NCBI RefSeq assembly: GCF_015624505.1
Contig: NZ_CP061379.1
Location: forward strand, 4,402,001 to 4,466,000
DNA: 64,000 bases
Source of the DNA: Bradyrhizobium commune
GTDB lineage: Bacteria; Pseudomonadota; Alphaproteobacteria; Rhizobiales; Xanthobacteraceae
Direction of reading: 5' to 3'
Positions 1 through 64,000 of this stretch are shown piece after piece. Every line of letters starts with the position of its first letter. Positions within the stretch are counted from its first letter, which is position 1. The translations under genes were made by a program, and so were the position numbers. A model generated the notes under the pieces. It was not told the origin of the DNA, searched no databases, and saw only the letters and a list, made by a program, of their open reading frames with translations.

Positions 1-339
1 CGATCCGATCATGGTCCCGGTGGCGCATTTGTCCTCTTCGGACTCTGGGTGCCAGTCGGCATCGTCGAGCGCCTGGCCCGCCGCCGCCATGCCGAAGATG
101 ATGAAGTCGTCGACCTTGCGCTGGTCCTTCGGCTCCATCCATTTGTCGGGATTGAACGTGTCGTTCGACCCGTCGCCGCGCACGACGGTGCAGGCGTATT
201 TGGTCTGGAGATCGGAGACATCGAAGCTCTCGATCCTGCGCGCGCCGCTTTCGCCGTTGAGGATGCGTTTCCAGGTCGCATCGACGCCACAGGCGAGTGG
301 CGACACCATGCCGAGACCCGTGACGACGACCCGCCTCAT
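1..339 (-). CDS. fabF: beta-ketoacyl-ACP synthase II (FabF), N-terminal part
   Basis: Partial gene cut by the window edge; the first 113 codons are present. The protein begins MRRVVVTGLGMVSPL, the classic N-terminus of the condensing enzymes that elongate acyl-ACP with malonyl-ACP in type II fatty-acid synthesis. The catalytic Cys-His-His residues lie beyond the edge and cannot be checked. The start at 339 is the only ATG giving the conserved N-terminus. It lies 108 bp downstream of acpP on the same strand, the usual acpP-fabF pairing. FabB is possible, but acpP linkage favours FabF. Confidence 0.93.
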   Translation of the reverse strand, partial: MRRVVVTGLGMVSPLACGVDATWKRILNGESGARRIESFDVSDLQTKYACTVVRGDGSNDTFNPDKWMEPKDQRKVDDFIIFGMAAAGQALDDADWHPESEEDKCATGTMIGS

Positions 340-447
340 ATCCGAAAAACTCCGCTTCGAAAGATTCACGGCCGATAACAAGAAACCGGCTGACCGCCGC
401 AAAGCGGTCCGTCCGGTTTCAATGTTGTCCCCGCGAAAATGAAGAGC

Positions 448-687
448 TTAGCTCTTCGCGTTCTTCTCGAGAAACTTCGTGGCGTCGCCGACGGTGAGAA
501 TCGTCTCCGCGGCGTCGTCCGGAATCTCGCAACCGAATTCTTCTTCGAACGCCATCACCAGCTCGACGGTGTCCAGACTGTCGGCGCCGAGGTCGTCGAT
601 GAAGCTCGCAGCGTCGACAACCTTCTCGGGCTCAACACCAAGGTGTTCGACCACGATCTTCTTAACCCGCTCGCCAATGTCACTCAT
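448..687 (-). CDS. acpP: acyl carrier protein
   Basis: Acidic 79-residue protein of normal AcpP length. The phosphopantetheine attachment serine is in the motif [18 protein letters not shown] (Ser about residue 37). It carries growing acyl chains as a phosphopantetheine thioester in the cytoplasm. It lies between fabG (308 bp upstream) and fabF (108 bp downstream). The gap to fabG suggests its own promoter, expected for a very abundant protein. Confidence 0.98.
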
Positions 688-995
688 TGCTTAACCTCGT
701 GTTGTTCCCTGTAGACCCGACCCCCCGGGACGATACGAGCCGTCGTGGTCGTGTCACTTGCCTTCGCTTACGAACTTTGATTTGGCCCCATCCAAACCGA
801 CGCAGGGCCCGGCGAACGACGGCCAAGGCTCAGCATCGCCAATATACAGGGTTTCAAAAACCTGCAATGGCGTTCTTTGCCCATCCGCGGTCCGGTTATC
901 ATACTTCAACTGCCTTGACTACAAGCCTCATTTCGCTCTGGAAACGGCTGTTTGCCGCATCCCGCACTGCCGATATGGGCGTGCGGAAGGCGGCG
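688..995. other. intergenic stretch between acpP and fabG
   Basis: This 308-bp gap holds no credible gene; reading frames through it look like chance frames. Being directly upstream of acpP it presumably carries the acpP promoter on the minus strand. On that strand a tatatt hexamer (around 840-846) could be a -10 element, but I could not place a convincing -35 at normal spacing, so no promoter is called. Confidence 0.4.
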
Positions 996-1733
996 TCAGA
1001 TCATGGCCATGCCGCCATTGACATGGATGGTCTGGCCGGTGACGTAGGCCGCTTCGTTCGAACTCAGGTAGACGGCGGCCGCAGCAATGTCCTCGGGCGT
1101 TCCCAGACGGGCGGCTGGAACCTTGGTGAGAATCGTTTCGCGCTGCTTGTCGTTGAGCGCATCCGTCATCGGCGTCTTGATGAAGCCGGGCGCGATGCAG
1201 TTCGCAGTGACGCCACGCTTGGCATATTCGGCACCCAGTGTCTTGATCATGCCGATCAGGCCCGCCTTCGACGCCGTGTAATTGCCCTGCCCGGGATTGC
1301 CGGTGACGCCGACCACGGACGTAATGGCGATGATGCGGCCGAAGCGCTTGCGCATCATCAATTTGGTGGCGGCACGCGCCAGGCGGAAAGTTGCCGTCAG
1401 ATTGACGTTGATGACCTCGTCCCAGTCTTCGTCGCGAAGCTGAACGAAGAGGTTGTCGCGGGTGATGCCGGCATTGGCGACGAGAATGTCGACCTGGCCC
1501 ATCGCCGCTTCTGCGGCCGGCACCAGCGCCTCGACCTCGTCGGCCTTAGAGAGATTGCAGGGCAGCACGAGCGCGCGCTCGCCGAGCTTGCCGGCCAGCT
1601 CGTCCAGCACCTCCTTCCGCGTTCCCGAAATCGCAACCGTGGCGCCCTGCGCGTGCAGGGCCTGCGCAATCGCGCCGCCAATGCCGCCGGTCGCACCGGT
1701 GACGAGCGCTTTCTTGCCAGTCAGATCGAACAT
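996..1733 (-). CDS. fabG: 3-oxoacyl-ACP reductase FabG
   Basis: SDR-family protein of 245 aa that reduces beta-ketoacyl-ACP with NADPH. The N-terminal Rossmann motif TGATGGIG (about 13-20), the NAG motif (VANAGIT), the catalytic Ser in ITSVVG and the YTASK pair are all present in order. The C-terminus GQTIHVNGGMAMI is typical of true FabG rather than a general SDR. It starts 12 bp after the fabD stop, so the two are surely co-transcribed. Confidence 0.97.
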   Translation of the reverse strand: MFDLTGKKALVTGATGGIGGAIAQALHAQGATVAISGTRKEVLDELAGKLGERALVLPCNLSKADEVEALVPAAEAAMGQVDILVANAGITRDNLFVQLRDEDWDEVINVNLTATFRLARAATKLMMRKRFGRIIAITSVVGVTGNPGQGNYTASKAGLIGMIKTLGAEYAKRGVTANCIAPGFIKTPMTDALNDKQRETILTKVPAARLGTPEDIAAAAVYLSSNEAAYVTGQTIHVNGGMAMI

Positions 1734-1745
1734 TGAAAAACTCCT

Positions 1746-2705
1746 CTAGGCCTGCTTCGCAGCGGCCAATGCATCCTTGGCAGCGGCGATGTCGTTGGGT
1801 CCGCCCACAGCGACGCCGACGGCACCATCCGTAATGCGCTTGACGAGACCGGTCAGAACCTTGCCGGCGCCGATCTCGAAGAAGCGAGTGACGCCCTGCC
1901 CTGCCATATAGGAAACCGACTCGCGCCAGCGAACCGTTCCCGTAACCTGTTCGACCAATCGGCGACGAATCTCGTCGGGATCGGCGATGGCGCTTGCCAG
2001 CACATTCGACACCAGCGGCGCCGCCGGCGCCTTGATCATGACCTTGGAGAGCGCTTCCGCCATGGCATCCGCGGCCGGCTGCATCAATTTGCAATGGAAC
2101 GGCGCGGACACCGGCAGCAGCATTGCGCGCTTGGCGCCCTTGGTCTTGGCGATCTCGACGGCGCGATCGACCGCAGCCTTGTCGCCGGAAACGACCACCT
2201 GCCCGCCGCCATTGTCATTGGCGGCCTGGCAGACCTGCCCCTGTGCCGCCTCGTTGGCGACAGCCATAGCGGCCTCGTAATCGAGTCCGAGCAACGCGGC
2301 CATGGCCCCGACGCCGACGGGAACGGCCTTTTGCATTGCGAGACCGCGGGTGCGAAGCAGCCGGGCCGTGTCTGAAATCGTCAGGCTGCCGGCTGCGGCC
2401 AGCGCCGAATATTCACCGAGCGAGTGGCCGGCAACGAAGGCCGCGTCCCGTCCTACGGAAAAACCTGCCTCAGCCTCCAGCACGCGCAGGGTGGCCACAG
2501 AGACGGCCATCAGCGCCGGCTGTGCGTTCTCGGTGAGCTGGAGTGTCTCCGCGGGGCCATCCCAGATAGTAGCCGTCAGCTTCTCGCCGAGCGCGGCATC
2601 GACCTCGTCGAACACGGCGCGCGCCACCGGGAAAGCGTCGGCCAGGGCCTTGCCCATACCGACCGCCTGAGACCCCTGCCCCGGAAATGTGAATGCTGCC
2701 GTCAT
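1746..2705 (-). CDS. fabD: malonyl-CoA:ACP transacylase FabD
   Basis: 319-aa acyltransferase that loads malonyl groups onto ACP. The N-terminus TFPGQGSQAVGMG and the nucleophile elbow GHSLGEYSAL (Ser about 93) are diagnostic. The downstream SAPFHCKLM supplies the catalytic His. Length is normal for the family. It is the first gene of the minus-strand fab group. Confidence 0.97.
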   Translation of the reverse strand: MTAAFTFPGQGSQAVGMGKALADAFPVARAVFDEVDAALGEKLTATIWDGPAETLQLTENAQPALMAVSVATLRVLEAEAGFSVGRDAAFVAGHSLGEYSALAAAGSLTISDTARLLRTRGLAMQKAVPVGVGAMAALLGLDYEAAMAVANEAAQGQVCQAANDNGGGQVVVSGDKAAVDRAVEIAKTKGAKRAMLLPVSAPFHCKLMQPAADAMAEALSKVMIKAPAAPLVSNVLASAIADPDEIRRRLVEQVTGTVRWRESVSYMAGQGVTRFFEIGAGKVLTGLVKRITDGAVGVAVGGPNDIAAAKDALAAAKQA

Positions 2706-2995
2706 CGGCGCTCCCTGGATCGCTCGAATTGTCGTCTACGAGAACCGGCAGCCGACGACGTCCGGCCCGCGCCCTTGTTCCCGATCATGCTCCAAAGGGG
2801 GCCGTAGACAACGTCCGGGGCCGCGCTGTCAAGCCGCGATGGGCTCCCTGTCACAAGCATCGGGGCCAAAACCGTCCATTGCTGTGCACCAATCGGGCCT
2901 GCCGCGCCCTCGCCCTCAGATAAAGCGTTTACGCTGTCCGGAACTTGGTTCCACGACTTAAGCCGCCTTAAATAGCGCTGACCTAGGTTGCCGCC

Positions 2996-4258
2996 ATGGC
3001 AAATGTGGTCCCACAGACATCGACGGTTTCCGCTTCTCGTGGGCAACCGCGCCGGCGTCCTTTGCAGGCCTGCGTCGACTGGCTGCTGGCCGGCCCGCGT
3101 CCGCAGCCCGACGACATCCACAATGAATTGCTCCAGCAACGCACCAACAAGACCAGAACAATGCTGGTGGCGGTGGCGGCATCGCTGCTGATCGCCTCGC
3201 TCTCCGCCGCTTTGACCGGCGCCGCCTGGGCCTATGCCTGGGTGCTCGCGGAGATCGTTCTCGGCAGCACGCGCGTTACGCTGATGATGCGAGCCCTGGC
3301 AAAGGCGAAGCGGGACCGGCGCGCGCCGGTCAACGTCTCGCCGATCTGGGCGGGCCTCGCATCGGTCATCCTGATTTCCGCCGGTTGCTATCAATGTGTG
3401 GCGTCCGGCATCATGCCGCTGATCCTGATGGCCGGCATTGGTCTTGCCAACCTCGTCGGCGGCATCGCCTCGCGCAACGCGGGGACACCGCGCTACGGCA
3501 TTCTCCTGATCTGCATCCTGACGCTGCCCTTCGCGGTCGCCACGATCCTGTCGCCGGTGCCGTTCCTGTTCATCATCGGACTGCAAACGCCGGTCTACAC
3601 GGCGGGGATGATTTTCCTGCTGCTCGAGAACCACAAGATCCTGCTCGATCTGCACCATTCCGAGCGCAACAATCGCCTGATGGCGCATCACGACCTGCTG
3701 ACAGGCCTGCCCAACCGCGCCCTCAACCAGAAACTTTTCGCCGAAATGCTCGACGGCCCATGGCCCGATGCAGCGTCGGCTGTCTCGAAGCTCACAGTGT
3801 TCTGCGTCGACCTCGACGGCTTCAAGGGCGTCAATGACAGGTTTGGGCACGCCGCGGGCGACGCTGTTCTCGTCGCAGTGGCGAAGCGTCTGTGCGCCAG
3901 CGTGCGCGATGCCGATGTCGTGTGCCGCATTGGCGGCGACGAGTTCGTGATCCTGCTGCCTGACACCACCGACGACGAAGCTGTCGCAATCGCCCAGCTG
4001 ATCATCGCGCGAGTGGCGGAGCCGTTCGACTTTACGCCAGCGGCGCGTGTAGGGGCCAGCATCGGCCTTGCGTCGGCACCGCGCGACGGTGTGACCGCTG
4101 ACGAACTGCTCAGCGCCGCCGACCGCGCGATGTACGAAGCCAAGCGTCGCGGCAAGGGCGCATTCGTGATCCACGGCGCCGCGGTCGTCGAGCCCGTCAC
4201 GCTTGTGCCCGAGGCAACATTCCTTCCTGCGCCAAGAGCTGCGGCGCCGGCCCGCTAG
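2996..4258 (+). CDS. membrane-bound diguanylate cyclase (GGDEF protein)
   Basis: 420-aa protein with several hydrophobic helices between about residues 56 and 205, followed by a C-terminal GGDEF domain that makes cyclic-di-GMP from two GTP. The signature GGDEF is at about 313-317, and an RDAD motif lies five residues before it, matching the inhibitory I-site (RxxD) of product-controlled cyclases. The domain opens with the expected DLLTGLPNRA. No EAL domain is present. The stop overlaps the stop of the convergent desaturase gene by 4 bp. The input signal cannot be read from the sequence. Confidence 0.92.
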   Translation: MANVVPQTSTVSASRGQPRRRPLQACVDWLLAGPRPQPDDIHNELLQQRTNKTRTMLVAVAASLLIASLSAALTGAAWAYAWVLAEIVLGSTRVTLMMRALAKAKRDRRAPVNVSPIWAGLASVILISAGCYQCVASGIMPLILMAGIGLANLVGGIASRNAGTPRYGILLICILTLPFAVATILSPVPFLFIIGLQTPVYTAGMIFLLLENHKILLDLHHSERNNRLMAHHDLLTGLPNRALNQKLFAEMLDGPWPDAASAVSKLTVFCVDLDGFKGVNDRFGHAAGDAVLVAVAKRLCASVRDADVVCRIGGDEFVILLPDTTDDEAVAIAQLIIARVAEPFDFTPAARVGASIGLASAPRDGVTADELLSAADRAMYEAKRRGKGAFVIHGAAVVEPVTLVPEATFLPAPRAAAPAR

Positions 4259-5280
4259 AAACCGCCCGCCTTCTGATCCGCACCGACCTCGGCACCGGCC
4301 CGCGCGCGGCGCGTGCTGCTGGCCAATTGTCCCGGTCGGTCGTCGCGGTTCGGCTTGGCGGTGGCGAGCCGCAGCACCGCGGCGTAATTCGGCTGCACCT
4401 CCATCCGCTCGGCATGCCGGCTTTCGCCGAGCAGGCGATGGACTTTCGGCAAATTGTAGCAGGGCACGTAGAACAGAAGATGATGCTCGAGGTGGTAGTT
4501 CACGTAGTACGGCGCGATGAACAGACGCTCGAGAAAATTGGCATGCGTGGTGCGGGTATTGCGCAAGGGATCGCTGCTGTCAGGCACAACGGCATGCTCG
4601 GCGATGTTGCGGATGCGGGTGATGACCATCATCCAGGTCACGAGCGGCACCAGCCATAGCAGCGGATAGGCCCACCAGACGCCCGCCGCAGCAAGCGCTG
4701 CCAACATCACGGCATTGACGATGCATTGCGGGCCGAGCTTGTCCCAGAAATGCGTCAGCCGCTGCCGCCATGGCCAGTCCTTTGGCCCCAGCGCATTGAG
4801 CAGTTGCGCCTTGCGCTGCTGGTAGCCGGTCTGCCCGGTGATATCGCGGATGAACTTGCGGCGGTAGCTCAGCTTGGTGATTGGAAACGGCGCCGACAGC
4901 ACGAGGTCCGGATCGTCCTCCTGCTGGGTGCGCGCATGATGCTGCAAATGATAGCGCCGGTAAGCGCGCGTCTCCGCAAAGAGTGGATAGGCGCAGAACC
5001 ACTGGCTCAGCGTCAGGTTGGTGGTCTCGTCGGCGGAGAGACAGCCATGCGCGCCGTCATGCATGAGGATCGCAAGGCCTAGCTGGCGCGAGCCGATGAT
5101 CGCGACGGCGAAGACATAGGTGAGCGGATTGGGCCACCACGCGACCAGCGCGATCGCGCCAATGATCAGCGCCCAGGCATGCGCGATCAGGGCCACGCCC
5201 TTCCAGGTCACGCGCCGGCGCACGTCGACGAGCTGATCCTCGGTCAGGAAATCGCGGGCACGCATGCGAAGCGCGGTCAT
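4255..5280 (-). CDS. membrane fatty-acid desaturase
   Basis: 341-aa integral membrane di-iron desaturase. The three histidine boxes are visible: HDGAHG (74-79), HLQHH (111-115) and HLEHH (about 262-266), with hydrophobic segments around 28-70 and 180-225. The enzyme would use O2 and reduced ferredoxin or cytochrome to place a double bond in an acyl chain or other lipid; the substrate is not readable. It begins 3 bp after the stop of a TetR-family gene, so the two form an operon under a palindromic operator (6012-6028). It ends in a 4-bp convergent overlap with the GGDEF gene. Confidence 0.92.
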   Translation of the reverse strand: MTALRMRARDFLTEDQLVDVRRRVTWKGVALIAHAWALIIGAIALVAWWPNPLTYVFAVAIIGSRQLGLAILMHDGAHGCLSADETTNLTLSQWFCAYPLFAETRAYRRYHLQHHARTQQEDDPDLVLSAPFPITKLSYRRKFIRDITGQTGYQQRKAQLLNALGPKDWPWRQRLTHFWDKLGPQCIVNAVMLAALAAAGVWWAYPLLWLVPLVTWMMVITRIRNIAEHAVVPDSSDPLRNTRTTHANFLERLFIAPYYVNYHLEHHLLFYVPCYNLPKVHRLLGESRHAERMEVQPNYAAVLRLATAKPNRDDRPGQLASSTRRARAGAEVGADQKAGGF

Positions 5281-5283
5281 GGC

Positions 5284-5991
5284 CTAACTCTCCCCATCCA
5301 ACGTGGTGGAAGCATCGTGGTCATCGACGAGGCGCAAGCGCGCAGCCTCGCCGGTTGATTTCGCCTGCTCGCCAAGCACGCGCAGCATCTCGGCGCAGAG
5401 CTCATCGGGCGAGCGACCCATGGCGTAGCCTTCGAGGATTACGCCGATGGCGACGGCCCAAAACCGCCGCGAGCTCTCGTCGGGTGCGCGCAGGGAGCGC
5501 CAGCCGTGGCGCGCGACCTGGCTCGTATAGGCGCGTGCACCCTCGCCGTGCAGGCGTTCGATGGTGCGCTCGACCAGCGGCGCAAGATCCTGGCGCCGCC
5601 GCGTCAGCGTCAGCGCTTCGGCGAAGAAGGCAACCGAATCGCTCGCCGTCACCGTCCCGGCCAGCGCGTGTGTGTACTCCCGCGGCGAGCGCGCCTTCAG
5701 CGCCGCCTGCTCGGTCGCACGCGCCAGGTACAGGAGTTCGCGGCAGGCACATTCGACGAACAGCGCCTCCTTGGTGCGGAAGTAATAGGTGATCTGGCTC
5801 GGGAATGCGTCCGCAGCGGCCGCAATGTCGGTGATCGAGGTGCCGGACAGCCCCCGCTCACGAAACAGCGGGCTCGCCGCGTCCAGCAGCAGCGAACGCA
5901 TTTTGCGGCCAGCGGAGCGCGTCGCCCGCGCGGCGTGCTTGGGATCGCCTGCTGGCGCCTCAAACGGTTCCTGGACCGCCTTATCCGTCAT
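5284..5991 (-). CDS. TetR-family repressor of the desaturase operon
   Basis: 235-aa regulator. The N-terminal helix-turn-helix reads GLSGTSITDIAAAADAFPSQITYYF across about residues 55-79 in two pieces, typical of TetR DNA-recognition helices; the rest is the ligand-binding part. I chose ATG 5991 (MTDKAVQ). The reading frame extends to 6027, but that longer start lies inside an inverted repeat that looks like the operator, so initiation there is unlikely. It sits 3 bp upstream of the desaturase, suggesting control by fatty acids or acyl-CoA (inference). Confidence 0.88.
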   Translation of the reverse strand: MTDKAVQEPFEAPAGDPKHAARATRSAGRKMRSLLLDAASPLFRERGLSGTSITDIAAAADAFPSQITYYFRTKEALFVECACRELLYLARATEQAALKARSPREYTHALAGTVTASDSVAFFAEALTLTRRRQDLAPLVERTIERLHGEGARAYTSQVARHGWRSLRAPDESSRRFWAVAIGVILEGYAMGRSPDELCAEMLRVLGEQAKSTGEAARLRLVDDHDASTTLDGES

Positions 5992-6011
5992 GGGCTTTCT
6001 CTCTCGATTTA

Positions 6012-6028
6012 TTTGTATGCCATACAAA
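6012..6028. promoter_or_regulatory. palindromic TetR operator
   Basis: Perfect 8-bp inverted repeat TTTGTATG-C-CATACAAA. Outside it GATTTATT and AATAAATC extend the symmetry with a 4-bp offset. It lies about 20 bp upstream of the chosen tetR start, where an autoregulatory operator is expected. Confidence 0.75.
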
Positions 6029-6106
6029 CAAATAAATCAAGCGGCTTTGGCCGCCTCGGCTGGGCTTGACCGGAACCGTCCGGGCCAAAACCTTGGCCCT
6101 GCAACC

Positions 6107-6134
6107 TTGCCAAGCCGGCCAAAATCCGTATAAG
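6107..6134 (+). promoter_or_regulatory. candidate sigma70 promoter of the rpsF operon
   Basis: TTGCCA (6107-6112) and TATAAG (6129-6134) are separated by 16 bp. They lie about 190 bp upstream of rpsF, with no other gene between. Confidence 0.5.
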
Positions 6135-6325
6135 GCGCGCATCCGCAGACCCTGGCCGGGAGCTGAACGGACGGTCTCAACAAATCATTCGTGATTTTGG
6201 TGTGGCAGGGCCAGTCGGCCCGTCGTCCCGTGTTTCCGCCTTCTGAGCTTAATCCCAGAGTCCTTTCCGAAGGCCTCTTAAGGGCTTGACGCCGGGCAAT
6301 GCGCCAACACGAGGAAAGGACGACT

Positions 6326-6823
6326 ATGGCTCTCTATGAGCATGTTTTTCTCGCGCGCCAAGACGCGAGCACGCAGCAGGTCGAAGAGCTGACTGCGCAG
6401 ATGACCGGTATCGTCGAGGGTCTCGGCGGCAAGGTCACCAAGACCGAGAATTGGGGCGTTCGCTCCCTCACCTACCGCATGAACAAGAACCGCAAGGCGC
6501 ACTTCGTGCTGCTCAACATCGACGCGCCGTCCGCGGCGATCGCCGAGATCGAGCGCCAGGAGCGCATCAGCGAAGACGTGATCCGCTATCTCAGCGTCCG
6601 CGTCGAGGAGCTCGAGGAAGGCCCGTCCGCGATGATGCGCAAGGCCGATCGCGATCGCGAGCGTGACGATCGTGGCGGCGGCTTCCGCGGCGAGCGTGAA
6701 GGCGGCTTCCGTGGCGACCGCGAAGGCGGTTTCCGTGGTGGCGATCGTGATGGCGGCGGCTTCCGCGGTGATCGCGGCCCGCGTCGTCCGCGCGACGAAG
6801 CTGAAACGACGGATGGGGAGTAA
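6326..6823 (+). CDS. rpsF: 30S ribosomal protein S6 with RGG-rich tail
   Basis: 165-aa S6 ([16 protein letters not shown]) that binds S18 and 16S rRNA in the platform of the small subunit. The core covers about residues 1-108. After it comes a 50-residue tail of repeated RGGGFRG, REGGFRG and DRDGGGFRG units ending in acidic residues. The start at 6326 follows the Shine-Dalgarno GAGGAAAGGA (6311-6320); an in-frame upstream ATG at 6299 would lie before that site. It leads the operon rpsF-rpsR-DUF2232-rplI. Confidence 0.97.
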
Positions 6824-6828
6824 GACCA

Positions 6829-7068
6829 ATGGCTGAAGCTGGTGCACGCCGTCCGTTTTTCCGTCGTCGCAAGAGCTGCCCGTTCACGGGCGCCAATGCG
6901 CCGAAGATCGACTACAAGGACTCCAAGCTCCTGATGCGTTACGTCTCCGAGCGCGGCAAGATCGTGCCGAGCCGCATCACCGCGGTGTCCGCGAAGAAGC
7001 AGCGTGAGCTCGCCCGCGCCATCAAGCGCGCGCGGTTCCTGGGCCTGTTGCCCTACGTCATTCGCTAA
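6829..7068 (+). CDS. rpsR: 30S ribosomal protein S18
   Basis: 79-aa basic protein with the conserved RRKSCPFTG and [18 protein letters not shown] segments and the [12 protein letters not shown]-terminus. It pairs with S6 in the small-subunit platform. It starts 5 bp after the rpsF stop, so the two are probably translationally coupled. Confidence 0.98.
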
Positions 7069-7198
7069 GACGAATTCGACCAGCGGCGGTTCACGCCGCC
7101 GGTCGCGACTTTTTCGAACTCATAAGGCTTCCGGGTCGTCCGGTCGCCGATGGTTGGGGCAAGGCGCCTCTAACCGCTCGAAGGGAGCGGGACAGCTG

Positions 7199-8155
7199 AT
7201 GATGGTATTTGGACTGATAGCCCTGATCGCCGGCGCTGCGTCGGCATTGATGTTCGCCTCGATTTCGTCGGGCGTATTGATCTCGCTTGTCCTGTATTTC
7301 CTCGCACCACTGCCCCTGATGGTCGCCGCGATCGTCTGGGGACCGCTCTGCGCGGCCCTCGGCGGCATCATTGCCGCGATCGGCCTCGGCTCGCTCCTGC
7401 GCCTTTCCGATGCAGCTGGCTTCATGGTGATGGTTGCCCTGCCCTCTTGCTGGCTGGGACATCTTGCGCTGCTCGGACGCCCCGTTGACGGAGATGCTAC
7501 GGGCACGCCGTCGACGGAATGGTATCCACTCGGCCGCATCCTGCTCTGGATTGCCGGGCTTGCGATATTCATCGTCATGGGATTGCTCCTGACGCTGGGA
7601 ACCGATGCCGACACCATCAATCAGGCCATGCGCGGTGAATTGCTCCGGGTCATGACGCAGATCGACCCGGCCGCGGCGAGCGAGCTTCCGGTGGTGATCG
7701 ACGCGATCATTGTTCTTGGCACGATCAGCGCGGCGATGATGATGGTGATCACCCTTGCGCTGAACCTTTGGCTGGCGGCGAAGGTGGCGGCGGCTTCAGG
7801 CCTGCTCCGCCGCCCGTGGCAGGACCTCAAGACCGTGACGCTGCCCGCCGCAACACTCGTCGGCCTGTGTGTTGCGATGGCCTTCTGCTTCACGGGTGGG
7901 CTTGCCGGGATCTTCGCCCGGATCGTCGCGGCCGCGCTGATGATGGCCTATGGGCTGACCGGATTCGCGGTTCTGCATACGCTCACCCTCTCTCTCAAGA
8001 GCCGCCCCTTCTGGCTCGCCTCCGCCTACACGTTGGCGTTCATCCCGGCCTTGCTGGTGATTGCGATGGTGGCCCTCGGCCTTGCGGACGCCGTGTTCGG
8101 CTTCCGCGAGCGCTTCCTGCGCAGCCGGCAACCGCCGCCATTGCCGACCTCTTAA
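7199..8155 (+). CDS. DUF2232 membrane protein
   Basis: 318-aa protein made largely of hydrophobic helices (about eight), matching the DUF2232 multi-pass proteins found between rpsR and rplI in alphaproteobacteria. Function is unknown. The start at 7199 follows AAGGGAG about 10 nt upstream; a second ATG directly follows at 7202. The frame runs back to 7004, but that part overlaps rpsR and reads as non-coding. A role in cell-envelope or transport processes is only a guess. Confidence 0.85.
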   Translation: MMVFGLIALIAGAASALMFASISSGVLISLVLYFLAPLPLMVAAIVWGPLCAALGGIIAAIGLGSLLRLSDAAGFMVMVALPSCWLGHLALLGRPVDGDATGTPSTEWYPLGRILLWIAGLAIFIVMGLLLTLGTDADTINQAMRGELLRVMTQIDPAAASELPVVIDAIIVLGTISAAMMMVITLALNLWLAAKVAAASGLLRRPWQDLKTVTLPAATLVGLCVAMAFCFTGGLAGIFARIVAAALMMAYGLTGFAVLHTLTLSLKSRPFWLASAYTLAFIPALLVIAMVALGLADAVFGFRERFLRSRQPPPLPTS

Positions 8156-8203
8156 GTCCAACCCGAAACCTGAAAACCCAGAGCACTTCAAAGGAGAACG
8201 AAT

Positions 8204-8809
8204 ATGGAAGTCATTTTGCTGGAACGCGTGAGCAAGCTCGGCCAGATGGGCGAAGTCGTGAAGGTTCGCGACGGCTATGCCCGCAATTTCCTACTCAAGC
8301 GCGGCAAGGCGCTGCGCGCCACCGCCGACAACCGCGCCAAGTACGACGGCATGAAGGCCGACCTCGAAGCTCGCAACCTTGCGTCGAAGGGCGAGGCGTC
8401 CAAGGTCGCCGAGAAGATCGAGGGCAAGAACATCATCGTGATCCGTCAGGCCTCTGAGGCCGGCCAGCTGTTCGGCTCGGTCACGGTGCGTGATGTGGTT
8501 ACTGCCTTCGAGGCCGACGGCGTTTCGCTGTCCCGCCCGCAGGTGCAGCTCGACGCGCCGATCAAGTCCATCGGCAGGCACTCGATCACGGTCGCCGTTC
8601 ACCCCGAGGTCGAGGTCGAGGTCACCGTCACGGTCGCCCGCAGCCAGGACGAGGCCGAGCGCATCAACCGCGGCGAAGACATCTCGACCCGCAACGAGGA
8701 CCGCGATGCGGCCGCCGAGGCGATCGCCGCCGCCGGCGAGTTCTTCGATCCGGAAGCCCAGCACGACGACGTCGCGCCGGCCCCGGCTGCGGACGAGACC
8801 GAGAAGTAG
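8204..8809 (+). CDS. rplI: 50S ribosomal protein L9
   Basis: 201-aa L9, with the rRNA-binding N-terminal domain [19 protein letters not shown] and the conserved [17 protein letters not shown], a long connecting helix and a C-terminal domain. An acidic extension of about 40 residues past the usual end lengthens the protein beyond the E. coli type (about 149 aa), as is common in alphaproteobacteria. AAGGAGAA stands about 7 nt upstream of the start. An intrinsic terminator follows at 8833-8868. Confidence 0.97.
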
Positions 8810-8832
8810 GGCTCGCGTTCACGCGGGTATTG

Positions 8833-8868
8833 AGCCCGGCCGCCTCAGGCGGCCGGGCTTTTTGTTTT
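8833..8868 (+). terminator. intrinsic terminator of the rpsF-rplI operon
   Basis: Perfect 12-bp GC-rich stem (8833-8844 with 8848-8859), 3-nt loop TCA, then TTTTTGTTTT. The loop TCA is at the same time the stop codon (TGA on the minus strand) of the convergent thioesterase gene, so half the stem is coding for that gene. Confidence 0.92.
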
Positions 8869-9312
8869 AGCGGACACGTCCTCGCTCAGCATCGCAATCG
8901 AGGCCAGTGCCGTTGCGGTGTGTTTCTCGACGCCATCGCTCACACAGAACACATCGGCGGCGACCACCGAAACCTGTCGGCCCGGCTTGATCACCCGCGC
9001 CCTGCAGATCAGCCTGTCGCCGACGGCCGGCGACAACAGATTGAGCTTGTACTCTGCCGTGAGCGCTGCCTGGCCACGCGAGGTGGCGGCAGCGATCGTC
9101 GTGGCGTTGTCGACCAGGAAAGCGGTGACGCCACCGTGGAAGAAGCCGTGCTGCTGCAACAGCTCCGGCCTGCGTTCGACCGCAATGGTGCAGGTGCCGC
9201 GCGAGAGCTCAGCAAGCTCGGCACCGACCAGATTCATAAAGCCCTGCCGGCCGACATTGGCGTGGATACGCTCGGCCACAGTTGCGAACTCGGGATCAGC
9301 CTCGTTGCTCAT
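8845..9312 (-). CDS. PaaI-family hotdog-fold thioesterase
   Basis: 155-aa acyl-CoA thioesterase-like protein. The hotdog signature LLQQHGFFHGGVTAFLVDNA (about 60-79) has the HGG pattern and the acidic residue expected in PaaI-type enzymes. It would hydrolyse an aryl- or acyl-CoA; the substrate is not readable. The start at 9312 overlaps the stop of the upstream tetR gene by 4 bp (ATGA), so the genes are translationally coupled. The stop codon is the loop of the rplI terminator. Confidence 0.87.
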   Translation of the reverse strand: MSNEADPEFATVAERIHANVGRQGFMNLVGAELAELSRGTCTIAVERRPELLQQHGFFHGGVTAFLVDNATTIAAATSRGQAALTAEYKLNLLSPAVGDRLICRARVIKPGRQVSVVAADVFCVSDGVEKHTATALASIAMLSEDVSAKTKSPAA

Positions 9313-9920
9313 GACGCCACTCCTTGCCTGTTGTTGATGCGCCCGGGCGGCAGCAGCGCGCGGATGGCGCAAGCGATCAGCGTGTCGGCCTCTGCGCGCG
9401 GATCGGTGCGGTCGCGCCCGGAGAGAAAGGCGCGGCAGAAGATCTGCGCCGGCCCGATCAGCTGGCTGACGAACATCACCGGCGTCATCGGCAGCAGCAC
9501 GCCGCTGGCAACCAATGGCGCGCGCCAACGCTCGACGCCTTCGGCGAGCCGCGCGTTCTGCGCACGCTGGGCGTCACGAATGTCCTCGCTCCATTCGCTG
9601 CGCGAGATCTCGAAGAGGTAGCGCGCCTCGCGGCGGCTCAAGACGACCCAGTCGAGATGGGCCCGGATCAGGCGATCGATGCCTTGCTCCGCATCGGGCG
9701 CGGGATCGAGCGCGGCGAGCATCGCGGCGTGATAGTGCCGCAACACCTCCAGGAACAGCGCACCGGCGAGCTCCTTCTTGGATCCGAAAGCATGAAAGAA
9801 GCTGCCGTTGGAGGCGCGCGCCTTGGCGCGGATCGCGGCCACCGTCGCGCCCTCGAAGCCCGACCGGTCGAACACCGCAAGCCCCGCCGCCAGCAGATCG
9901 CCACGCGTCCCGGATGTCAT
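9309..9920 (-). CDS. TetR-family regulator of the thioesterase
   Basis: 203-aa TetR protein. The helix-turn-helix lies at about 24-48 (GATVAAIRAKARASNGSFFH), followed by the usual SKKELAGALF helix. It overlaps the thioesterase start by 4 bp and faces a near-perfect 24-bp palindrome 13 bp upstream of its start, pointing to autoregulation and co-control of the thioesterase. The effector is probably a CoA thioester or aromatic compound (inference from the neighbour). Confidence 0.88.
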   Translation of the reverse strand: MTSGTRGDLLAAGLAVFDRSGFEGATVAAIRAKARASNGSFFHAFGSKKELAGALFLEVLRHYHAAMLAALDPAPDAEQGIDRLIRAHLDWVVLSRREARYLFEISRSEWSEDIRDAQRAQNARLAEGVERWRAPLVASGVLLPMTPVMFVSQLIGPAQIFCRAFLSGRDRTDPRAEADTLIACAIRALLPPGRINNRQGVAS

Positions 9921-9932
9921 CAGGAACTCCTA

Positions 9933-9956
9933 GAGTAATACTCTAGAGTGTTACTC
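9933..9956. promoter_or_regulatory. 24-bp TetR operator palindrome
   Basis: GAGTAATACTC (9933-9943) and GAGTGTTACTC (9946-9956) flank a TA centre. The 24 bp read as their own reverse complement except for one mismatched pair. The site lies directly upstream of tetR (start 9920). Confidence 0.8.
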
Positions 9957-10024
9957 CGATGAACGTCAAGACGATGCGGAGGCCGCGATTGGCGCGACCT
10001 CCGTGGATCCATCGGAAAGTTAGC

Positions 10025-11038
10025 TTATCGCGAGATCGGCGGGGCCGGCGGACCTGACGATTCAGTTGGCGCCGGCGCCGGAGCTGCCGCGGTCACGGGC
10101 GGCGCGGCCTCCTGCGGCTTGGCCGCCGGTTCGGAGCTGCCGCTGGTGGCGGGCTCGGCCGGCTTGGAAGCCGCCGCTTCAGCCGGCTTCGGCGCAGCCG
10201 GTTCAACCGGCTTCGCAGCAGCCGCCGGCGGGGCCGGAGTCACGGCAGGCACTGGATCGGAACGCAACGTCGGCGCATCGCTGCTGCTCGGCTCGGCCTT
10301 TGCACTCTCAGGCTTGGCACTCTCAGGCTTGGCACTCTCAGGCTTGGCCTCGGCCGGCTTCTCGGAGGACTTGCCGCTGTCGGGCTTGGGCTCGGAATCG
10401 ACCTTGGCGCTTTCGCTCTTCGGCTCTGCTTTGGGCTCGACCTTTGGCGCAGCCGCATCGTCGGTCTCGGGCTTGCCGCGCTTGCTCAGCCGCTTGGCCC
10501 TGCGGCCCTCAGGCGATGGCTCGGTGGTGGCTTGGCCCTCGGGCTTGGTGCCTTCCTCGCTGCTCGGGCGTGCCGCGCGCTTCTGGCGCCCCTCGGGCAC
10601 CGGGCTTGCGCCCTCGCCCTCCGGCTTGGCGGCCTCTTGCGAGCGCTGGCGGCGGCCCTGATGTTCCTGCGACTGCGCGGGATTGGTGTTGGCTTCCTTT
10701 TCCTTGGCGCCGTCCTTCTTGTCCTTACCGTCCTTGCCGCCATCCTTGGATTGGTAGCGGGCGTCGGTGGCGCCGTTGGAAACGAGATAGGAGGCCAGCA
10801 CGCCGGCCATGTCGGAGCTGGTGGTGTAGTGCTGGCGCAGGAAACCCGGCAGCGAACCCGGCGATACCGTTTTTAACAGACCTCTCGGGCTCTTGTGGCA
10901 GGCGTTGCAGGTCTGCGCGAAGATCTGGGAGGGGGCCTTGCCGGCCTCGAGGTTCGTCGCCTGCGCGAGAGCGGTATCGGTGGCGCCAAAGCCAACCAGA
11001 AGCAGCACCGTCGCGAGGCTGAGCGCTCGGCTCGACAT
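10025..11038 (-). CDS. exported c-type cytochrome-like protein with low-complexity tail
   Basis: 337-aa protein. A signal peptide (about 1-25, ending near DTALAQA) is followed by one haem-c motif CNACH (about 44-48) in QIFAQTCNACHKSPRG. The globular part ends near residue 95 (DMAGVLASYLVSNGA). The remaining roughly 240 residues are Lys/Pro/Glu/Ser/Ala-rich and include three exact KPESA repeats. ATG 11038 was chosen because GGAG lies 9 nt upstream; in-frame ATGs at 11044 and 11053 also exist. The family is a Bradyrhizobium-type 'cytochrome c-like' protein. No axial Met partner is obvious, so redox function is uncertain. Confidence 0.8.
   Translation of the reverse strand: MSSRALSLATVLLLVGFGATDTALAQATNLEAGKAPSQIFAQTCNACHKSPRGLLKTVSPGSLPGFLRQHYTTSSDMAGVLASYLVSNGATDARYQSKDGGKDGKDKKDGAKEKEANTNPAQSQEHQGRRQRSQEAAKPEGEGASPVPEGRQKRAARPSSEEGTKPEGQATTEPSPEGRRAKRLSKRGKPETDDAAAPKVEPKAEPKSESAKVDSEPKPDSGKSSEKPAEAKPESAKPESAKPESAKAEPSSSDAPTLRSDPVPAVTPAPPAAAAKPVEPAAPKPAEAAASKPAEPATSGSSEPAAKPQEAAPPVTAAAPAPAPTESSGPPAPPISR
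10302..10346. repeat. three perfect 15-bp tandem repeats inside the cytochrome-like gene
   Basis: Three identical copies of GCACTCTCAGGCTTG in a row. Because 15 is a multiple of three they encode repeated KPESA on the minus strand, so the copy number can change without a frameshift. Confidence 0.9.
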
Positions 11039-11318
11039 TCCCATTATCTCCATTGAATCCGGCAGGTGCAGCCGGCCTCGGGGGCGGCGGCGGTCACCTT
11101 TTAGCCGATTGCGCCGCGAATGGAAGCGCACTGATCACGCAAGCCCGTGATTACGCGTTTTTCGAATATCGGGTTTGAACACAATGCAATAGCGCGGCGG
11201 AAACAGGCTGCTTAGATTTACATGCGAACGCATGGGAACCGGTATAGTCTCCCAGGCGCGAAGGTGTGCCGGCCGCGTTAGTCGCTTCTTTTCGGGTTCG
11301 CTCGAGAGGTGTGTGTCG

Positions 11319-12569
11319 ATGGACCGCTTGTTGCGTACGTTTTTATCTCAATTCATCCGCCGCGGGTCGATGACGGTGACCACGGCAGGCGGCATGAAGT
11401 TCAGTGTCGGCGACGGCTCCGGTGAGCCGGTCGAGGTTCGCTTCGTCACGGCCGACGCACAAAGGAGAGTCCTCATCAATCCCGAGCTCGGGCTTGGCGA
11501 GGCCTTTATGGATGGCGAATTCGTCGTCGAGCGCGGCACCATAGCTGACGCGCTTGCGATCCTGCTCGATCAATCCGACCTATTGCCGCACTGGGCAAAA
11601 CCCTGGTGGCATCTGCGCTATTTGACTCGACATCTGAAACAGTTCAATCCGCGCGCACGCTCGCGTCGCAATGTCGCGCATCACTACGATCTCGACGCAA
11701 GGCTTTATTCGCTTTTCCTCGACGCCGACAAGCAATATAGCTGCGCCTATTTCGAGACGCCCGAGACCACGCTCGACGACGCGCAGCTCGCCAAGAAGCG
11801 GCACATCGCCGCAAAGCTGCTGGTCACGGGCGGCCAGCGCGTGCTCGACATCGGCTCGGGCTGGGGCGGGCTCGGCCTCTATCTCGCGGAGATCGCAGGC
11901 TGTGACGTCACCGGCGTCACGCTGTCGACCGAACAATTGCAGGTCGCGAACAGCCGCGCTGCCGAGAAGGGCCTGACGCGACAGGCGCGGTTCCTGCTCC
12001 AGGACTATCGCGACATCGACGGGCCGTTCGACCGCATCGTTTCGGTCGGCATGTTCGAGCATGTCGGGGTCAAGTTCTACGACACTTATTTCAAGCGCTG
12101 TGCCGAACTCCTGAGCGAGGACGGCGTCATGCTGCTGCATTCGATCGGCCGTTCTCAGGTCCCCGACTCGACCAACCCGTGGATTGCCAAATACATCTTC
12201 CCCGGCGGCTACATCCCGTCGCTGTCCGAGGTCGTGCCTGCGATCGAGCGCGCGGGCCTGCTGGTCTGCGACATCGAGATCCTGCGCCTGCACTACGCCG
12301 AGACGCTGAAGGCCTGGCGGGAGCGTTTCATGGCACGGCGCGAGGAGGCTGTGCAGCTCTACGACGAACGCTTCGCGCTGATGTGGGAGTTCTATCTGGC
12401 GGCCTGCGAGATGACGTTCCGCAAGCAGGACATGATGAACTTCCAGCTTCAGCTCACCAGACGCCAGGGCGTGGTGCCGATGACCCGCGACTACATTGCA
12501 CGCGAGGAGATGCGGCTGCGCGCCGTGGAGGGCGGCGCCAGGCCGAGGCTGAAGCTCGCTGGTGAATAA
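11319..12569 (+). CDS. cfa: cyclopropane-fatty-acyl-phospholipid synthase
   Basis: 416-aa SAM-dependent methyltransferase that turns cis double bonds of membrane phospholipids into cyclopropane rings. SAM motif VLDIGSGWGGLG lies at about 182-193; NVAHHYD, KQYSCAYF and SVGMFEHVG are family hallmarks. The start at 11319 has GAGAGG about 10 nt upstream; an in-frame ATG at 11232 lacks a ribosome site. Length matches the family (about 380-420). It is convergent with the small gene at 12574-12780, with only 4 bp between stops. Confidence 0.94.
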   Translation: MDRLLRTFLSQFIRRGSMTVTTAGGMKFSVGDGSGEPVEVRFVTADAQRRVLINPELGLGEAFMDGEFVVERGTIADALAILLDQSDLLPHWAKPWWHLRYLTRHLKQFNPRARSRRNVAHHYDLDARLYSLFLDADKQYSCAYFETPETTLDDAQLAKKRHIAAKLLVTGGQRVLDIGSGWGGLGLYLAEIAGCDVTGVTLSTEQLQVANSRAAEKGLTRQARFLLQDYRDIDGPFDRIVSVGMFEHVGVKFYDTYFKRCAELLSEDGVMLLHSIGRSQVPDSTNPWIAKYIFPGGYIPSLSEVVPAIERAGLLVCDIEILRLHYAETLKAWRERFMARREEAVQLYDERFALMWEFYLAACEMTFRKQDMMNFQLQLTRRQGVVPMTRDYIAREEMRLRAVEGGARPRLKLAGE

Positions 12570-12573
12570 GATC

Positions 12574-12780
12574 CTAGTGACGCAGGGTCGAAATCGGGGA
12601 GAGCCGGAAAGACGCCGGTAACGCCAGCTGGGCCCGCAATCCCGCCAGCGTCTCGGGCGCTATCGGCAGCCGCCGCTGCTCCGGCTGGGAGGCATGCTCC
12701 ATGGCAGCGATCAGCCCGGACAGCCAAAGCCGGCTGGCTGTCTGGTTTCGCCACATCTGGGGCTGCCGTTCTGGCCGCAT
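12574..12780 (-). CDS. small hypothetical protein (68 aa)
   Basis: Small basic protein MRPERQPQMWRNQTASRLWL and onward, with no recognised domain. GAGG stands 6 nt before the chosen ATG (12780). The frame runs further upstream to 12939, but that part has no ribosome site. Convergent with cfa. Codon use is consistent with coding, but there is no functional clue. Confidence 0.55.
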   Translation of the reverse strand: MRPERQPQMWRNQTASRLWLSGLIAAMEHASQPEQRRLPIAPETLAGLRAQLALPASFRLSPISTLRH

Positions 12781-12921
12781 GGCTTGCCTCGTCTCCCTGG
12801 GTACGGGGTCCTTGGGACAATCGCCCGCCCGCCTGCCTGTTCCGGACATACCCCCGAAAGAATCCGGGGAGATGTGATCTGTTTCACATAAGTCTGGTCG
12901 GCCCTGGCTTAGACCGTCGCC

Positions 12922-13041
12922 ATGAGCAAAGAGACCCAAACCTCATTCCACGCGCAGGACGACCTCCGTACCGATTACGCCCTGATCGCCACCGGCGTCG
13001 GCGCGGCCTTGGTTGCGCTGGTTTATCTCCTGCTGGTCTGA
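12922..13041 (+). CDS. 39-aa single-pass membrane peptide
   Basis: Short gene MSKETQTSFHAQDDLRTDYA followed by one hydrophobic helix (ALIATGVGAALVALVYLLLV, about residues 20-39) that ends the protein. The hydrophilic N-terminus with a C-terminal anchor is typical of small membrane proteins. It stands alone, 280 bp upstream of dnaB. No clear Shine-Dalgarno is seen, which lowers confidence. Confidence 0.6.
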   Translation: MSKETQTSFHAQDDLRTDYALIATGVGAALVALVYLLLV

Positions 13042-13324
13042 TCCCGAGCGGAAACCGGCCGGCGCGGCATGCCGCGCGCTTCTCGATACGTCTGTGCCCC
13101 AATCGATAAGGTTCACGGCACCCGGATTTTTCCGTGGTGCGGTCGCTGCCGGCTGCTGCGGTTCCGTGAAAATCCGTCAAGCGCGGCGCGTACTGCGGCT
13201 GCTAATCATCCACCGCTTTAACTGAGCGGTTGATAGCGGCGAGCTTTTGCTTCCGCTTTGGACCGAGGCGGCGCTTTATCCCGGCCCCGCATCTGCCAAG
13301 AAAAATTGCTAAGCACGCTCGACC

Positions 13325-14830
<1,506 letters not shown>

Positions 14831-14887
14831 GTTTCTTGGAAGGTTCCTTGGGTTGAACCGGGCGGGGCTCTTGCGTAAAACGACGCC

Positions 14888-16171
14888 ATGACAATGGCGT
14901 CCGACCCGAAAATGATCCCGCAATCCGGCCTTCTCTCTGCGGAGGCCAACCAGGCTGCCGCGCTCGCAGCCTATGGCGGTGTGCTCACCGTCGATCTCGA
15001 CGCCATCATCGCCAACTGGCGCAAGCTCGAGAAAACGGCGGTGCCGGCGGAATGCTCGGCGGTGATCAAAGCCGACGCCTATGGCTGCGGCGCTACGCAG
15101 GTCGCGCATGCCCTGAACAAGGCCGGCTGCAAGACCTTCTTCGTCGCCACCATCGAGGAAGCGCGCACCGTGCGCGCGGCGGTGCCGGAGGCCACGATCT
15201 ACGTGCTCGGCGGCTATTTCCAGAACACCGGCGAGCACTACGCGAAAATCAACTGCCGCCCCGTGATCGGAGATCTCAACGAGCTTGCCGAATGGGACGT
15301 GTTCTGCCGCCGCACCGGCTGGTCGGGAGGTGCTGCGATCCACATCGACACCGGCATGAACCGACTCGGGCTGACGCTATCGGAAGCGCAGGCCATCATC
15401 CCCCGCATCAATGCCGGCGATCACGGCATCACGCTGGTGATGAGCCATTTGGTCTCGGCCGAGCAGCTCAACAGCCCCGTCAACGCCAAACAGCTCGCTT
15501 CCTTCCGCGGCATTGCCAGCGAATTTTCCGGCGTGCCGGCGGCACTCGCCAATTCCTCCGGTATTTTCCTCGGTGCGCCGTTCCAGTTCGACCTGGTGCG
15601 GCCGGGCGCTGCCCTCTACGGCGTCAACCCGACGCCGGAGGCCGACAACCCGATGCAGCCGGTGGTGGACCTGAAAGCGCGCATCGTGCAGGTCCGCAAT
15701 GCCGAGCGCGGCGAGAGCGTCGGCTATGGCGGCACCTGGACCGCGCGGCGGCCGACCAAGCTCGCGATCATCGCGGTCGGCTATGCCGACGGCTATTTCC
15801 GTGCCGCCAGCTCCAATGACGGCACCCGCGGCGCCGAAGTGATCGTCGCCGGCAAGCGCTGCCCGGTGGCGGGCCGCATCTCCATGGACCTGATCGCGAT
15901 CGACATCACCGATCTGCCGCCGAACGCGGCGCGGCGCGGCCACATGGTGACGCTGCTCGGCGACGGCATCACCGTCGACGAGCTTGCGCATCATTTCGGC
16001 ACCATTGGCTACGAGGTTCTGACCAGCCTCGGCCGCCGCTACGCGCGGGTCTACAAGGGCGGCAATGACGTGGAGCCGCTGGCAAAGCCGGCTCCCGCGC
16101 CAGCGGCCGAGCAGCCGCCCGCGCCCCCTCCGGTCGAGCAGCTGGCGAGCCCGCCGCCGCTGCCGAGCTAA
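14888..16171 (+). CDS. alr: alanine racemase
   Basis: 427-aa PLP enzyme interconverting L- and D-alanine for peptidoglycan. The PLP lysine is in AVIKADAYGCGATQV (about residue 61); the conserved catalytic tyrosine region SVGYGGTW and the HIDTGMNRLG segment are present. The last 35 residues are an unusual Pro/Ala tail (PAPAPAAEQPPAPPPVEQ), beyond the normal C-terminus. A second in-frame ATG at 14894 is possible. Downstream of dnaB on the same strand. Confidence 0.95.
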   Translation: MTMASDPKMIPQSGLLSAEANQAAALAAYGGVLTVDLDAIIANWRKLEKTAVPAECSAVIKADAYGCGATQVAHALNKAGCKTFFVATIEEARTVRAAVPEATIYVLGGYFQNTGEHYAKINCRPVIGDLNELAEWDVFCRRTGWSGGAAIHIDTGMNRLGLTLSEAQAIIPRINAGDHGITLVMSHLVSAEQLNSPVNAKQLASFRGIASEFSGVPAALANSSGIFLGAPFQFDLVRPGAALYGVNPTPEADNPMQPVVDLKARIVQVRNAERGESVGYGGTWTARRPTKLAIIAVGYADGYFRAASSNDGTRGAEVIVAGKRCPVAGRISMDLIAIDITDLPPNAARRGHMVTLLGDGITVDELAHHFGTIGYEVLTSLGRRYARVYKGGNDVEPLAKPAPAPAAEQPPAPPPVEQLASPPPLPS

Positions 16172-16182
16172 GCGGTCGAAGC

Positions 16183-16401
16183 TTACTTCTTCCTGCTGTC
16201 GAGCACCGTCTTGCAGGTGGCGCTGAGCTGATCGCGCTTGGCGTTGAGGCAGGCGATGATCTTGCCGCCACCCGGCGCGATGCCGGCGCAGAATTTGTCA
16301 TAGTCCGCCTTGCACGCACCGCGCGGATCGGCCGATTGTGCGGAAGCGGCCCCGGAGAACGCGACGGCGAATGCGATAGCAACAAAGCTCAACTTGGACA
16401 T
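16183..16401 (-). CDS. exported cysteine-rich repeat protein (72 aa)
   Basis: Signal peptide MSKLSFVAIAFAVAFSGAAS with cleavage likely near ASA-QS, then about 50 residues with four cysteines spaced C-x7-C-x12-C-x11-C. This resembles small 'cysteine rich repeat' periplasmic proteins common in Bradyrhizobium. The four cysteines could make two disulfides after export. It is divergent from the exonuclease III gene, 42 bp apart. Function is unknown. Confidence 0.75.
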   Translation of the reverse strand: MSKLSFVAIAFAVAFSGAASAQSADPRGACKADYDKFCAGIAPGGGKIIACLNAKRDQLSATCKTVLDSRKK

Positions 16402-16443
16402 TTTATCTCCGGTGGTCGGAACGTAAGAAGCGATCAGCTCTAC

Positions 16444-17220
16444 ATGAAGATTGCGACATTCAACATCAACAACATCAACCGCCGCCTGCCCAATCTGCTG
16501 GTCTGGATGCGCGCGGCGAAGCCTGATGTCGTCGCGCTTCAGGAATTGAAGGCAAGTGATGGCGAATTTCCGGCGGCAGCGATCGAAAAGGCCGGCTACG
16601 GTGCAGTCTGGCGTGGCCAGAAAACCTGGAACGGCGTTGCCATCCTCGCCCGCAACGCGGAGCCCGTGCTGACCCGCGACCGCTTGCCCGGAAAGCCCGA
16701 TGATCACGAGGCGCGCTACATCGAGGCTGCGGTACGCGGCATCATCGTCACGAGCATCTATCTGCCGAACGGCAATCCGCAGCCTGGCCCGAAATTCGAC
16801 TACAAGCTCGATTGGTTCGCGCGGCTGAAGCGCCACGCCAAAACCTTCATCAAGCAGGATCTGCCGGTGGTGCTTGCCGGCGACTACAACGTCGCGCCGA
16901 CCGAGATCGACATCTATCCGACCCGCTCATGGGACAAGGACGCGCTGATCCAGCCGAAGAGCCGCGCGGCGTTCGCCTCTCTCGTCGAACAAGGCTGGTG
17001 CGACGCGATCCGCGAGCTGCATCCCGACAAGCGCCTCTACACGTTCTGGGACTACAAGCGGAACCGCTGGCCGCGCGATGCGGGCCTGCGGCTCGATCAT
17101 CTCCTGCTCAGCCCTGCCCTGGTCTCACGGCTGGCGAAGGCCGGTGTCGACAAGAGCATCCGCGGCGAGGACGGCGCGAGTGATCACGCACCCGCGTGGG
17201 TGGTGCTCAAGCCGCTTTGA
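16444..17220 (+). CDS. xth: exodeoxyribonuclease III / AP endonuclease
   Basis: 258-aa exonuclease-endonuclease-phosphatase fold protein for base-excision repair. Family motifs in order: ATFNINNIN, LQELKASD (metal Glu), SIYLPNGN, LAGDYNVAP, RLDHLLLS and the final SDHAP. The start at 16444 gives the canonical MKIATFNIN N-terminus; upstream in-frame codons lie inside the neighbour's control region. Paralogues are frequent in rhizobia, so whether it is the main XthA cannot be said. Confidence 0.93.
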   Translation: MKIATFNINNINRRLPNLLVWMRAAKPDVVALQELKASDGEFPAAAIEKAGYGAVWRGQKTWNGVAILARNAEPVLTRDRLPGKPDDHEARYIEAAVRGIIVTSIYLPNGNPQPGPKFDYKLDWFARLKRHAKTFIKQDLPVVLAGDYNVAPTEIDIYPTRSWDKDALIQPKSRAAFASLVEQGWCDAIRELHPDKRLYTFWDYKRNRWPRDAGLRLDHLLLSPALVSRLAKAGVDKSIRGEDGASDHAPAWVVLKPL

Positions 17221-17236
17221 TGTCGTACGGGCATGC

Positions 17237-17605
17237 TCACCACAAATTCTTCCCGTCGATCACGTTCACCTCAATCGCATCGAGATCGAAATCGTCGAAC
17301 AGGCGGGCGTTCACCGCGACCTTGGGATTATCGAAATCGGGCTTGCCGGTCGACCAATCCGGCGACTCCGAATAGGTGCCGCAACCGCAGCTCGCGCAAT
17401 AATGATGTTTGACGGTGCGGCTGCCCCAGAGATAGGTCGAAACATTGTCGGTGGGCGACAGCAGGCGAAACTGCGCCGGCTTGTAATAGGCCCACAGCGC
17501 GCCGCGCTTGGCACAGAGCGAGCAGGTGCAGCGCGTCACGTTCGCTGGCACCTCCGTCACCTCGAACACCGTCTCCCCGCAATGACAGCTTGCCTCGACC
17601 GGCAT
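17237..17605 (-). CDS. GFA/CENP-V family zinc protein
   Basis: 122-aa protein with the zinc-binding pattern of glutathione-dependent formaldehyde-activating (GFA) enzymes: CHCG (about 7-10), CTCSLC (about 27-32) and CASCGC (about 72-77). Most members are of unproved function; catalysis of formaldehyde-glutathione adduct formation is debated for the family. It stands alone, convergent with xth. Confidence 0.85.
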   Translation of the reverse strand: MPVEASCHCGETVFEVTEVPANVTRCTCSLCAKRGALWAYYKPAQFRLLSPTDNVSTYLWGSRTVKHHYCASCGCGTYSESPDWSTGKPDFDNPKVAVNARLFDDFDLDAIEVNVIDGKNLW

Positions 17606-17814
17606 GACCCGCTCTCCGTTTTGTCAGGAGACGGTCGTAGCCCGGCCCTGCTGCCAACATGCTGTCAGCAGCCTAACTCGCCGCTGAATCCAGACCGTGG
17701 ACTCGTAGAGGCACCGATGTCGGCTTTCGGGGTCACTGCGGCATCGCTTGATCGCGAGTAAAGGTACCTCCAGAATACCGGGTTGTGGATCAATAAACCC
17801 GCAGAGGAGCCAGC

Positions 17815-18189
17815 ATGCAGTCAAAGATGACGCCGTGGGCTTTCGTGCTCGCTGTTCCCGACATCAACCGAAGCTCTCAGTATTTTCACGACGTGCTTGG
17901 CTTCCAAATCGGTTGGGAGGATGCAACGGATTGGCGATTGGTCGAGAGGGACGGCGTGCGGATTATGCTTGGCCAGTGCCCGGCCGACATCCATCCGAGC
18001 GCGCTTGGTTCTCACAATTGGTTCGGCTATCTGGAGGTCGACGATGTCGACAGCTTGCACGCAGAATTTGCGGCGCGAGGGGCGATCTGCTCTGCCCCCA
18101 AAGACACTCACTACGGAATGCGTGAGATCATCATAACCACAACCGACGGGCACAGGCTTGTGTGCGGCCAACCGTCGCAACGGAGCTAA
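17815..18189 (+). CDS. VOC-superfamily (glyoxalase/bleomycin-resistance-like) protein
   Basis: 124-aa protein with paired beta-alpha-beta modules: FVLAVPDINRSSQYFHDVLG at the start and YLEVDDVDSLHAEFAARGA in the second half. The usual metal-binding positions (His/Glu) are only partly recognisable, so the chemistry (glyoxalase, dioxygenase or resistance binding protein) is not predictable. It stands alone after a 209-bp gap in which I see nothing. Confidence 0.82.
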   Translation: MQSKMTPWAFVLAVPDINRSSQYFHDVLGFQIGWEDATDWRLVERDGVRIMLGQCPADIHPSALGSHNWFGYLEVDDVDSLHAEFAARGAICSAPKDTHYGMREIIITTTDGHRLVCGQPSQRS

Positions 18190-18261
18190 TCGCGAAGGTC
18201 CGGTGGCCCCTTAGCCGACGTAGATCAATGTCCGCTGTTCGGCCGCTATTGGCGGACGCGC

Positions 18262-18570
18262 CTAGTTCGCGGACAGGCGCCTGGCGTTCGCGGCTACGTG
18301 CTCGCGATAGCGCCGAATGACCGCTGCCGGCGTTGCGCCGGAGAGCAGGTTCGCAAATGTTTCGAAAGCGGCAGCGATCTTCTCGCTGACCATCAGCACG
18401 GCCTCCTGGCCTGCGGCCTCGTCGCCTTGGCTGAGCTTCTCGCAGCGGAGGCGAACCACTTCGCTGGCTTCGATCGCGAGCATCGCGCCGGCGTACCAGG
18501 GAAAGCCGTTATCGGATCCGCCGAGCACCGCATGATGGTCGAGCGCGGAAAAGGAATGGTGATCGGGCAT
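18262..18570 (-). CDS. hypothetical protein (102 aa)
   Basis: Protein beginning MPDHHSFSALDHHAVLGG with a helical C-terminal half (VRLRCEKLSQGDEAAGQEAV to RRYREHVAANARRLSAN). No known domain recognised. The early methionine at 18570 is preferred over the frame start at 18618, which would add 16 residues of poor coding quality. Similar short helical proteins are common and unassigned in Bradyrhizobium. Confidence 0.6.
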   Translation of the reverse strand: MPDHHSFSALDHHAVLGGSDNGFPWYAGAMLAIEASEVVRLRCEKLSQGDEAAGQEAVLMVSEKIAAAFETFANLLSGATPAAVIRRYREHVAANARRLSAN

Positions 18571-18690
18571 CACGCACCTCAAATTCTTTGAGCGAACGCT
18601 CCAATCAATACGCTTCAAATTCTAAGGATCGGGCCGGGAAACCGGTCGGATTGGCGGTGGGCGCGACACCGGCGGTTAACCAACGCGCCA

Positions 18691-19286
18691 CGAAACCTTG
18701 TGTCGCCCGACGGGCAAAACACCCAAAGCATGGGTCAAGCCGGCGACCCAAAAATATTCTTCTTTACCGAAATTCGGAAACGGCGTATGTGTCGCCTCAC
18801 TCCGGCCCATGGAAGAGGGGCGTATCGCGATCGTCACGACGCGGGCCGGACGGCGGTGGACGTGGGTCACATCGGCGCGATGAGGTTTTGCAGGGCGGGC
18901 AACCGTGAGCGAGGCCGTCGCGCAAACGACCGGTGTGGCTTGCGTACGGCAAAATCGTGTGGTCCTGACGCCCGGGGTCTGTGCGTCAAGTCTTGCGGTG
19001 ATGGGGGTGGCCCAACCGGGCCCGCGCATCAGCCATCCGCAAGGCGACGGGGGCAATAGTGCAACGCTCCCCGGGGAGATCACGACATAAGCCGTTCCAA
19101 CCATCGCGCAGGGAAGGCTGGGATGATCCGGTTGCCCTGTTACCCGCTATGCCCTGTAGCGCAATCTACTTCTTGCATAGCGGTCAATGGGAGCCAGCCG
19201 GCTCCCGGTCTTCCCTGCGCCCTCTTTCATTTGAGGGTGACGCGATCAAGCAAAGCTCGGGCGAAACGCGCCGCGAGGATGCGAAG
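18691..19286 (+). repeat. 596-bp interspersed repeat, copy A
   Basis: Reverse-complement twin of 51732-52327. From about 18764 to 19286 the copies differ at only a handful of positions (for example ccatgga/ccaagga). From 18691 to 18763 they are clearly related but diverged. Both end exactly after ggatgcgaag. It has no transposase, and its position between genes suggests a non-autonomous element spread by an unknown route. Confidence 0.9.
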
Positions 19287-19335
19287 CTGCGTCCAAGAGA
19301 GATCGAATGATGCTGCGGCGAGCGCATACCCATCG

Positions 19336-19467
19336 CCGTCACCCTGAGGCGCTCGCCTCTTCGGCGAGCCTCGAAGGGCGACGGCCCGGCTGCATCTCGG
19401 CCGTTCATCCTTCGAGGCTCGGCATGCGATGCTTTCGCATCACATGCCTCGCACCTCAGGATGACGG
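19336..19467. repeat. hairpin-forming intergenic repeat (CCGTCA...TGACGG type)
   Basis: Imperfect inverted repeat: CCGTCACCCTGAGG at the left end pairs with CCTCAGGATGACGG at the right (one mismatch), with further internal hairpins (CGCTCGCC/GGCGAGCC). This resembles a Rhizobiales intergenic repeat family. It ends a few bases before the TSUP gene. Confidence 0.75.
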
Positions 19468-19541
19468 AATGGACGTGCCCGCCGCCATTCACGCCTCCCC
19501 CCGTCACCGGCTACACTGCCCCGATTCAGGGAGACCCACCC

Positions 19542-20270
19542 TTGGCCTTACTCTTCGTCCTCAGCATCGGCCTGCTCGCCGGCACCATCTCCGGCATCGT
19601 CGGCACCGGGTCGTCGATCATGCTGATGCCGGTGCTGGTCTATGCCTATGGGCCGAAAGAGGCCGTGCCGATCATGGCGGTGGCTTCCGTGATGGCGAAT
19701 TTTTCGCGCATTCTGGCGTGGTGGCGCCAGATCGACTGGCGGGCCTGCGCGGCCTATTCGGTCACGGGGATTCCGGCCGCGGTGCTGGGCGCGCGGACGC
19801 TGCTCGCCCTGCCCTCGCACGCTGTAGATCTTGCCATCGGCATCTTCCTGATCGCGATGGTGCCGGTGCGGCACTGGCTGGCGCGGCACGACCTGAAGGC
19901 CGGTCTCTGGCATCTTACGATCGGCGGCGCGATGATCGGCTATCTCACCGGCATCGTGGTCTCGACCGGCCCGCTCAGCGTGCCGCTGTTCCTGTTCTAC
20001 GGCCTGAGCAAGGGCGCCTTCCTCGCCACCGAGGCGGCCTCCTCGCTCGGTCTGTATTTCGCGAAATCAGTGACGTTCGAGCGCTTCGGCGCGCTGACCG
20101 GCGATGTGTTCATCAAAGGCCTGATCGCAGGCTCCTCGCTGATGGCCGGCGCCTTCATCGCAAAACGATTCGTGCTGCATCTGAAACCGGACGTGTTCCG
20201 CCTGGTGATGGACGCGATCATGGTCGCAGCCGGGCTCTCCATGCTATGGAACGCCACGCAATCCTCCTGA
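19542..20270 (+). CDS. TSUP-family (TauE/SafE) membrane transporter
   Basis: 242-aa protein with 7-8 hydrophobic helices and the TSUP repeat pattern GIVGTGSSIMLMPVL near the N-terminus. The family exports or takes up sulfite, sulfoacetate or other organosulfur anions. I prefer TTG 19542 (GGGAG 9 nt upstream). The in-frame ATG at 19461 lies inside an intergenic hairpin repeat and would add a proline-rich stretch before the first helix. It lies 16 bp upstream of radA. Confidence 0.8.
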   Translation: MALLFVLSIGLLAGTISGIVGTGSSIMLMPVLVYAYGPKEAVPIMAVASVMANFSRILAWWRQIDWRACAAYSVTGIPAAVLGARTLLALPSHAVDLAIGIFLIAMVPVRHWLARHDLKAGLWHLTIGGAMIGYLTGIVVSTGPLSVPLFLFYGLSKGAFLATEAASSLGLYFAKSVTFERFGALTGDVFIKGLIAGSSLMAGAFIAKRFVLHLKPDVFRLVMDAIMVAAGLSMLWNATQSS

Positions 20271-20286
20271 GACCGATTCACTTTCG

Positions 20287-21732
<1,446 letters not shown>

Positions 21733-21900
21733 GTGGAGGTGACGTCCCGCGCCCCCGCCGCTATACAGCCGTCACAAAAGCAGCACGGGATTGCGTGGTT
21801 GCGGCCTTGCCGGGAGCACCGTCTGCCCCTCTTTTAGGGCGGCGGCCAAACACCGATTCGCTGAGCACCCTTTGAGAGTACGAGCGGACCAGACCAGCCG

Positions 21901-22530
21901 ATGCCAGTAACACTCCTCGACCTGATTCTGCTCGGTGTGATGCTGATCTCGGGCCTGCTCGCCATGGTCCGCGGCTTCATGCGCGAAATCCTGTCGATCG
22001 CGGCGTGGGGCACGGCGGCGATCGTGACGCTGTACTCGTTCTCCAAGCTGCTGCCGACCGCAAAGACCTATTTCAACAACGACACCGTCGCGAGCGTGGT
22101 GGTCGTCGCCGGCGTGTTCGTCGGTACCCTGATCGTGGTCTCCGTGATCACGGTCCGGATCTCCGACATGATCCTGGATTCGCGGATCGGCGCGCTGGAC
22201 CGTACCCTCGGCTTCCTGTTCGGGCTGGCGCGCGGGCTTTTGATCGTCGTGGTCGCCTTCCTGTTCTTCACCTGGCTGGTCCCGGACAAGCAGCGCCCGG
22301 ACTGGGTCACCGGAGCCAAATCCCGCGTGGTGCTCCAGGGAACCGGGGATTGGCTGATGTCCCTCTTGCCGGATGACCCCGAGAACACCATCTTGAAGAG
22401 ATTCAAGAAAAACAAACCAGATGATGATCAAGCTGACTCCGACCAGCAGCCGGCGGGCAGTGGCGACGGATACAGTAAACCGGCTCGTGACAGCCTTAAG
22501 AAGCTGATCGAGAAACCTGCGGCGCGTTGA
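21901..22530 (+). CDS. cvpA: CvpA-family membrane protein
   Basis: 209-aa protein with four hydrophobic helices in the first 125 residues (LDLILLGVMLISGLLAMVRG opens it), then a polar tail rich in Asp/Lys. CvpA proteins (named from colicin V production) are linked to envelope integrity and commonly lie upstream of purF, as here. The stop is 30 bp before the purF start. Confidence 0.92.
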   Translation: MPVTLLDLILLGVMLISGLLAMVRGFMREILSIAAWGTAAIVTLYSFSKLLPTAKTYFNNDTVASVVVVAGVFVGTLIVVSVITVRISDMILDSRIGALDRTLGFLFGLARGLLIVVVAFLFFTWLVPDKQRPDWVTGAKSRVVLQGTGDWLMSLLPDDPENTILKRFKKNKPDDDQADSDQQPAGSGDGYSKPARDSLKKLIEKPAAR

Positions 22531-22559
22531 TTTGGCCCCAAAAGAGAGGCGCGGACGAG

Positions 22560-24083
22560 ATGCGAAACCCTGACCAGGACGCCCAGCTTGATCTCGACTT
22601 GAACAGGCCCTCGGGCCCGGCCGCGATCGAGCTACAGGACGACCTGGAGGGAGACACGCTGCGCGAGGAATGCGGCGTCTTCGGCATCTATGGACACCCG
22701 GACGCCGCCGCCATCACCGCCCTCGGTCTTCACGCCCTTCAGCACCGCGGCCAGGAAGCCGCAGGCATCGTCTCCTACGACGGCAGCCGCTTTCACTCCG
22801 AACGCCGCCTCGGCCTCGTCGGCGATACCTTCTCCCGCCGCGAGGTGATCGATCGCCTGCCCGGCAACATGTCGGTCGGCCATGTCCGCTACTCCACCAC
22901 CGGCGCAACCATCCTGCGCAACGTGCAGCCGCTGTTTGCCGAGCTCAATGCCGGCGGCCTCGCGGTCGCCCACAACGGCAACCTCACCAACGGCCTGACG
23001 CTGCGCCGCGAGCTCGTGAAGAGCGGCGCGATGATGCAGTCGACCACCGACACCGAGGTGATCCTGCATCTGGTCGCGCGCTCCAAGCGCGCCCGCTTCA
23101 TCGAGCGCTACATCGACGCGTTGCGCGAGATCGAAGGCGCCTATGCGCTGGTCTCGCTGACCAACAAGAAGCTGGTCGGCGCGCGCGATCCGCGCGGCAT
23201 CCGTCCCTTGGTGCTCGGCGAGCTCGACGGCTGCCCGATCCTGACCTCGGAGACCTGCGCGCTCGACATCATCGGCGCGCGCTTCGTCCGCGACATCGAG
23301 CCCGGCGAGGTCATCGTGTTCGATGAGAACGGCCAGGACATCCACAAGCCGTTCCCGCCGATCGCGCCGCGGCCCTGCATCTTTGAATACATCTACTTCT
23401 CCCGTCCGGATTCCATCGTCCACGGCCGCTCGGTCTACGAGGTGCGCAAGGCCTTCGGCGCGCAGCTCGCACGCGAGAGCCACGTACCCGTTGACGTCGT
23501 CGTGCCGGTGCCGGATTCCGGCGTGCCTGCGGCGGTCGGCTACAGCCAGCATTCCGGCGTGCCGTTCGAGCTCGGCATCATCCGCAACCACTATGTCGGC
23601 CGCACCTTCATCCAGCCGACGCAGGCGATCCGCGAATCCGGCGTGCGCATGAAGCATTCGGCCAACCGCGCCGCGATCGAAGGCAAGCGCATCATCCTGA
23701 TCGACGACTCGCTGGTGCGCGGCACCACCTCGAAGAAGATCGTGCGCATGATGCGCGATGCCGGCGCGAAGGAAGTGCACTTCCGTCTCGCGTCGCCCCC
23801 GATCCTCTATCCCGACTATTACGGCATCGACCTGCCCGATCGTGGCGGCCTTCTTGCGGCGACGCATTCGCTGGAAGAGATGCGCGAGCTCATCGGCGCC
23901 GACTCGCTCGCGTTCCTGTCGATCGACGGCATGTACCGCGCCATGGGCGAGCCCGGCCGCGACCCGGCCAATCCGAAGTTCTCGGACCACTGCTTCACCG
24001 GGGCCTATCCGACCCACCTCACCGACCAGACCCAGACCGAGCCGCAGCCGCGGCAATTGTCGCTGCTGGCGGAGGCGAGTTAA
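22560..24083 (+). CDS. purF: amidophosphoribosyltransferase
   Basis: 507-aa enzyme of the first committed step of purine synthesis (PRPP plus glutamine to phosphoribosylamine). A propeptide of 37 residues precedes the catalytic CGVFGIYGH, where the Cys must be exposed by cleavage. The PRPP-binding loop VILIDDSLVRGTTS-like motif (IILIDDSLVRGTT) is at about 380-392. ATG 22560 is chosen; a TTG at 22527 overlapping the cvpA stop is the frame's upstream limit. Confidence 0.96.
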   Translation: MRNPDQDAQLDLDLNRPSGPAAIELQDDLEGDTLREECGVFGIYGHPDAAAITALGLHALQHRGQEAAGIVSYDGSRFHSERRLGLVGDTFSRREVIDRLPGNMSVGHVRYSTTGATILRNVQPLFAELNAGGLAVAHNGNLTNGLTLRRELVKSGAMMQSTTDTEVILHLVARSKRARFIERYIDALREIEGAYALVSLTNKKLVGARDPRGIRPLVLGELDGCPILTSETCALDIIGARFVRDIEPGEVIVFDENGQDIHKPFPPIAPRPCIFEYIYFSRPDSIVHGRSVYEVRKAFGAQLARESHVPVDVVVPVPDSGVPAAVGYSQHSGVPFELGIIRNHYVGRTFIQPTQAIRESGVRMKHSANRAAIEGKRIILIDDSLVRGTTSKKIVRMMRDAGAKEVHFRLASPPILYPDYYGIDLPDRGGLLAATHSLEEMRELIGADSLAFLSIDGMYRAMGEPGRDPANPKFSDHCFTGAYPTHLTDQTQTEPQPRQLSLLAEAS

Positions 24084-24086
24084 ACT

Positions 24087-24230
24087 CGTCGCCCCGGCGA
24101 AGGCCGGGGCCCATAACCACAGCTCTTTGTGGTGTGAAGAAAGTTGCAACGACCATCTTCGTGAATCATGACGGTCACGGCGTATGGGTCCCGGCCCCCG
24201 TGCGCAATTGCGCACTAGGCCGGGACGACG
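24087..24230. repeat. hairpin-rich intergenic repeat downstream of purF
   Basis: About 144-bp element with imperfect outer arms CGTCGCCCCGGC and GCCGGGACGACG. Inside are an 8-bp hairpin GCCCCGGC/GCCGGGGC and a perfect 16-bp palindrome GTGCGCAATTGCGCAC (24200-24215). It matches an alphaproteobacterial intergenic repeat type. It could fold in RNA and close the purF transcript. Confidence 0.75.
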
Positions 24231-24247
24231 CTGGATAGAACCTCTCG

Positions 24248-24988
24248 ATGACCAAACCCCTCGCCGACCGCATCGCTCTCGTCACCGGCGCCTCGCGCGG
24301 CATCGGTTTCGCCACCGCGCTCGCGCTGGCCAAGGCTGGCGCGCATATCGTGGCGACCGCACGCACGCAGGGCGGGCTGGAAGAGCTCGACGACGAGATC
24401 CGGAAAGACGGCGGCAGCGCCACGCTGGTGCCGCTCAACCTCACCGATTCCGACGGCATCGCGCGGCTCGGTGCCGGGCTGCATGAGCGCTACGGCAAGC
24501 TCGACATCCTGGTCGGCAATGCCGGCGTGCTCGGCCCCTCCTCGCCGGTCGGCCATATCGAGCTGAAGACCTTCAACGATGTCATGGCCGTCAACGTCTC
24601 CGCGAACTTCCAGCTGATCCGCTGCATGGAGCCGCTGCTGAAGCAGTCCGACGCCGGACGTGCCGTGTTCATCACCTCGGGCGCCGCCAACAAGGCGACC
24701 GCCTATGTCAGCCCCTACGCCGCCTCCAAGGCCGCGCTGGAGACGCTGGCCCGCGCCTGGGCGCAGGAAACCGCGAACACGAAGCTGCGCGTCAATTTGT
24801 TCAATCCCGGCCCGGTCCGCACCCGCATGCGCGCGACCCTGATGCCGGGCGAGGATCCCGCGACACTCGACACGCCCGAGCAGATCGCCGAATTCATCGT
24901 CCCGATGTGCGCGCCGGACTGGACCGAGACCGGTAAGTTCTACGATTACAAGACGCGCTCGCTGATGAGCTTCCGCTCGCCGGCTTGA
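24248..24988 (+). CDS. SDR-family oxidoreductase
   Basis: 246-aa short-chain dehydrogenase/reductase. Cofactor motif TGASRGIG (about 14-21), NAG in VGNAGVLG, catalytic Ser in ITSGAAN and the YAASK pair (Tyr about 157, Lys 161). Substrate not predictable. It often follows purF in Bradyrhizobium; the hairpin repeat between suggests separate transcription. Confidence 0.9.
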   Translation: MTKPLADRIALVTGASRGIGFATALALAKAGAHIVATARTQGGLEELDDEIRKDGGSATLVPLNLTDSDGIARLGAGLHERYGKLDILVGNAGVLGPSSPVGHIELKTFNDVMAVNVSANFQLIRCMEPLLKQSDAGRAVFITSGAANKATAYVSPYAASKAALETLARAWAQETANTKLRVNLFNPGPVRTRMRATLMPGEDPATLDTPEQIAEFIVPMCAPDWTETGKFYDYKTRSLMSFRSPA

Positions 24989-25190
24989 TTGACGCGCTAA
25001 AGTCCCCGCAGCGCCGAAATGGCGCCTCAACGCATTTTGCCCAATAGTTAACCGGCGGATGACGCTACGACGCAGCGTCATCCGGCTTTAGGCGCATTGC
25101 CGCAAGCCGCGGGACAGGCTACGGAGTTGGCCGGATCAAGGCTTCGTCCAAGAAAGCCATCCGCATATTTGACAAGGGAGGAGACCTTTT

Positions 25191-26420
25191 ATGACGACGA
25201 TGTTCGCGCGCCGCGCCGCGGCCCTGCTGGCCTGTGCCGCCGCTTTCGGTTTTTCATCATCCGCCCACGCCCAGGACAAGACCGTCACGATCGGCGTGCT
25301 CAACGACATGTCGAGCCTCTACGCCGACATCGGCGGCCCCGGCTCCGTGGTGGCGGTCAAGATGGCGGTCGAGGATTCCGGCCTCGCCGCGAAGGGCTGG
25401 AAGATCGAGGTCGTCAGCGGCGATCACCAGAACAAGCCGGACATCGGCGTCAATATCGCGCGGCAATGGATCGACACCCAGAAGGTCGACATGATCACCG
25501 ACACGCCGAACTCCGGCGTGGCGCTGGCGGTCAGCAACGTCGCCAAGGAAAAGAACGTCGTCCTGCTCAACAATGGCGGCGCCAGTGCCGACCTCACCGG
25601 CAAGGCCTGCAACGCCAACACGATCTCGTATACCTACGACACCTACATGCTCGCCAACGGCACCGGCAAGGCACTGACCAAGGCCGGTGGCGATACCTGG
25701 TTCTTCCTGACCGCCGACTATGCCTTCGGCGCCGCGCTCGAGCGCGACACCAGCGCCGTTGTCACCGCGAACGGCGGCAAGGTGCTCGGCGGCGTCAAGC
25801 ATCCGCTCAACACGTCGGACTTCTCGTCGTTCCTGCTCCAGGCCCAGAACTCCAAGGCCAAGATCGTCGGGCTTGCCAATGCCGGCGGCGACACCACCAA
25901 CTCGATCAAGCAGGCGGCCGAATTCGGCATCGTTGAGGGCGGCCAGAAGCTCGCCGCGCTCCTGCTGTTCATCAACGACGTCCACTCGCTCGGCCTGAAA
26001 ACCGCGCACGGCCTGACCTTCACCGAGTCCTTCTACTGGGACCTCAACGAGGGGACACGCGCCTGGTCGAAGCGCTTCCAGGAAAAGACCGCCAACAAGG
26101 CGATGCCGTCGATGACGCAGGCGGGCAACTATGCCGGCACGCTGCATTACCTCAAGGCGCTGGAAGCGCTCGGCGGCAATCCGCATGACGGCGCCAAGGT
26201 CGTCGCCAAGATGAAGGAAATCCCGACCGACGATCCGCTGTTCGGCAAGGGCCCGCTGCGCGAGGACGGCCGCCGCATCATCCCGGCCTATCTGTTCGAG
26301 GTGAAGAAGCCGGAGGAGTCGAAGGGGCCGTGGGACTATTACAAACTGGTCGCGAACATCCCGGCGGAAGATGCCGCCAGGCCGCTCAAGGACAGCGAGT
26401 GCCCGCTGGTGAAGAAGTAA
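25191..26420 (+). CDS. periplasmic branched-chain amino-acid-type binding protein (orphan)
   Basis: 409-aa ABC-transporter substrate-binding protein. Signal peptide about 1-27 (cleavage near AHA-QD), then a type I periplasmic fold starting TVTIGVLNDMSSLYADIGG. It is clearly a paralogue of the protein at 36152-37375 (shared GGPGS, MAVEDSGLAAKGWKI and SGDHQNKPDIG segments), but has no permease or ATPase beside it. It may use the transporter 10 kb away or one outside the window. AAGGGAGGAGA gives a strong ribosome site. Confidence 0.9.
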   Translation: MTTMFARRAAALLACAAAFGFSSSAHAQDKTVTIGVLNDMSSLYADIGGPGSVVAVKMAVEDSGLAAKGWKIEVVSGDHQNKPDIGVNIARQWIDTQKVDMITDTPNSGVALAVSNVAKEKNVVLLNNGGASADLTGKACNANTISYTYDTYMLANGTGKALTKAGGDTWFFLTADYAFGAALERDTSAVVTANGGKVLGGVKHPLNTSDFSSFLLQAQNSKAKIVGLANAGGDTTNSIKQAAEFGIVEGGQKLAALLLFINDVHSLGLKTAHGLTFTESFYWDLNEGTRAWSKRFQEKTANKAMPSMTQAGNYAGTLHYLKALEALGGNPHDGAKVVAKMKEIPTDDPLFGKGPLREDGRRIIPAYLFEVKKPEESKGPWDYYKLVANIPAEDAARPLKDSECPLVKK

Positions 26421-26425
26421 GAAGT

Positions 26426-26540
26426 CGTAGGGTGGGTTAGCCTCGCGGCTACGCGACGCGCAGTCCGCTAGGCGTAACCCACCACTTCTGTTTCTGCAGA
26501 GATCAAAGAGGTGGGTTACGCTGCGCTAACCCACCCTACG
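26426..26540. repeat. GTAGGGTGGGTTAGC-type hairpin repeat
   Basis: Perfect 16-bp outer arms CGTAGGGTGGGTTAGC (26426-26441) and GCTAACCCACCCTACG (26525-26540), with inner 12-bp arms GCGTAACCCACC (26472-26483) and GGTGGGTTACGC (26510-26521). Such elements are widespread in Bradyrhizobium. It separates the binding-protein gene from the convergent der gene and could terminate both. Confidence 0.88.
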
Positions 26541-26584
26541 AAGCCACGAGACTGCCTTCGCCACGCACACCCCCAGCAACAACG

Positions 26585-27970
26585 TCACGATGGCCGCTTG
26601 CGCTTGTGCGCGAAGGGGTTGGCCTTTTCACGAAGCGTGATGCGCACCGGCGTGCCCGGCAGCTCGAACGTCTCGCGCATGGAATTGGTCAAATAGCGCA
26701 GATAGGACTGGGGCACCGCGTCGGCGCGCGAGCAGAACAGCACGAAACTCGGCGGACGCGCCTTGTTCTGGGTGATGTAGTTCAGCTTCAGCCGGCGGCC
26801 GGACACCGCCGGCGGCGGATTGGCCTGGATGGCCTGCTCGAACCAGCGATTGAGCGCAGATGTCGGAACGCGCCTGTTCCAGACCGCGTAGGCATCCTCG
26901 ATCGCCTGCATCAGACGATCGATGCCCTCGCCCATCAGGCCGGAGACGGCGACGATCGGCACGCCCTTGACCTGCGGCAGCCAATGGTCGGCATCGCGGC
27001 GCAAGCCCGAGATCGCGCCGCCGCCCTTGGTCTCCATCAGATCCCATTTGTTGACGGCGAGCACGACCGCCCGGCCCTCGCGCTCGATCAGATCCGCAAT
27101 CCGGAGGTCCTGCTCCTCAAAACGGTTCTGCGTGTCCATCATCAGCACGACGACTTCGGCAAAGCGCACCGCGCGCAACGCGTCCGCAACCGACAGCTTT
27201 TCCAGCTTCTCCTCGATGCGCGAACGCCGGCGCAGACCCGCGGTGTCGAACACGCGAAAATCGCGGCCCTTCCAGTTGATCTCGACCGCGATGGAGTCGC
27301 GCGTCGTACCGGCCTCGGGGCTCGTCAGCAGGCGCTCCTCGCCGAGCAGATGATTGATCAGCGTCGACTTGCCGGCATTGGGCCGGCCGACGATGGCGAC
27401 CCGGATCGGCCGCGTCGCAGCCTCTTCCTCGGAGAGCGGCGCGTCATCGTCCTCGGCTTCATCCTCGTGGATGGGCTCCGGCATCAGCTTGGCGAGCGCG
27501 TCATAGAGTTCGCCCATGCCCTCGCCGTGCTCGGCCGAGATCTGGATGGGATCGCCGAGACCGAGCGCAAAGGCCTCCATCGCGCCGGCGTCGCCATGCT
27601 TGCCCTCGCTCTTGTTGGCGACCAGCAGCACGGGCTTGTCGGCGCGGCGGGCGAAATCGGCGAAGGCGCGATCGGTGGGCGTCAGGCCGATGCGGGCATC
27701 GATCACGAAGAACAGCGCATCGGCCTGCGCGATCGCGGTCTCGGTCTGCTCCTGCATCCGCGCGGTCAGCGAGCCCTTGGCGCCCTCGTCGAGGCCGGCG
27801 GTATCGATGATGGTGAATTCGAGATCGCCGAGCCTGGCCTCGCCCTCGCGGCGGTCGCGGGTGACGCCGGGCAGATCATCGACGAGCGCGAGCTTCTGTC
27901 CGACCAGGCGGTTGAACAGCGTCGACTTGCCGACATTGGGGCGGCCGATAATGGCGATCGTAAAGGACAT
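26585..27970 (-). CDS. der: ribosome-assembly GTPase Der (EngA)
   Basis: 461-aa protein with two tandem G domains: GRPNVGKST (about 9-17) with TRDRREG and NKSE, then GRPNAGKST (about 194-202) with TTRDS and NKWD, followed by a KH-like domain. It is needed for 50S subunit maturation. An acidic linker ([16 protein letters not shown]) between the G domains is normal for the group. It ends the minus-strand group with the lipoprotein and TPR genes. Confidence 0.97.
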
Positions 27971-28020
27971 TGGTCATTCGTGCGCCGCGGAGGCTGCGCC
28001 TGTCAATTCAGAGAAAAATG

Positions 28021-28578
28021 TCAGCGCGAGAAGCTGCCGCTCGGCAGCGGCGCCGGGAAAGCGCCTTGCGTCTGCTGTTGCTGGGTGGTCGTGGTCTGGG
28101 CCGATTGTGCCGGCTGCTGCGCGGGCTGATCCGGAGGCGGCGCGGTGGTACGCTTGCGGACGATCTTCTGCTTCGGCGGCGGTGCGGCCGGCGCGGGTGC
28201 AGCTTCCGGCTGAGCCTCGCCATCGACTTCGCCGGCCGGCGCTTCGGCAGGTGCTGCCGGCTGCCTGGTCTTCTTCGCCTTGGCGGATTTCGACGGCTTT
28301 GCAGCCTCAGCAGGCGGCGGCTCGACCGGCAGAGCAGCGACGGCAGGCGCGTTCGGATCCTGCTGCTGCGCGCCCTTGTACATGTCCTTCGGCACGCCCT
28401 GCTCGAGGCCCGGCACGCCTTCGGGGAACACCGGCTTGCGGTCGCCAGGCAGCTTCTTCTTGGTGTCGAGCCAATCCATCAGGTCGCTCGGATCGAATCC
28501 GCCGCTGGAGCAGCCGCCCAGGAGGCCCGTAAAGGCGATCAGGACGGCGGCTGCGATCAAACGTGGCGTACGGCGCAT
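28021..28578 (-). CDS. low-complexity lipoprotein
   Basis: 185-aa protein with lipobox LGGC (Cys about 23) after a hydrophobic signal, so it would be a lipid-anchored envelope protein. After a short ordered start (FDPSDLMDWLDTKKKLPG) it is mostly Pro/Ala/Gln/Lys-rich. This fits the small lipoprotein usually found between der and the TPR protein in Bradyrhizobium. No function known. Confidence 0.8.
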   Translation of the reverse strand: MRRTPRLIAAAVLIAFTGLLGGCSSGGFDPSDLMDWLDTKKKLPGDRKPVFPEGVPGLEQGVPKDMYKGAQQQDPNAPAVAALPVEPPPAEAAKPSKSAKAKKTRQPAAPAEAPAGEVDGEAQPEAAPAPAAPPPKQKIVRKRTTAPPPDQPAQQPAQSAQTTTTQQQQTQGAFPAPLPSGSFSR

Positions 28579-28610
28579 ATCGATATCTCGTCTTAGCTCT
28601 TACTTGGCCG

Positions 28611-29264
28611 TCAGCTTTTGGCGACGGGCGGCAGCAGGGCCTGAAGCGCCTCGGCGCGCGAGCGCAGGCCCGGCGGCGTTTCACCGTCATCGGCGATCGC
28701 GTCGAGCCATTTGCGCGCCGCGGTCGTGTCGTTATTGCGCCAGGCCGACAGCGCGAGCATCTCGCGGGCGCTGTGGCGGAAGGTCGATTTGGGTTCAGCG
28801 GAAGCTTCAAGCCGCTGCTGCATGTCGGCATAGCTCGCGCTGTCGAGCAGCAAGCCCGCGGCGCGGATCTTCGCCAGATCCTGCCACTCGGAGCCGATGC
28901 CGCGATCGGCGGCGATGTCGTCATACATCTTCGCGCCGGCCTTGGGATCACGTGCCGCCGCCTCGGCGGCAGCCCGCAGCCGCGCCAGGGTGCGGTAACC
29001 CGATGGCGCCTTGGCGGCAATATCGGCGAAGGCCGCCTCGGCCTCGGTGTGCTTGTTCTGCTCGGACAGCTCGACGGCCTTCTCGAAGAGTGCGCCGGCC
29101 TCGGCGGCCTTCTTCGCCTCCAGGTACTGATAGCCGCGCCAGCCGCCCACGGCGGCCACGATCAGCACCATCAGGCCGATGAAGTAGATCGAATAATTGT
29201 CCCACAGCTTCTTGAGCTGCTCGCGACGGACTTCCTCGTCGACTTCGTCAAATAATTCAGACAC
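28611..29264 (-). CDS. single-pass membrane TPR protein (YfgM-like)
   Basis: 217-aa protein with cytoplasmic N-terminus (MSELFDEVDEEVRREQLKKL), one hydrophobic helix at about 28-46 and a periplasmic tetratricopeptide-like helical region. This matches the YfgM/PF09976 family located next to bamB/der. YfgM associates with SecYEG and periplasmic chaperones in E. coli; the same role here is inferred. 32 bp upstream of the lipoprotein. Confidence 0.87.
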   Translation of the reverse strand: MSELFDEVDEEVRREQLKKLWDNYSIYFIGLMVLIVAAVGGWRGYQYLEAKKAAEAGALFEKAVELSEQNKHTEAEAAFADIAAKAPSGYRTLARLRAAAEAAARDPKAGAKMYDDIAADRGIGSEWQDLAKIRAAGLLLDSASYADMQQRLEASAEPKSTFRHSAREMLALSAWRNNDTTAARKWLDAIADDGETPPGLRSRAEALQALLPPVAKS

Positions 29265-29434
29265 TTAAGCTAATCCCATGCCCGGCCGGGCGCACGCGCC
29301 AGATGGTTCGCGTCAAAGTCCCGTCCCCACGTCGCGGCGGCGATACCCTATCGATATGGCGGTGGCAAGGCAAAGCGAGCCCGATCAAGGCGTTAACACG
29401 GGGACCGGGATAACCCGGAGGCCGCCCCAGGCTC

Positions 29435-31021
29435 CTACCACAGCTCCCGCAACTGCCGCTTCAGCACCTTGCCATTGGCGTTGCGCGGCAGCGGATCGGC
29501 GGTGATCGCCATTGTCTCCGGCACCTTGTAGTCGGACAGCCGCTCGGCGCACCAGGATCGCAAATCGTCGCTGGCAACGGGCGCACGCGTCACCACCACC
29601 GCATGGACGCGCTCGCCCAGCACCGGGCACGGCTTTGCGATGATTGCGCTCTCGACCACGGCGGGATGGCCGGCCAGCACCGATTCGACCTCGGCCGAAT
29701 AGATCTTCAGGCCGCCGCGGTTGATCATGTCCTTCTGCCGGTCGAACACGCGGACGAAGCCTCCCGCGTCGACCGAGCCGAGATCGCCGGAATGCCAGAA
29801 GCCGGCGGTAAAGCTTTCCGCCGTGGCCTTCGGGTTATTCCAATAGCCCTTGATGACGGAAGCACTCTGGATCCAGAGTTCGCCGATCTCGCCGGGCGGC
29901 AGCTCGCGCCCGGCGGCATCCATCGCGATGATCCGCGCGCCCGGACAGGGCAGGCCGACGCTGTCGATGTGGCTCGCGGTCAGCTCGCCCGGCATGAGGG
30001 TGGACGGCGACGTCGTCTCGGTCGCGCCGTAGCAGTTCGCAAGCTTCAGACCCGGAATCGTCGCCTCGAGCTTCTCGATGGTCGCAACCGGCATCGGAGC
30101 GCCGCCAAAGCCGCCGATGCGCCAGCTCGACAGATCGTAGCTGTCGAAATCCGGCTGGAGCAGACAGAGATTGTACATCGCCGGCACCATCACCGTGTAG
30201 GTGACGCGTTCGCGCGCGGCGAGCTTGAGATATTCGGCGGCCTTGAACTCCGGCATGATGATCAGCGCGCCGCCGCAGCCGATCATGGTCGTGATGTTGG
30301 CGACGACGCCGGTGACGTGCCCGAGCGGCACCGCCGCGATCGATCGATCCGCGTCGGTCAATTCTAGGCAGGACACAAACACCATCGAGGAATGGACGAT
30401 GTTGCAATGCGCGAGCATCGCGCCCTTCGGCTTGCCGGTCGTGCCAGATGTGTAGAGGATCATCGCGGTATCCTCCTCGCTTGTCTCGACCGGCGTCGGG
30501 GCCGGCGCATTGTCCGCGAGCACGGAGAAGCGCGACAAAGCCGGATTGTCGTCGACGGCGATTCGGTGGACCACCTCGGGAACATCCCGCGCATCGGGCA
30601 ACCGGTCGACAAGCGCCGCCTCGTGGATCAGGATCCTGGCGTCGCAATCGGCGAGCACATAGGCAATCTCCGGCTTCTGTTGTCGCGTGCTGAGCAGCAC
30701 GGTGACGAGCCCTTCATGCGCGGCGGCAAACAGCAGCAGCGGAAATTCAACGCGATTGCCGAGCAGGATCGCAACGCGATCGCCACGCCGCAAACCGAGC
30801 TTGCGGAAGCCCGATGCGATCCGCGTCGCCTGGTCCACGGCCTGCCGCCAGCTCAGCCGGGCATTGCCGCAAATCAGCGCTTCGCCATCGCCGTTGCGCG
30901 CGCAGGTTTTCGCGATCATGGCCCAGAGGCTCGCCGGCCGGTCAGAGAAGGCCAGCACCATCCGATCGCCAAAGCGCGCCTCTAACCGCATCGGCGGGAT
31001 CAGAGATTGCGACCAGTCCAT
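29435..31021 (-). CDS. AMP-forming acyl-CoA synthetase / ligase
   Basis: 528-aa ANL-superfamily enzyme that activates a carboxylic acid with ATP and CoA. The P-loop-like ILYTSGTTGKPKGAML (about 190-205), the YGATETT motif, the hinge region RVFDRQKDMINRGGLKIY and the catalytic lysine in NANGKVLKRQL are present. The acid cannot be inferred. ATG 31021 (MDWSQSL) is preferred over 31051 because GAGGA lies 6 nt upstream. Confidence 0.9.
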   Translation of the reverse strand: MDWSQSLIPPMRLEARFGDRMVLAFSDRPASLWAMIAKTCARNGDGEALICGNARLSWRQAVDQATRIASGFRKLGLRRGDRVAILLGNRVEFPLLLFAAAHEGLVTVLLSTRQQKPEIAYVLADCDARILIHEAALVDRLPDARDVPEVVHRIAVDDNPALSRFSVLADNAPAPTPVETSEEDTAMILYTSGTTGKPKGAMLAHCNIVHSSMVFVSCLELTDADRSIAAVPLGHVTGVVANITTMIGCGGALIIMPEFKAAEYLKLAARERVTYTVMVPAMYNLCLLQPDFDSYDLSSWRIGGFGGAPMPVATIEKLEATIPGLKLANCYGATETTSPSTLMPGELTASHIDSVGLPCPGARIIAMDAAGRELPPGEIGELWIQSASVIKGYWNNPKATAESFTAGFWHSGDLGSVDAGGFVRVFDRQKDMINRGGLKIYSAEVESVLAGHPAVVESAIIAKPCPVLGERVHAVVVTRAPVASDDLRSWCAERLSDYKVPETMAITADPLPRNANGKVLKRQLRELW

Positions 31022-31093
31022 TGGGTGTCCTCGTCTTGTTGCTTTTGTCACCTTCGGCGCATGGGCAGGCGGGTCTCGTCTTGCGCTGATCGG

Positions 31094-31678
31094 CTAGCCT
31101 CCCATCACGGGAACGCCGATCACGACGGGATGGAACGCAAACGCCAGCGCCAGATAGGCGACGATTCCGACGGCGACCGCGATCAAATCGTTGGTGACGC
31201 CACCCACCGGAATCGGCGGGCCTCCGGCATCGGTGCGATGCTTCAGCGAAATGCGATCATACACCGCCCAGCCCAGGAACGAGCCGAACAGGATGATGGA
31301 GCCGAGGTCGCCATTGGCGAGCAGATGCGCGGCCGCCCACAGTTTGATGCCGGCCAGCATGGGATGCTTCAGCGTCGCATAAATGCGACCACGGAGATAC
31401 GAGGCGACCACCAGGATGACGGCCGGCAGCATCAGCGCGATCGTAATGTGTTTCATCGCCGTCGGCGGATACCAGACGTCGATCCATCCGGTGGCGCGAT
31501 AATGGCCAAAGCCCCAGACAATCAGCGCGAGCCCCGCGAGCGACACCAGCGAATAGAGGATCTTGTAGGTCCCCTCGCCCAGCCTCGCGATCGCCTCCGC
31601 GCGCGCGTCACGTTTCGTTGTGAAAATATGGGCCGCGAAAAACAGCACGAGCCCCAGGATCATGACCAGCAGACCCAC
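31094..31678 (-). CDS. NnrU-family membrane protein
   Basis: 194-aa protein with about five hydrophobic helices beginning MGLLVMILGLVLFFAAHIF and the family signature HPMLAGIKLWAAAHLLANGD. NnrU proteins are often found near denitrification genes, and some are related to the isoprenoid/carotenoid enzyme 15-cis-zeta-carotene isomerase. No denitrification genes are nearby, so the role is open. Confidence 0.87.
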   Translation of the reverse strand: MGLLVMILGLVLFFAAHIFTTKRDARAEAIARLGEGTYKILYSLVSLAGLALIVWGFGHYRATGWIDVWYPPTAMKHITIALMLPAVILVVASYLRGRIYATLKHPMLAGIKLWAAAHLLANGDLGSIILFGSFLGWAVYDRISLKHRTDAGGPPIPVGGVTNDLIAVAVGIVAYLALAFAFHPVVIGVPVMGG

Positions 31679-31749
31679 GACATCCTCCCCTCAACCAGCG
31701 CCCCCGCTTATGGCGTATCATCGATTGGCGGAGGATCGCAACTGATGCG

Positions 31750-32328
31750 CTACTTGCCGATCTCGCGATTGTCGACATAGCGGATCGCGATCGGCCGCCC
31801 CGCCAGGGCGCCGCCGAGGCCGCTGGTGAACTTCAGCGGCAGGCAGGCGTTCAATGACGAATTGATCGCATTCAGATAGGTCGTGCGGGTATCGGCCGGA
31901 ACGCCTACAGTCGCAAAGGTCAGGCGCGGCGGGCCGATCAGGCCGCCCGTCTTGTTGAAGCTGAAGCGCACCGACATCTGCATCCCCGCCCGCGCGTTAT
32001 CTGATGGCGGCGACCAGCAGGTGCGCAGCTCGGCGAATAGGTCGCCGATCGTGTCGAGATCGTGATCCGGCTTCTGGTACTTGGCGCGATCGGCGTCGGC
32101 CGGCACGCTCTCGATGGTGAGCTGGAGATTCTCACCATAGGGGTAATCGATCTCGGGAATGCAGGGGCCGTGATCCAGCGGGCTGCAATAGGACGGCGTG
32201 CAGGGTCGATTGTCGAGCACGCTGCACGGCTCATGCGCAAACGGGATGGGATTGATCTGCCGACGCTGCGCGTCGGAGGCAACCGTCGAGACGGCCAGCA
32301 GGGCGAGAACAAGGATGTAGCGCCACAT
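31750..32328 (-). CDS. exported hypothetical protein
   Basis: 192-aa protein with a signal peptide (MWRYILVLALLAVSTVASDA) and several cysteines in the mature start (CSVLDNRPCTPSYCSPLDHGPC). The C-terminal half (VRFSFNKTGGLIGPPRLTF) resembles a TonB-C-like energy-transducer fold, but this is uncertain. ATG 32328 lacks a good ribosome site; a GTG at 32349 lies inside the inverted repeat 32336-32372. No function assigned. Confidence 0.68.
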   Translation of the reverse strand: MWRYILVLALLAVSTVASDAQRRQINPIPFAHEPCSVLDNRPCTPSYCSPLDHGPCIPEIDYPYGENLQLTIESVPADADRAKYQKPDHDLDTIGDLFAELRTCWSPPSDNARAGMQMSVRFSFNKTGGLIGPPRLTFATVGVPADTRTTYLNAINSSLNACLPLKFTSGLGGALAGRPIAIRYVDNREIGK

Positions 32329-32335
32329 GGTGTGA

Positions 32336-32372
32336 GCCCATAATGCCACACTGCAAACGTGGCATTATGGGC
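32336..32372. promoter_or_regulatory. 14-bp perfect inverted repeat upstream of an exported protein gene
   Basis: GCCCATAATGCCAC (32336-32349) and GTGGCATTATGGGC (32359-32372) with a 9-nt loop. It ends 8 bp before the start codon of the gene at 31750-32328. It may be an operator, or in RNA a hairpin covering the ribosome-binding region. Confidence 0.65.
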
Positions 32373-32431
32373 GAACGCGTCAAGACCACGGCCGTTCACA
32401 TGCTCGCGCTCAATTCGCGGAGATGGGCACC

Positions 32432-34051
32432 CTACCCCTTCTTCTTCACGTCCTTGACGTTGGCGAACTCGATGCCCTCGGCACGTTCCCTGGTATAGCC
32501 GAGATAGAACTCATTCCTGGCGAGGTACACGGGATCGCCGTCGACATCGTCGGCGATGCTCGAGGTGTTGGCGGCGACGAAGGTGTCGAGCTTCTTGCGA
32601 TCCTCCGAGGAGATCCAGCGGGCGAGCTGGAACTCGCTGACCTCGAACTCCACCGGAAGCGAATATTCCGCGTCCAGCCGCGCCTTCAGCACGTCGAGCT
32701 GAAGCGCGCCGACGACGCCGACCAGCGCCGGCGCACCATCGCGCGGCCGGAACACCTGCACGACGCCCTCTTCCGACATCTGCTGAAGCGCTTCCTTCAG
32801 CTTCTTCGCCTTCATCGCGTCAGTCAGACGCACGCGACGGACGATTTCCGGCGCAAAGCTCGGCACGCCGACGAAGTTGAAATCCTCGCCCTCCGTCAGC
32901 GTGTCGCCGATCCGCAGCGTTCCGTGGTTGGGAATACCGACGACGTCGCCGGCGAAGGCCTCGTCCGCAACCGAACGGTCCTGCGCAAAGAAGAATTGCG
33001 GGCTCGACAGCGGCATGCTCTTGCCGGTGCGCACCAGCTTGGCCTTCATGCCGCGGCTGAGTTTTCCCGAGCACAGCCGCGCAAACGCAATGCGGTCGCG
33101 GTGGTTCGGATCCATGTTGGCCTGGATCTTGAACACGAAGGCGCTCATGCGCGGATCGGTGGCTTCGACCTTGCGCTGGTCGCTCTCCTGCGCGCGCGGC
33201 TCGGGCGCGAACTTGCCGAGGCCTTCCAGGAGGTCGCCGACGCCGAAATTGCGGAGCGCACTGCCGAAATAGACCGGTGTCAGATGGCCCTCACGAAACG
33301 CATCGAGCTCGAACGGCTTTGAGGCCTCGGTGACGAGCTCGAGCTCGTCCTTCACCGCGGAGACGTCAAGATTGGCATTGAGCTTGGCAAGCTCGGCGAT
33401 CTCGATCTGCTGCGCCGCGCCGGTCTTGGCGCCGCCGCCTTCGAGCAGGCGCACGCCGCCATCGACGACGTCATAGGTGCCGAGGAAGTCGCGGCCGCGG
33501 CCGACCGGCCAGGTCATCGGCGTGGTGTCGAGCGCCAGCGTCTTCTCGATCTCGTCCAAAAGCTCGAAAACGTCCCGGCTCTCACGGTCCATCTTGTTGA
33601 TGAAGGTGATGATCGGAATGTCACGCAAGCGGCAGACCTCGAACAGCTTTCGCGTCCGCGCCTCGATGCCCTTGGCGGCGTCGATCACCATGACGGCGGA
33701 ATCGACCGCCGTGAGCGTGCGATAGGTGTCTTCCGAAAAGTCCTCGTGACCCGGCGTGTCCAGCAGGTTGAAGACGAGGCCCTCGAACTCGAAGGTCATG
33801 ACCGAGGTCACGACCGAGATGCCGCGCTCGCGCTCGATTTTCATCCAGTCCGAGCGGGTGTTGCGCCGCTCGCCCTTGGCCTTGACCTGGCCGGCGAGAT
33901 TGATGGCGCCGCCGAACAGCAAGAGCTTCTCGGTCAGCGTGGTCTTACCGGCGTCCGGGTGCGAGATGATCGCAAAGGTGCGCCTGCGCGATACTTCGGC
34001 GGCAAGCGGGGAACGGGCCGGCGATTCGGCTGTGGTGGCGATGTCGGACAT
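32432..34051 (-). CDS. prfC: peptide chain release factor 3
   Basis: 539-aa translational GTPase that recycles RF1/RF2 after termination. G-domain motifs ISHPDAGKTTLTEKLLLFGG (about 29-48), the switch region RGISVVTSVM, DTPGHEDF and NKMD. The N-terminal and C-terminal sequence fits RF3 rather than EF-G (no domain IV). Monocistronic by spacing; 188 bp separates it from the ABC transporter group. Confidence 0.96.
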   Translation of the reverse strand: MSDIATTAESPARSPLAAEVSRRRTFAIISHPDAGKTTLTEKLLLFGGAINLAGQVKAKGERRNTRSDWMKIERERGISVVTSVMTFEFEGLVFNLLDTPGHEDFSEDTYRTLTAVDSAVMVIDAAKGIEARTRKLFEVCRLRDIPIITFINKMDRESRDVFELLDEIEKTLALDTTPMTWPVGRGRDFLGTYDVVDGGVRLLEGGGAKTGAAQQIEIAELAKLNANLDVSAVKDELELVTEASKPFELDAFREGHLTPVYFGSALRNFGVGDLLEGLGKFAPEPRAQESDQRKVEATDPRMSAFVFKIQANMDPNHRDRIAFARLCSGKLSRGMKAKLVRTGKSMPLSSPQFFFAQDRSVADEAFAGDVVGIPNHGTLRIGDTLTEGEDFNFVGVPSFAPEIVRRVRLTDAMKAKKLKEALQQMSEEGVVQVFRPRDGAPALVGVVGALQLDVLKARLDAEYSLPVEFEVSEFQLARWISSEDRKKLDTFVAANTSSIADDVDGDPVYLARNEFYLGYTRERAEGIEFANVKDVKKKG

Positions 34052-34239
34052 GGCGGGAGCGTTTGGCAGGGAAAATGGGCCTGATCAAGCCTCATTTGGT
34101 GATTGCAGAGCCCTTCAGCTAGCCCCATATCGCCCTTTGGGAGGGACGGCCCTCCCCCTCTGATCGTCGCCGGGATTGCCGGGCTGACACTCGTTTTCCG
34201 ATCGGAGATGAGCTTCAAAACGGCCAACCTGTCAGGAGC

Positions 34240-35208
34240 TTAGAGCGACCGCCGGAAGTAATGCGCGATCTCACCGACGACGCCACGACGGAAGGTGAGC
34301 ACGCAGATCACGAAGATCGAGCCCTGGATCACCGTCACCCACTGACCAAAACCCGCCAGATATTGCTGCATGGCGATGATCGCGAAGGCACCGACGACGG
34401 GCCCGAAGATGGTGCCGAGGCCGCCAACCAGCGTCATCAGCACGACTTCGCCCGACATCGACCAGTGCACGTCGGTGAGCGAGGCATTCTGCGCCACGAA
34501 CACCTTCAGCGAACCGGCGAAACCGGCCACCGTGCCCGAGAGCACGAACGCCAGAAACTTGTACTGATCGGTCCGGTAGCCCAGCGAGATCGCGCGCTGC
34601 TCGTTCTCGCGGATCGACTTCAGCACCTCGCCGAACGGCGAGTTGATGATGCGATAGATCAGTAGGAAGCCGGCGAGGAAGCCGACGAGAACGACATAGT
34701 AGAGCACGGTCGGCTTGGTGAGATCGAAGACGCCGAACATGTGCCCCTGCGGAATGCCCTGGATGCCGTCCTCACCATGAGTGAACGGCGCTTGCAGATA
34801 GATGAAATACAACAGCTGCGACAGCGCCAGCGTGATCATCGAGAAATAGATGCCCTGCCGACGGATCGAGATGTAACCGGTGATGATCGAGAGGACGAAA
34901 GCGCCGGCGACACCGACGAGGATGCCGAGTTCCGGCGGCAGCCCCCACACTTTCAGCGCATGCGCGCTGCAATAGCCGGCCGTTCCCAAGAACATCGCGT
35001 GGCCGAACGACAGCAGACCGCCATAGCCGATCAGAAGATTGAAGGCACAGGCGAGCAGCGCGAAGCACAGCGCCTGCATCACGAAGAATGGATAGATGCC
35101 GGTGAACGGCACCGAAGCGAGCAGCAACGCCATCGCCACGAATACGATCATCTCATCGCGCATCGCGCGCGGGGTCATCGGCAGCGTGTCGTCCGTCAAG
35201 GCTGTCAT
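34240..35208 (-). CDS. branched-chain amino-acid ABC transporter permease (LivM type)
   Basis: 322-aa multi-pass permease. The LivM hallmark GYGGLLSFGHAMFLGTAGYC (about 63-82) and the EAA-like ENEQRAISLGYRTDQYKFLAF region that contacts the ATPases are present. It begins one base after the LivH-type permease stop, completing the heterodimeric membrane channel. Imported substrates of the family include leucine, isoleucine, valine and related compounds, or aromatic acids in soil bacteria. Confidence 0.93.
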   Translation of the reverse strand: MTALTDDTLPMTPRAMRDEMIVFVAMALLLASVPFTGIYPFFVMQALCFALLACAFNLLIGYGGLLSFGHAMFLGTAGYCSAHALKVWGLPPELGILVGVAGAFVLSIITGYISIRRQGIYFSMITLALSQLLYFIYLQAPFTHGEDGIQGIPQGHMFGVFDLTKPTVLYYVVLVGFLAGFLLIYRIINSPFGEVLKSIRENEQRAISLGYRTDQYKFLAFVLSGTVAGFAGSLKVFVAQNASLTDVHWSMSGEVVLMTLVGGLGTIFGPVVGAFAIIAMQQYLAGFGQWVTVIQGSIFVICVLTFRRGVVGEIAHYFRRSL

Positions 35209-35209
35209 A

Positions 35210-36079
35210 TCAGGCCGCCCTTCCCGTCAATCCCGTTGGCTTCACCAAGAGCACCAGCACCATCAGCACGAACACGACGGTGTTCGAGGCCTCGGGATAA
35301 AAATACTTGGTCAGGCCCTCGATCACGCCGAGTGCAAAACCCGTGATGATCGATCCCATGATCGATCCCATACCGCCGATCACCACCACGGCGAACACAA
35401 CGATGATGAGGTCGGCGCCCATCAGCGGTCGGACCTGGTTGATCGGCGCCGACAGCACGCCGGCGAGCGCGGCAAGGCCGACACCCAGGCCATAAGTCAG
35501 CGTGATCATCCGCGGCACGTTGATGCCGAAGGCGCGCACCAGCGTCGGATTTTCGGTGGCGGCACGCAGGTAGGCGCCGAGCCGGGTCTTCTCGATCAGG
35601 AACCAGGTGGCCAGACACACGACCAGCGAGAAGATGACGACCCAGGCGCGATAGATGGGCAGGAACATGAAGCCGAGATTCATGCCGCCCCTGAGCTGGT
35701 CCGGAATGGAGTAAGGCAGGCCCGACGATCCGAAATAGTTCTGGAACACGCCCTGCACGATCAGCGCGATGCCGAACGTCAGAAGCAGGCCGTAGAGATG
35801 GTCGAGCCCGGTCAGCCATTGCAGCATGGTCCGTTCCAGGATCATGCCGAAGATGCCGACCACGATCGGTGCGATGATCAACGCTGGCCAGTAGCCGATA
35901 CTGAGGTAATCATTGTTGAGCAGGAAATACGCCACGAACGCGCCCATCATGTAGAGCGCGCCATGCGCGAAATTGATGATGTTGAGCATGCCGAAGATCA
36001 CGGCAAGCCCGAGACTGAGCAGCGCGTAGAACGAGCCGTTGATCAGTCCCACCAGTAGCTGTGCATAGAGAGCCTGCAT
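35210..36079 (-). CDS. branched-chain amino-acid ABC transporter permease (LivH type)
   Basis: 289-aa permease beginning LLVGLINGSFYALLSLGLAV, with INFAHGALYMMGA (about 35-47) and the RAATENPTLVRAFGIN loop that docks onto the ATPase. About eight hydrophobic helices. It lies between the binding-protein gene (72 bp upstream) and the LivM-type gene (1 bp downstream). Confidence 0.94.
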   Translation of the reverse strand: MQALYAQLLVGLINGSFYALLSLGLAVIFGMLNIINFAHGALYMMGAFVAYFLLNNDYLSIGYWPALIIAPIVVGIFGMILERTMLQWLTGLDHLYGLLLTFGIALIVQGVFQNYFGSSGLPYSIPDQLRGGMNLGFMFLPIYRAWVVIFSLVVCLATWFLIEKTRLGAYLRAATENPTLVRAFGINVPRMITLTYGLGVGLAALAGVLSAPINQVRPLMGADLIIVVFAVVVIGGMGSIMGSIITGFALGVIEGLTKYFYPEASNTVVFVLMVLVLLVKPTGLTGRAA

Positions 36080-36151
36080 CGATCCCGCACCCAGTCCCTT
36101 CGGCGTTCCCCAGATAACGCCCGCCGGCTCATCGCCGGCGGGCAGTTGCTC

Positions 36152-37375
36152 TTACTTCTTCAAAAGCGCGCACTTGCTTTCGGACAGCGGCGTGAAGGCC
36201 TGATCGCCCGGCACCGTGCCGACGAGCTTGTAGAAGTCCCACGGTCCCTTGGACTCGGAGGGCTTCTTCACCTCGAACAGATAAGCATTGTGGATGGTGC
36301 GGCCGTTGGGCTGGATCTCGCCCTTGCCGAACAGCTCGTCCTCGGTCGGCATCGACTTCATCTTCTCGACCACCTTGACGCCGTCATGCGGATTGCCACC
36401 CATCGCTTCCAGCGCCTTCAGATAGTGGCGCACGCCCGCATAGACGCCCGCCTGCACCATGGTCGGCATCGCGCCGTTCTTCATCTTCTCGGAGAACTTC
36501 TTGGAGAAGGCCCGGGTCTGGTCGTTCATGTCCCAGTAGAAGGTCTCGGTGAAGTTGAGGCCCTGAGCGGTCTCGAGACCGATCGCCTTGACGTCAGTGA
36601 GGAACAACAGCAGCGCCGCCAGCTTCTGGCCGCCCTTGACGATACCGAACTCCGCCGCCTGCTTGATGGTGTTGGTGGTATCACCGCCGGCATTGGCAAG
36701 GCCGATGATCTTGGCCTTGGAGGCCTGCGCCTGGAGCAGAAACGACGAGAAGTCCGGCGTGTTGAGCGGGTGCTTGACCCCGCCCACCACCTTGCCGCCA
36801 TTGGCCGTGATGACGGCGGTGGTGTCGCGCTCGAGCGCGGCGCCGAAGGCATAGTCGGCGGTCAGGAAGAACCAGGTGTCGCCGCCGGCCTTCACCAGCG
36901 CCTGGCCCGTTGTGTGGGCCAGCATGTAGGTGTCGTACGTCCAGTGCACGGTGTTGGGCGAGCACTGCGCGTTGGTGAGGTCCGAGGTCGCCGCCCCCGA
37001 ATTGATGTAGACGCCGTTCTTTTCCTTGACGACGTTGTTGACCGCGAGCGCCACGCCGGAGTTTGGCACGTCGACGATGATGTCGACCTTGTCGACGTCG
37101 AACCACTGCCGCGCGATCGCGGTGCCGATGTCGGGCTTGTTCTGGTGATCGCCCGAGATGATGTCGATCTTCCAGCCCTTCGCAGCGAGGCCGGAATCCT
37201 CGACGGCCATTTGCGCGGCCAGAGTCGAGCCGGGCCCGCCGAGGTCGGCGTAGAGGCCCGACTGATCTGACAGCGCGCCGATCTTGACGCTCTTGTCCTG
37301 CGCGGATGCAACACCGGCTGCGGCAAATGTCAGTGCGGTGGTCAGCAGAAACGACGCAATCGACTTTGTCTTCAT
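36152..37375 (-). CDS. branched-chain amino-acid-type periplasmic binding protein
   Basis: 407-aa exported binding protein with a signal peptide of about 25 residues (cleavage near ASA-QD) and type I fold beginning SVKIGALSDQSGLYADLGG. It belongs with the two permeases and two ATPases around it. Closely related in sequence to the orphan at 25191-26420. The ligand is unknown; such proteins in Bradyrhizobium bind amino acids, amides, urea or aromatic acids. Confidence 0.93.
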   Translation of the reverse strand: MKTKSIASFLLTTALTFAAAGVASAQDKSVKIGALSDQSGLYADLGGPGSTLAAQMAVEDSGLAAKGWKIDIISGDHQNKPDIGTAIARQWFDVDKVDIIVDVPNSGVALAVNNVVKEKNGVYINSGAATSDLTNAQCSPNTVHWTYDTYMLAHTTGQALVKAGGDTWFFLTADYAFGAALERDTTAVITANGGKVVGGVKHPLNTPDFSSFLLQAQASKAKIIGLANAGGDTTNTIKQAAEFGIVKGGQKLAALLLFLTDVKAIGLETAQGLNFTETFYWDMNDQTRAFSKKFSEKMKNGAMPTMVQAGVYAGVRHYLKALEAMGGNPHDGVKVVEKMKSMPTEDELFGKGEIQPNGRTIHNAYLFEVKKPSESKGPWDFYKLVGTVPGDQAFTPLSESKCALLKK

Positions 37376-37423
37376 GCTACTTCCCTTGTGAATTGTCTCT
37401 TGGCCTTACTACCTTGGGCCGTA

Positions 37424-38170
37424 CTAGACGCCGAGATAGGTGTGGAGCTTGTCCATGTTGGCGGCAAGCTCGGAGTTGGAAAATCCGTCAATGATCTTGC
37501 CATGTTCGACGACGTAATAGCGGTCGGCGACGGTGGAGGCGAAGCGGAAGTTCTGCTCGACCAGGAGGATGGTAAAGCCCTCCTTCTTGAGCCGCGCGAT
37601 GGTGTGGCCGATCTGCTGGATGATGACCGGGGCGAGACCCTCGGTCGGCTCGTCCAGCATCAGGAAGCTCGCGCCGGTGCGCAGGATGCGCGCGATCGCG
37701 AGCATCTGCTGCTCGCCGCCGGACAGCTTGGTGCCCTGGCTGTTGAGCCGCTCCTTCAGGTTCGGAAACAGGTCGAAGATCTGCTCGAGCGGCAACCCGC
37801 CCTGCCGCACCACCGGCGGCAGCAGCAAATTCTCGCGCACGTCGAGACTGGAGAAGATTCCCCGCTCCTCCGGGCAGAACGCGATGCCCATGCGCGCGAT
37901 CTTGTCGGAGGTCGCGCGGATGATTTCCTGGTTGTTGAATTTGATCGAGCCGGCGCGCTTGCCGATGATGCCCATGATCGACTTCAGCGTGGTGGTCTTG
38001 CCGGCGCCATTGCGTCCCAGCAGCGTGACGACCTCGCCCGCATTCACGTCGAAATTGATCCCGTGCAGGATGTGGGATTCGCCGTACCAGGCTTCCAGGT
38101 TGCGCACCTGGAGGATGTTGCCGCCGGTCGCAGCCTTTGCCGGAGCCTCGGCCATCGCAGTGTCAGGCAT
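37424..38170 (-). CDS. branched-chain amino-acid ABC transporter ATPase (LivF type)
   Basis: 248-aa ABC ATPase: Walker A GRNGAGKTT (about 53-61), signature LSGGEQQML, Walker B FLMLDEPTEGLAP, switch His in VEQNF region. It overlaps the LivG-type gene by 8 bp, so they are translationally coupled. LivF type is judged from its short length and EGLAP Walker B. Confidence 0.94.
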   Translation of the reverse strand: MPDTAMAEAPAKAATGGNILQVRNLEAWYGESHILHGINFDVNAGEVVTLLGRNGAGKTTTLKSIMGIIGKRAGSIKFNNQEIIRATSDKIARMGIAFCPEERGIFSSLDVRENLLLPPVVRQGGLPLEQIFDLFPNLKERLNSQGTKLSGGEQQMLAIARILRTGASFLMLDEPTEGLAPVIIQQIGHTIARLKKEGFTILLVEQNFRFASTVADRYYVVEHGKIIDGFSNSELAANMDKLHTYLGV

Positions 38171-38918
38171 GACCGGCTCCCAGATAGGCTTCCTTGACGC
38201 GCTCGTCCTTGGTGAGCTCGGTGTAATGGCCCTGCGCGAGCACCTGCCCGCGTGTCAGCACGGTGATGATGTCGGACAGATTGGCCACGACGCTCAGATT
38301 ATGCTCGACCATCAGGATGGTGTATTTCGCCGAAATGCGCTTGATCAGCGCCGCGATCTTGTCGATGTCCTCGTGGCCCATGCCCGCCATCGGTTCGTCC
38401 AGAAGCATCATTTCCGGATCGAGCGCCAGCGTGGTCGCGATCTCGAGCGCGCGCTTGCGTCCATAGGGCATCTCGACCGCCGGCGTATTGGCGAACTCGC
38501 TGAGGCCGACGTCGTTCAACAGTTCGCGGGCGCGGTCGTTAAAGCGATTGAGCACCGATTTCGAACGCCAGAAATCAAACGAGCTGCCGTGCTGGCGCTG
38601 GAGCGCGACACGAACGTTTTCCAGCGCGGTCATGTGCGGAAACACCGCCGAGATCTGGAACGAACGCACCAGCCCCAAGCGCGCGACGTCGGCCGGCGCC
38701 ATCGCGGTGATGTCCTGCCCCTTGTACAGGATTTTGCCGGCAGACGGCCTGAGGAACTTGGTCAGAAGATTGAAGCACGTCGTCTTGCCGGCCCCGTTCG
38801 GACCGATCAACGCGTGAATACTCCCACGGCGAACCTTGAGCGCGACGTCGCGGACGGCGAAGAAGCCCGCGAACTCCTTGGTCAAGCCTTCCGTTTCGAG
38901 AATGAACTCATCGGCCAA
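38163..38918 (-). CDS. branched-chain amino-acid ABC transporter ATPase (LivG type)
   Basis: 251-aa ABC ATPase: Walker A GPNGAGKTT, Walker B MLLDEPMAGM and the LivG-type VEHNLSVV. The signature is degenerate: the usual LS/PYG-Q region reads MPYGRKRALEIA. TTG 38918 is chosen because it gives the normal family length; an in-frame ATG at 39047 would add 43 low-quality Arg/Pro-rich residues. It is the first gene of the five-gene transporter group. Confidence 0.9.
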   Translation of the reverse strand: MADEFILETEGLTKEFAGFFAVRDVALKVRRGSIHALIGPNGAGKTTCFNLLTKFLRPSAGKILYKGQDITAMAPADVARLGLVRSFQISAVFPHMTALENVRVALQRQHGSSFDFWRSKSVLNRFNDRARELLNDVGLSEFANTPAVEMPYGRKRALEIATTLALDPEMMLLDEPMAGMGHEDIDKIAALIKRISAKYTILMVEHNLSVVANLSDIITVLTRGQVLAQGHYTELTKDERVKEAYLGAGHA

Positions 38919-39261
38919 ACAGATTTCCCCCCGCCCGCGCGGCGCGCGTGGCTTCCTTGTTGCTTCGGCTTTCCGGGGGGCCTTGGAGCCTTCCCGGAAT
39001 GTCGCCTCCGGGCGCGGAATATGCCGGAGGTGACGGGGGTTAGGCAAGGCGGAAAGCTGAGCAGGTCAGGCCTCCGGCCGGGAGACTTATGCTCCCTTAG
39101 TCGGAGGTGTTTTGACGTCGCGCCTGCCCGGCCCTCCGGTTCGCAAAGCGCCGGTCATCAAGCCGTCGTTAACGGTCTTTGGCCGCGCGCGCCAGCCTTC
39201 ATCAAAAATTTTCCCGCAAGCCCCATCATGCCCGGGTTTCTATCTGCCTGGGAATATTGTT

Positions 39262-39909
39262 TTGGATTTCACAAGCGCCGCTCCCTCCATCGTCAAGTCG
39301 ATCAAGCAACGTGATCTCCTCAACACGTGGCTGCGACTCTATGCGCGCCAGCAGATTGCGCCGGCGATCTGGGAGTATCAGCCCGCGCGGCTCGAGGAAG
39401 AGCTGTCCGATCTCATCTATTATACGGTCGACCATTCGACGCCGACGCCGCGCCTGACCATTCAGAGCGAAGGCTCGCGCATCTCGCGCGCCTACGGGCA
39501 TACCGGCAAGGGTATCCTGCTGAACGACTATGTCGGGCCGCGGCTCGCGCCCTTCGTGATGCCGGTCTATCACGAATGCGTCGCGCGCGGCCTTCCGGTC
39601 TACAGTGTTGCCGATGTCGACGACATCTACGGCCGCGTCGTCGCCTATGAACGGCTGCTGCTGCCGTTCCTGACCTACGACAAGGTCAGCCACGTCATTG
39701 CTTCGCTCAAAACGTTCTGCGAGGACGGCGGCTTCGAGATCAAGAATCTGATGCGCGGAAATGACGCTCCGCCGCGCCCCAAGCTGCGCGTCGTGATCGA
39801 GCACGACCTTTTCCACCGCGCGCCCGGCCGCATCGCGCCAGCTGAATTGATCGAATTCGCCGATCAGCCCGGCGCGAGCGTCACCTCCGAGATCATAGAG
39901 CTGAATTAG
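39262..39909 (+). CDS. PAS-like hypothetical protein
   Basis: 215-aa protein DFTSAAPSIVKSIKQRDLLN onward. The middle YGHTGKGILLNDYVGPRLAP and the bidirectional helix-strand pattern fit the PAS-type domain family (PAS_5-like) common in Bradyrhizobium and Caulobacter relatives; I am not certain. TTG 39262 gives the family-like N-terminus, but the ribosome site is weak, and the frame is open back to 39112. Its stop overlaps the convergent ArsC-like gene by 4 bp. Confidence 0.68.
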   Translation: MDFTSAAPSIVKSIKQRDLLNTWLRLYARQQIAPAIWEYQPARLEEELSDLIYYTVDHSTPTPRLTIQSEGSRISRAYGHTGKGILLNDYVGPRLAPFVMPVYHECVARGLPVYSVADVDDIYGRVVAYERLLLPFLTYDKVSHVIASLKTFCEDGGFEIKNLMRGNDAPPRPKLRVVIEHDLFHRAPGRIAPAELIEFADQPGASVTSEIIELN

Positions 39910-40271
39910 CCCTTGCGCGATTTGGCGCCGACTTCCTTCTCATAGATATCCGGCTTGAAGCCAACCAGCAGCTTGCCGCCGATTTCGAGCACCGGTCGCT
40001 TGATCATCGATGGTTGCGCTAGCATCAGCGCCAGCGCCTTCTTCTCGGTCAAGCCGTCCTTGTCGGCCTCGGGCAGCTTCTTGAAGGTCGTGCCGGCGCG
40101 ATTGAGCAATGTCTCCCAGCCGAGCTTGTCGCTCCACTGCCTGAGCTTGTCCTTCTCCACGCCCGCCGCCTTGTAGTCGTGGAACTCGTAGGCGACGCCG
40201 TGGGTGTCGAGCCAGGTGCGCGCTTTCTTCATGGTGTCGCAGTTCTTGATGCCGTAGATGATGTTGGGCAA
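39906..40271 (-). CDS. ArsC/Spx-family reductase-like protein (YffB type)
   Basis: 121-aa thioredoxin-fold protein: PNIIYGIKNCDTMKKARTWL has the single N-terminal Cys of the YffB/ArsC-like group, and SMIKRPVLEIGGKLLVGF carries the conserved cis-Pro region and Arg. Lacks the C-terminal extra cysteines of true arsenate reductases; may be a glutathione-dependent thiol reductase. TTG 40271 follows GAGGG 5 nt upstream; a GTG at 40283 is the alternative. Confidence 0.85.
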   Translation of the reverse strand: MPNIIYGIKNCDTMKKARTWLDTHGVAYEFHDYKAAGVEKDKLRQWSDKLGWETLLNRAGTTFKKLPEADKDGLTEKKALALMLAQPSMIKRPVLEIGGKLLVGFKPDIYEKEVGAKSRKG

Positions 40272-40376
40272 GACGTCCCTCACGCATGCGTCGTGTAATG
40301 CCGCGACGTTGTACGAAACTCCGGTTCACGCGACAATATCGCGAACGAACCTGTGGAATTCCTGGACAGATATATC

Positions 40377-40748
40377 ATGCACGTCACCCACGATCCCGCC
40401 GCAGCCGCGTCGTCGATCATCGACTTCAACACCTTCCTCGCGGTCGATATCCGCGTCGGCACGATCGTCGATGCCAAACCGTTTCCGGAGGCGCGCAAGC
40501 CCGCCTGGCGGCTGTGGATCGATTTCGGTCCCGCGATCGGCGTGCGCAAGAGCTCGGCGCAGATCACCGAAAATCACCCGATCGAGACGCTCGTGGGACA
40601 ACAGGTCGCGGCCGTCGTCAACTTCCCGCCGCGCCAGATCGGACCGGTCGTCTCGGAGGTGCTGACACTCGGTTTCCCCGACGCCGACGGCAAGGTCGTG
40701 CTGATGCAGCCGAGCAAGCCGGTGCCGAACGGCGGGCGGCTGTTCTAG
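40377..40748 (+). CDS. csaA: tRNA-binding protein CsaA
   Basis: 123-aa protein with an OB-fold tRNA-binding domain like the C-terminal part of bacterial methionyl-tRNA synthetase: VDIRVGTIVDAKPFPEARKP, KSSAQITENH and the C-terminal QPSKPVPNGGRLF. CsaA forms dimers and was described as a chaperone linked to secretion in Bacillus. Start at 40377 is the second methionine of the frame and gives the family length. Confidence 0.9.
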   Translation: MHVTHDPAAAASSIIDFNTFLAVDIRVGTIVDAKPFPEARKPAWRLWIDFGPAIGVRKSSAQITENHPIETLVGQQVAAVVNFPPRQIGPVVSEVLTLGFPDADGKVVLMQPSKPVPNGGRLF

Positions 40749-40846
40749 CGGCGGACATCGCCTTCGCAGCCCGGCCAGTCATCGCCTCATCCGTGTGTTT
40801 CGTCCGCCAAGCCTGTCCGGGCTTGACCAAAATCCTATGCTCCAAT

Positions 40847-40934
40847 ATAAATGACTGACTGATTGTTTTTTATATATTAAGCTTTGTTCAGGCTGATTTC
40901 GGCGAATCTGAAAAACGATCGATCTGTCATTTAT
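40847..40934. promoter_or_regulatory. separated inverted half-sites upstream of a tetR gene
   Basis: ATAAATGAC (40847-40855) and its exact reverse complement GTCATTTAT (40926-40934) are 70 bp apart in the AT-rich control region of the tetR-TSUP operon. The right half ends 15 bp before the tetR start. They could be half-sites bound by two dimers or joined by looping. Each half-site alone is short, so chance is possible. Confidence 0.35.
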
Positions 40935-40949
40935 TTATGGACAGGACGG

Positions 40950-41582
40950 ATGCCCAAGATCAGCGACAAGAAGCGCGAAGACCGGCGCCAGCAGATCCTC
41001 GAAGCTGCTCTCGCCTGCTTCTCCGATGACGGCTTTCACCAGACCGGCATGGCCGACATCGTGAAACGGTCGGGCCTGAGCCACGGCGCGGTCTATCTCT
41101 ACTTCCAGAGCAAGGACGACCTGATCGAGGCGCTGGCCGACGACCGGCATCGGCGCGAGGCCGTGCTCAACTCGGTCGCGCAAGGGTCCGGCGATCCGAT
41201 CGAAGGACTTCACGCGCTGGTCCGCGTCTACGCGCAATGGCTGACCGATCCCGCCGGCGAAGCGCGGCGCCGCGTCGGCATCCACGGCTGGGCCGAGGCG
41301 CTGCGCAACCGCCGCGTCCGCACCAGCGTCATCGAGGGCACCGACATGCCGCGCGCCCTGATCGTGGCGCTGGTCGAGCGTGGCCAGCATGACGGGCTCA
41401 TGAAGCGCGACCTCGCTGCGGACGCCATCGCGCGCGTGCTGATGGCGATCTTCCATGGCCTTGTGCTGCAAAAATGCTGGGGCGAGAACTTGGACGTAGA
41501 GGCCTGCACGACGGCGGTCGGCCGCGTCATCGATGGATTTCGCATGACCAAGCCGGACGTCAGGCGACGAACCAGGGCTTGA
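40950..41582 (+). CDS. TetR-family regulator
   Basis: 210-aa TetR protein with a strongly conserved DNA-binding domain (RRQQILEAALACFSDDGFHQ, then GMADIVKRSGLSHGAVYLYF; HTH about 30-50). Start at 40950 with AGGA 5 nt upstream. The next gene starts 3 bp after its stop, so it probably controls the TSUP transporter. Confidence 0.9.
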   Translation: MPKISDKKREDRRQQILEAALACFSDDGFHQTGMADIVKRSGLSHGAVYLYFQSKDDLIEALADDRHRREAVLNSVAQGSGDPIEGLHALVRVYAQWLTDPAGEARRRVGIHGWAEALRNRRVRTSVIEGTDMPRALIVALVERGQHDGLMKRDLAADAIARVLMAIFHGLVLQKCWGENLDVEACTTAVGRVIDGFRMTKPDVRRRTRA

Positions 41583-41585
41583 GCG

Positions 41586-42368
41586 ATGTTTGTGACCCAC
41601 GACCTGCTCGCAGGAATCGGCGTCGGCCTCATCAGCGGGCTGGCATCGGGCTTCACAGGCACGAGCCCGGGCGGCGGCCTTGTCATTTTCTCCGTGCTGC
41701 TGCTCGGCGCGGAGCAGCACATGGCCCAGGGCACATCGCTGATCGCGCAGGTGCCGCCGACGGGCCTCGCCGGTGTACGCCGTTACTGGCAGAGCGGCAA
41801 TCGCAGCCCGCTGCAATGGATCGTCTGGATCGGCATCGGATTCCTCGTTGGCGGCGCGGGCGGCGGCTACGCCGCAGCCGCCGTATCCGACGCGATCCTG
41901 CAATGGACCTACGTCGTCTACCTCGTCGCGCTGATCGCTGCGCTGGTGCTCCGCCGTGACCGCAAGGACGGCAGCCACGAGGCTGACAATCCCAAGGAAT
42001 TGCCCTGGCTCCCGCTCTTCCTCATCGGCATGCTGGCGGGCTTTTCCTCCGGCTTCATGGGCATCGGCGGCGGCCTCGCGATCACGGTCGGCCTCGCCGC
42101 CGGGCTCCGTGTGCCGCAGCATCAGGCGCAACTCGTCAGCCTGATCTTCTCGATTATCCCGACCAATATTCCGGCGGCCTGGATCTACTGGAGCAAGGGG
42201 GTCATGGTCGGCTGGCCGGCCATCATCGGCATTCTTGCCGGCCTCTGGATCGGCACCGATTCCGGTGCGCGCATGGCCAATGGCGTCAGCAAATCGGTGC
42301 TGCGCCGGACCATGATCGCCCTCGTCGCGCTGATGGCAATCTACATGACCTACAAGGCGCTGAACTGA
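41586..42368 (+). CDS. TSUP-family (TauE/SafE) membrane transporter
   Basis: 260-aa protein with about eight hydrophobic helices and the twofold repeat typical of TSUP: GLASGFTGTSPGGGLVIFS near the start and GFSSGFMGIGGGLAITVG in the second half. Substrate is likely a sulfur-containing or organic anion. It is the second gene of a tetR-TSUP operon; regulation by the exported compound is inferred. Confidence 0.9.
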   Translation: MFVTHDLLAGIGVGLISGLASGFTGTSPGGGLVIFSVLLLGAEQHMAQGTSLIAQVPPTGLAGVRRYWQSGNRSPLQWIVWIGIGFLVGGAGGGYAAAAVSDAILQWTYVVYLVALIAALVLRRDRKDGSHEADNPKELPWLPLFLIGMLAGFSSGFMGIGGGLAITVGLAAGLRVPQHQAQLVSLIFSIIPTNIPAAWIYWSKGVMVGWPAIIGILAGLWIGTDSGARMANGVSKSVLRRTMIALVALMAIYMTYKALN

Positions 42369-42370
42369 TC

Positions 42371-43075
42371 TCAAGGCCGCTTCGGAATGTTCAGCCCGCG
42401 CTGCACGGCGGGGCGCGCCAGCCCGCGTTCAAGCCAGGCACCGACCGACTTGAACTGGCTGAACTCGACGAGGTCGCCCGCGCCGTAGAAGCCGACGAGA
42501 TTGCGCACCCAGCCGAGCATGGAGATGTCGGCGATGGTATACTCGTCATCCATGAACCATTGCCGGCCGGCAAGATGCGTCTCCATCACGCCGAGCAGGC
42601 GCTTGGCCTCGCTTACGTAGCGGTCCCGCGGCCGCTTGTCCTCGAAATCCTTGCCGGCGAATTTGTGGAAGAAGCCGACCTGGCCGAACATCGGCCCGAT
42701 GCCGCCCATCTGGAAATGCACCCACTGGATGGTCTGGTAGCGGCGCGCGGCATCGAGCGGCAGCAGCATGCCGGTCTTCTCCGCGAGGTATTGCAGCATC
42801 GCCCCGGACTCGAACAGCGGCAGCGGCTTGCCGCCGGGACCGTTGGGGTCGAGCATCGCCGGGATCTTGCCGTTCGGATTGAGTGAAAGGAATTCCGGCG
42901 TCTTCTGGTCGTCCTTGCCGAAATCGACGAGGTGGACCTCGTAAGGCAGTCCGGTCTCTTCCAGCATGATCGAGACCTTGACGCCGTTCGGCGTCGGCAA
43001 GGAATAGAGCTGGAGCAACTCGGGATGCTTGGCCGGCCAGCGCTTGGTGATGGGAAAGGCGGAGAGATCGGACAT
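42371..43075 (-). CDS. glutathione S-transferase family protein (YghU-like)
   Basis: 234-aa protein: N-terminal thioredoxin-like domain (LQLYSLPTPNGVKVSIMLEE, NPNGKIPAMLDP, FESGAMLQYLAE) and helical C-terminal domain (MDDEYTIADISMLGWVRN). The TPNGVK segment and general length fit YghU-type disulfide-bond oxidoreductases rather than classical GSTs. Start chosen at 43075. Convergent with the TSUP gene. Confidence 0.88.
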   Translation of the reverse strand: MSDLSAFPITKRWPAKHPELLQLYSLPTPNGVKVSIMLEETGLPYEVHLVDFGKDDQKTPEFLSLNPNGKIPAMLDPNGPGGKPLPLFESGAMLQYLAEKTGMLLPLDAARRYQTIQWVHFQMGGIGPMFGQVGFFHKFAGKDFEDKRPRDRYVSEAKRLLGVMETHLAGRQWFMDDEYTIADISMLGWVRNLVGFYGAGDLVEFSQFKSVGAWLERGLARPAVQRGLNIPKRP

Positions 43076-43138
43076 CGGAACCTTCGATCCAAAGTTGAGG
43101 CGCATCTAATCTAGGCGAGGCGTCGCATGACGCAAGCG

Positions 43139-43804
43139 TCAGTAGTTGATTTCCATCCGCAATCCGCGTGGATCCTCTTCCCCGCCGATACGCTCCTTGC
43201 TGTCGCGAGCGGCGACTGCGCAAGCACAGGCGTCGATGAGATCATCGCGGCCGATGCCGGTGCGGTGACGCCACGTCAGCCATTTCGGCAACCGCGTGAA
43301 CCCGCGTTGCGCCAGCACGGCGATGCGTTGCTCGCGCCCTTGCGCCGATGTCTTCTTGGCAAGCCGGACCCGACCTGCCAGATTCCAGAAGATCAATTCC
43401 GGATGCGCTTCGCCGATCGTCGCTTGCCGTTCCGGTGTCATGAACTCGTCGACCTCCCTCAGCTTGTCCCTGATATTCCAGAGTTGCGCCGACACACCCT
43501 TGTCGTCACGCTGCCAGTAGTCCTCATTCGCCGTTGCCATGTCTGAAAACAGCCAGAGACCCCGGCGCGCGCCCAGGAAGACGGCGGGACCGACCAATTT
43601 GCGCGCCTCCTCGTCGCAGCGACGGTAGCCACTCGCTTCTAATCCGATCGGCATGTCGATCATCGCGCGCGCATGCGGCATCACGAGCAGTCGCGTGAGA
43701 CCCGGCGAATAATCAAACCCGTGATCGCCGCGATCGTCGATCCAGGCTGCGACCCAGCCGAAGCGAAATCCATCGAGGCCGAGATAGCTTGGCACGCTCT
43801 CCAT
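43139..43804 (-). CDS. DUF429 protein (predicted RNase H-like fold)
   Basis: 221-aa protein. GLDGFRFGWVAAWIDD at the start has the conserved acidic residue of the RNase H-like fold, and MIDMPIGLEASGYRRCDEEAR and GRDDLIDACACAVAA add the other family blocks of DUF429. Function unknown. AGGA 5 nt upstream favours ATG 43804 over 43810. It is transcribed away from the RNA-repair locus. Confidence 0.82.
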   Translation of the reverse strand: MESVPSYLGLDGFRFGWVAAWIDDRGDHGFDYSPGLTRLLVMPHARAMIDMPIGLEASGYRRCDEEARKLVGPAVFLGARRGLWLFSDMATANEDYWQRDDKGVSAQLWNIRDKLREVDEFMTPERQATIGEAHPELIFWNLAGRVRLAKKTSAQGREQRIAVLAQRGFTRLPKWLTWRHRTGIGRDDLIDACACAVAARDSKERIGGEEDPRGLRMEINY

Positions 43805-43849
43805 CCACATCCTGTCGTCAGTGTCTTGAAATTTTCACACGCGTCTCGC

Positions 43850-43878
43850 TTGACATCCGCAAGTTGCAGGCGTATTTC
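43850..43878 (+). promoter_or_regulatory. sigma70-type promoter upstream of the RNA-repair locus
   Basis: TTGACA (43850-43855), 17-bp spacer, TATTTC (43873-43878). The -35 is perfect consensus. It points towards the Ro60 locus and is divergent from the DUF429 gene. Transcription would start near 43885. Confidence 0.6.
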
Positions 43879-43884
43879 CCGCGG

Positions 43885-44081
43885 CCTCGCGAGCACTTCC
43901 GTTCGTGAAATCGATGAACCCGATGATGAAGCACAGCTACGAAAGATTTGCGCGACTGTCGAACGGCCTACGGCCGATCGATTGCGCATGCCCGGCTCAT
44001 GGGAGCGATCTTGCCTGACCGCAAGATCGACAGTCCGCTTCTCACGGACCCTCCCGAGCCTGCCGCTCCGGAGGGTTTTTT
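43885..44081 (+). ncRNA. candidate structured small transcript upstream of the Y RNA array
   Basis: Between a good promoter (43850-43878) and a strong intrinsic terminator (44048-44081) lie about 195 nt without a normal gene. The sequence can fold: GACTGTCG (43954-43961) pairs with CGACAGTC (44028-44035), enclosing a 9-bp hairpin CGATCTTGC/GCAAGATCG near 44006-44029. It also holds a 34-codon frame from ATG 43914 to 44018 with a CACPAHG segment but no ribosome site. So it may be a small RNA or a small mRNA; the structure slightly favours RNA. Family not recognised. The overlap of the two stems at CGA is one base-pair choice I could not resolve by hand. Confidence 0.42.
44048..44081 (+). terminator. 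intrinsic terminator
   Basis: ACCCTCC (44048-44054) pairs with GGAGGGT (44070-44076), with a nested GAGC/GCTC stem inside, followed by six T. There is no plus-strand protein gene before it other than a possible 34-codon frame. Confidence 0.85.
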
Positions 44082-44206
44082 CTTGCCCACCGTGCGGCCC
44101 GTTCGAACATCCCGGCATTGGCCGGAACGGGAGACCCGGATCCCGGGGGCTCGCGCTCGAGAAGCGCGTGCCCAAATGCGCGGGGCCTGCCGGAGGGAAC
44201 AAGGCG

Positions 44207-44290
44207 ATGAGCCGGACACCGATGGCAGAGCGAACCCGAATGGTTCGCAACATGCGGCGCGTCGACAGCGCCGCGATCGAATTTTTGTAA
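44207..44290 (+). CDS. possible 27-aa basic peptide
   Basis: ATG 44207 follows a good ribosome site GGAGGG 9 nt upstream and encodes MSRTPMAERTRMVRNMRRVD, then SAAIEFL. It ends 33 bp before the first Y RNA. It could be a leader peptide for the array, or a chance frame. No homologue recognised. Confidence 0.3.
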   Translation: MSRTPMAERTRMVRNMRRVDSAAIEFL

Positions 44291-44322
44291 ATCGGTTTGC
44301 CGCGAGGCTCGCGGCTCAACCG

Positions 44323-44505
44323 ACGCTGGTGGTGAAGATTTCGGATACTTCCTCCACGGTAAAGCGGGTTCGAACCCCGCCTTTGACACACGCACCGGGA
44401 TGCGACCTCGGGAGAGGCTTGCACGCGGCCCGGCGCAGGATCCGTCCGCAAGGACGGCGCCTGTGTTGTCGTCACTGAGAGCCGAGATCGCCTGTTCCCC
44501 AGCGT
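44323..44505 (+). ncRNA. Y RNA 1 of the Ro60-associated array (degenerate tRNA-like module)
   Basis: A 183-nt RNA closed by a perfect 7-bp stem ACGCTGG (44323-44329) / CCAGCGT (44499-44505). Next to it, GGTG (44331-44334) pairs with CGCC (44489-44492), AAG bulges on the 5' strand and TGTTC lies opposite on the 3' strand; CGG (44342-44344) then pairs with CCG (44482-44484). Inside is a perfect T-arm (GCGGG-TTCGAAC-CCCGC, 44364-44380), then a CGCA/TGCG hairpin where the acceptor would be and a CCTC-GGGA-GAGG stem where the D-arm would be, so the tRNA module has partly decayed. A variable hairpin CCGTCC-GCAA-GGACGG (44442-44457) follows. Confidence 0.78.
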
Positions 44506-44537
44506 ACCCATCAACGGCCGGCGCGAAAGCATCGGCC

Positions 44538-44620
44538 TGGCGGTGGTGAAGATGTCTGTTACTTCGTCTGTGAAACGACCGCCCCTTCGGGGCAGCGACA
44601 GCATCGCCCGTTCCCCGCCA
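44538..44620 (+). ncRNA. Y RNA 2 of the array (short, no tRNA-like module)
   Basis: An 83-nt unit with outer stem TGGCGG (44538-44543) / CCGCCA (44615-44620), then T, GGTG (44545-44548) with CGCC (44605-44608), bulged AAG, ATG (44552-44554) with CAT (44602-44604), and CTGT (44556-44559) with ACAG (44598-44601). CGTTC lies on the 3' strand between the two stems. Instead of a tRNA-like module it holds only a short hairpin GCCCC-TTC-GGGGC (44581-44593). It resembles the minimal Ro-binding part of a Y RNA. Confidence 0.72.
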
Positions 44621-44626
44621 ACCCCA

Positions 44627-44789
44627 TCACGGTCCGTGGTGAAGATTTCTGTTACTTCGCCTATCACGCGAGAGGTCGCGGGTTCGAATCCCGCCCGGTG
44701 TACCATGCACCGGTAGCTCAGTGGCCAGAGCGCTTTCCGGCAAGCTTTCGCTTGCCGGGTCTCAGCAATCGCCCGTTCCCGGATCGTGA
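44627..44789 (+). ncRNA. Y RNA 3 of the array (complete tRNA-like module)
   Basis: A 163-nt RNA. Outer 10-bp stem TCACGGTCCG (44627-44636) / CGGATCGTGA (44780-44789), with one G-U. GGTG (44638-44641) pairs with CGCC (44770-44773), AAG bulges, and ATT/AAT and CTG/CAG continue the helix. Inside, in permuted order: variable-loop-like AGGTC, T-arm GCGGG-TTCGAAT-CCCGC (44678-44694), a full 7-bp acceptor stem CCGGTGT (44695-44701) / GCACCGG (44707-44713) joined by loop ACCAT, TA (positions 8-9 of a tRNA) and D-arm GCTC-AGTGGCCA-GAGC (44716-44731). A 9-bp variable hairpin (44737-44758) follows. This is a tRNA mimic with joined ends, as in YrlA-type Y RNAs. Confidence 0.87.
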
Positions 44790-44805
44790 CCCTTTCGTCG
44801 CCACC

Positions 44806-44913
44806 GCCGGTGGTGAAGAGCGCTGTTACTTCGCTGTCGGAGGTTCGAGCCCTCCCGGACACTTGTCCGTAGCTCAGTTGGTAGAGCACGATCAGCCTCG
44901 CTTGTTCCCCGGC
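44806..44913 (+). ncRNA. Y RNA 4 of the array (tRNA-like module with shortened acceptor)
   Basis: A 108-nt RNA ending 40 bp before the rsr start. Outer stem GCCGG (44806-44810) / CCGGC (44909-44913); GGTG (44812-44815) pairs with CGCT (44899-44902) using G-U; AAG bulge; CTG/CAG. Inside: T-arm GGAGG-TTCGAGC-CCTCC (44839-44855), a 5-bp acceptor CGGAC (44856-44860) / GTCCG (44865-44869) with tetraloop ACTT, TA, and the canonical D-arm GCTC-AGTTGGTA-GAGC (44872-44887). TGTTC lies on the 3' strand. No extra variable hairpin is present. Confidence 0.85.
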
Positions 44914-44952
44914 ACCTGTTTTCATTCCATCATCAACCCAGAGGAGGCCGTC

Positions 44953-46278
44953 ATGGTCAGGCTCAACAAGATCGTTCGTGCCTTCACGCGTGAGGGCGCG
45001 CGCGCCGTTCGCTTCACGCCCGAGATAGAGCTGAAGCGCGCGCTGATGAACTGCCTCCTGTGGGAGAACCAGTTCTACGAGGACGGCATCGCCATCGCCG
45101 ACCGCATCAAGGCACTCGTGCCCAAGGTCGCTCCTGCCCGCGTCGCGCAGCTTGCGATCGAGGCGCGCGAGGTGATGAAGCTGCGGCATGCGCCGCTGCT
45201 CGTCGTTCGCGAGATGGCGCGCAGCGAAAAGCACCGCGCGCTCGTCGCCGACACATTGGCTCAGGTGATCCAGCGTCCCGACGAGATGACGGAGCTGCTT
45301 GCGATCTACTGGGCGGATGCGCTCGGCCCGCAGCAGCAGCGCAAGCGTCAGCCGGTTTCGGCGCAGGTGAAGAAGGGTCTCGCTCGCGCGCTGACCAAGT
45401 TCGACGCCTATCAGCTCGCCAAGTACGACCGCGACGGCGCGGTGCGCATCAGGGACGTGCTGTTCCTGGTGCACGCCAAGCCGAAGGACGCCGATCAGGA
45501 GAAGCTGTGGAAGCAGCTCGTCGATGGCGAGCTCGCCTCCCCCGACACCTGGGAGGTTTCGCTCTCGGCCGGCAAGAGCAAGCGCGAGACCTTCGAACGG
45601 CTGATCGCCGAGCGGAAGCTCGGCGGCCTGGCGCTGCTGCGCAACCTGCGGCTGATGCAGAACGCAGAAGTGCCGCGCGAGACCATCGCGGCCGCGATCG
45701 AGGCGATGCGGACGGATCGTATCCTGCCCTATCGCTTCATCACGGCGGCGCGCTATGCGCCGGATTTCGAGCCCGAGCTCGAGACCGCGATGCTCAAGTC
45801 GGTCAAGGACCATGTGCGGCTTCCCGGTCGCACCCGGCTCCTGATCGACGTGTCGGGCTCGATGTTCGCAACCCTCTCCGCGCAGTCGGAAATGACGCGC
45901 GCGGAGGCGGCGTGTGGTCTGGCCATCCTCGCCCGCGAGATCTGCGACGAGGTCGAGATCTTCACCTTCTCCGACAGGGTGGTGAAGGTCCCTCCGCGCC
46001 GCGGTTTCGCGCTCAGGGATGCGATCATCAACTCGCAGCCTCACAGCGGCACTTGGCTCGGCAAGGCCGTGACGGAGATCGACCGCAAGGGCGATCGCCT
46101 GATCGTCTTCACCGACGAGCAGAGCCACGACCGGGTGCCCGAGCCCAAGGCGCGCGGCACCATCGTGAACGTGGCCTCGTATCAGCACGGTGTCGGATAC
46201 GGCGACTGGACCCGCGTCAACGGCTTCTCTGAGGCCGTGGTCGCGTGGATCGCGGCGTCGGAGACAGCGCTGAACTGA
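44953..46278 (+). CDS. rsr: Ro60 orthologue (TROVE and vWA domains), Rsr
   Basis: 441-aa ring-shaped RNA-binding protein. The N-terminal two thirds are TROVE helical repeats (LKRALMNCLLWENQFYEDG early on). The C-terminal vWA domain carries a complete metal site: DVSGS at 299-303, Thr 367 in SGTWLG and Asp 388 in FTDEQ. Ro60 binds Y RNAs on its outer face and ends of misfolded or damaged RNA in its cavity, and can guide nucleases. GAGGAGG about 6 nt upstream gives a strong ribosome site. Four Y RNAs lie directly upstream and rtcB follows 111 bp downstream, forming an RNA-repair operon. Confidence 0.95.
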   Translation: MVRLNKIVRAFTREGARAVRFTPEIELKRALMNCLLWENQFYEDGIAIADRIKALVPKVAPARVAQLAIEAREVMKLRHAPLLVVREMARSEKHRALVADTLAQVIQRPDEMTELLAIYWADALGPQQQRKRQPVSAQVKKGLARALTKFDAYQLAKYDRDGAVRIRDVLFLVHAKPKDADQEKLWKQLVDGELASPDTWEVSLSAGKSKRETFERLIAERKLGGLALLRNLRLMQNAEVPRETIAAAIEAMRTDRILPYRFITAARYAPDFEPELETAMLKSVKDHVRLPGRTRLLIDVSGSMFATLSAQSEMTRAEAACGLAILAREICDEVEIFTFSDRVVKVPPRRGFALRDAIINSQPHSGTWLGKAVTEIDRKGDRLIVFTDEQSHDRVPEPKARGTIVNVASYQHGVGYGDWTRVNGFSEAVVAWIAASETALN

Positions 46279-46389
46279 TGCGCAACGACGACGGCTCCGG
46301 ACGCGAGATGCGCCCGGGGCCTCCAAAATCCCTGAAATGATCCGCGCGCACCGTCTATGCTGCGCGTGGAATGCGAAGGACCCAGGACC

Positions 46390-47730
46390 ATGCGACGATC
46401 CGATCCCTACATGGAGCGCGCCCGAGAGCTCTGCCTCGCCGCCGGCGTCGATCCCGACTCGCGCGTCGGCGAAGGACGCGGTCAGCCGGCCTGGTGCTCG
46501 TACCGGGACGCTGCACGCCAGGAGCATCTTGCCCGCGAAGCCAGTGCTGCCGCGAGCGAGATCGCGAATCTGCGCCCGCAGGAGGCACGCTTCCAGAATG
46601 CGCCGCTGAAAATCTTCGGCCCGCATGAGGAGGCGACCATCGCGCAGATGCGCAACTGCATGGCGGTCGGCAATGTCGTGTCCGGCGTCATCTGCGCCGA
46701 CGGCCATCTCGGCTACGCCCAGCCGGTCGGCGGGGTCATCGCCTATGAGAAGCAGATCAGCATCTCCGGCGTCGGCTTCGACATCGGCTGCGGCAACATG
46801 GCGGCACGGCTCGATACCCGCTTCGACGACATTGCGGAGATCGTCCCTACGATCATCCGCGACGTTGCGAAAGTGATCTCGTTCGGCGTCGGCCGTGCCA
46901 ACGCGGAACGCGCCGAGCACGCGCTGTTCGACGACGGCGATGCCTGGCGCGAGAGCGACATGGAGGCCTACCGCCAGAAGGCGGTGAGCCAGCTCGGCAC
47001 GGTCGGCTCGGGCAACCACTATGTCGACCTCATGCGCGACGAGGAAGGCTTTGTCTGGATCGGCGTCCACTTCGGTAGCCGCGGTCTCGGGCACACCTCT
47101 GCGACGCGCTACCTCAAGGCCGCCGGCGGCAAGGACGGCATGAACGTCCCGCCCGCCGTGGTCGACGAGGACTCCGAGCTCGGCCGCCGCTACATCGCGG
47201 CGATGCAACTCGCCGGACGTTACGCTTATGCGGGCCGTGAGTGGGTGGTCGAGCGCGTCCGCCAGATCATCGGCGGCCGCGTGACCGAGAGCGTGCACAA
47301 CCACCACAATTATGCCTGGCGTGAGACCCACGACGGGCGCGATCTGTGGGTGGTGCGCAAGGGCGCGACGCCTGCGTTTCCCGGCCAGAAGGGATTCGTC
47401 GGCGGCTCGATGGGCGACGACGCCGTCATTCTCGAAGGCGTCGACAGCCCCGAGGCCAAGGCTTCGCTTTATTCGACCGTGCACGGCGCCGGCCGCCTGT
47501 TCGGGCGCAAGGAAGCGAAGCGGCGCTTCTCGCGCGCGGAAATGGATCACTGGCTCAACGAGCGTGGCGTCACCCTGATCGGTGCCGACCTCGACGAGAG
47601 TCCGATGGCCTATCGCCGCCTGCCGGACGTGCTCGCGCAGCACGCCGGCACCGTGAAGGTGCTGCACACGCTGCGGCCGTTCGCTGTCGCCATGGCCGGC
47701 GACGGCGAGTTCGATCCGTGGAAGGACTAA
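46390..47730 (+). CDS. rtcB: RtcB-family RNA ligase
   Basis: 446-aa GTP-dependent ligase that joins 2',3'-cyclic phosphate (or 3'-phosphate) to 5'-OH RNA ends. Metal and catalytic residues are in place: Cys 102 in CADGHLGY, Asp 131 and Cys 134 in FDIGCGN, His 210 in GSGNHYVD, His 227 in VHFGSRGLGH, and the guanylated His 365 in VHGAGR. NHHNYAW is also present. The start at 46390 (MRRSDPYMERAREL) has AGGA 5 nt before it. It follows rsr on the same strand. RtcA and the activator RtcR are not in the window. Confidence 0.95.
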   Translation: MRRSDPYMERARELCLAAGVDPDSRVGEGRGQPAWCSYRDAARQEHLAREASAAASEIANLRPQEARFQNAPLKIFGPHEEATIAQMRNCMAVGNVVSGVICADGHLGYAQPVGGVIAYEKQISISGVGFDIGCGNMAARLDTRFDDIAEIVPTIIRDVAKVISFGVGRANAERAEHALFDDGDAWRESDMEAYRQKAVSQLGTVGSGNHYVDLMRDEEGFVWIGVHFGSRGLGHTSATRYLKAAGGKDGMNVPPAVVDEDSELGRRYIAAMQLAGRYAYAGREWVVERVRQIIGGRVTESVHNHHNYAWRETHDGRDLWVVRKGATPAFPGQKGFVGGSMGDDAVILEGVDSPEAKASLYSTVHGAGRLFGRKEAKRRFSRAEMDHWLNERGVTLIGADLDESPMAYRRLPDVLAQHAGTVKVLHTLRPFAVAMAGDGEFDPWKD

Positions 47731-47738
47731 CGCGAACC

Positions 47739-47767
47739 GCAGGCGGGAGGCATTGCCTCCCGCCTGC
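47739..47767. terminator. hairpin after rtcB
   Basis: Perfect 13-bp stem GCAGGCGGGAGGC / GCCTCCCGCCTGC with loop ATT, 8 bp after the rtcB stop. No strong T-run follows, so termination may be weak or the hairpin may protect the 3' end. Confidence 0.7.
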
Positions 47768-47768
47768 A

Positions 47769-48092
47769 TCATTTATGTTGCTCCCTTCTTCGATTTTGCT
47801 CGAACAACCGCTGCGCCAGCAGCGCATGGCGAGCGAACGCCAGGAAGGCGTTAGCCTCGACTGGCGCCAGCGCCACGAAAACGGGAATGCCTCCCTCCCT
47901 GAATGGGTTGAAATGGATATAACGACGACTCGGCCGCGGGAAGCGCAACTCCGGCGAGGCCTCGACCGTACCGATCACGTCCCCATTTTTGTTTCGCGTC
48001 GTGTTCGTCGCGGCGTGAGCAACACAACGAAAACCGCTGCAATCCTCGCGGCAAGATCTCGTTAAGGGCGCGACCTTTAGCCTCACACCCAT
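47769..48092 (-). CDS. possible hypothetical protein (107 aa)
   Basis: Frame MGVRLKVAPLTRSCREDCSG ending NRRREQHK. Codon third positions in the C-terminal half look coding (GCG, GTC, GAG, GCC, TTC, CTG), but there is no ribosome site and no recognised domain. It is convergent with rtcB and divergent from the Ser-rich gene. It could be a chance frame. Confidence 0.33.
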   Translation of the reverse strand: MGVRLKVAPLTRSCREDCSGFRCVAHAATNTTRNKNGDVIGTVEASPELRFPRPSRRYIHFNPFREGGIPVFVALAPVEANAFLAFARHALLAQRLFEQNRRREQHK

Positions 48093-48130
48093 GTTCAGCG
48101 TATCTTCAATCTCATCATGGGTGACCGGTA

Positions 48131-48688
48131 ATGACCTCGATCTCTTCAACCTCCACCAGTACTTATTCTTCCCCACTCGACCTCCTTAAGAGCGAGCTCA
48201 CCAAGGAGGTCTCGGCGGGCACCATCAGCTCAAGCGACGAATCCGCGCTGTCGTCCGCGCTCGACGACATCGATTCGTCGCTCAAGAGCAGCGCATCAAG
48301 CTCGAGCTCCTCGTCGCCGCCCTCGCCCGACGAGATGCAATCCAAGGTGGACGACCTCATCCAGAGCGAGGTGTCGAGCGGCAAGCTGACCAGCGACCAG
48401 GCGAGCGAACTGAAGAACGTGTTCGCCAACACCTTCTCCAGCGCAAATGGCGCCGGCGGCCCGCCTCCGCCGCCGGACGGAAGCAGCGACTCGTCAAGCA
48501 CGAGCAGCACGGACTCCACCTCCTCGTCCAGTTCCTCCTCAAGCTCCTCCTCCGCGACCACCGAGGATCTGATGAAAGAGCTAATCTCGCTGCTTCAGAA
48601 CGCGACCAGCCAGTCGACCTCCTACAGCTCCAGCGGCAACAGCAACTCGTCCTCGGCGAGTTCGCTGCTGGTCGACTACAAGACCTGA
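48131..48688 (+). CDS. serine-rich hypothetical protein
   Basis: 185-aa protein, about 40% Ser, with two short helical segments (PLDLLKSELTKEVSAGTISS and MQSKVDDLIQSEVSSGKLTS) that look like two copies of one motif ending in a G-x-[IL]-[ST] turn, then poly-Ser and PPPPP linkers and a third helix (TEDLMKELISLLQNA). No signal peptide. The two repeated motifs recall EF-hand-like or XopZ/hook-linked repeats, but I do not recognise the family. Function unknown. Confidence 0.72.
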   Translation: MTSISSTSTSTYSSPLDLLKSELTKEVSAGTISSSDESALSSALDDIDSSLKSSASSSSSSSPPSPDEMQSKVDDLIQSEVSSGKLTSDQASELKNVFANTFSSANGAGGPPPPPDGSSDSSSTSSTDSTSSSSSSSSSSSATTEDLMKELISLLQNATSQSTSYSSSGNSNSSSASSLLVDYKT

Positions 48689-48719
48689 TGTCAACGGCCA
48701 GGCGCGCGCCGCCGGGCGA

Positions 48720-49412
48720 TCATCCCTGCTTCATCAACGCCGTGACGTGAAGCCGGCGGCGGATCCGCATCCCCTGCCGCTGGTACAGCGCGATCGCCGA
48801 GGCGTTGTTCGAAAATACGTGCAGGAACGGGATCTCGCCGCGCGCCTCGATCTGGCGCGCGATCGCCGCAAGCAGCGCCTGCGCGTAGCCGCGGCCGCGA
48901 TGCTCGGGATGGACGCAGACAGCGGTCATCTCGGTGAAACTGCCCGGCTTCATGCGCTCGCCGGCCATCGCGGCCAGCTCGCCGCCGGCTCGGATGCCAA
49001 GGAACGTGCCGAGCTCATGCGTTCTTGCGGCGAACGGACCTGGCTTGGTCAGTGCGGTCAGCGCCATCATGGCGGGAACGTCGGCTACGCCGAGCGTGAC
49101 GATCTCGGCGTCGCGCAACGGGCTGTCGGCGGGCGAGCCGATCATCTGCTCGCCGGTCTCGGCCAGCACAATCTTGAAGCCGGCAGGAACATCGACCGGT
49201 TCCGGCGTGAATAGCGCCGCCACCTGCGCGCCAGACATGAGCTCGCCGAGCGCCGCGAAACTCGCCGCTGACATGTCGACCATGTCGGCAAACGGCGTCA
49301 TGTCCACGGGATAGCGCAGTGCCCCCGGGCCACCTTCCGCCAGATGCGTCTGGCGCGTCGTCAGCGCGCCCCAGATCGGCCGATCCAGTAGCCGCACATT
49401 GCTGTCGGACAC
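48720..49412 (-). CDS. GNAT-family N-acetyltransferase
   Basis: 230-aa protein. The acetyl-CoA pyrophosphate loop is in VHPEHRGRGYAQALLAAIA, preceded by the beta strand MTAVC; C-terminal FLHVFSNNASAIALYQRQGM is the usual GNAT motif B. The N-terminal half is degenerate, suggesting a two-GNAT (FR47-like) architecture. GTG 49412 gives VSDSNVRLLDRP; it starts 4 bp after the stop of the Lin0512 gene, so both are in one operon. Confidence 0.85.
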   Translation of the reverse strand: MSDSNVRLLDRPIWGALTTRQTHLAEGGPGALRYPVDMTPFADMVDMSAASFAALGELMSGAQVAALFTPEPVDVPAGFKIVLAETGEQMIGSPADSPLRDAEIVTLGVADVPAMMALTALTKPGPFAARTHELGTFLGIRAGGELAAMAGERMKPGSFTEMTAVCVHPEHRGRGYAQALLAAIARQIEARGEIPFLHVFSNNASAIALYQRQGMRIRRRLHVTALMKQG

Positions 49413-49416
49413 CGGC

Positions 49417-49764
49417 CTAGTCCTTGTCGAAGCTGACGATGACAGCGGCGTTGGCGATGAGGATGGGATCATTCGCCTGTTCCGTGGCCGACGGAATTTC
49501 AAGCCCGCCCTTGACCGCATTGACGGTGACGGTGCCATAAGGCAATTCCTTGGCCACCGCGTCCCTGTCCACACTTTCCGGATTGGGCACCGCGATCGTG
49601 ACGTCGACGAACATGTCGTTCGCGGTCTTGCCGATCATCCGGAAGAAGCCGAGGCTCGAATGCCGGATCGCATCCGAGACCGCACGCTTCGCGGCCTTGG
49701 TGGCGTCCCGGCCGTGAACGTCGACGCCCATACCCATCTCGGTGACACAACGAACGCGAGTCAT
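49417..49764 (-). CDS. Lin0512-family protein
   Basis: 115-aa protein of the conserved uncharacterised Lin0512 family: CVTEMGMGVDVHGRDATKAA, SDAIRHSSLG and the GGLEIPSATEQANDPILIAN block are characteristic. Function unknown, possibly a small oligomeric enzyme. Coupled with the downstream GNAT gene. Confidence 0.84.
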   Translation of the reverse strand: MTRVRCVTEMGMGVDVHGRDATKAAKRAVSDAIRHSSLGFFRMIGKTANDMFVDVTIAVPNPESVDRDAVAKELPYGTVTVNAVKGGLEIPSATEQANDPILIANAAVIVSFDKD

Positions 49765-49803
49765 TTCAGATTCCTGTGGCTGGTTGATTGCTGGTGCTAG
49801 TTC

Positions 49804-49883
49804 CGTCATTGCGAGCGCAGCGAAGCAATCCAGCCTGCCGCCGCTGAAAGACTCTGGATTGCTTCGCCATGCTCGCAATGACG
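49804..49883. repeat. CGTCATTGCGAGC-type hairpin repeat
   Basis: Left arm CGTCATTGCGAGC (49804-49816) pairs perfectly with GCTCGCAATGACG (49871-49883); inner arms GAAGCAATCCAG and CTGGATTGCTTC also pair. This hairpin type is scattered through Bradyrhizobium intergenic regions. It lies between the Lin0512 and acetolactate-synthase genes. Confidence 0.85.
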
Positions 49884-49910
49884 ATGAGGGAATAGCTTCG
49901 CCCCATCACG

Positions 49911-51575
49911 TCACGCCTTCGCCTTTTCATGCGCCCGCAGCTCGTCGACCAGCACCCGCACGTTCTCCGAATAGTCGATCGGGATGCAAACGAGATGCAA
50001 GCCGCCTTCCTTGAAGGCGGCATCGAGCGTCGGAGCAAAGCTGTCGATACTCGCGATGCGATGACCCTTGGCGCCATAAGACTTGGCATAGAGGACGAAA
50101 TCGGGATTGCCAAAGGTCATGCCGAAATCGGCGAAATGATCGACGGCCTGCTTCCAGCGGATCATGCCATAGGCATGGTCCTCGAGCACCAGCACGACCA
50201 GGTTGAGCTTGAGACGGACCGCGGTCTCCATTTCCTGGCTGTTCATCATGAAGCCGCCGTCGCCGGCGACCGCAAGCACGCGGCGATCCGGATAGAGCAT
50301 CGCGGCCATCATCGCCGACGGCAGACCCGCCCCCATCGTCGCCAACGCGTTGTCGAGCAGCAACGTGTTGGCGACGCGGGTGCGGTAATTGCGCGCGAAC
50401 CAGATCTTGTACATGCCGTTGTCGAGCGCGACGATGCCGTTCTCCGGAATCACCTGCCTGATATCGTGCACGATGCGCTGTGGCGTCGGCGGCCAGCGCG
50501 CCTCGGTGGCGCGATCGGCGATTTGCGCGAGAATTTTCTCGCGCAACGGCAACAACGCTCCCGCTTGCGGCAGCTTGCCCTCTAGACGGTCGGCCAGCAA
50601 CTCCAGGCTCGGGCCGACATCGCCGACGACCTCGGCATCGGGGAAATAGACCAGCTCGACGCTGGCCGGGGTGTAGCTGACGTGAATGACCTTCGGACCC
50701 GACGGCCCCATGATGAAGGGCGGCTTCTCGATCGGGTCGTGGCCGATTGCCACGATCAAATCGGCGGCCTCGATCGCATCGTGAACATAGTCGCGCTCGG
50801 TTAGCGCCGCGGTGCCCATATAGAGATTGGTGCCGCCGGGCACGGTGCCCTTGCCCATCTGCGTCGTGAAGAAAGGAATGCCGGTCCGCCGCACGAAGCT
50901 CGCGATGCCGTGGGTCGACCGCGGCCGGCTGGTCGCAGCCCCCATCATCACCAGCGGATGCTTTGCGGCCAAAATCATCTCGGCGGCGCGGTCGAGCGCG
51001 GCACGATGGGCGACGGGGATCTCGATCGGATGGATATGGATGACGGGAGTAGCAGGCACCTCGTCGCCCGCGATGTCCTCGGGCAGTTCGAGATGCACCG
51101 GCCCCGGCCGCTCCTCCATCGCCACGCGGAAGGCGTCGCGGACCACGGTCGGAATGCTGGAGGCGCTGATGATCTGCCGTGACAGTTTCGTCAGCGGCTT
51201 CATGGTCGCGACCACGTCGACGATCTGGAAGCGCGCCTGGCGGCTGCTCATGATCGGCTTCTGGCCGGTGATCAAAATCATCGGCATCGCGCCGAGATGC
51301 GCATAGGCCGCACCCGTGGACAGGTTGAGCGCGCCAGGGCCGAGCGTCGAGAGACAAACGCCGGGCTTGCCGGTCAGCCGGCCATGGGTCGCAGCCATGA
51401 AGGCGGCGGCCTGCTCGTGGCGGGTCAGGATCAGCTGGATTTTCGAGGTGCGCAGCGATTCGACGAGATCGAGGTTTTCCTCGCCGGGAACGCCGAAAAT
51501 GCGATCGACGCCCTCGTTCTCCAGCGCCGCGACGAACAGATCCGATCCCTTGACCTTGCGTTCCTGTCCGCTCAT
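49911..51575 (-). CDS. thiamine-diphosphate enzyme, acetolactate synthase large subunit type
   Basis: 554-aa ThDP enzyme. The activating Glu lies in FGVPGEENLDLVESL, the FAD-domain region is in the middle (about 195-330), and the ThDP/Mg motif is GDGGFMMNSQEMETAVRLKLN in two parts (about 440-460). No small-subunit gene is adjacent, so it is probably a catabolic or unassigned acetolactate synthase-like enzyme; a glyoxylate carboligase or sulfoacetaldehyde-type activity cannot be excluded. Start chosen at 51575. Confidence 0.86.
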   Translation of the reverse strand: MSGQERKVKGSDLFVAALENEGVDRIFGVPGEENLDLVESLRTSKIQLILTRHEQAAAFMAATHGRLTGKPGVCLSTLGPGALNLSTGAAYAHLGAMPMILITGQKPIMSSRQARFQIVDVVATMKPLTKLSRQIISASSIPTVVRDAFRVAMEERPGPVHLELPEDIAGDEVPATPVIHIHPIEIPVAHRAALDRAAEMILAAKHPLVMMGAATSRPRSTHGIASFVRRTGIPFFTTQMGKGTVPGGTNLYMGTAALTERDYVHDAIEAADLIVAIGHDPIEKPPFIMGPSGPKVIHVSYTPASVELVYFPDAEVVGDVGPSLELLADRLEGKLPQAGALLPLREKILAQIADRATEARWPPTPQRIVHDIRQVIPENGIVALDNGMYKIWFARNYRTRVANTLLLDNALATMGAGLPSAMMAAMLYPDRRVLAVAGDGGFMMNSQEMETAVRLKLNLVVLVLEDHAYGMIRWKQAVDHFADFGMTFGNPDFVLYAKSYGAKGHRIASIDSFAPTLDAAFKEGGLHLVCIPIDYSENVRVLVDELRAHEKAKA

Positions 51576-51731
51576 GTCGTCTCCGCTTGCTACGCTCCCG
51601 AGTTCCGGGGAGCGGCAACATGGTAGCGGTTGGCGAGGCGAGCACAACTCACAAAGAGGCGCACCACTGCATCGGCGCCGTCATCGCGAGCGCGGTGCTT
51701 TTTCAAATTCGCACGATCATCGCAGACACGC

Positions 51732-52327
51732 CTTCGCATCCTCGCGGCGCGTTTCGCCCGAGCTTTGCTTGATCGCGTCACCCTCAAATGAAAGAGGGCG
51801 CAGGGAAGACCGGGAGCCGGCTGGCTCCCATTGACCGCTATGCAAGAAGTAGATTGCGCTACAGGGCATAGCGGGTAACAGGGCAACCGGATCATCCCAG
51901 CCTTCCCTGCGCGATGGTTGGAACGGCTTATGTCGTGATCTCCCCGGGGAGCGTTGCACTATTGCCCCCGTCGCCTTGCGGATGGCTGATGCGCGGGCCC
52001 GGTTGGGCCACCCCCATCACCGCAAGACTTGACGCACAGACCCCGGGCGTCAGGACCACACGATTTTGCCGTACGCAAGCCACACCGGTCGTTTGCGCGA
52101 CGGCCTCGCTCACGGTTGCCCGCCCTGCAAAACCTCATCGCGCCGATGTGACCCACGTCCACCGCCGCCCGGCCCGCGTTCGTGACGATCGCGATACGCC
52201 CCTCTTCCTTGGGCCGGAGTGAGGCGACACATACGCCGTTTCCGAATTTCGGTAAAGTGGAATATTTTTGTGAGCGTGGATTGACCGAGCCTTGGCGTGT
52301 TTTGCCTGACGGGCAGCACAAGGTCTC
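51732..52327 (-). repeat. 596-bp interspersed repeat, copy B
   Basis: Reverse complement of 18691-19286, nearly identical over about 523 bp and diverged over the last 73 bp. The two copies are in inverted orientation around a 32.4-kb segment. Confidence 0.9.
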
Positions 52328-52414
52328 GTAGCCCGGATGGAGCGCAGCGCAATCCGGGATCGCATCCACACGGGCAAAAGACCCCGGATTGCGCTGCGCT
52401 CCATCCGGGCTACG
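52327..52414. repeat. perfect 32-bp inverted repeat (REP-like hairpin)
   Basis: Left arm 52327-52358 begins CGTAGCCCGGATGGAGCGCA and its exact reverse complement occupies 52383-52414, with a 24-bp loop. This CGTAGCCCGGATGGAGC family is common in Bradyrhizobium. It directly touches the end of repeat copy B and ends 9 bp before the stop of the methyltransferase gene. Confidence 0.9.
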
Positions 52415-52423
52415 GGAAACACC

Positions 52424-53068
52424 TCACCTCACCTTCAGGCTGAGCTCCGTCCCGCCCTTCAGTGGCAGTGTCATCGACACAAAACCGTTGTTGGGATCGC
52501 GGATGAAGGCGAGGTAATCCGGCTCGGCGTTGTCGTTCATGACATAGCCGCCGACGAGCAGCTGCGGTGCGACGATCTCGATCACTTCGCGCGCGAGCGA
52601 GGGGCCTTTGTCGCCCGGCCAGCCGTCGATCAGGACGAAATCGACGGGGCCGCCGAGATCGCGCAGCGTCTGTCGCGCGTCGCCTTCACGGATCTCGGCG
52701 TAGTCGGCGAGACCCGCTTCAGTGAGGTTGCGTTTGGCGGCTTCGACCTTGGCCGGCACGATCTCCGAGCCGATCACGGTGCCGCCGCCATTGTCGCGGA
52801 TCGCCGCGGCAAAATACAGCGTCGACATGCCGACCGAGGTCGCGAACTCCGCGACGCGCGTGGCACGCAGGCCGCGGCACAAGAGATAGATCAGCTCGCC
52901 CTGCTCGGGATGGATCGAAAAACCCTGCTCGGCATAGGCCTGCGGATCGCGGCTCGCAAAGGCATTGCCGCGCGGGCCGCCGCCGGACGGGCGTTGACGC
53001 GCGGCCTGCAAGCGCGCGATCACGGCGTTGACGCGCGGATCGGCAATCGGACTGTGTTCACTCACCAT
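52424..53068 (-). CDS. class I SAM-dependent O-methyltransferase
   Basis: 214-aa protein of the O-methyltransferase family 3 type: VAEFATSVGMSTLYFAAAI is the SAM motif I, IREGDARQTLRDLGGPVDFV and LIDGWPGDKGPS give motif II, and DNAEPDYLAF the metal/substrate region. Substrate unknown. It lies 15 bp after the padR gene, so PadR probably controls it. Confidence 0.85.
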   Translation of the reverse strand: MVSEHSPIADPRVNAVIARLQAARQRPSGGGPRGNAFASRDPQAYAEQGFSIHPEQGELIYLLCRGLRATRVAEFATSVGMSTLYFAAAIRDNGGGTVIGSEIVPAKVEAAKRNLTEAGLADYAEIREGDARQTLRDLGGPVDFVLIDGWPGDKGPSLAREVIEIVAPQLLVGGYVMNDNAEPDYLAFIRDPNNGFVSMTLPLKGGTELSLKVR

Positions 53069-53083
53069 ATTCTGCGCTCCGCT

Positions 53084-53710
53084 TCACTTGCCCAGGATTT
53101 CCGCAGCCGCGCGATCCAGGATCGCGGCGATGCGGCGCGCCTCGGCGGTATCGCTGCCGTGCTTCGCACGCAGTGCGCGTTTGAGATTGTGGCGAGCGCG
53201 GTGCAGCTCGTCAGAGGCATCCGCATCGAGATCGCTGATGCCCGCAAAGGCCTCGCGCACCTCGTCCATGCGGCGGCCGATCCGCGACAGCGCCTGAAGG
53301 ATTCCGTCGGCGGTGGCGCGATGCTCGGCGAGAAACGCCTCGCCCTGCGGCGTGATGCTGTAGAGTTTTCTGCCGCCATCCTGCGCGACACGGGCGTGGC
53401 CGACCTCTTCGAGATAGGTCAGCGCCGGATAGATCACGCCGGGGCTCGGCGTGTAAAATCCCTCGGAGCGCTCCTCGATGATCTTGATCAGCTCGTAGCC
53501 ATGCGCCGGCTTCTCAGCGAGCAGCGCGAGGATCACGAGCTGGAGGTCCTGCGAGGACAGCCGGCGCGCGCCCGGAAAGTCGTCGCCGCCGCGCCCGAAA
53601 AAGCCGTGTCCGCCGCGGCCGAAGCGATGCCGCCCGCCATGCCGGCCCATGGCGAAGTGGGCGAAGTGCCCAAAGTGGAAGTTTCTGTGGTCTCTGTGCT
53701 TACCAAACAT
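53084..53710 (-). CDS. PadR-family regulator
   Basis: 208-aa PadR protein. The winged HTH reads LVILALLAEKPAHGYELIKI with YTPSPGVIYPALTYLEEVGH. An unusual His/Phe/Gly-rich N-terminus of about 45 residues (HRDHRNFHFGHFAHFAMGRH) precedes it and could bind a metal. The C-terminal part is helical for dimerisation. It precedes a methyltransferase gene and has a palindromic site upstream (53734-53747). Confidence 0.88.
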   Translation of the reverse strand: MFGKHRDHRNFHFGHFAHFAMGRHGGRHRFGRGGHGFFGRGGDDFPGARRLSSQDLQLVILALLAEKPAHGYELIKIIEERSEGFYTPSPGVIYPALTYLEEVGHARVAQDGGRKLYSITPQGEAFLAEHRATADGILQALSRIGRRMDEVREAFAGISDLDADASDELHRARHNLKRALRAKHGSDTAEARRIAAILDRAAAEILGK

Positions 53711-53733
53711 GTCTTACGTCTCCTTCTCAAAAC

Positions 53734-53747
53734 ATATCTTACGATAT
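53734..53747. promoter_or_regulatory. PadR operator candidate
   Basis: ATATC-TTAC-GATAT inverted repeat, 24 bp upstream of the padR start. PadR proteins bind ATAT-rich dyads, so this fits autoregulation. Confidence 0.55.
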
Positions 53748-53818
53748 AGTTTGCGATAGCGGAGGCGCAAATCACGGGTCCGTGATCGACCGGTCAGGGC
53801 CGCAGAGGCCGGGTGGCG

Positions 53819-54370
53819 CTACTCGGCGGCCTCACTGTGAGGCACGCCCTGCTCGACCTCGAGCTGAAGGATGTCGTTGAAGCGGTTGAAGGCGCCGCAC
53901 AGCGCGATGCGCCAGGTCAGCTCGACGATCTCTGCTTCCGAGAAATGGGCGCGAAGGCGGGCAAAAATCTCGTCGCGCGTCTTGTTCCAGTTGTTGGTGA
54001 CGGCGATGGAATATTCGACGACGAGCTTGTCGCGCTCATCGAGCTCGGGGTGATCCTTGTAGTCGACCAGGCGCGCGGCGCCCTCCTCCGACACGCCTTG
54101 CACCGCCAGCTTCGGCGCGTGGTGCGAGACGCAATAATCGCATTTGTTGAGCAGCGACACCGTCACCAGCGCGAGCTCGAGATGGCGTTTCGACACCAGG
54201 CCCTCGCTCGCGAGATCGACCAGCAACGACCACATGTGCTTGAAGATCGGCAGACGATGCGCCATCACACCGGCCTGGTTCTCGAACGCGCCGTAGGTCG
54301 TCATCTTGTCCCACAGCGGTCGCAATGCTTCCGGCAGATCGTCCCTGGTCTTGATCGAAACGCGCGACAT
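53819..54370 (-). CDS. AhpD-like carboxymuconolactone decarboxylase family protein
   Basis: 183-aa all-helical protein with the CxxC-x3-H motif of the AhpD family (NKCDYCVSHHAPKLA), so a peroxidase-type or thiol reductase function is likely rather than muconolactone decarboxylation. Start 54370 (MSRVSIKTRDDL). It is divergent from the YjbR gene, 69 bp apart. Confidence 0.87.
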   Translation of the reverse strand: MSRVSIKTRDDLPEALRPLWDKMTTYGAFENQAGVMAHRLPIFKHMWSLLVDLASEGLVSKRHLELALVTVSLLNKCDYCVSHHAPKLAVQGVSEEGAARLVDYKDHPELDERDKLVVEYSIAVTNNWNKTRDEIFARLRAHFSEAEIVELTWRIALCGAFNRFNDILQLEVEQGVPHSEAAE

Positions 54371-54439
54371 GGCATTCCATCCTCGGCTGGAACATGCATG
54401 CTGCCATAAAGGTGCGCCGATGTCCGCCATTGCAATCGC

Positions 54440-54784
54440 ATGACTCCCAAGACCTTTGAAGCGCGCTGCCTTTGCCTTCCCGCCGCCACCAAGGTGGTGC
54501 AGTGGGAAGGCACCTCCGTGTTCAAGGTCGGCGGCAAGATGTTCGCGCTGAGCGGCGGCTTGACCGCAAGCTACATGTTCAAGACCTCGGATATGGCCTA
54601 TGCGATGCTGATCGAGCAAGGCGCGGCGCGGCCGGCGCCGTATCTGGCACGGGCCAAATGGGTGCAGCTCGTCAGCAACACAGCGCTGCCCGATGCCGCG
54701 CTCACCGCCTATCTCGCGCAAGCCCATGCGCTGATCGTGGCAAGGCTGACGCGGAAGGCCCGCAAGGAGCTCGGGCTGGGCTAA
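54440..54784 (+). CDS. MmcQ/YjbR-family protein
   Basis: 114-aa protein with the YjbR fold pattern: LPAATKVVQWEGTSVFKVGGKMFAL and the C-terminal LTAYLAQAHALIVARLTRKA. The family is a DNA-binding-like fold of unproved function. Its stop overlaps the convergent lysR gene by 4 bp. Confidence 0.88.
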   Translation: MTPKTFEARCLCLPAATKVVQWEGTSVFKVGGKMFALSGGLTASYMFKTSDMAYAMLIEQGAARPAPYLARAKWVQLVSNTALPDAALTAYLAQAHALIVARLTRKARKELGLG

Positions 54785-55674
54785 AGCTTCGCCTCGGCAA
54801 AGATGCGGCCGATCCAGTCGAGGAAGATACGCAGGCGCAGCGTGAGCTGGCGATTTTGCGGGTACAGCGCCGAGAGTGGCGTCGGCGACGGCGGAAAGTT
54901 CGGCAGCACCTCGACCAGCGCGCCGCTGGCGAGATCTTGCTCGAAACGGTAGCGCGGCGCCTGGACCATGCCAAAGCCGAGCCGCGCCAGATCCGACATC
55001 GTGTCGGAATTGTTCACCCGGATCCGGCTTGGCAGCATGATCTCGCGCAAGGTGCCGCCGACCGAAAATTCCAGCGGCAGCACGTCGCCCGTTCGCGACG
55101 AAATGAAGCCGACCATCTGGTGCCCGTCGAGCGCGTCCGGCGCTGTGGGCGTGCCGTGCTGTGCGAGATAGGCCGGACTTGCCACTGTAATCTCCGCGAC
55201 CGTGCCGAGGCGGCGCTGGATCATGCCGCTGTCATCGGGCTGGCCAGCGCGAATGACGCAATCGACGCCCTCGCGCACGAGATCGACCAGGCGGTCGCCC
55301 TGCCCGATCTGCAACTCCAAGAGCGGATGACGCGCCAGGAATTCCGGCAGTTTTGGCAGGATGAAGGTGCGCGTCAAAAGCGGATGCGCATCGACGCGCA
55401 GCAGGCCGCGCGGCTCGGCGTCGCGCATCGCGCTTTCCGCCTCCTCCACCTCCGACAGGATCGCGACACAGCGGCGGTAATAGTCCTCGCCGTCGAGGGT
55501 CGGCGTGACATGGCGCGTGGTGCGCTCGAGCAGGCGCACGCCGAGACGCGCCTCGAGGCCGCGGATCACCTCGCTCGCCGTCGAGCGCGGCAGGCCGAGA
55601 TCGGCAGCGGCGGCGGTAAAGCTGCGCCTTTCGACGAGGCGGACGAACAGGCGCATGGAGTCGAAACGGTCCAT
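54781..55674 (-). CDS. LysR-family transcriptional regulator
   Basis: 297-aa LysR protein. N-terminal HTH MRLFVRLVERRSFTAAAADLG with SEVIRGLEARLGVRLLERTT (about 20-65) and a periplasmic-binding-like effector domain. The frame continues upstream to 56031, but ATG 55674 gives the canonical start. It is divergent from the tautomerase gene (126 bp), so it may regulate it; the effector is unknown. Confidence 0.9.
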   Translation of the reverse strand: MDRFDSMRLFVRLVERRSFTAAAADLGLPRSTASEVIRGLEARLGVRLLERTTRHVTPTLDGEDYYRRCVAILSEVEEAESAMRDAEPRGLLRVDAHPLLTRTFILPKLPEFLARHPLLELQIGQGDRLVDLVREGVDCVIRAGQPDDSGMIQRRLGTVAEITVASPAYLAQHGTPTAPDALDGHQMVGFISSRTGDVLPLEFSVGGTLREIMLPSRIRVNNSDTMSDLARLGFGMVQAPRYRFEQDLASGALVEVLPNFPPSPTPLSALYPQNRQLTLRLRIFLDWIGRIFAEAKL

Positions 55675-55800
55675 GCCGGATTGTTCAACACAGCCGACAG
55701 GTGATGGCAAGAGCTGCCGGATTATCCGCCTCGCACGATCGGCTATTCCCTGCGGAGGAGACGCGGGACGAACCTGCCGTCGCTGCCACGGAGCTTCACC

Positions 55801-56013
55801 ATGCCCTTTGCCAACATCAAGGTCCCGCAGGCTGCGCTGTCGACAGCGCAGAAGCAGGAGATCGTGCATCGCGTGACCGCGATGTTCGTCGATTACTTCA
55901 GCGAAGCGGCACGTCCCCACACGATGGTGCTGATCGAGGAAGTGCCCGACGGCGGCTATGGCCGCGCCGATGAAGTGTTCGTGATCCCCGCGCCGTACCG
56001 GGCCAAGGAGTGA
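55801..56013 (+). CDS. 4-oxalocrotonate tautomerase-like protein
   Basis: 70-aa protein MPFANIKVPQAALSTAQKQE. Once the Met is removed, Pro-1 would be the catalytic base of the tautomerase superfamily; the conserved Arg residues are less clear. It is divergent from the LysR gene. Substrate unknown. Confidence 0.85.
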   Translation: MPFANIKVPQAALSTAQKQEIVHRVTAMFVDYFSEAARPHTMVLIEEVPDGGYGRADEVFVIPAPYRAKE

Positions 56014-56119
56014 GGTGGGCGCTCTCCACAACGTGATGGGATGATCGTCATCCTCCCATTGGCCCGGTGCTGCACCGCAACTAGCTCACGGGAAATTCCA
56101 TTTCTGATGGAGAATTTCG

Positions 56120-56272
56120 ATGAGCAAGCCCAACACCACATCCGCCAAGAACCATCGCTACGAGCTCGTGCACGGCGAAGGCGCCGACTTCGTCGCCTAT
56201 CAACGCCGCAGCGACAACGGCCGTTGGCAAACCCTCGCGACCTGGATGATCCCGCAGTCGATCTGCGCGTAG
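56120..56272 (+). CDS. small hypothetical protein (50 aa)
   Basis: MSKPNTTSAKNHRYELVHGE to the end PQSICA. GGAG stands 9 nt upstream (56109-56112). No recognised domain; the YELVHGEGADFVAYQRR region is polar and could be a small DNA- or protein-binding module. A hairpin terminator follows at 56287-56309. Confidence 0.6.
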   Translation: MSKPNTTSAKNHRYELVHGEGADFVAYQRRSDNGRWQTLATWMIPQSICA

Positions 56273-56286
56273 AAAAAAGCGTCGTC

Positions 56287-56309
56287 ATGCCCGGGCTTGT
56301 CCCGGGCAT
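56287..56309. terminator. ATGCCCGGG hairpin after the 50-aa gene
   Basis: Perfect 9-bp stem ATGCCCGGG / CCCGGGCAT with loop CTTGT. There is no T-run, but seven A precede it on the plus strand, giving a T-run on the minus strand: it could terminate transcripts arriving from the ohrR side. Confidence 0.65.
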
Positions 56310-56359
56310 GCACGTTCCTTGTGACGCGCGGCGAGGCTCGCATGCGCTGCGCGTATCGC

Positions 56360-56830
56360 TCAGCGCTTCTTCTCGCTGTCCACCTGTGTCGCCCGCAAGA
56401 GATTGTCGCGCAGCCGGCTCACCGTCTTCTGCACCACCGGAAATTCATCGCCGAGACCGGTCGCCTCGATCACGGATTTGCCGAGATCCTGCTCGATCAG
56501 CTTGCGGCCGGCCGGCATCAGGCCGATCCGCACCTGCCGCTCGTCGGTGGGATCGCGGTGGCGGCTGATGAATCCCATCTGCTCGAGCTTCTTCAGGATC
56601 GGCGTCAGCGTGTTGGATTCCAGGAACAGCTTTTCGCCCAGCGCGCTGACGGTCAGCTCGTCCTCGTCCGACAGCGCCACCATGGCGATGTACTGGGTGT
56701 AGGTCAGGCCGACCTTGTCCAGCAGCGGCTTGTAAGCGCGGCCGAAGGCCAGATTGGCCGAATAGACGGCAAAGCACAGGAAATTCGACAGTTTTCGGCC
56801 TTTATCGGTGGATTTGGAAAGACGGGCCAC
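56360..56830 (-). CDS. ohrR: OhrR-type MarR-family organic peroxide sensor
   Basis: 156-aa MarR protein. The reactive cysteine is in LSNFLCFAVYSANLAFGRAY (Cys about 18), followed by KPLLDKVGLTYTQYIAMVAL as in other OhrR proteins; wing and HTH follow (VSALGEKLFLESNTLTPILK). Peroxide oxidises the Cys and releases DNA. GTG 56830 has GGAGG 5 nt upstream. It is divergent from ohr across two operator-like repeats. Confidence 0.93.
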   Translation of the reverse strand: MARLSKSTDKGRKLSNFLCFAVYSANLAFGRAYKPLLDKVGLTYTQYIAMVALSDEDELTVSALGEKLFLESNTLTPILKKLEQMGFISRHRDPTDERQVRIGLMPAGRKLIEQDLGKSVIEATGLGDEFPVVQKTVSRLRDNLLRATQVDSEKKR

Positions 56831-56873
56831 GGGAACCTCCGCAATTTGTGATCCGCCAGGGAATATAAATCGC

Positions 56874-56889
56874 ATCCGATTAAATCGGA
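56874..56889. promoter_or_regulatory. OhrR operator 1
   Basis: ATCCGATTAAATCGGA: CCGAT half-sites around TAA, about 44 bp upstream of the ohrR start. Shares CGCATCCGATTA with operator 2. Confidence 0.75.
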
Positions 56890-56930
56890 AGAGATTGACT
56901 GGCTCGGTCGCCAGGTTTATTTCAATACGC

Positions 56931-56947
56931 ATCCGATTAGATCGGAT
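56931..56947. promoter_or_regulatory. OhrR operator 2
   Basis: ATCCGATTAGATCGGAT, a near-perfect dyad 35 bp upstream of the ohr start, directly at the likely ohr promoter. The two operators are 57 bp apart, about 5.5 helical turns. Confidence 0.8.
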
Positions 56948-56981
56948 ACGATATAACTCAAACCCCGAAAGGAATTCCGCC

Positions 56982-57383
56982 ATGACCACCGCTGCAAAAG
57001 TTCTCTTCACAGGCCAGGCCCACGTTACCGCCGGCCATGACGGCGCCGCACGCTCGCAGGACGGCCAGCTCGACATCAAGCTGCCGCAGCCGCACCCGGC
57101 CGCCGAAAACCTGTTCGCCGCCGCCTGGTCGGCTTGCTACCTCGGCGCCATCGGGCTCGCCGCCGCCCAGCGCAAGGTCAAGCTGCCGCAAGAGCCGTCG
57201 GTCGATACCGCGATCGACCTGAACAATGCGGCCAGCGGCTTTTTCCTGCGCGCCCGCCTCGACGTCAGCGTGCCCGGTGTCGATCGCGCAGTTGCGCAGG
57301 AGCTGATCGAGGCCGCGCACGGCATCTGCCCTTACTCCAAGGCCGTCCACGGCAACATCGAAGTGACAACAACCCTCGTCTGA
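56982..57383 (+). CDS. ohr: organic hydroperoxide resistance protein Ohr
   Basis: 133-aa thiol peroxidase that reduces fatty-acid hydroperoxides. The two catalytic cysteines are in AWSACYLGAI (about 48) and GICPYSKAVHGNIEV (about 115), and the Arg/Glu pair of the active site is present (AENLFAAA). It lies next to the OhrR repressor. The MTTAAKVLFTGQAHV start gives the family length. Confidence 0.95.
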   Translation: MTTAAKVLFTGQAHVTAGHDGAARSQDGQLDIKLPQPHPAAENLFAAAWSACYLGAIGLAAAQRKVKLPQEPSVDTAIDLNNAASGFFLRARLDVSVPGVDRAVAQELIEAAHGICPYSKAVHGNIEVTTTLV

Positions 57384-57451
57384 CACACTCCGACGCGGCC
57401 CGGCCGAGGAACGGCCGGGCGCGGCGCGGAGCAACAATCCGGGAGCCGACC

Positions 57452-57868
57452 ATGAGCAACAATTTCCTGCGAACCGTGCGCGTGCTGGCGAGCGTTGCCT
57501 TGCTCGCCACCAACATCGTCACGCGGCCAGCCGCCGCAGCGCAGCCGGCCGGCGTCACCCGCACCGACCTCCAGCGCCACGACCTCAGCGCGCCCGGACG
57601 CGAAGCGGTGCAGGTCCGCGTCGACCTCGCACCGGGCATAGCCTTCGGCCGCCACACCCATCCGGGCGAAGAGATCATCTACGTGCTGGCCGGCCGCATG
57701 GAATACGACGTCGACGGCAAGCCGCCGGTGACGCTGAAGGCCGGCGACGTGCTGTTCATCCCGGCCGGAACCGTTCATGCCGCGAAGAACGTCGGCGACG
57801 TGACCGCGAGCGAGCTTGCGACCTATATCGTCGAGAAGGACAAGCCGCTGCTGACGCTGGTGAAGTGA
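57452..57868 (+). CDS. exported cupin-domain protein
   Basis: 138-aa protein with a signal peptide (about 1-28, cleavage near AAAA-QP) and a cupin_2 domain: GRHTHPGEEIIYVLAGRMEY (motif 1) and GDVLFIPAGTVHAAKNVG (motif 2), with metal-binding His residues. The substrate is unknown; similar proteins are annotated as putative dioxygenases or binding proteins. It follows ohr by 68 bp and may belong to the same peroxide-inducible group. Confidence 0.86.
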   Translation: MSNNFLRTVRVLASVALLATNIVTRPAAAAQPAGVTRTDLQRHDLSAPGREAVQVRVDLAPGIAFGRHTHPGEEIIYVLAGRMEYDVDGKPPVTLKAGDVLFIPAGTVHAAKNVGDVTASELATYIVEKDKPLLTLVK

Positions 57869-57874
57869 GCCGGA

Positions 57875-57910
57875 TTGACCCATTCGCAATATCTGACTAA
57901 AGTCAGATAT
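57875..57910 (+). promoter_or_regulatory. promoter and 22-bp operator touching the start codon of the MarR-GNAT gene
   Basis: TTGACC (57875-57880), 17-bp spacer, TAAAGT (57898-57903). Perfect inverted repeat ATATCTGACT (57889-57898) / AGTCAGATAT (57901-57910) with centre AA overlaps the -10 element. The ATG begins at 57912, so the predicted transcription start almost coincides with the start codon. Confidence 0.68.
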
Positions 57911-57911
57911 C

Positions 57912-58784
57912 ATGCTCGATCCTGTTTCCCGCGTCCGCCGCTTCAACCGTGCCGTGACTTCTGCCGTCGGCGCGCTCGACACCTCGTTCCTCGGGCGCGG
58001 ACGGCCGCTTGGTGCGGCGCGCGTGCTCAATGCAATCGGGCAAGGGCGTTCGGATGTGGCTGACATCCGCGACTATCTCGGCCTGGATTCCGGGCTGATG
58101 AGCCGCCTGCTGCGCAGCCTCGAGGACGAAGGGCTGATCGAGACCGAAACGCATGAAGACGACGCACGACGTCGCGTTGCCAGCCTGACGCGCGCGGGCC
58201 GGCGCGAATTCGCGGCCTATGAGGCATTGTCGAACACGCAGGCCGAAGGTTTCCTCGCGCGGCATGCGCAGCGCGAAGCGCTGCTGGCGGCGATGGATCT
58301 GATCGCGTCGGCGCTGACGCGCGAGCGCATTGCACTCACCGAGATGGATCCGCGCAGCGACGAGGCCCGCTATTGCCTCGGCGAGTATTACGCCGAGCTC
58401 GGCCGCCGCTTCAAACAGGGTTTTGACGTCTCGCTGTCGCGCGATCCCGATGCCAAGGACATGCGCCGCCCGCGCGGCAGCTTCATCGTGGCGATGTCCG
58501 ACACGCTGCCGATCGGTTGCATCGGCCTGAAGGGAACGGATCACGGTTATGCCGAGATCAAGCGCCTCTGGGTCGCGCCCTCCGCGCGTGGATTGGGGCT
58601 CGGCAAGCGCCTGATGGACGCCGCCGAGGATGCCGCACGCACGCTCGGCATCGCCCTCTTGCGGCTCGACACCAACAGCGCGCTGCCGGAAGCCGGCCGG
58701 CTCTACCGCACCACCGGCTGGCGTGAGATCCCGCGCTTCAATGACGACCCCTACCCGGATCTGTTTTTCGAAAAGCGCCTGTGA
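57912..58784 (+). CDS. MarR-GNAT fusion protein
   Basis: 290-aa protein: N-terminal MarR HTH domain (about 1-145; VADIRDYLGLDSGLMSRLLR with EDEGLIETETHEDDARRRV) and a C-terminal acetyltransferase domain (about 150-290; VAPSARGLGLGKRLMDAAED binds acetyl-CoA). Such fusions are common in soil bacteria; the substrate of the acetyltransferase and whether DNA binding depends on it are unknown. No Shine-Dalgarno precedes the ATG. A 22-bp palindrome abuts the start, so autorepression is likely. Confidence 0.9.
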   Translation: MLDPVSRVRRFNRAVTSAVGALDTSFLGRGRPLGAARVLNAIGQGRSDVADIRDYLGLDSGLMSRLLRSLEDEGLIETETHEDDARRRVASLTRAGRREFAAYEALSNTQAEGFLARHAQREALLAAMDLIASALTRERIALTEMDPRSDEARYCLGEYYAELGRRFKQGFDVSLSRDPDAKDMRRPRGSFIVAMSDTLPIGCIGLKGTDHGYAEIKRLWVAPSARGLGLGKRLMDAAEDAARTLGIALLRLDTNSALPEAGRLYRTTGWREIPRFNDDPYPDLFFEKRL

Positions 58785-58840
58785 GCGGTGCACCGATTCC
58801 CGTGCTCCCGCGTTAGGCTCGGAGCCGCAGGAGCATCGCC

Positions 58841-59227
58841 ATGACGCCAGCCGAACTCGCTCACATCTATCGCGGCTATATTGCTTGCCTGAACCGGCAG
58901 GATTGGACAGCACTCGGCCAATTTGTGCATGACGAGGTCGTGCACAATGCGCGGCCACTTGGGCTGACAGGCTATCGCGCGATGCTGGAGCAGGATTTTC
59001 GCGAGATCCCGGACTTGCGTTTCAACATCGACCTGCTGATCTCCGAGCCACCGCGCATCGCCAGCCGGCTGAAATTCGATTGCATGCCGGCCGGCACGTT
59101 CCTCGGGCTGGCCGTGAACGGCAGGCGTGTGTCATTCTGCGAAAACGTGTTCTACGAATTCCGCGACGGAAAGATCCGGCAGGTATGGTCGATCGTCGAC
59201 AAGGCGGCGATCGAAGCGCAGCTCTGA
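58841..59227 (+). CDS. SnoaL/NTF2-like ester-cyclase family protein
   Basis: 128-aa protein with the NTF2 cone fold of the SnoaL-like family: AHIYRGYIACLNRQDWTALG, FVHDEVVHNARPLGLTGYRA, then FRDGKIRQVWSIVDKAAIEA. Related proteins isomerise polyketides, but most members are uncharacterised. It follows the MarR-GNAT gene by 56 bp on the same strand. Confidence 0.82.
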   Translation: MTPAELAHIYRGYIACLNRQDWTALGQFVHDEVVHNARPLGLTGYRAMLEQDFREIPDLRFNIDLLISEPPRIASRLKFDCMPAGTFLGLAVNGRRVSFCENVFYEFRDGKIRQVWSIVDKAAIEAQL

Positions 59228-59245
59228 GGCTGCGCCTCATTTTCA

Positions 59246-60472
59246 TCATGCTGCCACTGGCGCCGGCGCCGGCTCGCCTTGCGGCTTCGGGAACGGGCGG
59301 AAATTCATCGCCATCAGGAACGCGCCGAGGCCCATCGCCCAGGAGCCGATATAGAGCCAGGCGTAGCTAGAGAACGCGTCATAGATCAGGCCGCCGGCGA
59401 GCGGGCCGGTCGCCATGCCGAGGCTGCCCGCCATCGCGGTGCCGCCGATCATCGTCCCCATCATGCGCAGCGGAAAGTTTTCGCGGATCAGCACCGAATA
59501 GAGCGGCATGGTGCCGGCATAGATGAAGCCGAACACGGCAGCGACCGTATAGAACGTCGCGAGCTGGTGCGCGAACACATAGGCGAGCGCGCCGAACGCC
59601 TGCAACAGCAGGCCTGAGACCAGTACGCGCTTGGCGCCGAACCGGTCCCCCATCACGCCAAAGGCGATGCGGCCGCCAAGGCCGGCGAGGCCTTCGACGC
59701 TGTAGATCGTCACCGCCGCGATCAGCGGAATGCCGCAGCTCACGGCATAGCTGACGGTGTGGATGATCGGGCCGGAATGGGTGGCGCAGCAGAAGAAATT
59801 GGTCGCGACGAGGATCAGGAATTGCGGCGAGCGCAGCGCTTCGCCCCGCGACATCTCGGCCTGTGGCACGCCTCCGCCCGACGGCGCGGCGGTTGGATGC
59901 GCGAGCGCCGGGGGACGACGCACCAGCAGCGATACCGGGATCATGATGGCACCAACCACCAGCGCCACGATCTGCATCGCGGTGCGCCAGTCATGGTTCG
60001 AGACGAGCCAGGCCGCGAGCGGCGCCATCGTCATCGGCGCCACGCCCATGCCGGCCGACACCAGCGAGACGGCCAGGCTGCGATGGGTGTCGAACCAGCC
60101 GGTGACGGTCGCCATCATCGGCGCGAAGATCGCGGCGCAGGAGGCGCCGACCAAAAGGCCGAACACGAACTGGAACACGATCAGCGAGGTCGCATGGCTC
60201 GCGGCGAACAGGCTCAACGCCAGCACCGTCGATCCCGTCAGCACCACCGGCAGCGGACCAAACTTGTCCGTCAGAGTCCCCCAGATCATGCTGCTGAACG
60301 CCATCGCCAGGAAGCCGATCGTCATCGCGCTGGAGATGCCGGTCACCGACCACCCGGTGTCCTTCGCGATCGGCTGGAGGAACACCGGCAGCGAAAACAT
60401 GCCGCCGATGGCGACGCAGCCGAGCAAGCCGCCGGCGGCGACAATCACCCAGCGATAAGAGGTACCAGTCAT
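59246..60472 (-). CDS. MFS transporter
   Basis: 408-aa protein with twelve hydrophobic helices and the MFS loop motif IWGTLTDKFGPLPVVL after helix 2 (motif A like). The OFA/oxalate-formate-exchanger-like family (MFS_1) is a good fit. Substrate unknown. Convergent with the SnoaL-like gene, 18 bp apart. Confidence 0.9.
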   Translation of the reverse strand: MTGTSYRWVIVAAGGLLGCVAIGGMFSLPVFLQPIAKDTGWSVTGISSAMTIGFLAMAFSSMIWGTLTDKFGPLPVVLTGSTVLALSLFAASHATSLIVFQFVFGLLVGASCAAIFAPMMATVTGWFDTHRSLAVSLVSAGMGVAPMTMAPLAAWLVSNHDWRTAMQIVALVVGAIMIPVSLLVRRPPALAHPTAAPSGGGVPQAEMSRGEALRSPQFLILVATNFFCCATHSGPIIHTVSYAVSCGIPLIAAVTIYSVEGLAGLGGRIAFGVMGDRFGAKRVLVSGLLLQAFGALAYVFAHQLATFYTVAAVFGFIYAGTMPLYSVLIRENFPLRMMGTMIGGTAMAGSLGMATGPLAGGLIYDAFSSYAWLYIGSWAMGLGAFLMAMNFRPFPKPQGEPAPAPVAA

Positions 60473-60657
60473 GTTTGTCTCCCGTCAGGTCTGTCTGGGT
60501 GGAAGACGAATTGGAATGGCGCAAGCAGACAGGTCGACGCTACTTTATTTCGCGAGCCCCCGCGACCGCCGCGAGCGCATGGTTCCGCCGCCGGCGTCTC
60601 TGGTGCGCCCTGCCGGCGCAGCATATCTGATGGCAGCAGATGTCAGGAAGAACCCGC

Positions 60658-61119
60658 ATGCCAAAAGTCGACGTCGCCGCTGTCCCCGCCCGCAAGGGCT
60701 CCGGCTATCCCGCCCCCTTCGACGCGCCTTGCGCCGAGCGCCTCCGGCAACGGCTCGGCAATGCCGGAGGCCTCTCCGATTTCGGTATCAATCTGATGCG
60801 CCTGCCGCCGGGCAACTGGTCGAGCCAGCGGCATTGGCACTCGCACGAGGACGAGTTCGTCTATGTGCTCGAAGGCGAGTTGACGCTGATCGAGGACGGC
60901 GGCGAAACCGTGCTGCGCGCCGGCGATTGCGCCGCCTTTCCGAAAGGCAGCGGCAACGGCCACCACATGATCAACCGCTCGGATGCAATGGCCGTGTATC
61001 TCGAAGTCGGCTCCCGCTCGCCCGACGACCTCATCACCTGCTCCGACATCGACATGATGAGCCCGGCGTCCGATGGCCGCTTCCTGCACAAGGACGGCAC
61101 GCCGTATCCGGACGGATAA
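60658..61119 (+). CDS. cupin-domain protein
   Basis: 153-aa protein with cupin motifs HWHSHEDEFVYVLEGELTL and GDCAAFPKGSGNGHHMINRS, carrying the metal His/Glu set. The C-terminal SDIDMMSPASDGRFLHKDGT resembles cupins from sugar or acetone metabolism loci. Cytoplasmic (no signal peptide). Start 60658 chosen. Function open. Confidence 0.84.
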   Translation: MPKVDVAAVPARKGSGYPAPFDAPCAERLRQRLGNAGGLSDFGINLMRLPPGNWSSQRHWHSHEDEFVYVLEGELTLIEDGGETVLRAGDCAAFPKGSGNGHHMINRSDAMAVYLEVGSRSPDDLITCSDIDMMSPASDGRFLHKDGTPYPDG

Positions 61120-61248
61120 GCGATATCGCCGAGACCTCGCCAAGGGACGTGCTCTCTGCACAAGGTTGCAATTCGATTTGAGACGCTGCGCAGCTGCGAT
61201 AGGATGTTGGCCGACCGCCCTATAGCCGGCAGCACCAAGGACAGCGGC

Positions 61249-62124
61249 ATGTCGAAGCAAACCCATGAGCCCGAGATCGGACTTATCGAGATCGATCGCG
61301 ATATCACGCTGCGCAGGATGCTGGTCCGCAGCACCGCGCCGACGCGGACCGTGCTTCTGCTGCATGGATTTCCCGAAACGATTTTGGGATGGAAGGACAT
61401 TTCGCTCGCGCTGGCCGTCGACCACGACGTCCACAGTTTCGACTGGCCCGGCTACGGCCTCTCGTCGCGTCCGCCGGTCGATCGCTTTGCCTATGCGCCG
61501 GCAGACTATGCCCGCGTGCTGAAGGGCTATATCGAGGCCGCAGGCATCGATCGTACCAAGCTCACGATCTATGCGACCGACATCGGCGCGCTGCCGGCGC
61601 TGCTGCTGGCGCTCGATGAGCCCGATATCGCGAGATCGCTGATCGTCGGCGATTTCGCGCCCTTCAACCGGCCCGCGCTGATGTGGCAGAACCTGCAGGC
61701 CCTGAAGTCGAAGCCGTCATCGGACCATGTCCGCGCCGCGATGAACGCCGGCCGCGACGAAATCCTGCAAAACACCTTCTTTCGCGGCCTGCCGAAGCAG
61801 GCCCACTACGACGTCCCGCAGGCGTTTCGCGACGACATGGCAAAGGCATGGAGCCACGACGGGATGACCGTCGTGGATGCCTTCTATCACTACTATGCCT
61901 CGTTCACCCGCGACCAGGACCATTTCGAGGCCAACCTCGCCCGGCTCAAGACGCCGGTGAAAGTGGTGTGGGGCTCGGACGACCTCTACATCACGAAGGA
62001 CATGGGCGCCGAGCTTGCGGAGCGCATCCGCGCGGAGCTCAACGTGCTCCAGGGCATCGGCCACTACCCTCACCTCCAGGCGCCCGAACAGACCGTCGTG
62101 GAAATTCGCGCTGCATCGCGCTGA
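61249..62124 (+). CDS. alpha/beta hydrolase with nucleophilic Asp (epoxide hydrolase/dehalogenase type)
   Basis: 291-aa alpha/beta hydrolase. Oxyanion strand LLLHGFPETILG, nucleophile elbow YATDIGALPA with Asp in place of Ser (so esterase is less likely), acid residue region WGSDDLYI and final His in GIGHYPHLQAP. Such Asp-nucleophile enzymes are epoxide hydrolases or haloalkane/haloacetate dehalogenases. Start 61249 (MSKQTHEPE) preferred over 61204, which lacks a ribosome site. Confidence 0.88.
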   Translation: MSKQTHEPEIGLIEIDRDITLRRMLVRSTAPTRTVLLLHGFPETILGWKDISLALAVDHDVHSFDWPGYGLSSRPPVDRFAYAPADYARVLKGYIEAAGIDRTKLTIYATDIGALPALLLALDEPDIARSLIVGDFAPFNRPALMWQNLQALKSKPSSDHVRAAMNAGRDEILQNTFFRGLPKQAHYDVPQAFRDDMAKAWSHDGMTVVDAFYHYYASFTRDQDHFEANLARLKTPVKVVWGSDDLYITKDMGAELAERIRAELNVLQGIGHYPHLQAPEQTVVEIRAASR

Positions 62125-62139
62125 GTGCAAGCGACGCGC

Positions 62140-62715
62140 TCACCGGGCGGCGCGGCGCCACTTGCTGACCGTGAGCCATATTGCGGAGACCAGAAAATAG
62201 ATCGCGCCGACTGCGGCATAGCCTGCGACGTCAGCGATCGACGGAGACATCGGCGTCGTGGCTTGAAAGATGAAGAAGCCGCCGGCCAAAGCCGACTGGC
62301 CACCGCTGAGCACCATCGCCCACTGCGCGCCAAAGCTTTTCCAACGCCGGATGGCTGTTCCCAGCTGAAGCAACCCGGACAGGATCGCCCAACCGCCGAA
62401 AACGCCGAGCAGCCAATTCATGCTCATGTGCAAGGCGACGATGACAGCGATGGTCGTCACCACGCTAACCAGAACGTTCAGCGCCTGCGTACGATTCTGA
62501 TCAAGGCCGCCGCTGCGCAGCGCGTCCACGGCATTGGCCGCGGCGTCCCATGCCGGATAGAGCACGAGCAAGGATCCGGCGATCGCCGCGGAAGACGGAG
62601 CAACGGCGAACGCGGCCATGACCCAGGCAACCGAGAACGCCGCCCGGATGAAGTAGTAGGATTTCAGCCATTGCTCGCGATCGGCAACAACCAGGTCCAC
62701 TTGGTGATACGTCAC
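62140..62715 (-). CDS. DUF308 (HdeD-like) membrane protein
   Basis: 191-aa membrane protein with about six hydrophobic helices and paired repeats typical of DUF308 (FGGWAILSGLLQLGTAIRRW). HdeD is linked to acid resistance in E. coli, but most members are unstudied. A 16-bp site ACCTACTAGTTGGTAG (62730-62745) lies right upstream and matches the tetR operator nearby, so it is probably controlled by that TetR. Confidence 0.83.
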   Translation of the reverse strand: MTYHQVDLVVADREQWLKSYYFIRAAFSVAWVMAAFAVAPSSAAIAGSLLVLYPAWDAAANAVDALRSGGLDQNRTQALNVLVSVVTTIAVIVALHMSMNWLLGVFGGWAILSGLLQLGTAIRRWKSFGAQWAMVLSGGQSALAGGFFIFQATTPMSPSIADVAGYAAVGAIYFLVSAIWLTVSKWRRAAR

Positions 62716-62729
62716 TTTAGCTCTCCTTT

Positions 62730-62745
62730 ACCTACTAGTTGGTAG
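62730..62745. promoter_or_regulatory. TetR operator upstream of the DUF308 gene
   Basis: ACCTACTAGTTGGTAG, sharing ACCTACT-G-GGTAG with the site at 63399-63414 (reverse strand). It ends 15 bp before the DUF308 start. Confidence 0.7.
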
Positions 62746-62805
62746 TTTTCGTGCGGCGAGATCCCTCACCCACGCCTGTGAGTGTTGTCGTCTCGCCGAA
62801 ATCTC

Positions 62806-63390
62806 TCAGTGCTTGTTGGACAGCCGATCCAGCAGCGGGGCGGTGATCACACCGAACATTTTTGGATCGCCATAGGCGCGCGCCGACAGCATCGCGCCGT
62901 GAACCGTTGCCATGAATCCTTCAGCCTCGACCCGGGCCGTACCGGAGAGCTTGAGTTGCCCCTTCCGCTTGCCGCGCTCCAACATTGACGTCAGCCACGC
63001 GGCAAGCGCGCGGAAATGCGCACGAACTTCAAGCGCCACGTCCTCCGGCAGAATCGGAAGCTCGCTTGCCAGCAGCGCACAGACACAGAAGGACGCCGTC
63101 GCATCGTTGATGCACGCCTCCCAATACCCGACGTAACTCTTGAGCTGGTCGCGCGGGTCCGTGATGTTCCGCTCGAGTGCCGCCAGTCCCGCCTCCGCTT
63201 CTTCGCGGTAGCGCAACACGAGGGTGCGGACCAGATCGACCTTGCTGGCGAAATGGTGGTGAATGCTCGGCTTGCGGATGCCGACGATTTCGGCGACATC
63301 AGCATAGCTGAAGCCGTTGTAGCCACCCGCGATGATCAGACTGCGTGCGCAGGCCAGGATATCGTCGGCGGTTGAGGATCCATTGGTCAT
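62806..63390 (-). CDS. TetR-family regulator
   Basis: 194-aa TetR protein: SYADVAEIVGIRKPSIHHHF (HTH about 25-44) and the SKVDLVRTLVLRYREE helix. Start at 63390. A 16-bp palindromic site precedes it, and the same sequence lies in front of the adjacent DUF308 gene, so it likely represses both. Effector unknown. Confidence 0.9.
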   Translation of the reverse strand: MTNGSSTADDILACARSLIIAGGYNGFSYADVAEIVGIRKPSIHHHFASKVDLVRTLVLRYREEAEAGLAALERNITDPRDQLKSYVGYWEACINDATASFCVCALLASELPILPEDVALEVRAHFRALAAWLTSMLERGKRKGQLKLSGTARVEAEGFMATVHGAMLSARAYGDPKMFGVITAPLLDRLSNKH

Positions 63391-63398
63391 GATTTTGA

Positions 63399-63414
63399 CT
63401 ACCTTCCAGTAGGT
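63399..63414. promoter_or_regulatory. TetR operator upstream of its own gene
   Basis: CTACCTTCCAGTAGGT on the plus strand is the reverse complement of ACCTACTGGAAGGTAG and matches the DUF308 operator at 13 of 16 positions. The inverted arms CTACCT / AGGTAG extend to 63416. It is 8 bp upstream of tetR. Confidence 0.75.
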
Positions 63415-63465
63415 AGAGAGTCAAGAACGGGATGCTTCAACCATCCGTGAGTGGTAGGAGGCTGC

Positions 63466-63963
63466 ATGACCATCCGTCCCATCGTCCGTTACCCCGACCG
63501 CCGCCTTGCGATCCCGGCGCGGACCGTGACGGCATTCGACGATACACTGCGCGAGTTGGCAGCCGATCTGCTCGACACGATGCGCGCTGCGCCCGGGATC
63601 GGCATCACTGCGCCGCATATCGGCGTGCCCCTGCGGGTCGTGGCGCTCGAGCTCGACGCCAGGGACGGCGCGCGCACCTATGTCAATCCGCAGATTGAAT
63701 GGGCGTCGCCCGAGATGATCATGCACCGCGAGGGCAGCGTCTCGATGCCTGGCGTCAACGACGAGGTGCAGCGGCATGCGCGCGTCCGGATCAGCTATCA
63801 GGATCTCGACGGTGCCACGCACACCGAGGAGTCCGAGGCCTTGCGCGCCGTCTGTCACCAGCACGAGATCGACCAGCTCGACGGCCTGTTCTGGATCCAG
63901 CGGCTGTCGCGGCTGAAACGGGATCGGCTGGTAAAGAAATTCGAGAAGATGTCGCGGGAGTAG
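63466..63963 (+). CDS. peptide deformylase-like protein with missing metal ligands
   Basis: 165-aa protein with clear similarity to peptide deformylase over its length. Motif 1 GxGLAAxQ is degenerate (GIGITAPHIG, 44-53); motif 2 EGCLS has lost its metal Cys (EGSVS, 89-93); in motif 3 HExxDH the second His is Gln (QHEIDQ, 132-137), while His 133 and Glu 134 remain. Two of three iron ligands are therefore absent, so it probably does not deformylate peptides; another metal or a changed reaction is possible. AGGAGG stands 7 nt upstream of ATG 63466. Confidence 0.88.
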   Translation: MTIRPIVRYPDRRLAIPARTVTAFDDTLRELAADLLDTMRAAPGIGITAPHIGVPLRVVALELDARDGARTYVNPQIEWASPEMIMHREGSVSMPGVNDEVQRHARVRISYQDLDGATHTEESEALRAVCHQHEIDQLDGLFWIQRLSRLKRDRLVKKFEKMSRE

Positions 63964-63966
63964 AAA

Positions 63967-64000
63967 ATGACAAGCTTACCCATCAGCACCGCATCATGCG
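63967..64000 (+). CDS. possible start of a gene cut by the window end
   Basis: ATG 63967 follows GGGAG of the previous gene's end by about 10 nt and opens MTSLPISTASC. Only 11 codons are visible, so no function can be given. Confidence 0.3.
   Translation, partial: MTSLPISTASC

What the first reader, a model, noticed from the sequence alone, without database searches (positions are those of the whole stretch)
44323..44913. Tandem array of four Y RNA genes directly upstream of Ro60 and RtcB
Four consecutive units can be folded on the same plan: outer stem, then T, GGTG paired with CGCC or CGCT, a bulged AAG on the 5' strand, CGUUC or UGUUC on the 3' strand, then a short inner helix. The outer stems differ in sequence in all four units (ACGCTGG/CCAGCGT, TGGCGG/CCGCCA, TCACGGTCCG/CGGATCGTGA, GCCGG/CCGGC) but all pair, which is strong covariation. 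The inner helix also covaries (CGG/CCG in unit 1, CUG/CAG in the others). The GAAG and GUU elements resemble, from memory, the Ro-binding sequence of Y RNAs. Bacterial Y RNAs next to rsr are known, but usually one or two; four of different architecture in a row in a Bradyrhizobium-type genome is unusual.
Basis: partly seen in the sequence, partly recalled or inferred. Interest (0 to 1): 0.95.

Follow-up and report, generated by a model that had tools for sequence, protein, structure and literature searches.

The report
Y RNAs with rearranged tRNA heads
Upstream of the Ro60 gene of this Bradyrhizobium-type genome lie four genes for small Y RNAs, a known kind of RNA; two of them carry a tRNA whose parts are joined in a rotated order, opened at two different points, and one of these still has an anticodon arm whose anticodon keeps changing between related bacteria.

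Summary
The four units are real and are best read as Ro60-associated Y RNA genes. In 48 Bradyrhizobium-type Ro60 loci one finder gives four units in 38 and three in 8; it gives none on the reverse strand, downstream or in shuffles. The Y-RNA motif occurs in 39 of 146 genus genomes, all among the 42 with a Ro60 match. Orthologues of units 3 and 4 show strong compensatory change. Four in a row is the usual state here; other alphaproteobacterial loci have up to six. What looks new: the tRNA is opened at different points. Unit 4 is opened in the anticodon loop (as YrlA), unit 3 between D arm and anticodon arm, 13 orthologues of unit 2 in the D loop. Unit 3 keeps a 5-bp, 7-nt anticodon-arm-like hairpin with 16 'anticodons' in 51 sequences, while U33 and a purine at 37 are present in all 51. 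Function is inferred; the key Y RNA papers were not held.

The parts
44323..44505 (+). Y RNA unit 1 (183 nt): outer stem ACGCTGG/CCAGCGT, T-arm-like hairpin 44364-44380, long tip, no D arm seen
   Evidence: outer stem closing pair C-G in 40 and U-A in 4 of 45 sequences
44538..44620 (+). Y RNA unit 2 (83 nt): outer stem TGGCGG/CCGCCA; no tRNA-like head here. 13 orthologues used in A6 have a full head opened in the D loop
44627..44789 (+). Y RNA unit 3 (163 nt): permuted tRNA-like head opened between D arm and anticodon arm
44656..44672 (+). anticodon-arm-like hairpin of unit 3: TTCGC CTATCAC GCGAG
44678..44694 (+). T arm of unit 3: GCGGG TTCGAAT CCCGC
44695..44713 (+). closed acceptor hairpin of unit 3: CCGGTGT ACCAT GCACCGG; the loop is NCCAT in 26 of 50 orthologues
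44716..44731 (+). D arm of unit 3: GCTC AGTGGCCA GAGC
44806..44913 (+). Y RNA unit 4 (108 nt): T arm 44839-44855, acceptor hairpin 44856-44869, D arm 44872-44887; YrlA plan, opened in the anticodon loop
44953..46278 (+). Ro60-related (Rsr-like) protein, TROVE domain, 441 aa, with DVSGS metal-site motif
46390..47730 (+). RtcB-family RNA ligase

Best explanation
The array makes four Y RNAs that are bound and stabilised by the Ro60-related protein encoded next door. Each RNA has a shared foot (outer stem, the near-invariant GGUGAAG and GUUCC strands, a short inner helix), taken to be the Ro60 grip, and an exchangeable head. The heads of units 3 and 4 mimic tRNA with the arms in rotated order; they present a tRNA-like face, so that tRNA-binding or tRNA-modifying enzymes, and by analogy with Deinococcus an exonuclease such as PNPase, are brought to the Ro60 ring and access to the ring is gated. 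Several paralogues give one protein several heads. Shown here: conservation, covariation, tRNA-like order of arms, co-inheritance with Ro60. Inferred: transcription, Ro60 binding, tethering, gating.
For: Same four units in 38 of 48 related loci, no false calls in controls; motif in 39 of 146 genus genomes, all with a Ro60 match; covariation in units 3 and 4; Rfam YrlA as best match of unit 4 and of the head of unit 3; foot motif shared by units with and without a head; Ro60 assigned by TROVE and by solved relatives. Published work: Ro60 tether and RYPER (passages of PMC8394870, PMC4726728, PMC7790460).
Against: No expression or binding data. YrlA matches stay below the curated score. Unit 1 has no D arm that I could see and unit 2 of the window has no head, so they are Y RNAs by foot, place and company only. 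No sigma-70-like promoter was found.
Confidence: 0.75

Rival explanations
1. Anticodon decoy or sensor: the anticodon-arm surface of unit 3, with its changeable anticodon, draws or is cut by anticodon nucleases (of phages, rivals or toxin-antitoxin pairs) in place of tRNAs; Ro60 holds the cut RNA and RtcB, where present, may reseal it.
For: Loop positions 34-36 changed at least 10, 13 and 13 times on the Ro60 tree, 33 never, 37 once; the same kind of hairpin in viral heads, U33 in 20 of 22. Hughes et al. (PMC7790460, passages) name YrlA as a possible competitive inhibitor of the tRNA-cutting nuclease.
Against: No nuclease was tested. The anticodon arm does not track RtcB: 19 Bradyrhizobium-type and 20 viral loci have the arm but no RtcB in the held DNA. 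In the same paper Salmonella YrlA itself was not cut. Copying of short tracts from tRNA genes could give the same pattern: 5 of 17 loops equal an own tRNA loop.
Confidence: 0.2
2. Passive relic: heads are remnants of captured tRNA segments; the anticodon arm only helps the head to fold and its loop drifts or is refreshed by recombination with tRNA genes.
For: Heads are lost or broken often: unit 2 of the window has none, unit 4 lacks its D arm in L072, L074, L084 and L117. CCA is kept in the acceptor loop of 26 of 50 unit-3 sequences, as if left over from a tRNA gene.
Against: U33 and purine 37 are kept in all 51 sequences while the anticodon changes; the closing pair covaries as C-G, U-A, A-U.
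Confidence: 0.3
3. Permuted tRNA genes: unit 3 is a precursor that is cut and joined (with RtcB) into a real tRNA, as permuted tRNA genes of algae and archaea are.
For: Complete set of arms in rotated order; NCCA at the right place in 26 of 50; RtcB next door in this window; permuted tRNA genes with junctions in the D loop and anticodon loop exist (PMC3978253, passages).
Against: The window's anticodon AUC is not among the 44 own tRNAs found; anticodons change between close relatives; acceptor loops lose CCA (24 of 50); RtcB is not near in 19 of 48 Bradyrhizobium-type loci.
Confidence: 0.03
4. Coding or leader sequence: the stretch is an N-terminal extension or untranslated leader of the Ro60 mRNA.
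For: An open frame from 44698 runs into the Ro60 gene; the stretch may well be co-transcribed with it.
Against: The frame is not conserved in length (445 to 599 codons between stops among whole-length hits); insertions and compensatory changes follow RNA stems.
Confidence: 0.03

Closest known systems
YrlA, bacterial Y RNA-like RNA (Rfam RF02553; Salmonella head structure PDB 6CU1)
   Same: Place next to a Ro60 gene; stem of 5' and 3' ends; T arm, acceptor hairpin, D arm in this order; unit 4 aligned over the whole model. Circular permutation of 6CU1 against tRNA is in print (PMC11472068, passages).
   Different: Scores below the curated 69 (43.7, 36.9). Unit 3 keeps an anticodon-arm hairpin and is opened between D arm and anticodon arm; unit-2 orthologues are opened in the D loop; neither is in the Rfam consensus structure printed. 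Two or three head types stand side by side.
Deinococcus Y RNA / RYPER
   Same: Proposed working: Ro60 grip by the stem, effector head, tether to PNPase (passages)
   Different: No sequence relation was tested; PNPase tethering is not shown here.
Circularly permuted tRNA genes of algae and archaea
   Same: tRNA arms in rotated order, with junctions in the D loop or the anticodon loop (PMC3978253, passages)
   Different: Those are matured to tRNAs; here the rotated tRNA is the head of a stem-closed RNA beside Ro60.

Membership tests
Bacterial Y RNA (broad sense) | encoded beside a Ro60 (rsr) gene and inherited with it | tested here: met
   motif in 39 of 146 genus genomes, all among 42 with a Ro60 match
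Bacterial Y RNA (broad sense) | 5' and 3' ends form a conserved stem with conserved loop strands | tested here: met
Bacterial Y RNA (broad sense) | bound and stabilised by Ro60/Rsr | not testable with these tools
   needs pull-down or rsr deletion
YrlA (Rfam RF02553) | score at or above Rfam's curated 69 bits | tested here: not met
   unit 4 43.7, head of unit 3 36.9 bits; units 1 and 2 no match listed up to E 10
YrlA (Rfam RF02553) | head with T arm, closed acceptor hairpin, D arm in this order | tested here: met
   units 3 and 4; not met by window units 1 and 2
YrlA (Rfam RF02553) | strands beside T and D arms pair with each other (tRNA opened in the anticodon loop) | tested here: inconclusive
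   unit 4: in the 32 of 48 sequences with letters there, 82-97% of cells pair, short in the window; unit 3 instead has a local hairpin
YrlA (Rfam RF02553) | tRNA-type modifications in the head | not testable with these tools
   reported for YrlA in PMC8394870 (passages)
Ro60 / Rsr protein | TROVE domain above Pfam's cut-off | tested here: met
   52.8 bits, cut-off 23
Ro60 / Rsr protein | Ro60 vWA domain above Pfam's cut-off | tested here: not met
   21.8 bits, cut-off 27.7; profile of 7 relatives does reach solved Ro60 (9nen, E 2e-8) and Rsr (2nvo, E 7e-7)
Circularly permuted tRNA gene | product matured to a working tRNA | not testable with these tools
   indirect evidence is against

The most novel reading that the evidence does not exclude
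Bacterial and phage Y RNAs carry whole tRNAs opened at several different points, and the subclass that keeps the anticodon arm changes its anticodon under pressure from anticodon nucleases: the Y RNA is a Ro60-held tRNA decoy or damage sensor.
Probability: 0.2. Interest if true: 0.85.

Novelty: new variant of a known kind. Interest (0 to 1): 0.6.

Why it matters
What the heads of bacterial Y RNAs do is an open question. Heads opened at different points of the tRNA, side by side in one operon and its orthologues, suggest that the tRNA face is selected rather than one order of segments. An anticodon loop with fixed U33 and purine 37 but a changing anticodon says that something reads the shape of that loop, or that tRNA genes keep rewriting it. 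Both can be tested in laboratory Bradyrhizobium strains.

Tried and rejected
(1) Rotating unit-3 heads into tRNA order made ARAGORN of 50 (0 of 250 full shuffles), but this does not test the anticodon arm: over all heads with a full D arm it of 185, and 184 of 185 when the arm is shuffled. It bears on T, D and acceptor arms only, which guided the rotation. ARAGORN also of 51 un-rotated unit-3 sequences. (2) read the loop wrongly in part of the rows; one search replaces it. (3) Unit-2 heads (13 sequences): covariation is weak, 5 pairs against 4.5 shuffled, 242 of 500 shuffles as high; the D stem has no both-side change. The D-loop reading rests on the tRNA-like strings GGUAGAGC and UAGCUCAG and on paired cells (93% against at most 58% when slid). 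(4) The automatic count of D-loop-opened heads (18 of 48 and 6 of 32 loci) includes false ones (L104, L109); outside Bradyrhizobium L121, L131, L134 and L137 remain by eye, and one unit in L142. None was matched in 80 viral loci with that strict pattern. (5) Among other genomic heads only 7 of 13 hairpins have U33, so about half may be chance. (6) No link of the anticodon arm to RtcB. (7) Own-tRNA loops: 5 of 17 equal, 12% expected for that loop shape; anticodon in use by an own tRNA 14 of 17, 66% expected: weak. (8) Promoter scan: none; terminator-like sites 3 against 3.1 in shuffles. Rows dropped: 11 units unclassified (among them unit 3 of L072 and unit 4 of L141); of 47 unit-1 sequences 44 were aligned (L095, L106, L114 out), of 43 unit-2 sequences 42 (L109 out); L117 left out of A6; L110, L113, L115 (two unit-3 copies each) and L112 (long branch) left out of the tree. 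Papers not held: Chen 2014 RNA 20:1715, Sim and Wolin 2018, Wang 2018, Chen 2013. Statements on prior art rest on the open library, which lacks these.

Full report
What is there. The window lies in a 7.62-Mb single-contig genome; the best named Ro60 matches are Bradyrhizobium. On the + strand, between a DUF429 gene on the other strand and a Ro60-related gene (TROVE 52.8 bits, cut-off 23) followed by an RtcB gene (225 bits), lie four units, each closed by its own outer stem. No Rfam family reaches its curated score in the window and ARAGORN finds no tRNA there. In 43800-44960 the best low-stringency match is RF02553 YrlA, 'Y RNA-like': unit 4 over the whole model (43.7 bits, E 3.7e-8 for that stretch) and the head of unit 3 (36.9 bits, E 3.4e-6); the curated score is 69.

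Is it more than chance. A finder that knows only GGUGARG, a 3' GUUYC and a closing stem gives four units in 38 of 48 Bradyrhizobium-type Ro60 loci, three in 8, two in 1, one in 1, and none on the reverse complement, none downstream, none in 480 shuffles. In 32 other genomic Ro60 loci it finds 0 to 5 within 1.1 kb (6, 6, 3, 4, 7 and 6 loci with 0, 1, 2, 3, 4 and 5), and six in L121, a Hyphomonadaceae MAG, within 1.6 kb. So four is the usual state here and longer arrays exist. The exact motif of units 2 and 4 occurs in 39 of 146 genus genomes, all among the 42 with a Ro60 match; the other three have a divergent Ro60 (G037, about 50% identity) or pieces of one (G054, G119) (Fisher p 2e-32). In G122, which has no Ro60 match, DNA on both sides of the module is collinear with the window (42202-44308 and 48722-48998) and the module between is missing.

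Structure. Unit 3, 51 sequences: 95.9% of cells pair, 15 pairs with both-side changes (shuffled 10.1, slid at most 5). Unit 4, 48 sequences: 96.6% pair, 14 such pairs (shuffled 4.9, slid at most 9). Unit 1, 45 sequences: RNAalifold keeps outer and inner stems, 5 pairs with both-side changes, but resolves little of the tip.

The heads. In unit 4 the order is T arm, acceptor hairpin, D arm. In the 32 of 48 sequences that have letters there, the strand before the variable loop (such as UCGCA) pairs with the strand after the D arm (such as UGUGA) in 82-97% of cells: a tRNA opened in its anticodon loop, the plan of the Rfam YrlA consensus. In the window's own unit 4 this stem is short. In unit 3 the T arm is preceded by AGGUC, the usual variable loop, and by a hairpin of 5 bp and 7 nt (5 pairs in 39 of 51), while a whole D arm follows the acceptor hairpin: the tRNA is opened between D arm and anticodon arm. 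The closing pair of the hairpin is C-G in 28, U-A in 12 and A-U in 11 sequences. In 13 unit-2 orthologues the 5' part begins GGUAGAGC or a close variant and the 3' part ends UAGCUCAG or a close variant: opened in the D loop, with a hairpin in place of the anticodon arm; covariation there is weak. The window's unit 2 has no head. Unit 1 has a T-arm-like hairpin and a long tip. Heads of both new kinds occur outside Bradyrhizobium, also in an Acidobacteriaceae MAG, L142.

The anticodon arm. Read from the alignment columns, all 51 unit-3 sequences have Y32, U33 and R37 (A in 50); there are 17 loops and 16 anticodons. On a Ro60 tree of 44 loci the fewest changes are 3, 0, 10, 13, 13, 1 and 9 at positions 32 to 38. 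If the 49 changes fell evenly on seven positions, one or none at 33 and 37 together would have a chance of about one in a million (my arithmetic, on parsimony counts, so rough). Five of the 17 loops equal an anticodon loop of this genome's tRNAs and 11 more differ by one base (44 tRNAs). Among 187 distinct permuted heads near Ro60 genes, such hairpins occur in 49 of 99 from loci L067-L117 and L138-L141 (mostly Bradyrhizobium), 13 of 35 other genomic and 22 of 53 viral heads, chance rate 11-12%. Loops of 5, 6 or 8 give 6, 6 and 4 of 99; loops of 9 give 43, which I take to be largely the same hairpins without the closing pair. U33 is present in 46 of 49, 7 of 13 and 20 of 22. So the type is not confined to Bradyrhizobium.

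How it most likely works. From published work on Deinococcus and Salmonella (passages of PMC8394870, PMC7790460, PMC4726728) the foot is the Ro60 grip and the head the effector face that meets tRNA enzymes or PNPase. The shared foot and exchangeable heads fit this. The anticodon arm asks for more: it may complete the mimicry, be a relic refreshed from tRNA genes, or be a decoy or sensor for anticodon nucleases; for YrlA the competitive-inhibitor idea is in PMC7790460, which also reports that YrlA itself was not cut. Against a strict tie to RtcB, none was found in the held DNA of 19 of 48 Bradyrhizobium-type and 79 of 80 viral loci. Maturation to a true tRNA is unlikely: the window's anticodon AUC is not among the 44 own tRNAs found and anticodons change between close relatives.

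What is known. Recalled, not read: Chen et al. 2014 reported likely Y RNAs near Ro60 in more than 250 bacterial and phage species, at least one per species with a tRNA-like domain; so several Y RNAs per locus and tRNA-like heads are not new. Circular permutation of YrlA against tRNA is in print (PMC11472068, passages). My searches of the open library returned nothing on anticodon-arm-bearing or D-loop-opened Y RNAs (listings and some passages seen), but the key papers are not held. Verdict: a known kind with what look like new structural variants; function untested.

Noticed in passing
window 43918-44323: Conserved structured stretch upstream of the array with an intrinsic-terminator-like hairpin (CCCTCC..GGAGGGTTTTTT, by eye; the scan did not list it) and further hairpins, no Rfam match. 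Its 211-bp piece 44100-44310 matches with 148 bits or more in 40 of 146 genus genomes: the 39 with the Y-RNA motif plus G122. Candidate leader or separate small RNA of the Ro60 operon.
   Followed up: partly
L272 (G122), reverse strand: Natural locus with flanks and the leader stretch but without array, Ro60 and RtcB.
   Followed up: yes
L008 and L070: In B. neotropicale foreign DNA, insertion-sequence-like by eye and not checked, takes the place of the first part of the array; unit 4 and the 3' part of unit 3 remain. In G096 another motif and the leader lie on another contig, C34.
   Followed up: partly
L120:3379-3426, L129:3165-3212, L130:3254-3305, L133:3440-3489, L134:3173-3223: Very short head-less Y-like units, with outer stem TCCAGG/CCTGGA in four of the five, upstream of other units.
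   Followed up: no
L128:269-402: Y RNA whose head looks like a class II tRNA (tRNA-Leu-like D arm and an extra hairpin where the long variable arm would be), by eye; other heads have other D arms, which suggests repeated capture of different tRNAs.
   Followed up: no
unit-3 orthologues in A2: ARAGORN of 51 un-rotated unit-3 sequences as tRNAs, so automatic annotation may list false tRNA genes here.
   Followed up: no
L147-L226: Ro60 genes in viral contigs (80 kept of 232 found); 48 of the 80 have a permuted tRNA-like head in the held DNA.
   Followed up: partly
PDB 9l5y, 9kop: Solved TROVE-domain proteins that match the Ro60 profile far better (E 5e-43) than Deinococcus Rsr; no paper looked up.
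   Followed up: no
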